IMG/VR virus record: IMGVR_UViG_3300044940_000499
Span: 1 to 20,254 of that record
Direction: 5' to 3' (one strand)
DNA from: a virus
DNA: 20,254 nucleotides
The notes under the pieces: generated by a model
Seen by the model: only the letters and a program-made list of their open reading frames with translations
Database searches by the model: none
What the model was told of the DNA's origin: nothing
Translations under genes and position numbers: made by a program
Shown here: positions 1-20,254 of the stretch, piece after piece
How positions within the stretch are numbered: the stretch's first letter is position 1
Layout of the letters: each line of letters begins with the position of its first letter

Positions 1-1
1 G

Positions 2-1594
2 CTGCGCGACCGCGACAGCAACGGTGACGGCACCCTCGACGAGCGCTTGTACGTCGCCCAGGACGCCAACTATAATGTCACCGCGCTCTTTGACAATTCG
101 GGCAACGTGGTCGAGCGCTACCTCTACGACCCGTTTGGCCAGGTGACGGTCCTCGACGCCGGCTGGAACGTGCTGGCCGGCAGCGCCTTCGCCTGGGTCT
201 ACCTGCACCAGGGCGGCCGGTTCGACGCCACGAGCGGCCTGTACCACTTCCGCCACCGCGACTACTCCCCCACCCTCGGCCGCTGGACCAGCCTCGACCC
301 GATCCGCTACGACGCCGGGGACGTCAACCTCTATCGGGTATTAGGCAACGGTCTGCCGAACCGGCTCGATCCGTTGGGGCTGTTCGACCTCTGGGACTGG
401 CTCGCCAACGATGTGATCGGAACGGACAACGTGCGCAGCTGGGATTCCGTTCTGGGTCACCACCGCACCGGCTGGTTCGCTCAACTCAGCAACGGCGCGG
501 CAGGCATGGGCGATACGGTCAGCATGGGGCTGACCGGTCGGGTGCGGCAGGGCCTCGGCTATGACGATGTCGTTGACTACCACTCGGGAGCCTACGCTGT
601 CGGTGAGGTTGCCGGCACGGGGGTCAACCTCGGGCTAGCCTTCGTCAACCCCTGTGCCGTCGGCGGCAGCATCGGGACTGGCGTGCGGGTGATCAACGGC
701 ATCCAGGCGTTTGGCGGTTCACTGAATGCTGGCGACAATCTGGCGGCAGGGAATTATGGGGCGGCGGCTCTGGACCTGATCGGGGTCGCGGGCAACAGCT
801 TCCAGATGCTGCGGCCGTGCTTCCCGGGGGAGGTGCAAGTCCTGACGCGGCGGGGTTGGGTCCGCTGGGATGCATTGACGACGAGTGACGAAGTGTTGTC
901 GCTGCCGGAGGATCAGCCGGAGGGAGAGTTGGCGTATCGGCCGGTGGAGGAGGTGTTCCGGCGATGGGGTGTGATCTGGGAGGTGACGGTTGCGGGGCGG
1001 GTGCTGCGGACGACGGCGGAGCATCCGTTCTGGGTGCGGGGCAAAGGCTGGACGGCGGCCAAGGAATTGCGAGCCGGCGATGCCTTGCGGTCGCACGACG
1101 GCCAGTGGCTGGCGGTCGAGGGCGTTCGGGACACGGGCCCCGAGGAGGCGGTGTACAACTGCCGCGTGGCGGAGTATCACACCTACTTCGTCGGGGACGA
1201 AGGGTGGGGCTGGAGTGTCTGGGCGCATAATAGTTATAATCCACCAAGTACAGCGGTCCGGGCTGGTGAAGCGGGCTCATATTCGTCCTTGCATGCAAGG
1301 CGAGTTACCGGAGATGGCCTTACACCCCACCACATGCCCCAAGCTGCGCTAGGGTTCACCAACTACGGAGAAGGTGGAGCATTGATGCTTCCCCACGCTG
1401 AACACGTTTTGACACGAACCTATGGTGTGCGTGGCGCTCGCCTTGCTGTACAAGAAGCTGGTGTTCCTTTCCGTACAGTACTGGCTCGGGACATCCAAGA
1501 TGTACGTCGAATTGCAGGTAGTCGCTATAACCAAGGGTTACTCGACCTTATCCAATACTACCGCACGAACTTTCCACATTTGATGACGAAATAG
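2..1594 (+). CDS. RHS-repeat protein C-terminus with HINT domain and nuclease-like toxin tip (5' partial)
   Basis: The frame is open to the window edge, so the N-terminus lies upstream and 530 codons are visible. Numbering from the first full codon, residues ~40-125 are an RHS-associated core (YDPFGQV, GRFDATSGLYHFRHRDYSP, LGRWTSLDPI, NRLDPLGL). Residues 273-410 look like a pretoxin HINT domain: Cys273 opens it (CFPGEVQVL), a TTAEHPFWV block holds the TxxH histidine, and it ends in WAHN followed by Ser. The last ~120 residues are the toxin tip, with GDGLTPHHMPQ near its start. In known polymorphic toxins the RHS shell encloses the tip and HINT releases it. The HH motif suggests an HNH/endonuclease VII-fold nuclease, but I cannot name the family. 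GC content falls visibly from about nt 1230, as expected of an exchanged tip. A probable immunity gene follows within 25 bp. Confidence 0.9.
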   Translation: MRDRDSNGDGTLDERLYVAQDANYNVTALFDNSGNVVERYLYDPFGQVTVLDAGWNVLAGSAFAWVYLHQGGRFDATSGLYHFRHRDYSPTLGRWTSLDPIRYDAGDVNLYRVLGNGLPNRLDPLGLFDLWDWLANDVIGTDNVRSWDSVLGHHRTGWFAQLSNGAAGMGDTVSMGLTGRVRQGLGYDDVVDYHSGAYAVGEVAGTGVNLGLAFVNPCAVGGSIGTGVRVINGIQAFGGSLNAGDNLAAGNYGAAALDLIGVAGNSFQMLRPCFPGEVQVLTRRGWVRWDALTTSDEVLSLPEDQPEGELAYRPVEEVFRRWGVIWEVTVAGRVLRTTAEHPFWVRGKGWTAAKELRAGDALRSHDGQWLAVEGVRDTGPEEAVYNCRVAEYHTYFVGDEGWGWSVWAHNSYNPPSTAVRAGEAGSYSSLHARRVTGDGLTPHHMPQAALGFTNYGEGGALMLPHAEHVLTRTYGVRGARLAVQEAGVPFRTVLARDIQDVRRIAGSRYNQGLLDLIQYYRTNFPHLMTK

Positions 1595-1618
1595 AGATTG
1601 GTGAAAGAGAGTACTCAT

Positions 1619-1915
1619 ATGCGGCCAGAAATCCACCAGTTAGTTGGCAAGGGGCGCTTGCCAAGTTCCACTAGTAGTATCCCTATCATTGAAGAATGGC
1701 AGACAGCCTTGGAGAAAATCAAGCCGCCTCTGTCGGACGAAGAGGCTGTTGCGCTGAGTAAATTGTTTCCAAATAGCGAAGATGAGTGCTTTGGACTTGC
1801 TTGGACTTTAGTTCATCTTGTTGAAACTGCACCAAGTTGGCCGATACAAGCCTGCCTTCAAGACAAAAGTAATCCATGGATAGTCCGTTTGCGACAAGCT
1901 GCAGGATTGGACTGA
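1619..1915 (+). CDS. Putative immunity protein for the RHS toxin tip
   Basis: A 98-residue soluble, mainly helical, mildly acidic protein with no signal peptide or membrane segment. I recognise no family. It begins 24 bp after the toxin stop, the position normally held by the cognate immunity gene in polymorphic-toxin loci, and that is the basis of the call. I chose ATG 1619 because a purine-rich GAAAGAGAG stretch ends about 8 nt upstream; a TTG at 1598 in frame would add seven residues. GC content matches the toxin tip rather than the RHS body, consistent with the two moving as a pair. It would bind and neutralise the tip in the producing cell. Direct evidence for immunity function is lacking. 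Confidence 0.65.
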   Translation: MRPEIHQLVGKGRLPSSTSSIPIIEEWQTALEKIKPPLSDEEAVALSKLFPNSEDECFGLAWTLVHLVETAPSWPIQACLQDKSNPWIVRLRQAAGLD

Positions 1916-1922
1916 GAGTTTC

Positions 1923-1955
1923 GTAATCCCAATTAACAACTCAAACTGGGATTAC
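1923..1955. repeat. Inverted repeat after the immunity gene
   Basis: GTAATCCCA (1923-1931) and TGGGATTAC (1947-1955) are a perfect 9-bp inverted repeat around a 15-nt AT-rich spacer. It starts 8 bp after the immunity stop and lies 73 bp before the next ORF. It could end transcription of the toxin-immunity unit, but there is no T-tract, so a processing or operator site is equally possible. Confidence 0.4.
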
Positions 1956-2028
1956 AGACCAACCGACGTTCCATTTGTTCTACTAAATCCAGTACAGTCG
2001 GCACACCGTTGGCCCAAGAGGATGAGCA

Positions 2029-2235
2029 ATGTTTACTCCCCTGAATATTAGAACGGAAAGCCCCCTAGCTATCAAAGAAACGACAAACGGTTTGTTCAGT
2101 GTCTTGCTGCCGGTCTGTGACGTGTCCGTACTGTCGAAAGTACTCGACCCGAACGTACCTTGGGTTACGCTAGTCGATTTCTGGTCAGATGAAGCAGTCC
2201 ACTGGATCGAGCGACACCTGCCGCCGCTCTTTTAA
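2029..2235 (+). CDS. Small protein of unknown function (possible N-terminal half of a split gene)
   Basis: A 68-residue ORF starting at ATG 2029 with a GAGGA ribosome-binding site 5-6 nt upstream. It has no recognised domain; the C-terminal part is rich in aromatics and acids (VDFWSDEAVHWIERHL), a texture common in immunity-type proteins. It ends at TAA 2233-2235, and the same reading frame stays open beyond that stop through the next ORF to 2538. So this may be the first part of a single gene of roughly 165 codons broken by a nonsense mutation. Its place downstream of a toxin-immunity pair and its lower GC suggest an orphan immunity gene, which is inference only. Confidence 0.45.
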   Translation: MFTPLNIRTESPLAIKETTNGLFSVLLPVCDVSVLSKVLDPNVPWVTLVDFWSDEAVHWIERHLPPLF

Positions 2236-2247
2236 CCGAGCTGTCGA

Positions 2248-2538
2248 GTGGAGTCCGTTAAGGTCAAGCGCCTAGAGATGGACGTGAGCCTGCCAACGTC
2301 TGAGTTTCTTCGGCTTTTGCATTTCTATTCCGGGCGGGGTCTAGACCTGGTGCAAGCGGCTAGGCCATTACCTCCCCAGTTGTCGGTGGCCGACCTCAAG
2401 CCGGAGTCGAAGGCTCGTATCTTTCGTGAGGTTGGTATTGTATTCCAGTTCTACCTCCCTCACCCCCACGAACACGCGCTCGTGACTTCGCAGTCGAGAG
2501 AGGTGCTGGAGAAGATTGTCTCTGGGTTCGTGAAGTAA
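2248..2538 (+). CDS. Small protein of unknown function (possible continuation of the preceding ORF)
   Basis: 96 residues if started at GTG 2248, or 86 from ATG 2278; neither has a convincing ribosome-binding site. That weak start supports the idea that this is the downstream half of the preceding frame rather than a separate gene. The sequence is soluble with alternating helix and strand character and a C-terminal stretch (SQSREVLEKIVSGFVK) typical of a final helix. No domain is recognised. It lies in the lower-GC block behind the RHS toxin, together with other small ORFs of similar size. Confidence 0.45.
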   Translation: MESVKVKRLEMDVSLPTSEFLRLLHFYSGRGLDLVQAARPLPPQLSVADLKPESKARIFREVGIVFQFYLPHPHEHALVTSQSREVLEKIVSGFVK

Positions 2539-2617
2539 AACTACTGAATGCAACAATCGCAAATACGCGCCAGTAATCCACCGTAGTTCAATCCGGTCCA
2601 GGACTTGATCTGTCTGC

Positions 2618-3019
2618 ATGGACGGATGCGGCACTTTAGCCATTGAACTGATGGGGGATCATTCCGAGGAGAACCTTCATCGACGACTTGCAGTCGCTAC
2701 TCATCGAGGATGGGGCGAACTTTATGATCGGCTCTTAGAAATTCATCTCCCACCCGAGCATCCCTTGCTGGGGACGCGGACACCTTTGTCTCAATTCCCG
2801 TACATCGACACGGACTGCTTCGTCCGCATTTGGTTGACCGAAAACCGAGATGGCGTCCCGATAGGGAAAGAAGCGTTTGGAGATCTTTTGTTTTATCAAG
2901 CTGAAGACGGCAGATTGGCAATTGTTGTGGGCATTCAGGAATGGCTATCCCCGAGGGAACGCGAACTTCTCCTCAGCAACCTCCGTCGGGTGTACCCTTC
3001 GGACACCAGCCTTGGGTGA
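2618..3019 (+). CDS. Uncharacterised 133-residue protein, candidate orphan immunity protein
   Basis: Starts at ATG 2618, with a second in-frame ATG at 2651 (MGDHSEEN) that could be the real start; neither has a clear Shine-Dalgarno sequence. The protein is soluble and acidic with an alpha/beta pattern (RLAIVVGIQEWLSPRERELL near the C-terminus) and no recognised domain. It ends just before the truncated DUF1415 remnant, which lies on the opposite strand. Size, composition and position after a toxin-immunity pair fit the string of spare immunity genes often left at RHS 3' ends. This is a contextual inference. Confidence 0.5.
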   Translation: MDGCGTLAIELMGDHSEENLHRRLAVATHRGWGELYDRLLEIHLPPEHPLLGTRTPLSQFPYIDTDCFVRIWLTENRDGVPIGKEAFGDLLFYQAEDGRLAIVVGIQEWLSPRERELLLSNLRRVYPSDTSLG

Positions 3020-3031
3020 CGGACCCACACG

Positions 3032-3385
3032 TCAGGGGGTGCTGGGCGGTGGGCCGGATCCTCGCCCGGGGTTGATCGGCGCCCCACCCCCGGCCGCCCA
3101 GAGCATCTCCAGCACCTTCGCCTTGCCTAGCCGCCTCAGCGTCTCGACGTTGTGCTGCGGGATCCCCAGCAGCGCGTCCGGGTCCCCCGCGACGGCCGTG
3201 ACGCTGTCCTCGCGGAGCAGGTGCAGCATCGGGTAGGGGGAGTGGTTCGTGTAGTTCTCCACCGGGTCCGGTTCCGTGACCGTGAACCGGTAGCCCGGGT
3301 GGAAGCAGGCGATCTGGATCGTGCCGACCAGGCCGAGGCGGGCGAACAGCCCGTCGGCGACGCCGGCGAGGGTGTGCGGTGCCTG
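3032..3385 (-). pseudogene. Truncated DUF1415-family gene, C-terminal remnant
   Basis: Read on the minus strand, the frame from about 3385 gives VADGLFARLGLVGTIQIACF, then HPGYRFTVTEPDPVENYTN, then SPYPMLHLLRED and VETLRRLGKAKVLEML. I recognise this as the conserved C-terminal half of DUF1415 proteins (the FHP-Y-F, ENYTN and SPYP-LHLLRE blocks) from memory of the family. The N-terminal half, with its Cys-Pro motif, is absent. Upstream of ~3385 the frame no longer resembles the family and meets a stop at 3449-3451. No good start exists; GTG 3262 falls inside the conserved block. The break lies about 165 bp from the recombinase element. DUF1415 function is not established. Confidence 0.7.
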
Positions 3386-3550
3386 AACGACCCGATACGG
3401 GACAAGCCGTCGATAGCCCTGCGAGCGCGATCCGAACCCGAGGCGACCTTACTCGCCTTCATGTCTGCCCTGTTGTAAGTCCTTATTCCTATAAGCCCTC
3501 AATAGCTGGTAACTCGAAGAGGGGCTGTTAACCCGAGTTCGAACCTACGC
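3386..3550. other. Intergenic segment between the DUF1415 remnant and the recombinase element
   Basis: No gene is supported here. It contains AACTCG (3511-3516) mirrored by CGAGTT (3534-3539), a weak inverted repeat, and otherwise sequence I cannot assign. It probably represents debris joined when the DUF1415 gene was truncated. Confidence 0.4.
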
Positions 3551-3574
3551 GAGAGTTGTTACGACGACGGTTCC
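3551..3574 (+). repeat. Left direct repeat of recombinase element (candidate att site)
   Basis: Begins GAGAGTTGTTACGA and ends GGTTCC. The right copy differs only at positions 15 (C to A) and 18 (C to G). The same orientation at both ends is what site-specific integration, or duplication of a target, would leave. Confidence 0.6.
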
Positions 3575-3587
3575 CCATAAAGCACCT

Positions 3588-3599
3588 CCTGTCACACCT
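3588..3599 (+). repeat. Left 12-bp terminal inverted repeat
   Basis: CCTGTCACACCT, the exact reverse complement of AGGTGTGACAGG at 6012-6023. It lies 37 bp beyond the recombinase stop codon. Confidence 0.6.
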
Positions 3600-3636
3600 G
3601 CGCGAAAAGGCCCGCCCTCGGCAGCGGGATTATCGA

Positions 3637-5733
3637 TCAAGCACGGTTACTGCCTTGAGCGCCCGCCTCGGTTGCGGCTGCTCTCAGGCTTTCCAGCGTG
3701 GCGGCGTCGGCGTGGACGATCCAGCGCCCCTGGGGACCGTCCACCTGGCGTGCGGTTAGCTTCCCTTGGCGTATCCAGGCGTAGACGACCTGCGGGCGGA
3801 CCCCAACCGCGCGTGCCAAATCGGGGACGAACCATTCGTCTTCCTTGAGCGTCAACTGATCGTTGCTCGCACCCCGGCGAACCTCGGTCAATCCACACCG
3901 GCTCAGGGCGGCGCGAATCGTGGCTGCGGTGAATCCCTTGTGGTGCGGCGACGTTCGTCCCTCGCGGTTCAGTTGCTGGGCGATCTGCTTGGCGGTGAGT
4001 CCTTTATTCTTCAGAGTCACGATGCGTTGCCGCAGCTGCGGCCAATCACTGAGTTGGGTCAGACTGGCCACGGGCCGGCGAAAGCGCGTGTAGGTCTGGT
4101 GCCCGCCGGCCCAGTGCAGCCAGGCTTCCACCCACTCCGTTTTGCCTTCGACCTGAAGGACCACCTTGTCCAGAATCTGCCGCAGGATCGCCTTGCGGTC
4201 GGCGTCTGTTGTCGTGGGTGCGTGCCAGAGGGCCGGCAGATCAGCGGCCAGGCGGCGGATGGCCTCTTGCTCCTCCGCCGTCAACAGCTTGGGTTGTCCC
4301 TGGACGAAGCGTTCGTATTCCTCGTGCAGTTCCCGAGCCGCTCGCAGCTTTTGCTCCCACGCCGCCTCCAGCGTCCGGCAGACCAGGCGATTCTCCGGCT
4401 CGACCGCATCGTACTGCCGCCGGGCGCGATCGGCCTCGTAGTCGGCCCGTTGCAGGCGATAGTGCCATTGGGCCTCGATCTCGTCCCGCTCCTTCTTCCA
4501 GTCGGCCGCGACCTGCAAACTGACCTCCAGCGCAGAAGGCTCCAGGGCCCGGAGCGCCAGGCGGACCACTTCGTCATCCACGGGCCGGGCCGCCAGGCTC
4601 TGGCATTCCGCCTCGCCGAAGTTAGCACGCGCCGAGGAGCAGGCGTAGCGCGGCAGGGCGCTTTTGCCGCTTTGATGGGTCATCATCCGAGCACCGCACC
4701 GGCCACAGACCACCAGCCCGGTCAAGAGCGCACGCCCGGGCCGAATCGGTCCGCGGCGCTGCACATAGGCCTGATTTTCCTGTATCTGGGCGACGTTTCG
4801 CTCGTATTGCTCCCAGGTGATGTACGCGGGATAGCGGTCGCGTAGCAGCACTTGCCACTGGTCCGGAGGCAGCCAGCCGCGGCGTCGTTTCTTCGGGCCA
4901 CGCTGTTTGTCCAGGCAACTGCGCCCGTAAGAATAAGCGCCGGCGTACATGGGGTGCCGCAGCATGATGCGCAACGCCGTTTTGTTCGGCCGCCGCCACT
5001 GGAGGCTGCCCTTGTCAGGACCCGAGTGCATGCGGACCGGCAATTGCATGCGGTTGGCGATCAGGTAGCGCAAGACCGCGCCGACCGAGCCTTGCCGCGC
5101 GAACTGCTCGAAGATGGTGCGCACGATGGCCTGCACTTGCTCATCGGGGTCCAGGGTCACTTCGCCCGATGGCCGGCGAATGTAGCCGACCGGCACGAGG
5201 TTGACCAACTCTCCGCGCCGCGCCTTCTGCATGACGCCCTGGTGCATCCGTTGCTGGAGGATGTGCAGCTCGGCTTCCGACATCGTGCCTTTCAAGCCGA
5301 GCAGGAGGCGGTCATTGTAGGACGAGGGATCGTACAGCCCGTCCAGGTCGCCGATGAGCGTGCCGAAGAGGGCACACAGTTCGAGGAGTTGATACCAGTC
5401 CTTGCAACTGCGTGCCAGCCGCGACATCTCCACGCCGAGGATCAACCCCACATGATCCAGGGCCACTTCGCTGAGCAGACGCTGAAAACCGGAGCGGCCT
5501 TCCGCGGACGCGCCGGAGATGCCGAGGTCGTCGTCGATGACCAGGATGCGCTCACGCGGCCAACCCAGGCGCTCGGCGGTGTTGGCGAGGCCGTATTGCA
5601 GTTGGGTCGATTCTTGATTGTGCTGCACCTGGTGCAGGCTCGATTGCCGGACGTAAACGACCGCCAGGCGCTCAAAATGCCGGCCCTGGATCTTGTGCGA
5701 AGACACGATCGGCGTCGCTGCCGTTTGGTTCAT
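3637..5733 (-). CDS. Large serine recombinase with C-terminal HTH and excisionase-like domain
   Basis: 698 residues. Residues ~24-170 are the resolvase catalytic domain: YVRQS puts the nucleophile at Ser31, and SRLAR (104-108) supplies active-site arginines. Residues ~180-320 match the Recombinase DNA-binding domain. A zinc ribbon follows (Cys343, 346, 365 and 377), then a charged coiled-coil (~410-480). Unusually, the tail adds an HTH-like segment (~565-615, LTAKQIAQQLNREG) and a MerR/excisionase-like module (~634-690, FVPDLARAVGVRPQVVYAWI). The start ATG has GGAGGA 6 nt upstream. It should cut and rejoin DNA at the element ends through a Ser-phosphodiester intermediate. It appears intact and is the only full gene of the element. 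Confidence 0.92.
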   Translation of the reverse strand: MNQTAATPIVSSHKIQGRHFERLAVVYVRQSSLHQVQHNQESTQLQYGLANTAERLGWPRERILVIDDDLGISGASAEGRSGFQRLLSEVALDHVGLILGVEMSRLARSCKDWYQLLELCALFGTLIGDLDGLYDPSSYNDRLLLGLKGTMSEAELHILQQRMHQGVMQKARRGELVNLVPVGYIRRPSGEVTLDPDEQVQAIVRTIFEQFARQGSVGAVLRYLIANRMQLPVRMHSGPDKGSLQWRRPNKTALRIMLRHPMYAGAYSYGRSCLDKQRGPKKRRRGWLPPDQWQVLLRDRYPAYITWEQYERNVAQIQENQAYVQRRGPIRPGRALLTGLVVCGRCGARMMTHQSGKSALPRYACSSARANFGEAECQSLAARPVDDEVVRLALRALEPSALEVSLQVAADWKKERDEIEAQWHYRLQRADYEADRARRQYDAVEPENRLVCRTLEAAWEQKLRAARELHEEYERFVQGQPKLLTAEEQEAIRRLAADLPALWHAPTTTDADRKAILRQILDKVVLQVEGKTEWVEAWLHWAGGHQTYTRFRRPVASLTQLSDWPQLRQRIVTLKNKGLTAKQIAQQLNREGRTSPHHKGFTAATIRAALSRCGLTEVRRGASNDQLTLKEDEWFVPDLARAVGVRPQVVYAWIRQGKLTARQVDGPQGRWIVHADAATLESLRAAATEAGAQGSNRA

Positions 5734-5910
5734 GGCCTGTCCTCCGCTGGCTGTGGCCCAGGCTGTTCTGCACCATTCCGCTGAGGAACGCGATCAGCGC
5801 TTTCCGCCGGTGCGGAGGCAGGCGCTCCCAGAGGCCGGCCGGCGTCTCCAGGCTCGTTGAGTGCGGGGGGGTGCTGAGGGAGATGGTTGCTGGAGGAGTT
5901 CGAGTGGCAC
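5672..5910 (-). pseudogene. Small companion ORF of the recombinase, frameshifted in a homopolymer
   Basis: A coherent small protein appears if one extra C is added to the C7 run (G7 on the plus strand at 5865-5871): it begins MPLELLQQPSPSAPP from GTG 5910 and continues into LETPAGLWERLPPHRRKALI. The latter half resembles the short proteins that often precede this recombinase type, as I recall them. A GGCGGAG sits about 7 nt before the GTG. As sequenced, the GTG frame stops early and the second part lacks a good start. The 3' end overlaps the recombinase start by 62 bp, suggesting translational coupling. It could be a decayed gene, a slippage-dependent gene or a sequencing error. Function unknown. 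Confidence 0.45.
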
Positions 5911-6011
5911 GGTTCGGCTCCGCCGGAGACTTGGCTTCGCTGTTCGATCCATCGAGACAGCCGCAGTAAAGCCAACGGCCCAATTACCCCAACTCGCCGC
6001 CTCTTGTCAAT

Positions 6012-6023
6012 AGGTGTGACAGG
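6012..6023 (-). repeat. Right 12-bp terminal inverted repeat
   Basis: AGGTGTGACAGG, a perfect reverse complement of the left copy at 3588-3599. It lies 11 bp inside the right direct repeat. Confidence 0.6.
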
Positions 6024-6034
6024 GCAGTTGGTCG

Positions 6035-6058
6035 GAGAGTTGTTACGAAGAGGGTTCC
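6035..6058 (+). repeat. Right direct repeat of recombinase element (candidate att site)
   Basis: Same orientation as the copy at 3551-3574, with 22 of 24 positions identical; both begin GAGAGTTGTTACGA and end GGTTCC. Confidence 0.6.
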
Positions 6059-6113
6059 TCTCGGGGAGCTTTCCACTTTTTCTACGAGCCGAACCGCCAG
6101 ACGGGTTGACGCC

Positions 6114-6143
6114 AGACGCCGAGAGCCGATGCTCTCGGCGTTT
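6114..6143. terminator. Probable intrinsic terminator
   Basis: ACGCCGAGAGC (6116-6126) and GCTCTCGGCGT (6131-6141) form a perfect 11-bp stem with a CGAT tetraloop. The stem extends weakly outward and runs into TTTCGCGTTT. It lies between the recombinase element and the downstream operon and could insulate one from the other. The T-run is short and interrupted. Confidence 0.55.
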
Positions 6144-6502
6144 CGCGTTTCCGGCCTTTTCTCCGGGGTTTCCGCGGTCCTGTTCCCGCCGCCCGCGCTC
6201 TTCGGTTCGGGCGAGATCAGCCGGGGTCCGAGTGCGACCCGGCGGGTTACGCTCGGGCCGCCGAAATCTCGCGGCCAAACTCTCAGACTCTCTGGTTGAC
6301 GACCCCCGCCGAGTTACCAACTCTGTCCCGCTCGCGGTTACGGAATGCTCTGTTCCGTATCCCGCTTCTTCCGTGGCCTGTTGCGTCAGTCCGAACCCGC
6401 GCCGGGTAGGTATCAGGTAGAGGCTTCGCTTTCCCGGTCCCCGCCAGACAGCAGGCCGTTCGCCGGCGAAGGTCGCTGCGGGTGCTTCCCTCGGAGGTCC
6501 CC
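6144..6502 (+). other. Non-coding leader upstream of the recombinase operon
   Basis: About 360 bp with no supported gene. It holds a perfect 7-bp hairpin, TACGGAA (6339-6345) and TTCCGTA (6353-6359) with a 7-nt loop. It also carries the first copy of a GGGTAG-type motif (6382-6424), which recurs before another gene cluster. It probably contains the promoter and leader of the operon starting at 6503; I see no clear sigma-70 promoter. Confidence 0.5.
6382..6424 (+). promoter_or_regulatory. Conserved GGGTAG-repeat upstream motif, copy 1
   Basis: Starts TGCGTCA, contains CCGGGTAGGT at 6402-6411 and ends GGTAGAGGC at 6416-6424. The first 30 nt match the copy at 12381 at 23 positions with identical spacing. 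The GGTAG core occurs twice about 11 nt apart, close to one helical turn, which would suit a dimeric regulator or a sigma-factor site. It lies 79 bp upstream of the operon's first start codon. Confidence 0.45.
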
Positions 6503-6715
6503 ATGCGACTGTGCGACGATCCCTTGTCCCTCACCCCCCAAGAACGCCTCCGCGAGGTCGCCCGCCTCCTCGCCGCGGGCGTGCTGCGCCTCCGCGCCCA
6601 CCCCGCGCGGGTCGCCGGCCTGGCCGAGCATCCCGGCCCGGAAAATCCGGCGAAAACCGAGCGAGATTGCCTTGAGGTTCACGGCGAAACCGTGCTCAGT
6701 GTCCAGAACGGTTGA
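6503..6715 (+). CDS. Small leader protein of DUF2924-recombinase operon
   Basis: 70 residues from ATG 6503, chosen because GGAGG lies 5 nt upstream; an in-frame GTG at 6482 precedes that site. The core is LTPQERLREVARLLAAGVLR followed by LRAHPARVAG, then a C-terminal CLEVHGETVLSVQNG. Small ORFs with this REVARLLAAGxLRLRA pattern commonly open DUF2924-recombinase operons in planctomycetes, as I recall; no function is established. The helical amphipathic core would suit a small DNA- or protein-binding partner. The DUF2924 gene starts 33 bp downstream. Confidence 0.7.
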   Translation: MRLCDDPLSLTPQERLREVARLLAAGVLRLRAHPARVAGLAEHPGPENPAKTERDCLEVHGETVLSVQNG

Positions 6716-6748
6716 CGCCCGCCGAGAACCCCAACGCGGAGGACATCA

Positions 6749-7239
6749 ATGAGCCTGAATGTGGCAAGAGAACTCGCCGCCCTCGGACGGATGACCGTCA
6801 AGGAGCTGCGGGACAAGTACGCCGAAGTCTTCGGCGAGGAGACGCCGGCCCACAACCAGACGTGGCTGGTCCGCCGGATCGCCTGGCGGCTGCAGGCGCT
6901 GGCCGAGGGCGACCTGTCCGAACGCGCCCGCCAGCGCGCCGCCGAGCTGGCCAATGACGCTGACCTGCGGATGAACCCGCCCAAGGCACTCCCGGTCGCT
7001 GCGGCCGAGCCGGCGGCGACCAAGGTCCTGCCCTTCAAGCCCGACGACCGCCTGCCGCCGCCGGGCACGCTGATTACCCGCGAGTACCGGGGCGAGACGG
7101 TGCAGGTAAAGGTCCTGCCCAACGGCTTCGAGTACGAAGGCCAGGTCTATCGCTCCCTGAGCGCCGTCGCCAAGGCGATCACCGGGTCGCACTGCAACGG
7201 CTACTTCTTCTTCCGCCTGGGCGGGAAAGGAGACGACCG

Positions 7240-7243
<4 letters not shown>
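6749..7243 (+). CDS. DUF2924 domain-containing protein
   Basis: 164 residues from ATG 6749, with GGAGGA about 5 nt upstream. The N-terminal half is helical (ELAALGRMTVKELRDKYAEV, then NQTWLVRRIAWRLQAL). The C-terminal half carries the family signature: PGTLITREYRGETVQVKVL, FEYEGQVYRSLSAVAKAITG and NGYFFF. DUF2924 proteins are typically encoded next to serine recombinases in phage-like and integrative elements; their biochemical role is unknown, though accessory DNA binding in recombination is plausible. The stop overlaps the recombinase start as ATGA (7240-7243), so the two should be translationally coupled. Confidence 0.9.
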
Positions 7244-8810
<1,567 letters not shown>

Positions 8811-8814
<4 letters not shown>

Positions 8815-9257
8815 CCGAGACGCTGACCGTCGAGTGTGACGTCCACTTCTACCGCCGCGGCCGGGGCAGCCGCAAGGAGCTGCGACCGGGCGGGGAGCCG
8901 CCGCGCCCGGCCAACCCGGGGCGGGTGCCGCGGATCGCCCGGCTGATGGCGCTGGCCATCCGGTTTGACGGCCTCCTCCGCGCCGGGGAGATCGCCCACT
9001 ACACCGAGCTGGCCCGCCTCGGGCACGTCACCCGGGCGCGGGTGAGCCAGATCATGAACCTGGTCTACCTGGCCCCCGACATCCAAGAGGCGATCCTGTT
9101 CCTGCCCCGGACGGTGCGGGGCCGCGACCCGATCCACCTGCGTCAGCTGCAGCCGATTGCAGCTGCGCTAGACTGGCGAAAACAGCGGCGCATGTGGCAA
9201 GATTTCCTAGCGCAGGCCGCACAGCCCGCAAAGGCCGCAAAGCTAGAGTACAATTGA
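8811..9257 (+). CDS. HTH protein encoded in the recombinase operon
   Basis: 148 residues from ATG 8811, which overlaps the recombinase stop as ATGA. A basic N-terminal section (RRGRGSRKELRPGGEPPRPA) leads to a central helical domain with a ParB/KorB-like HTH at ~75-110 (HYTELARLGHVTRARVSQIM, then APDIQEAILFLP). In serine-integrase systems a small DNA-binding protein beside the integrase may act as directionality factor or repressor; that role here is inference. The C-terminal coding stretch contains two short inverted repeats (CAGCTGCA/TGCAGCTG and TGCGCTAG/CTAGCGCA), so the 3' end may also be a recognition site. Confidence 0.75.
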
Positions 9258-9436
9258 CCTTGCTAACGTGCTGATCCCCTGGTAGGCGGACTCCGAAGTT
9301 GCTTCGGCATCGCCCAACATGTTAGTATACCGCCGTACACCAAATCGGGGAGCCTCGTCCGAACGGAGGTGCTTCGCCACAAACCCAGCCGGCGACACCG
9401 ACCCGCCGTCCGGCAACAGAAAGGGGGCGAAGTGAT
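9258..9436 (+). other. Intergenic region with compact hairpin
   Basis: 179 bp without a gene. CCGAAG (9293-9298) and CTTCGG (9302-9307) form a perfect stem with a TTG loop, flanked by an outer GGCG/CGCC pairing (9285-9288 and 9311-9314). CTAAC and GTTAG further out (9262-9266 and 9321-9325) could close the structure. It presumably holds the promoter of the next gene pair, but I find no clear -35/-10 set. Confidence 0.4.
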
Positions 9437-10636
9437 ATGTCGCGTGCGTTTTCCATTCCGACCGTCCTGAGGATGGTCCCAAACTGCCTACTGAAGGAGT
9501 TCTTCCAGCGGCTCGGCCACGGCGACCTCGGCATCGAGTGGGAGGGGCTGGGCGAGCGCGAGATCGAGCCGATCGTGCAGGCGCTGAACGCGCTTGCGCC
9601 GGCGCAGTTCGACAACGTCGAGGGGGCGCTGCACAACGTCTTCGACCTGGCCTGCGAGACCGGGATCAGCGCGATCATCGAGGCCGGCGTTCTGGCCGGC
9701 GACCCCGACCTGCCGGCCGCCATGCCCCAGGAAGGCGGCCCCTACCACAAGGCGATGTGGGCGTGGCTGAACCGCACGGAGGTCGTCAACCGGGCCATCC
9801 TGATCCACCAGGTCGAGCACCTGGCCTGGTGGCGCAAGCGCAAAGACCTGCCGCAAGTCGAGCCGGACAAGTCGCCGGCGACCCTCAAGCAGCTCGAACA
9901 GGGGCTATCCGACCTGCTGCTCTGCGAGCAGGGGCGAGGCAAGGTCTGCACGGTGGAAACCCTGGCCCGCCGCGGGACGGATTACTTCTTCGCCCACCCC
10001 GACGACTTCGTTCAGAACGTCACCGCCCATGACCAGGACGGCAAGCTCGCGCCGCGGACCTTCCGCCAGACCTTCGCCATCGTCTTCGCCTACAACCGCG
10101 AGGAGGGCACGCTGGAACTGTTCGCCAAGGTGCCGCCCAAGATCAAGCCGCGGCTGGAAGAATTGTTCGCCCAGATCGTCCTCGGCGTCGAGCTGGAGGA
10201 CTGGAACCCCGACGCGGCTTACGACCTGAACGGGCTCAAGCACCGCAGCTTCTCCCTGGCCACGGACCCCGAGGACTGCGTCCGGGCGCGCGTCCGCCGG
10301 CTGCGGCTGTCGTTCAAGAACAGCCACCGCCGCATGGTCCTGGAGGCCGACCCCGACGGCGGCCCGGACGACATCTACGACATGCTGGACGAGGTCCTCA
10401 ACAAGGAGCGGGTGCCGCTGTCCTCGGTCAACGTCACGATGGTCACCTTCTGCTTCGAGTTCCTGCCGCTCGACGGCCGCAAGCCGGGGACGCTGACGTT
10501 CGACGTGGCGTACCCGAGCAGCTGCAGCTTGCGGAACCAGCGGCCGGAGCGGATCGAGCTGGCCCAGAAGTACCTCAAGCGGTGGAACGTCGATGGTGTT
10601 CGATCCGTTCGTTCTGATGTTGCAGCGGCTGGATGA
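9437..10636 (+). CDS. Uncharacterised 399-residue protein, first of an overlapping pair
   Basis: ATG 9437 has AAGGGGG 9 nt upstream. No domain is recognised. The N-terminal ~130 residues are helical and acidic. The middle and C-terminal parts are an alpha/beta region with RTFRQTFAIVFAYNREEGTL, FAKVPPKIKPRLEELFAQIV and a C-terminal TFCFEFLPLDGRKPG followed by SLRNQRPERIELAQKYLKRW. Similar proteins occur in planctomycete genomes as hypotheticals, by recollection. No signal peptide or membrane segment is visible, so it is cytoplasmic. The second gene starts inside its last 44 bp in another frame, implying coupled translation and a joint function. It could be a sensor or effector whose partner is the zinc-ribbon/HTH protein. 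Confidence 0.8.
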   Translation: MSRAFSIPTVLRMVPNCLLKEFFQRLGHGDLGIEWEGLGEREIEPIVQALNALAPAQFDNVEGALHNVFDLACETGISAIIEAGVLAGDPDLPAAMPQEGGPYHKAMWAWLNRTEVVNRAILIHQVEHLAWWRKRKDLPQVEPDKSPATLKQLEQGLSDLLLCEQGRGKVCTVETLARRGTDYFFAHPDDFVQNVTAHDQDGKLAPRTFRQTFAIVFAYNREEGTLELFAKVPPKIKPRLEELFAQIVLGVELEDWNPDAAYDLNGLKHRSFSLATDPEDCVRARVRRLRLSFKNSHRRMVLEADPDGGPDDIYDMLDEVLNKERVPLSSVNVTMVTFCFEFLPLDGRKPGTLTFDVAYPSSCSLRNQRPERIELAQKYLKRWNVDGVRSVRSDVAAAG

Positions 10637-11567
10637 CGAGCCGCCGGTGTTCTTCGCGGAGGAGGCCCACGAGCACCTCGGCCCCGCGCTGGAACGGCTG
10701 CTCGGCCTCGGCCTGCTGCGCGAGACGACGCCGGCCACGTCCGCGCCGTGCTGGGACTGCGGGCGCGGCTACGTCGGCCGCGTCGAGTTCGTCACCAGTA
10801 GCCGGACGGGGCAACGGCACGCCTACGTCCCCTGCCCCGAGTGCGGGGCCGTGGAGGTCCCGCTCGACCGCCTCAAGCGGTGGGCGGTTGATGTCCCGGC
10901 GCTGCTCGCCGCCGTGGCCGGCGTCGCGGGCGTCCGCGGGCTGCTCGCGGAGGCCGTGGCCGGGCACCTCTGGCGCCTGGGGAAGGCGACGTGGGGGCAG
11001 CGCCCGCGCGAGGTCTACTTCGCCCGGCACGTCTACGAGGATAACCGACCGGCCCTCATCGCCGAGATGTCCCGCCGGCCCAAGGCCCTCCTCTTCTTGC
11101 CCACGGAAGCGAGCGTCCGGCGCTGGGGCGGCGTGACGACGAACCTGGCCATCGCCCTGGAGGCCGTGGTCACGTTCGGGCCGGCGGCGCTGGCCTTCGA
11201 CCTGGCCTACGTCGAAAGCCGGCTGACCGATGCGGGACTCAATGGCGAGGTCAAGGCGAAGCGGCCGCCGCGCAAGCGGGCCGAGCGGGCCGGCAAGATC
11301 GAGGCGCTGGTCCGCGAGCTGGCGGAACACCTCCGGGCGGCCAGGGACTACGCCTACGCGACCAAGGAGCGGACGGGCACCCCGGAGCTGCTCCCCCGCC
11401 CGAGCCAGCAAGACCTGGCCAAGCGCACCGGGCTGACGAAGGCCGACGTCAGCCGCTGCCTGGCGGATGAGTCGGCGCGCGAGCTGCGCCTGTACTGGGA
11501 GACGGCCCTGGACCTGGACCAGATCATGCGCTGGAAGGGGAGGCCGCGCGGGCAGAAGACGGGGTAG
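10593..11567 (+). CDS. Zinc-ribbon and HTH protein of unknown function
   Basis: 324 residues from ATG 10593, overlapping the preceding gene by 44 bp; ATG 10617 is a possible alternative start. An N-terminal helical section (residues 1-50) precedes a zinc ribbon with CWDC (Cys53, Cys56) and CPEC (Cys81, Cys84). The central region has no recognised fold. Residues ~235-265 are strongly basic (KAKRPPRKRAERAGK). The C-terminus holds an HTH-like segment (SQQDLAKRTGLTKADVSRCL). This suggests nucleic-acid binding, perhaps as a regulator. The palindrome just 3 bp after its stop could be its own operator, though that is speculation. Confidence 0.8.
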   Translation: MVFDPFVLMLQRLDDEPPVFFAEEAHEHLGPALERLLGLGLLRETTPATSAPCWDCGRGYVGRVEFVTSSRTGQRHAYVPCPECGAVEVPLDRLKRWAVDVPALLAAVAGVAGVRGLLAEAVAGHLWRLGKATWGQRPREVYFARHVYEDNRPALIAEMSRRPKALLFLPTEASVRRWGGVTTNLAIALEAVVTFGPAALAFDLAYVESRLTDAGLNGEVKAKRPPRKRAERAGKIEALVRELAEHLRAARDYAYATKERTGTPELLPRPSQQDLAKRTGLTKADVSRCLADESARELRLYWETALDLDQIMRWKGRPRGQKTG

Positions 11568-11570
11568 CCG

Positions 11571-11603
11571 GTTGCAGTTGCACCGTTTTCGTGCAACTGC
11601 AAC
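11571..11603. repeat. Perfect GTTGCA palindrome
   Basis: GTTGCAGTTGCAC (11571-11583) and GTGCAACTGCAAC (11591-11603) are perfect 13-bp arms with a 7-nt CGTTTTC loop. Each arm contains a tandem GTTGCA/TGCAAC repeat, so it offers four hexamer half-sites. No T-tract follows, and a real terminator lies 24 bp further on, so an operator or an RNA-processing hairpin is more likely than a terminator. Confidence 0.6.
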
Positions 11604-11626
11604 TCGGGAATGCGTGACCTGATCGA

Positions 11627-11664
11627 ACGGCGGCGCAACGACTTCGGTTGCGCCGCCGTTTTTT
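11627..11664 (+). terminator. Strong intrinsic terminator
   Basis: ACGGCGGCGCAAC (11627-11639) and GTTGCGCCGCCGT (11647-11659) form a perfect 13-bp GC-rich stem with a 7-nt loop, running directly into TTTTTT (11659-11664). It closes the two-gene unit upstream and separates it from the sigma-factor gene. Confidence 0.85.
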
Positions 11665-11749
11665 CGCGCGCCGGTCATGCAACCCGGCCGGCGGGTGGTC
11701 GCTGTGCATCGGGCACGGCGGGATCAACCACCCGTTCGGGCAAAGGGTC

Positions 11750-12376
11750 ATGAAACCAGACGCGAAGCAATCTCCAACTCCCCAGCCCCCTCATCACAGT
11801 CCAGAGAGTCCAAAGCAGCTCGATGCCTTTGCGGCGCGCCTGATCCGCCGCAAGGCCCGGCAGCTCGTGGGCCGGGCCGGCTTCACCCGGAGTGACCGGG
11901 ACGACATCGAGCAAGAACTCGCCCTCAAGCTGCTCAAGCAGCTTGAGGCCTTCGACCCCGGCGAGGCGCACTGGCACGTCTTCGTCACCACCGTGGTCGA
12001 GCGGCACGCCGCCAGCCTCCTCCGCGACAAGCGGGCGGAAAAGCGCGACCACCGGCGGGCCACGTCGCTGCACGTCCTGATCGAGACCGGCGATAACGGC
12101 CCGGTCGAGCTGGCCGAGACAGTCGGCCGGCGCGAGCAGGACGCCCGGCTCGGCCGCGATCCGCGCAGCGACGAGGAGCGGGCACAGCTGGCCGGCGACG
12201 TGGCCGACGTGCTGGCCGATCAGCCCACGGACATCCGGGACGTTGCCGAGCGGCTCAAGCACGACTCCGTCTCCCAGGTCGCCCGCGACCTCGGCCTGCC
12301 GCGCACCACGCTGCTGCGGCGCATGGAGCGCCTCCGCCGCGCCTTCGAGGGCGCGGGGCTGCGGGATTATCTGTGA
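11750..12376 (+). CDS. ECF-like RNA polymerase sigma factor
   Basis: 208 residues from ATG 11750. AAAGGG lies close upstream; an in-frame TTG at 11648 falls inside the terminator and is unlikely. A region 2-like helical block spans ~25-105 (FTRSDRDDIEQELALKLLKQ, then HWHVFVTTVVERHAASLLRD). A region 4-like HTH lies at ~180-205 (VSQVARDLGLPRTTLLRRME). A proline-rich N-terminal tail precedes region 2. Such proteins direct polymerase to a specific promoter class. Being first in the replication-recombination module, it may control that module; the GGGTAG motif that follows its stop is a candidate target. It could instead be a sigma-like regulator without polymerase activity. Confidence 0.78.
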   Translation: MKPDAKQSPTPQPPHHSPESPKQLDAFAARLIRRKARQLVGRAGFTRSDRDDIEQELALKLLKQLEAFDPGEAHWHVFVTTVVERHAASLLRDKRAEKRDHRRATSLHVLIETGDNGPVELAETVGRREQDARLGRDPRSDEERAQLAGDVADVLADQPTDIRDVAERLKHDSVSQVARDLGLPRTTLLRRMERLRRAFEGAGLRDYL

Positions 12377-12380
12377 GCCC

Positions 12381-12424
12381 TGCGTCAACCCGCCCGCGGA
12401 CCGGGTAGGTCTATGGGTAGAGGC
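12381..12424 (+). promoter_or_regulatory. Conserved GGGTAG-repeat upstream motif, copy 2
   Basis: Begins 5 bp after the sigma-factor stop. It matches the copy at 6382-6424 in the TGCGTCA start, the CCGGGTAGGT core (12401-12410) and the GGTAGAGGC end (12416-12424), with one extra base between core and end. GGGTAG occurs twice, 12 nt apart (12403 and 12415). It lies upstream of the decayed small gene and the recombination genes. Confidence 0.45.
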
Positions 12425-12447
12425 CCGTCATTCGGAAGAGGCGCGAC

Positions 12448-12686
12448 ACGACCAAGGAACTCTCCCGCTACGCCTTCCCGCCAGCGAGGCCCAGGTCCGC
12501 CTCGACGCGGCCCATCTCTTGGACCCGGACCGGCGTGGCTGCGTCATCGACGCGGGCACGCCGGTCGGCCGCGGCTTCAACCGTTTGTTCGTCGGCTTCG
12601 TCCGCCGAAAGGTCAGCGAGGACTCGTACCGGGTGGACCGCGTCATGACCGACCGTAACCACGCGCCCGAGGAGGCACACGCATGA
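12448..12686 (+). pseudogene. Decayed small gene: start codon lost and internally frameshifted
   Basis: A ribosome-binding-like GGAAGAG (12434-12440) precedes ACG ACC AAG GAA CTC, which would read MTKELSRYAFP if the ACG at 12448 were ATG. After TTCCCG at ~12480 the frame must shift to continue as SEAQVRLDAAHLLDPDRR, CVIDAGTPVGRGFNRLF and VGFVRRKVSEDSYRVDRV, ending at TGA 12684-12686. I recall planctomycete proteins of this pattern with ~35 more residues between the two halves, so an internal deletion is the likely cause. The stop still overlaps the next gene's start as ATGA, a trace of former coupling. Function unknown. Confidence 0.5.
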
Positions 12687-13531
12687 ACCAACCCGCCGCC
12701 TGGAAACGCGGCAAGAGCGCCGACCCCGGCCTGCTCGGTCACCTGGACTTTCTGCTCCGCGAGCCGGCCGAGGTCTACCACGCCCGGTCGAAGGAGCACG
12801 TCACCAGCCACGGCCTGGCCGACTTCCGCGAGAACCCGCTGCTCTACCGCAAGCGGCAGCTCGGCCTGGTCGTCGAGGAGGACCGCCCCGCCTTCCAGGT
12901 CGGCCGGGCCGCCCACGCCCTCATCCTCGAAGGCCGGGACGCCTACCGCCGGCAGTACGCCTTCGGCGGGCCGACCAACCCCGCGACCGGCAAGCTCTTC
13001 GACAGCCGCAGCAAGGCCTACCAGGAGTGGGCCGAGCGCCAGGCCAAACCGGTGCTCACCGACCGCCAGGCCGCCCTCGTCGAGGAGCTGGCCGGCGCCG
13101 TGCAGCGCCACCCCGTCGCCAGCGAGCTGCTCGCCGAGGGCGTGCCCGAGGGCGTTATCCGCTGCGACTACCAGGGCGTTCCCTGCCAGGCCCGGCTCGA
13201 TTGGCTGAGCCCCGCCAAGGGCCTGGTCGATCTCAAGACCTGCGACCACCTCAAGTACCTCGAGGCCGACGCCCGCTCGTTCGGCTACCTCCACCAGCTC
13301 GCGTTCTACCGCGCCCTGCTCGCGCTGCAGACCGGAGTGACGCTGCCCGTGTACCTGATCGCGGTCGAGAAACGCGAGCCGTACCGCTGCGGCGTCTGGC
13401 GGATCGACCCAAACGTCCTCGCCGTCGCGGAGCGGGACAACGAGGCCGCCCTGGATCGCCTGGTGCGCTGCCGGCAGCAAGACCACTGGCCCACCGGCTA
13501 CGAGGAGCTGCGCGTCTTCGACCACATCTAA
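12683..13531 (+). CDS. PD-(D/E)XK nuclease-like protein (RecE/exonuclease VIII type, DUF3799-like)
   Basis: 282 residues. The motifs of phage-type PD-(D/E)XK exonucleases are in order: GRAAHALILEGRDAY (~74-88) with its histidine, ARLDW carrying Asp173, LVDLKT carrying Asp183 and Lys185, and SFGYLHQLAFYRALL (199-213) with the conserved Gln. These are the metal-binding and catalytic positions. The likely role is 5'-to-3' end resection of double-stranded DNA to give single strands for annealing or strand invasion. A Sak4-like ATPase and a DUF669 protein follow, the usual company in phage recombination modules. ATG 12683 overlaps the upstream stop. Confidence 0.88.
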   Translation: MNQPAAWKRGKSADPGLLGHLDFLLREPAEVYHARSKEHVTSHGLADFRENPLLYRKRQLGLVVEEDRPAFQVGRAAHALILEGRDAYRRQYAFGGPTNPATGKLFDSRSKAYQEWAERQAKPVLTDRQAALVEELAGAVQRHPVASELLAEGVPEGVIRCDYQGVPCQARLDWLSPAKGLVDLKTCDHLKYLEADARSFGYLHQLAFYRALLALQTGVTLPVYLIAVEKREPYRCGVWRIDPNVLAVAERDNEAALDRLVRCRQQDHWPTGYEELRVFDHI

Positions 13532-13546
13532 CCCGAGGAACCGAGC

Positions 13547-14320
13547 ATGAGTCTCCTGGCACAAGTCCAGAGCGGCAAGCGCCTCGCCCCGCGGCGGGTG
13601 CTGCTCTACGGCACCCACGGCATCGGCAAATCGACCTTCGGCGCCTCCAGCGACAAGCCCGTGTTCGTCCAGACCGAGGACGGCCTGGGCGAGATCGACT
13701 GCGACAAGTTCCCGCTGGCGCTGTCCTACCAGGACGCCCTCAAGGCCCTGGAGGGCCTCTACACGGAGCCGCACCCCTACCGCACGGTCGTCGTCGATTC
13801 GCTCGACTGGCTGGAGCGGCTGATCTGGGCCGAGGTCTGCCGCCAGCGCTCCGTCGAGAACATCGAGGACATCGGCTACGGCAAGGGCTACGTCTTCGCC
13901 CTGACGCCGTGGCGCGAGTTCCTGACCGGCCTGGACGCCCTGCGCAACGACCGGGGCATGACCGTCGTCCTCATCGCCCACGCTCGGATCGAGCGTTTCG
14001 AGAACCCCGAGACGGACAGCTACGACCGCTACGTGCCAAGGTTGCACAAGCTGGCCTCGCAGACCATCCAGGAGTGGTGCGACGAGGTGCTGTTCGCCAC
14101 CTACAAGGTCTACACCAAGCAGACCGACGAGGGCTTCAGCCGCAAGAAGACCAAGGGCATCGGCACCGGCGAGCGCGTCCTGTACACGAGCGAGCGCCCC
14201 TCCCACGTCGCCAAAAACCGCCTGGGCCTGCCCGACGAGCTGCCGCTCGACTGGCGCGCCTACGCTTCCTTCTTCCACCAACCCAATGTGACCCCGAACG
14301 GAGGACCGACCAATGGCTGA
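13547..14320 (+). CDS. Sak4-like RecA-fold ATPase, phage-type recombination ATP-binding protein
   Basis: 257 residues from ATG 13547, with GAGGAA about 6 nt upstream. Walker A is GTHGIGKST (22-30) and Walker B is TVVVDSLDWL (80-89). Downstream, VVLIAHARIERFENPE and the TGERVLYTSERPSHVAKNR block are typical of phage nucleotide-binding proteins of the Sak4 group, which act as single-strand annealing or RecA-like recombinases with an SSB-type partner. The gene lies between the PD-(D/E)XK nuclease and the DUF669 gene and overlaps the latter by 8 bp, so the three probably form one recombination complex. Confidence 0.85.
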   Translation: MSLLAQVQSGKRLAPRRVLLYGTHGIGKSTFGASSDKPVFVQTEDGLGEIDCDKFPLALSYQDALKALEGLYTEPHPYRTVVVDSLDWLERLIWAEVCRQRSVENIEDIGYGKGYVFALTPWREFLTGLDALRNDRGMTVVLIAHARIERFENPETDSYDRYVPRLHKLASQTIQEWCDEVLFATYKVYTKQTDEGFSRKKTKGIGTGERVLYTSERPSHVAKNRLGLPDELPLDWRAYASFFHQPNVTPNGGPTNG

Positions 14321-14768
14321 CCTGCACGGCTTCAACGCCAACGAAGTGGATCCGACGACCGACCTGGAGCCGATTCCCGCCGGCAAGTACCTGGCCATGA
14401 TCACCGACTCGGAGATGAAGCCGACCAAGAGCGGCGACGGCCGCTACCTGCAGCTCACCTTCCAGATCCTAGAGGGGCCGTACAAGGGCCGCTTCGTCTG
14501 GGCGCGGCTCAACCTGCACAACGCCAACGAGACGGCGGTGAAGATCGCCCGCGCCGAGCTGTCGGCAATCTGCCGGGCCGTGGGCGTGCTGACGCCCAGG
14601 GACAGCTGCGAGCTGCACAACCTGCCGCTGGTGATCACGGTCAAGCTGAAGAAGCGCGAGGACACCGGCGAGCTGCAGAACGAGGTCCGCGGCTACGCCA
14701 AGAAGGAGGCGGCCGCCGGCCAGCCGCAGCAGGCGGCGACGAACGCGCCTCCCTGGCGGCGCGGCTAA
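14313..14768 (+). CDS. DUF669-family protein, probable single-stranded DNA-binding partner
   Basis: 151 residues from ATG 14313, which overlaps the previous stop. The family pattern is clear: an N-terminal IPAGKYLAMITDSEMKPTKS, then YLQLTFQILEGPYKGRFVWA, NLHNANETAVKIARAELSAI, and a C-terminal LPLVITVKLKKREDTGELQN followed by EVRGYAK. DUF669 proteins accompany phage recombinases and are thought to act as SSB-like factors. The C-terminus is a flexible Gln/Ala-rich tail ending PPWRRG, unlike the acidic tip of bacterial SSB, so any protein contacts made through it must differ. Confidence 0.85.
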   Translation: MADLHGFNANEVDPTTDLEPIPAGKYLAMITDSEMKPTKSGDGRYLQLTFQILEGPYKGRFVWARLNLHNANETAVKIARAELSAICRAVGVLTPRDSCELHNLPLVITVKLKKREDTGELQNEVRGYAKKEAAAGQPQQAATNAPPWRRG

Positions 14769-14770
14769 CA

Positions 14771-14855
14771 GGACCCCTTCGGCCGCCTGCACGATGTCGA
14801 GACAGGACACACACCTCCAGCCTTAAAGGGTCCGTTCGTCGGTCGTGCAGCGGCC
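14771..14855 (+). other. Structured intergenic element with pseudoknot-compatible pairing
   Basis: Between the DUF669 gene and rusA, GGCCGC-C-TGCACGA (14781-14794) pairs with TCGTGCA-GCGGCC (14843-14855), 13 bp with one bulged base. GGACCC (14771-14776) pairs with GGGTCC (14828-14833), which lies inside the loop of the first stem. The crossing pairings make an H-type pseudoknot possible. It may be a regulatory RNA, or a protein-binding DNA site if only the long stem matters. Confidence 0.45.
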
Positions 14856-14881
14856 ATTCTTTCTCTCTGCCGAGGGCTGGG

Positions 14882-15331
14882 ATGCTGACCCTGGAACTGC
14901 CGTTTCCGCCGAGCCTGAACCACTACTACCGGCACCTCGGCCACGTGACGCTCATCAGCCGCCGCGGCCGGGCCTACCGCGAGGCGGTCATGGCCTTGCT
15001 GGCGTTGCAAAAGATCGAGCCCCTCAGTGGGCCGCTGGACCTGGCCGTGGAGCTGTTCCCGCCGGACCGCCGCAAGCGCGACGCGGACAACTTTCACAAG
15101 TGCCTGTCGGACGCGCTGCAACACGCCGGCGTGTTCCACGACGACAGCCAGGTGGTCCGCCTGGAGATCTGGAAGCGCGACCCCGTTAAGGGCGGCAAGG
15201 CCGTCGTCCGCATCCGGGAGCGGAGCAGCGACGGCCGGCTGGAAGATCTCAGGAGTGCTCGCCGGCATCTGAGCCGCGTGATCGAGCAGATCGAGGGGGA
15301 CGCCGGTGCAGCTCCGACCGTACCAGCGTGA
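14882..15331 (+). CDS. rusA: RusA-family Holliday junction endonuclease
   Basis: 149 residues from ATG 14882. It shows the RusA layout: N-terminal LELPFPPSLNHYYRH, a central RRKRDADNFHKCLSDALQ carrying Asp67 and Asp69, then GVFHDDSQVVRLEIWKRD with Asp87/88. These acidic residues bind the catalytic metal; Lys98 lies in the final conserved block. RusA cuts four-way junctions symmetrically, so here it would resolve intermediates made by the upstream recombination genes. The length is near the family norm with a slightly longer C-terminus, and the last 26 bp overlap the helicase gene in another frame. Confidence 0.9.
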   Translation: MLTLELPFPPSLNHYYRHLGHVTLISRRGRAYREAVMALLALQKIEPLSGPLDLAVELFPPDRRKRDADNFHKCLSDALQHAGVFHDDSQVVRLEIWKRDPVKGGKAVVRIRERSSDGRLEDLRSARRHLSRVIEQIEGDAGAAPTVPA

Positions 15332-17048
15332 GGCCGTTGAAGCCGTCTACGCCTACCTGCGCCATCACGACGACAACCCGGTCGTCGTGATCCCGACGGC
15401 GGGCGGCAAGACGCCGGTCATGGCGACCATCTGCAAGGACGCGGTGACGCGCTGGGACGGCCGGGTGCTGATCCTAGCCCACATCAAGGAGCTGCTGGAG
15501 CAGGCCGCCGACAAGCTGGGCAAGGTCTGCCCGGAGGTCCGGTTCGGCATCTACTCGGCCGGGCTGAAGCGCCGCGACAAGGAACACCCGGTCATACTGG
15601 CCGGCATCCAGTCGGTCTACCAGCGGGCCGGCGAGCTGGACACCTTCGACCTGGTCCTAGTGGACGAGGCCCACCTGATCCCGCCAGAGGGCGACGGCAT
15701 GTACCGGCAGTTCCTGGCCGACGCCAAGGCGGTCAACCCGCACCTGCGCGTCGTCGGCCTGACGGCCACGCCGTTCCGCCTCAAGACGGGGCTCATCTGC
15801 ACGCCGGCCGCCGAGGGCGGCATCCTCAACGCGATCTGCTACGAGATCGGCGTGCGGGAGCTGATCCGGGACGGCTACCTCTGTCCGCTGACGACCAAGG
15901 CGGGGATCAACAAGGTCGATACGAGCAAGCTGCACGTCCGCGGCGGGGAGTACGTCGCCGATGAGGTCGAGGACCTCATGGATCAGCAATGGCTCGTGGA
16001 GGCCGCTTGCGGCGAGCTGGTCGCTTACACGGCTGGCCGCCGAGCGGTCCTGATCTTCGCCAGCGGGGTCAAACACGGGCAGCACGTCGTGCAGGTGCTG
16101 AGAGAGAAGCACGGCATCGAATGCGGCTTCGTCACTGGGGATACGCCGACCGGCGAGCGCGACGAGCTGCTGGCACGGTTTCGAGGTGTGTTGGGCGGCG
16201 AGCTGTTCGGCCGCAAGCCGCTGAAGTACCTGTGCAACGTCAACGTGCTGACCACCGGCTTCGACGCGCCGAACATCGACTGCGTGGCCCTGCTGCGGCC
16301 GACGCTGTCGGCGGGCCTGTACTACCAGATGGTCGGCCGCGGATTTCGGCTGCACCCCGGCAAGGCCAACTGCCTGGTCCTGGACTTCGGGGGCAACGTG
16401 CTGCGGCACGGGCCGGTGGACCAGATCAAAGTCAAGGAGCGTGACGCCAGCGGAAACGGCCACGCGCCGGCAAAGGAGTGCCCCGAGTGTCACTCGGTGA
16501 TCGCAGCCGGCTACGCGCGCTGCCCGGACTGCGGCTACGAGTTCCCGCCGCCCGAGCGCGGCAAGCATGACGCCAAGGCCAGCGAGGCGGGCATCCTGTC
16601 GGGGCAGGTGACGACGACCAAGTACGCCGTGCGGGACGTGTTCTACAGCGTCCACAAGAAGCGCGACGCGCCGGACGACGCCCCGAGGACCATGCGGGTC
16701 GATTACAAGGTCGGCTGGCACGACTACAAGTCGGAATGGGTCTGCTTCGAGCACAGGGGCTACGCCAGGCAGAAGGCCGTCGCCTGGTGGAAGCGTCGCT
16801 CGCCAGAGCCGGTCCCCGACACGGCCCAGCAAGCCGTGGACATGGCGAAGAACGGAGGCCTGGCCTTCACTTCGTCGATCACCGTTCGCATGGTCGCCGG
16901 CGATGAGTTTGAGCGGATCACCGACTACGAGATCGGCCCGATGCCGGAGCCGACCAGCGACGGCGAAGAGGAGGTCGTCAGCGAAGATGCCCTGGACTTC
17001 CCGTTCGGGGCCAACGCGGTTGCCGCGGAGGAGGAGATCCCGTGGTGA
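15306..17048 (+). CDS. SF2 DEAH-type DNA helicase with zinc ribbon
   Basis: 580 residues from GTG 15306, with GAGGGGG about 6 nt upstream. Motifs: LRPYQREAV (Q-motif-like, 3-11), Walker A PTAGGKT (30-36), DEAH (120-123), LTATPFR (152-158), TTGFDAPN (316-323) and QMVGRGFR (341-348). A zinc ribbon follows with Cys392, 395, 406 and 409. The C-terminal ~150 residues are unassigned and end in an acidic tail (DGEEEVVSEDALDFPF). Helicases of this type are common in phage replication modules, where they unwind or remodel DNA near the primase. It overlaps the primase gene by 7 bp. Confidence 0.9.
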   Translation: MQLRPYQREAVEAVYAYLRHHDDNPVVVIPTAGGKTPVMATICKDAVTRWDGRVLILAHIKELLEQAADKLGKVCPEVRFGIYSAGLKRRDKEHPVILAGIQSVYQRAGELDTFDLVLVDEAHLIPPEGDGMYRQFLADAKAVNPHLRVVGLTATPFRLKTGLICTPAAEGGILNAICYEIGVRELIRDGYLCPLTTKAGINKVDTSKLHVRGGEYVADEVEDLMDQQWLVEAACGELVAYTAGRRAVLIFASGVKHGQHVVQVLREKHGIECGFVTGDTPTGERDELLARFRGVLGGELFGRKPLKYLCNVNVLTTGFDAPNIDCVALLRPTLSAGLYYQMVGRGFRLHPGKANCLVLDFGGNVLRHGPVDQIKVKERDASGNGHAPAKECPECHSVIAAGYARCPDCGYEFPPPERGKHDAKASEAGILSGQVTTTKYAVRDVFYSVHKKRDAPDDAPRTMRVDYKVGWHDYKSEWVCFEHRGYARQKAVAWWKRRSPEPVPDTAQQAVDMAKNGGLAFTSSITVRMVAGDEFERITDYEIGPMPEPTSDGEEEVVSEDALDFPFGANAVAAEEEIPW

Positions 17049-18904
17049 CCACTTCCGAGCTTCGAGACGCGGCGCTGCGGTACGCCGAGCTGGGCTACCG
17101 CGTGTTCCCCTGCGCGCCGGGCGACAGCAAGCCACTGACCGACCACGGTTTCCTCGACGCGACCACGGAGGTTGAGCAGATCGAGCGCTGGTGGGAGCAC
17201 CACCCGACCGCGAACGTCGCCATCGCCGCCGCCGGGCTGCTCGTGGTTGATCTCGACCCGGCGGGAGGGGACGCGGCCAACCCGTGGCTCAAGGACGACC
17301 CGGACAAGCAGCTCGACCTGGCGGCCGCGCCGACGGCCATGACACCGCGCGGCGGACGGCACCACGTCTTCCGCAAGCCGGCGGGGAAGGGCTGGCGCTG
17401 CACCGCGAGCCGGCTGGCCCCGAAGGTCGATACGCGCACGGACGGCGGCTACATCGTCGTGCCCCCGTCCCGGAGGCCGGACGGGGCGTACTCCTGGGTG
17501 CCGGGCCTGGAACTCGACGGCCCGCCCGAGCGGCTCCCCGAGCCGCCGCCTTGGTTGGTCACGTTGCTCGACGGGTTGGCCCAGGAAACGCCCACGTTGG
17601 CCCACGTGGCGGCCGGCCCGCCCGAGGCGAACGCGATCCCGGAGGGCCAACGGAACGCGACCCTGGCGCGCCTCGCTGGCACGATGCGCCGCGTCGGGAT
17701 GTCCCGGTCCGAGATCCTGGCGGCGCTGCTGCGGGTCAACGACGACCGTTGCCTGCCGCCACTGAGCGTTGCCGAGGTGGAGCAGGTCGCGTCTAGCGTC
17801 GCCCGGTACGAGCCCGACCAGATCGCGACCGCAATGGCCGAGGGGCACTGGGACCAGCTCCTGGCCCAGGCGCCGCTGCTGGTCCCGGTCAGCCTGGCCG
17901 ACCTGGTGGCGCGCTACCCCGACCTGCGCCGGCCGGTGATTCACGGCCTGCTGCGCCGGGGCGAGACGATGAACGTCATCTCGGCCCCCAAGATCGGTAA
18001 GTCCTGGCTGGTCACCGACCTCGCCCTGGCCGTCGCCACGGGGAGGCCCTGGCTCGACACCTTCACGACCGAGCCGGGTGCCGTGCTCATCATCGACAAC
18101 GAACTTCATGGCGAGACCTCGGCGAACCGCATCCCCAAGGTCGCGGCGGCCCGGCAGATCGACCTCGCGGACGTTGGCGGGCGAATCTTCGTGCAGAACC
18201 TGCGGGGGCACTGGCAGGACATCTTCTCGCTCGGGCCGTACTTCCGCTCCCTGGAGCCGGGGCGGTTCCGGGTGATCGTCCTCGACGCCATGTACCGCTT
18301 CATGCCCCGGGAGATGGATGAGAACGACAACGGCACGATGGCCAACGTTTACAACGCCATCGACCGCTACGCTGACCTTCTGGGCTGCTGCTTCGTGCTG
18401 ATCCACCACACCAGCAAGGGGAACCAGTCCGGCAAGGCGATCACCGACGTGGGGGCAGGCGCCGGTAGTCAAAGCCGAGCGACCGACACGCATTTGATCC
18501 TGCGTCCGCACGAGGAGGACGACGTGGTCGTGCTGGAGGCCGCAGTGCGTTCCTGGCCGCCAGTGATGCCCAGGTGCCTGCGCTGGGCCTTCCCGGTGTG
18601 GACGCCGGCTGACGACCTGGACCCGACGCTGTTGCGAACCGAGAAGCCCAGGCGCAGGGAGAAGCCTGCGGCAGAAGACGAACCGCAGGAGGAGTGGACC
18701 CCGGAACGGTTCGTCCAGGCGTGTGTGTCGGAAGCGCCGGAAACGAGGGCGGTCATTCTCGACCGCGCCGAAGGACTCGGGCTGTCCAACCGCCGTGGGG
18801 TTCAACTGCTGCAGCGTGCGGAGTTCGCTGGCCTGATCCACCGATGGCAAGACGGACGCGGTAAGCCCGTCGTCTACTCCACCAAACCCAAGGAGCCGGA
18901 CTAA
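17042..18904 (+). CDS. Bifunctional primase-polymerase fused to RepA/DnaB-like AAA helicase
   Basis: 620 residues from GTG 17042, behind a GGAGGAG site. Residues ~8-175 are an archaeo-eukaryotic-type Prim-Pol: VVDLDP gives Asp70 and Asp72, RGGRHHVF gives the histidine motif (His107/108), and DGGYIVVPPS (134-143) is the third motif. Residues ~200-257 resemble PriCT-1. Residues ~300-500 are an AAA_25/RepA-like ATPase: SAPKIGKS (314-321) as Walker A, VIVLDAMYRF with Asp415 as Walker B, and VLIHHTSKG (452-460). A winged-helix-like tail ends the protein. It can prime and unwind DNA in one chain, as expected for an element encoding its own replication initiation. The adjacent repeat array may be its origin. 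Confidence 0.9.
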   Translation: MVTTSELRDAALRYAELGYRVFPCAPGDSKPLTDHGFLDATTEVEQIERWWEHHPTANVAIAAAGLLVVDLDPAGGDAANPWLKDDPDKQLDLAAAPTAMTPRGGRHHVFRKPAGKGWRCTASRLAPKVDTRTDGGYIVVPPSRRPDGAYSWVPGLELDGPPERLPEPPPWLVTLLDGLAQETPTLAHVAAGPPEANAIPEGQRNATLARLAGTMRRVGMSRSEILAALLRVNDDRCLPPLSVAEVEQVASSVARYEPDQIATAMAEGHWDQLLAQAPLLVPVSLADLVARYPDLRRPVIHGLLRRGETMNVISAPKIGKSWLVTDLALAVATGRPWLDTFTTEPGAVLIIDNELHGETSANRIPKVAAARQIDLADVGGRIFVQNLRGHWQDIFSLGPYFRSLEPGRFRVIVLDAMYRFMPREMDENDNGTMANVYNAIDRYADLLGCCFVLIHHTSKGNQSGKAITDVGAGAGSQSRATDTHLILRPHEEDDVVVLEAAVRSWPPVMPRCLRWAFPVWTPADDLDPTLLRTEKPRRREKPAAEDEPQEEWTPERFVQACVSEAPETRAVILDRAEGLGLSNRRGVQLLQRAEFAGLIHRWQDGRGKPVVYSTKPKEPD

Positions 18905-18928
18905 TGGCAGTGCGATCTGCAACGGTTC

Positions 18929-19139
18929 GGGTTGAGCGCGCACACGGCTTATTCGGCGTGCGCTCAACCCAAGGGACAAGGCTTGGGTTGAGCGCGCACG
19001 AAGGCGGTTTTGCTGCGCGCCCAACCCAGCAGAACGTGGTTTGGGTTGAGCGCGCGCACCCCCCATACCCCCCAAGGGAGCGTGCCGCACCCAGGCGGCA
19101 CGCTCCCTTGGGTTGAGCGCGCGTGCGCGCTCAACCCAA
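18929..19139. repeat. Array of TTGGGTTGAGCGCGC direct and inverted repeats (candidate origin or regulatory array)
   Basis: Seven copies of the unit lie in ~210 bp. Four are forward (18929-18942, 18983-18998, 19041-19058, 19108-19122) and three reverse (18959-18972, 19014-19028 with one change, 19125-19139). They pair into successive hairpins; the last is a perfect 15-bp palindrome around GT. Nested before it is a separate perfect 17-bp stem, CCCAAGGGAGCGTGCCG (19071-19087) with its complement at 19096-19112. An ORF crossing the region (18904-19116) is a by-product of the repeats. Iteron-like copies directly after a primase-helicase gene suggest a replication origin; a recombination or regulatory site is also possible. 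Confidence 0.65.
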
Positions 19140-19251
19140 CGCGAAATAGGTACTTCCCGGCCGTCCTGCGGCCCGGCCCCGCGGCGGGAACAGCCGCCAA
19201 GGTAAGCAGAGTTTGTTTTCGAGGTCCGAACTTCCCCGGAGCAGAGGAGCC

Positions 19252-20254
19252 ATGAAGATCGAGCTGCGGAAGCTGTCCGAGATCAAACCTTACGCCAACA
19301 ACCCCCGCCTCAACGACGACGCGGTCGAGGCCGTCGCCGCGTCGATCCGCGCGTTCGGCTTCCGCCAGCCGATCGTGGTGGACGCCGAGGGCGTCATCGT
19401 CGTCGGCCACACGCGCTACAAGGCCGCGCTGAAGCTCGGGCTGGAGCAGGTGCCGGTCCACGTCGCCACGGACTTGACGCCCGAGCAGATCCGGGCCTAC
19501 CGCATCGCCGATAACAAGAGCGCCGAGCTGTCCGACTGGGACTACGACCTGCTGCCCATCGAGCTGGGCGAACTGCAGGGGATGAACTACGATCTGGGCC
19601 TGCTCGGCTTCGACCAGGACGAGTTGGCCCGGCTGCTCGACCCCGGCGTCAAGGATGGGCTGACCGACCCTGACGAGGTGCCCGCGCCGCCCGACGAGGC
19701 GACCACGCGTCCCGGCGACCTGTGGCTCCTCGGCGACCACCGCCTGCTGTGCGGCGACAGCGGCAAGCCCGAGGACGTGGACCGGCTGCTCGAAGGCGCG
19801 GCGATCCACCTGGTGAACACCGACCCGCCTTACAACGTGAAGGTCGAGCCGCGGAGCAACAACGCCATCGCCGCCGGCCTCTCCTCCTTCGAGACGACGC
19901 ATCACCAGAAGATGGACGTGGTCCGGCACCCGGAGAAGGCCAGGCCGACCGGCAAGAAGCTGCGGGCCAAGGACCGGCCCCTGGCCAACGACTTCGTTTC
20001 GGACGAGGCGTTCGAGCAGATGCTGCACGCCTGGTTCAGCAACCTCGCCCGCGTGCTGGAGCCGGGCCGGGGCTTCTACATCTGGGGCGGCTACGCCAAC
20101 TGTGCCAACTACCCGCCGGTGCTGAAGGCCGCGGGCCTGTACTTCTCGCAGGCGATCATCTGGGTCAAGGAGCACCCCGTCCTCACCCGGAAGGACTTCA
20201 TGGGCAACCACGAGTGGTGCTTCTACGGCTGGCGCGAGGGCGCGGCCCACGTCT
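19252..20254 (+). CDS. ParB-domain DNA methyltransferase, probably N6-adenine specific (3' partial)
   Basis: 334 codons are visible before the window ends. ATG 19252 has an AGAGGAG site about 2-8 nt upstream. Residues ~3-90 are a ParB/Srx-like domain (IKPYANNPRLNDDAVEAVAA, then VVGHTRYKAALKLGLEQVPV and YRIADNKSAELS). From ~155 it becomes a methyltransferase: LLGDHRLLCGDS, then TDPPYN at 190-195 as the catalytic motif. DPPY usually indicates N6-adenine methylation. The FxGxG cofactor motif of this class should follow beyond the window. Such ParB-methyltransferase fusions are common in prophages, where they may protect element DNA or mark its origin. No cognate restriction enzyme is visible. 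Confidence 0.9.
   Translation, partial: MKIELRKLSEIKPYANNPRLNDDAVEAVAASIRAFGFRQPIVVDAEGVIVVGHTRYKAALKLGLEQVPVHVATDLTPEQIRAYRIADNKSAELSDWDYDLLPIELGELQGMNYDLGLLGFDQDELARLLDPGVKDGLTDPDEVPAPPDEATTRPGDLWLLGDHRLLCGDSGKPEDVDRLLEGAAIHLVNTDPPYNVKVEPRSNNAIAAGLSSFETTHHQKMDVVRHPEKARPTGKKLRAKDRPLANDFVSDEAFEQMLHAWFSNLARVLEPGRGFYIWGGYANCANYPPVLKAAGLYFSQAIIWVKEHPVLTRKDFMGNHEWCFYGWREGAAHV

Follow-up and report, generated by a model that had tools for sequence, protein, structure and literature searches.

What is the function of a dense cluster of inverted repeats that stands directly behind the primase-helicase gene of a phage? The window that we analyzed is the whole of IMG/VR record IMGVR_UViG_3300044940_000499 (20254 bases). 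Its right half is filled by a phage DNA-metabolism module, as judged from profile matches, which runs from an exonuclease VIII-like gene through Sak4/AAA_24, a DUF669 single-strand-binding protein, RusA and a ResIII helicase to the primase-helicase, the repeat array and a ParB-domain methyltransferase. The 620-aa primase-helicase matches PF09250 (2e-38), PF08708 (1.3e-15) and PF13481 (7.6e-30), and we propose it as the origin-binding initiator. A near-identical contig of the same phage (locus L036, 99.99% over 12.5 kb) extends past the methyltransferase, where we read a terminase-like ORF at 13994. When the region was compared as DNA with a phage collection, no isolated phage matched. At the left record end, the open-ended ORF at 2-1594 carries a pretoxin HINT domain, weakly matches teneurin/YD-shell and is likely host-side sequence; two different large serine recombinases lie in opposite orientation at 3637-5733 (-) and 7240-8814 (+), the second preceded by a DUF2924 gene. 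An earlier sequence-only reading had offered an iteron origin, a structured RNA and binding sites for the ParB-domain methyltransferase as explanations of the array. Our comparisons indicate that the array is most likely the replication origin of a Planctomycetota phage, and that its repeats would be iterons to which the neighbouring primase-helicase attaches through its winged helix.

Seven TTGGGTTGAGCGCGC-like units with 0-2 mismatches extend from 18927 to 19139 in the order + - + - + + -, the first beginning 22 nt past the primase-helicase stop codon, a spacing comparable to that in relatives (Table 1). When the entire window was dinucleotide-shuffled 100 times, the mean was 1.3 matches and no shuffle reached seven, confirming the seven copies reported beside the primase-helicase gene. 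The orientation is mostly alternating, as described earlier, although strict alternation fails at two consecutive + units. The embedded perfect stem of different sequence is likewise present, with a measured length of 18 bp instead of 17 bp, and units 6 and 7 do form the final 15-bp perfect palindrome whose arms are separated by 2 nt (19108-19139). Absent from that description is the C-tract pair CCCCCCATACCCCCC. The single-strand fold of the region is extreme both as DNA (z = -10.1) and as RNA (z = -11.4), with z = -6.4 for the main part of the GC-rich hairpin. The array shows no evident AT-rich unwinding element, a point against the origin reading. The possibility that the 15-mer is a dispersed repeat was not borne out by an IMG/VR search. 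The 15-mer is present in 47 stretches and, besides the window, forms an array only in L036 and in a relative (L012); L022 has one isolated hairpin with the 15-mer, and the remaining stretches mostly have single matches.

Table 1. Positions of the primase-helicase gene, the array elements and the following gene in the window.
Feature	Position	Strand	Remarks
Prim-Pol/PriCT_1/AAA_25 primase-helicase gene, 620 aa	17042..18904	+	Pfam; PHROG DNA primase families
C-terminal winged-helix domain, coding part of primase-helicase gene	18695..18880	+	AlphaFold2, Foldseek
Repeat unit 1, TCGGGTTGAGCGCGC	18927..18941	+	
Repeat unit 2, TTGGGTTGAGCGCAC	18958..18972	-	
Repeat unit 3	18983..18997	+	exact
Repeat unit 4, CTGGGTTGGGCGCGC	19015..19029	-	
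Repeat unit 5	19041..19055	+	exact; immediately before C-tract motif
C-tract pair CCCCCCATACCCCCC (C6-ATA-C6)	19059..19073	+	best conserved array part in relatives
GC-rich hairpin	19071-19088 / 19095-19112	.	18-bp perfect stem, 6-nt loop
Repeat unit 6	19108..19122	+	exact; palindrome left arm
Repeat unit 7	19125..19139	-	exact; palindrome right arm
ParB-domain methyltransferase	19252 onward		3' of array

A search with the primase recovered 79 viral loci and 66 loci in genomes, most of the latter from Planctomycetota. The inverted-repeat array directly 3' of the primase is kept in relatives whose primases are 51-85% identical, with changed unit sequences; about 70 related Planctomycetota phage and prophage loci mostly carry the same type of structure at that place, built from a different unit. 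The unit GGGTTGAGCGCGC of the window is shared by L012, and other units recur in groups of loci: GGGTCGAGCGCGC in L054 and L056, CTGTGTGGTGAG in L057, L058, L060 and L068, a GGAACA-type unit in L055, L066, L067 and L075, CGCTCGAGCGA in L132-L136 except L135, GAACTCGAAGCGCGC in L145, L160, L165 and L169, and TTCGTTTTGTGCGC in L146, L149 and L150. The common core of these arrays is the C-tract pair: the 71 loci compared have 45 of these pairs in the first 1 kb after the primase stop codon, versus 6 elsewhere (both strands, 897 kb). The strict pair is missing in 21 of the 62 loci whose 3' sequence reaches at least 300 nt, which counts against the origin reading; some of these 21 have variants, some have a large single or other hairpin, and 3 have none. 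In most relatives a strong hairpin follows the C-tract pair, and its stem sequences are unrelated between elements (individual folds, 18 elements). RNAalifold yielded no consensus fold of this hairpin because its register differs between elements. Two hallmarks of known origins are found here, namely a Prim-Pol gene with a 3' stem-loop that is kept in structure and changes in sequence, as in the pRN1 type, and several near-identical repeats adjoining an initiator gene, as in iteron origins. The first downstream gene and its distance to the array differ among relatives, and GC skew showed no clear switch at the array in five related contigs.

The co-variation of the repeat unit with one domain of the primase points to the protein that probably reads it. 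AlphaFold2 predicted the primase C-terminus as three helices and a beta-hairpin with pLDDT above 90 over most of the domain, and the top Foldseek matches are ArsR/Fur-type winged helices, with weak E-values. Across 44 elements, unit similarity tracks winged-helix similarity after correction for the helicase domain (partial Mantel r=0.37, p=0.0005); for unit versus helicase identity with the winged helix corrected, the values are r=0.06, p=0.18. The winged-helix signal is the same in the 28 elements with a ParB gene (r=0.37, p=0.0005), a subset in which helicase identity retains some signal (r=0.26, p=0.0015). Individual loci illustrate the pattern. The helicase of the window is 94-95% identical to those of L054 and L056, and its winged helix and unit are nearest to those of L062. 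Compared with the window, L057, L058 and L068 are 92-95% identical in the helicase, 86-96% in ParB and 43-46% in the winged helix, and their units are unrelated; for L057 the values are 94%, 96% (ParB domain) and 43%. The repeats are thus matched to the DNA-binding domain of the putative initiator by the partial Mantel test, as in iteron origins, with part of the match possibly due to linkage: because the array lies next to the winged-helix codons, recombination could exchange both at once and so produce some of the correlation. When the domain was divided into sub-segments, the signal was strongest in helix 1, weaker in helix 2 and in the recognition helix, and weakest, amounting to no signal, in the wing, which is the segment nearest the array. 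This pattern shows no plain distance effect, nor does it single out the recognition helix.

An extra C-terminal helix-turn-helix-like stretch lies past the winged helix in L055, L061, L063, L066, L067, L071-L075, L094, L142 and L151, and in several of these loci GGAACA- or GCGAAC-type units replace the longer inverted units.

Known origins offer several points of comparison. In Streptococcus thermophilus phage Sfi21, genes for AAA_24, ResIII helicase, DUF669, Prim-Pol/PriCT_1 and SF3 helicase are followed by a feature annotated as 'origin of replication, 302 bp non-coding region, phage inhibitory sequence'. PMC6356513, citing Foley and colleagues 1998, gives this region as a replication origin, extra copies of which block the phage, so that it acts as a phage-encoded resistance element. 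AAA_24, ResIII helicase, DUF669 and Prim-Pol/PriCT_1 are common to the Sfi21 module and that of the window, in both, non-coding DNA with repeats immediately follows the primase-helicase gene, and the Sfi21 origin also contains inverted repeats (GGTTACT/AGTAACC). Unlike the window, where a single protein combines an AAA_25 helicase with a winged helix and the region is GC-rich with C6-ATA-C6, Sfi21 has its primase and SF3 helicase (DUF5906 + Pox_D5) split over two genes, and its origin has an AT-rich centre without a C-tract pair. We found no SF3 (DUF5906 / Pox_D5) helicase in the window and no BLASTP similarity to orf382.

Among archaeal plasmids, the Prim-Pol gene of pRN1 requires a 3' stem-loop that is conserved in structure and not in sequence, and the same stem-loop origin has been proposed for Bordetella phage BIP-1 (PMC4234260). 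As in the window, the Prim-Pol replication gene of pRN1 is followed by a stem-loop and its product has a C-terminal winged helix (PMC4234260). However, pRN1 has one 100-bp stem-loop, no reported iterons and an SF3 helicase, in contrast to the seven-unit array, hairpin, C-tract pair and AAA_25 helicase of the window. Phage P4 alpha is likewise a primase-helicase whose winged helix binds origin repeats (PMC4234260), but its primase is of the Toprim type and the likeness is one of mode of action. The RSF1010 oriV combines iterons with hairpins (ssiA/ssiB) as possible priming sites (PMC4234260); there, three separate proteins are involved, and the hairpin of the window is only a putative priming site. 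In Bordetella phage BPP-1 the C-tract pair is absent, and inverted repeats of TGCCTCGTTT do lie 3' of the Prim-Pol gene bbp29, where paired direct repeats TTGCCTCGTTTGCCTCGTTT face AAACGAGGCAAACGAGGCAA (L372:3610-3710), an arrangement that lets the published BIP-1 stem-loop be read as iteron-like.

By these analogies the window array most likely works like the Sfi21 and pRN1 origins. It belongs to neither type outright, because it combines an AAA_25 helicase with a multi-unit array and a C-tract pair. That an origin occupies the equivalent place in Sfi21, with its similar gene set, and in pRN1 supports the origin reading; that both use an SF3 helicase and not AAA_25 counts against it.

The iteron origin suggested earlier thus draws its support from the position kept in relatives, the co-variation of unit and winged helix, and the Sfi21 and pRN1 parallels. 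The C-tract pairs that cluster behind the primase, follow AAA_25 genes of other families and lie in initiator ORFs also count in its favour. We propose that the 15-bp units would serve as iterons for the winged-helix tail of the Prim-Pol/AAA_25 primase-helicase to bind, with winged helix and unit matched separately in every phage lineage. Once bound, copies of the primase-helicase may load and separate the strands near the C-tract pair and the GC-rich hairpin; there the helicase would unwind the DNA and the primase would begin synthesis. In this scheme we infer the binding, the melting and the priming, as well as what the C-tract pair does. We found no published work on the replication origins of Planctomycetota phages. 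On this reading, such an origin can be placed to about 200 bp along with its likely reader protein, and the winged-helix/repeat pairs would be a natural series from which DNA recognition could be worked out and orthogonal replicons built.

Four other explanations were weighed, which we rank in the order operator, structured RNA or terminator, packaging site and ParB site. The array could be an operator through which the primase-helicase or another phage regulator controls early replication versus methyltransferase/terminase transcription, with replication starting elsewhere. Its place does fit, with the replication genes on one side and, on the other, the methyltransferase gene followed by the terminase-like ORF, and binding inferred from co-variation leaves its effect unspecified. 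We nevertheless consider an operator unlikely, as no promoter-like site was found in a scan of the region, the first downstream gene and its distance vary, the C-tract pair recurs within initiator genes of other phages, and the corresponding regions of Sfi21 and pRN1 have replication functions (PMC4234260, PMC6356513). That the array acts as a structured RNA, or terminates or attenuates transcription of the replication operon, seems to us quite improbable. The predicted RNA fold is very stable (z = -11.4), but it is equally extreme for DNA, Rfam returned only sub-threshold matches, none above a family gathering score, and unit changes in L012 are uncompensated between the arms, which fits protein sites on duplex DNA better. 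With the terminator and promoter scans also empty, the structured RNA offered by the sequence-only reading is not supported. An intrinsic terminator was rejected, since no T-run follows the GC-rich hairpin.

A DNA packaging (cos/pac) site is still harder to credit. The array lies between replication and packaging genes, and a separate conserved block near which several contigs end (19146-19234) precedes the methyltransferase gene, but the array varies with the primase winged helix, and block and array are separable, the block being missing from L161, L169 and L177. Least probable of all, and to a degree that makes it barely tenable, is a parS-like site bound by the downstream ParB-domain methyltransferase. 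That gene follows the array in the window and in many relatives, but L057 carries an unrelated unit beside a 96% identical ParB domain. ParB similarity does not predict unit similarity among the 28 elements with a ParB gene (p=0.22 after correction for the winged helix; p=0.52 after correction for helicase and winged helix), and several loci with arrays or C-tract pairs, such as L066 and L067, have no ParB gene detected in the downstream DNA covered. The repeat sequence does not match the ParB domain, and we rejected this candidate.

The block between the array and the ParB-methyltransferase gene reads AGGTACTTCC...GCGGGAACAGCCGC...GCAGAGTTTGTTTTC...GTCCGAACTT. In stricter form the block is found in 54 IMG/VR stretches, and in several of 10 loci inspected a ParB-methyltransferase-like ORF lies 3' of a block of this type, with the array present or absent. 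The block is possibly a promoter or a cos-like site.

The C-tract pair also occurs well outside this phage group. The C6-ATA-C6 15-mer is present in at least 120 IMG/VR stretches and, among the matches listed, lies inside a same-strand ORF in 65 of 124. When 63 of these ORFs were scanned, again among the matches listed, the best-matched families were replication initiation, primosomal or DnaD-like helicase-loader families, the top three having 18, 12 and 11 members; about 1 of 63 control ORFs from the same loci fell in initiator families. The motif is read in all three frames, giving PPIPP in 26, TPHTP or PHTP in 24 and PPYPP in 13 of the matches listed, and L217 and L220 have identical local DNA around the C-tract in different reading frames because one extra base immediately precedes it. 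The use of all frames and this frame shift point to selection on the DNA. In L221, L226 and L310 the pair is non-coding, surrounded by repeats and located 3' of AAA_25 genes of other families, as in the window. Of the control 15-mers, C6-TAT-C6 is partly linked to initiators and C6-AAT-C6 weakly. A survey that took DUF1376 genes regardless of whether they had the motif (398 genomes of the phylum of Lichenicoccus, 30 loci) speaks against a general role, since about 1 in 30 has a clear C-tract pair (L398); the motif therefore marks one subtype of initiator gene and not all.

A literature search on C6-ATA-C6 in phage replication found nothing relevant, and the motif seems undescribed. We give about even weight to a broader proposal, in which C6-ATA-C6 would be a cis-element of phage origins that unrelated initiator classes retain as a DNA sequence. 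It would lie outside coding sequence 3' of Prim-Pol/AAA_25 genes, and within linker codons, in any frame, of O-like, DnaD-like and primosomal initiators. It might then serve as a shared melting, loading or priming site alongside lineage-specific iterons, and the pair would offer a searchable origin mark for phages known from sequence alone.

In E. coli K-12 the linker of the Rac gene ydaU (L318:12634-12655) reads CCCCCCCTAAATCCCCCCCGGGGG, including the related CCCCCCCTAAATCCCCCCC, and resembles the C-tract pairs of initiator genes in kind and position; Rac has an active origin, oriJ (PMC3945230). Inside the initiator genes of L207, L217 and L220, direct repeats of the GTCACGCCA type lie upstream of the C-tract, and a purine tract GAGAAGAGAAGA is found upstream of it in these three loci and in L309. 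From their sequence, these direct repeats and purine tract have an arrangement resembling iterons followed by an unwinding region.
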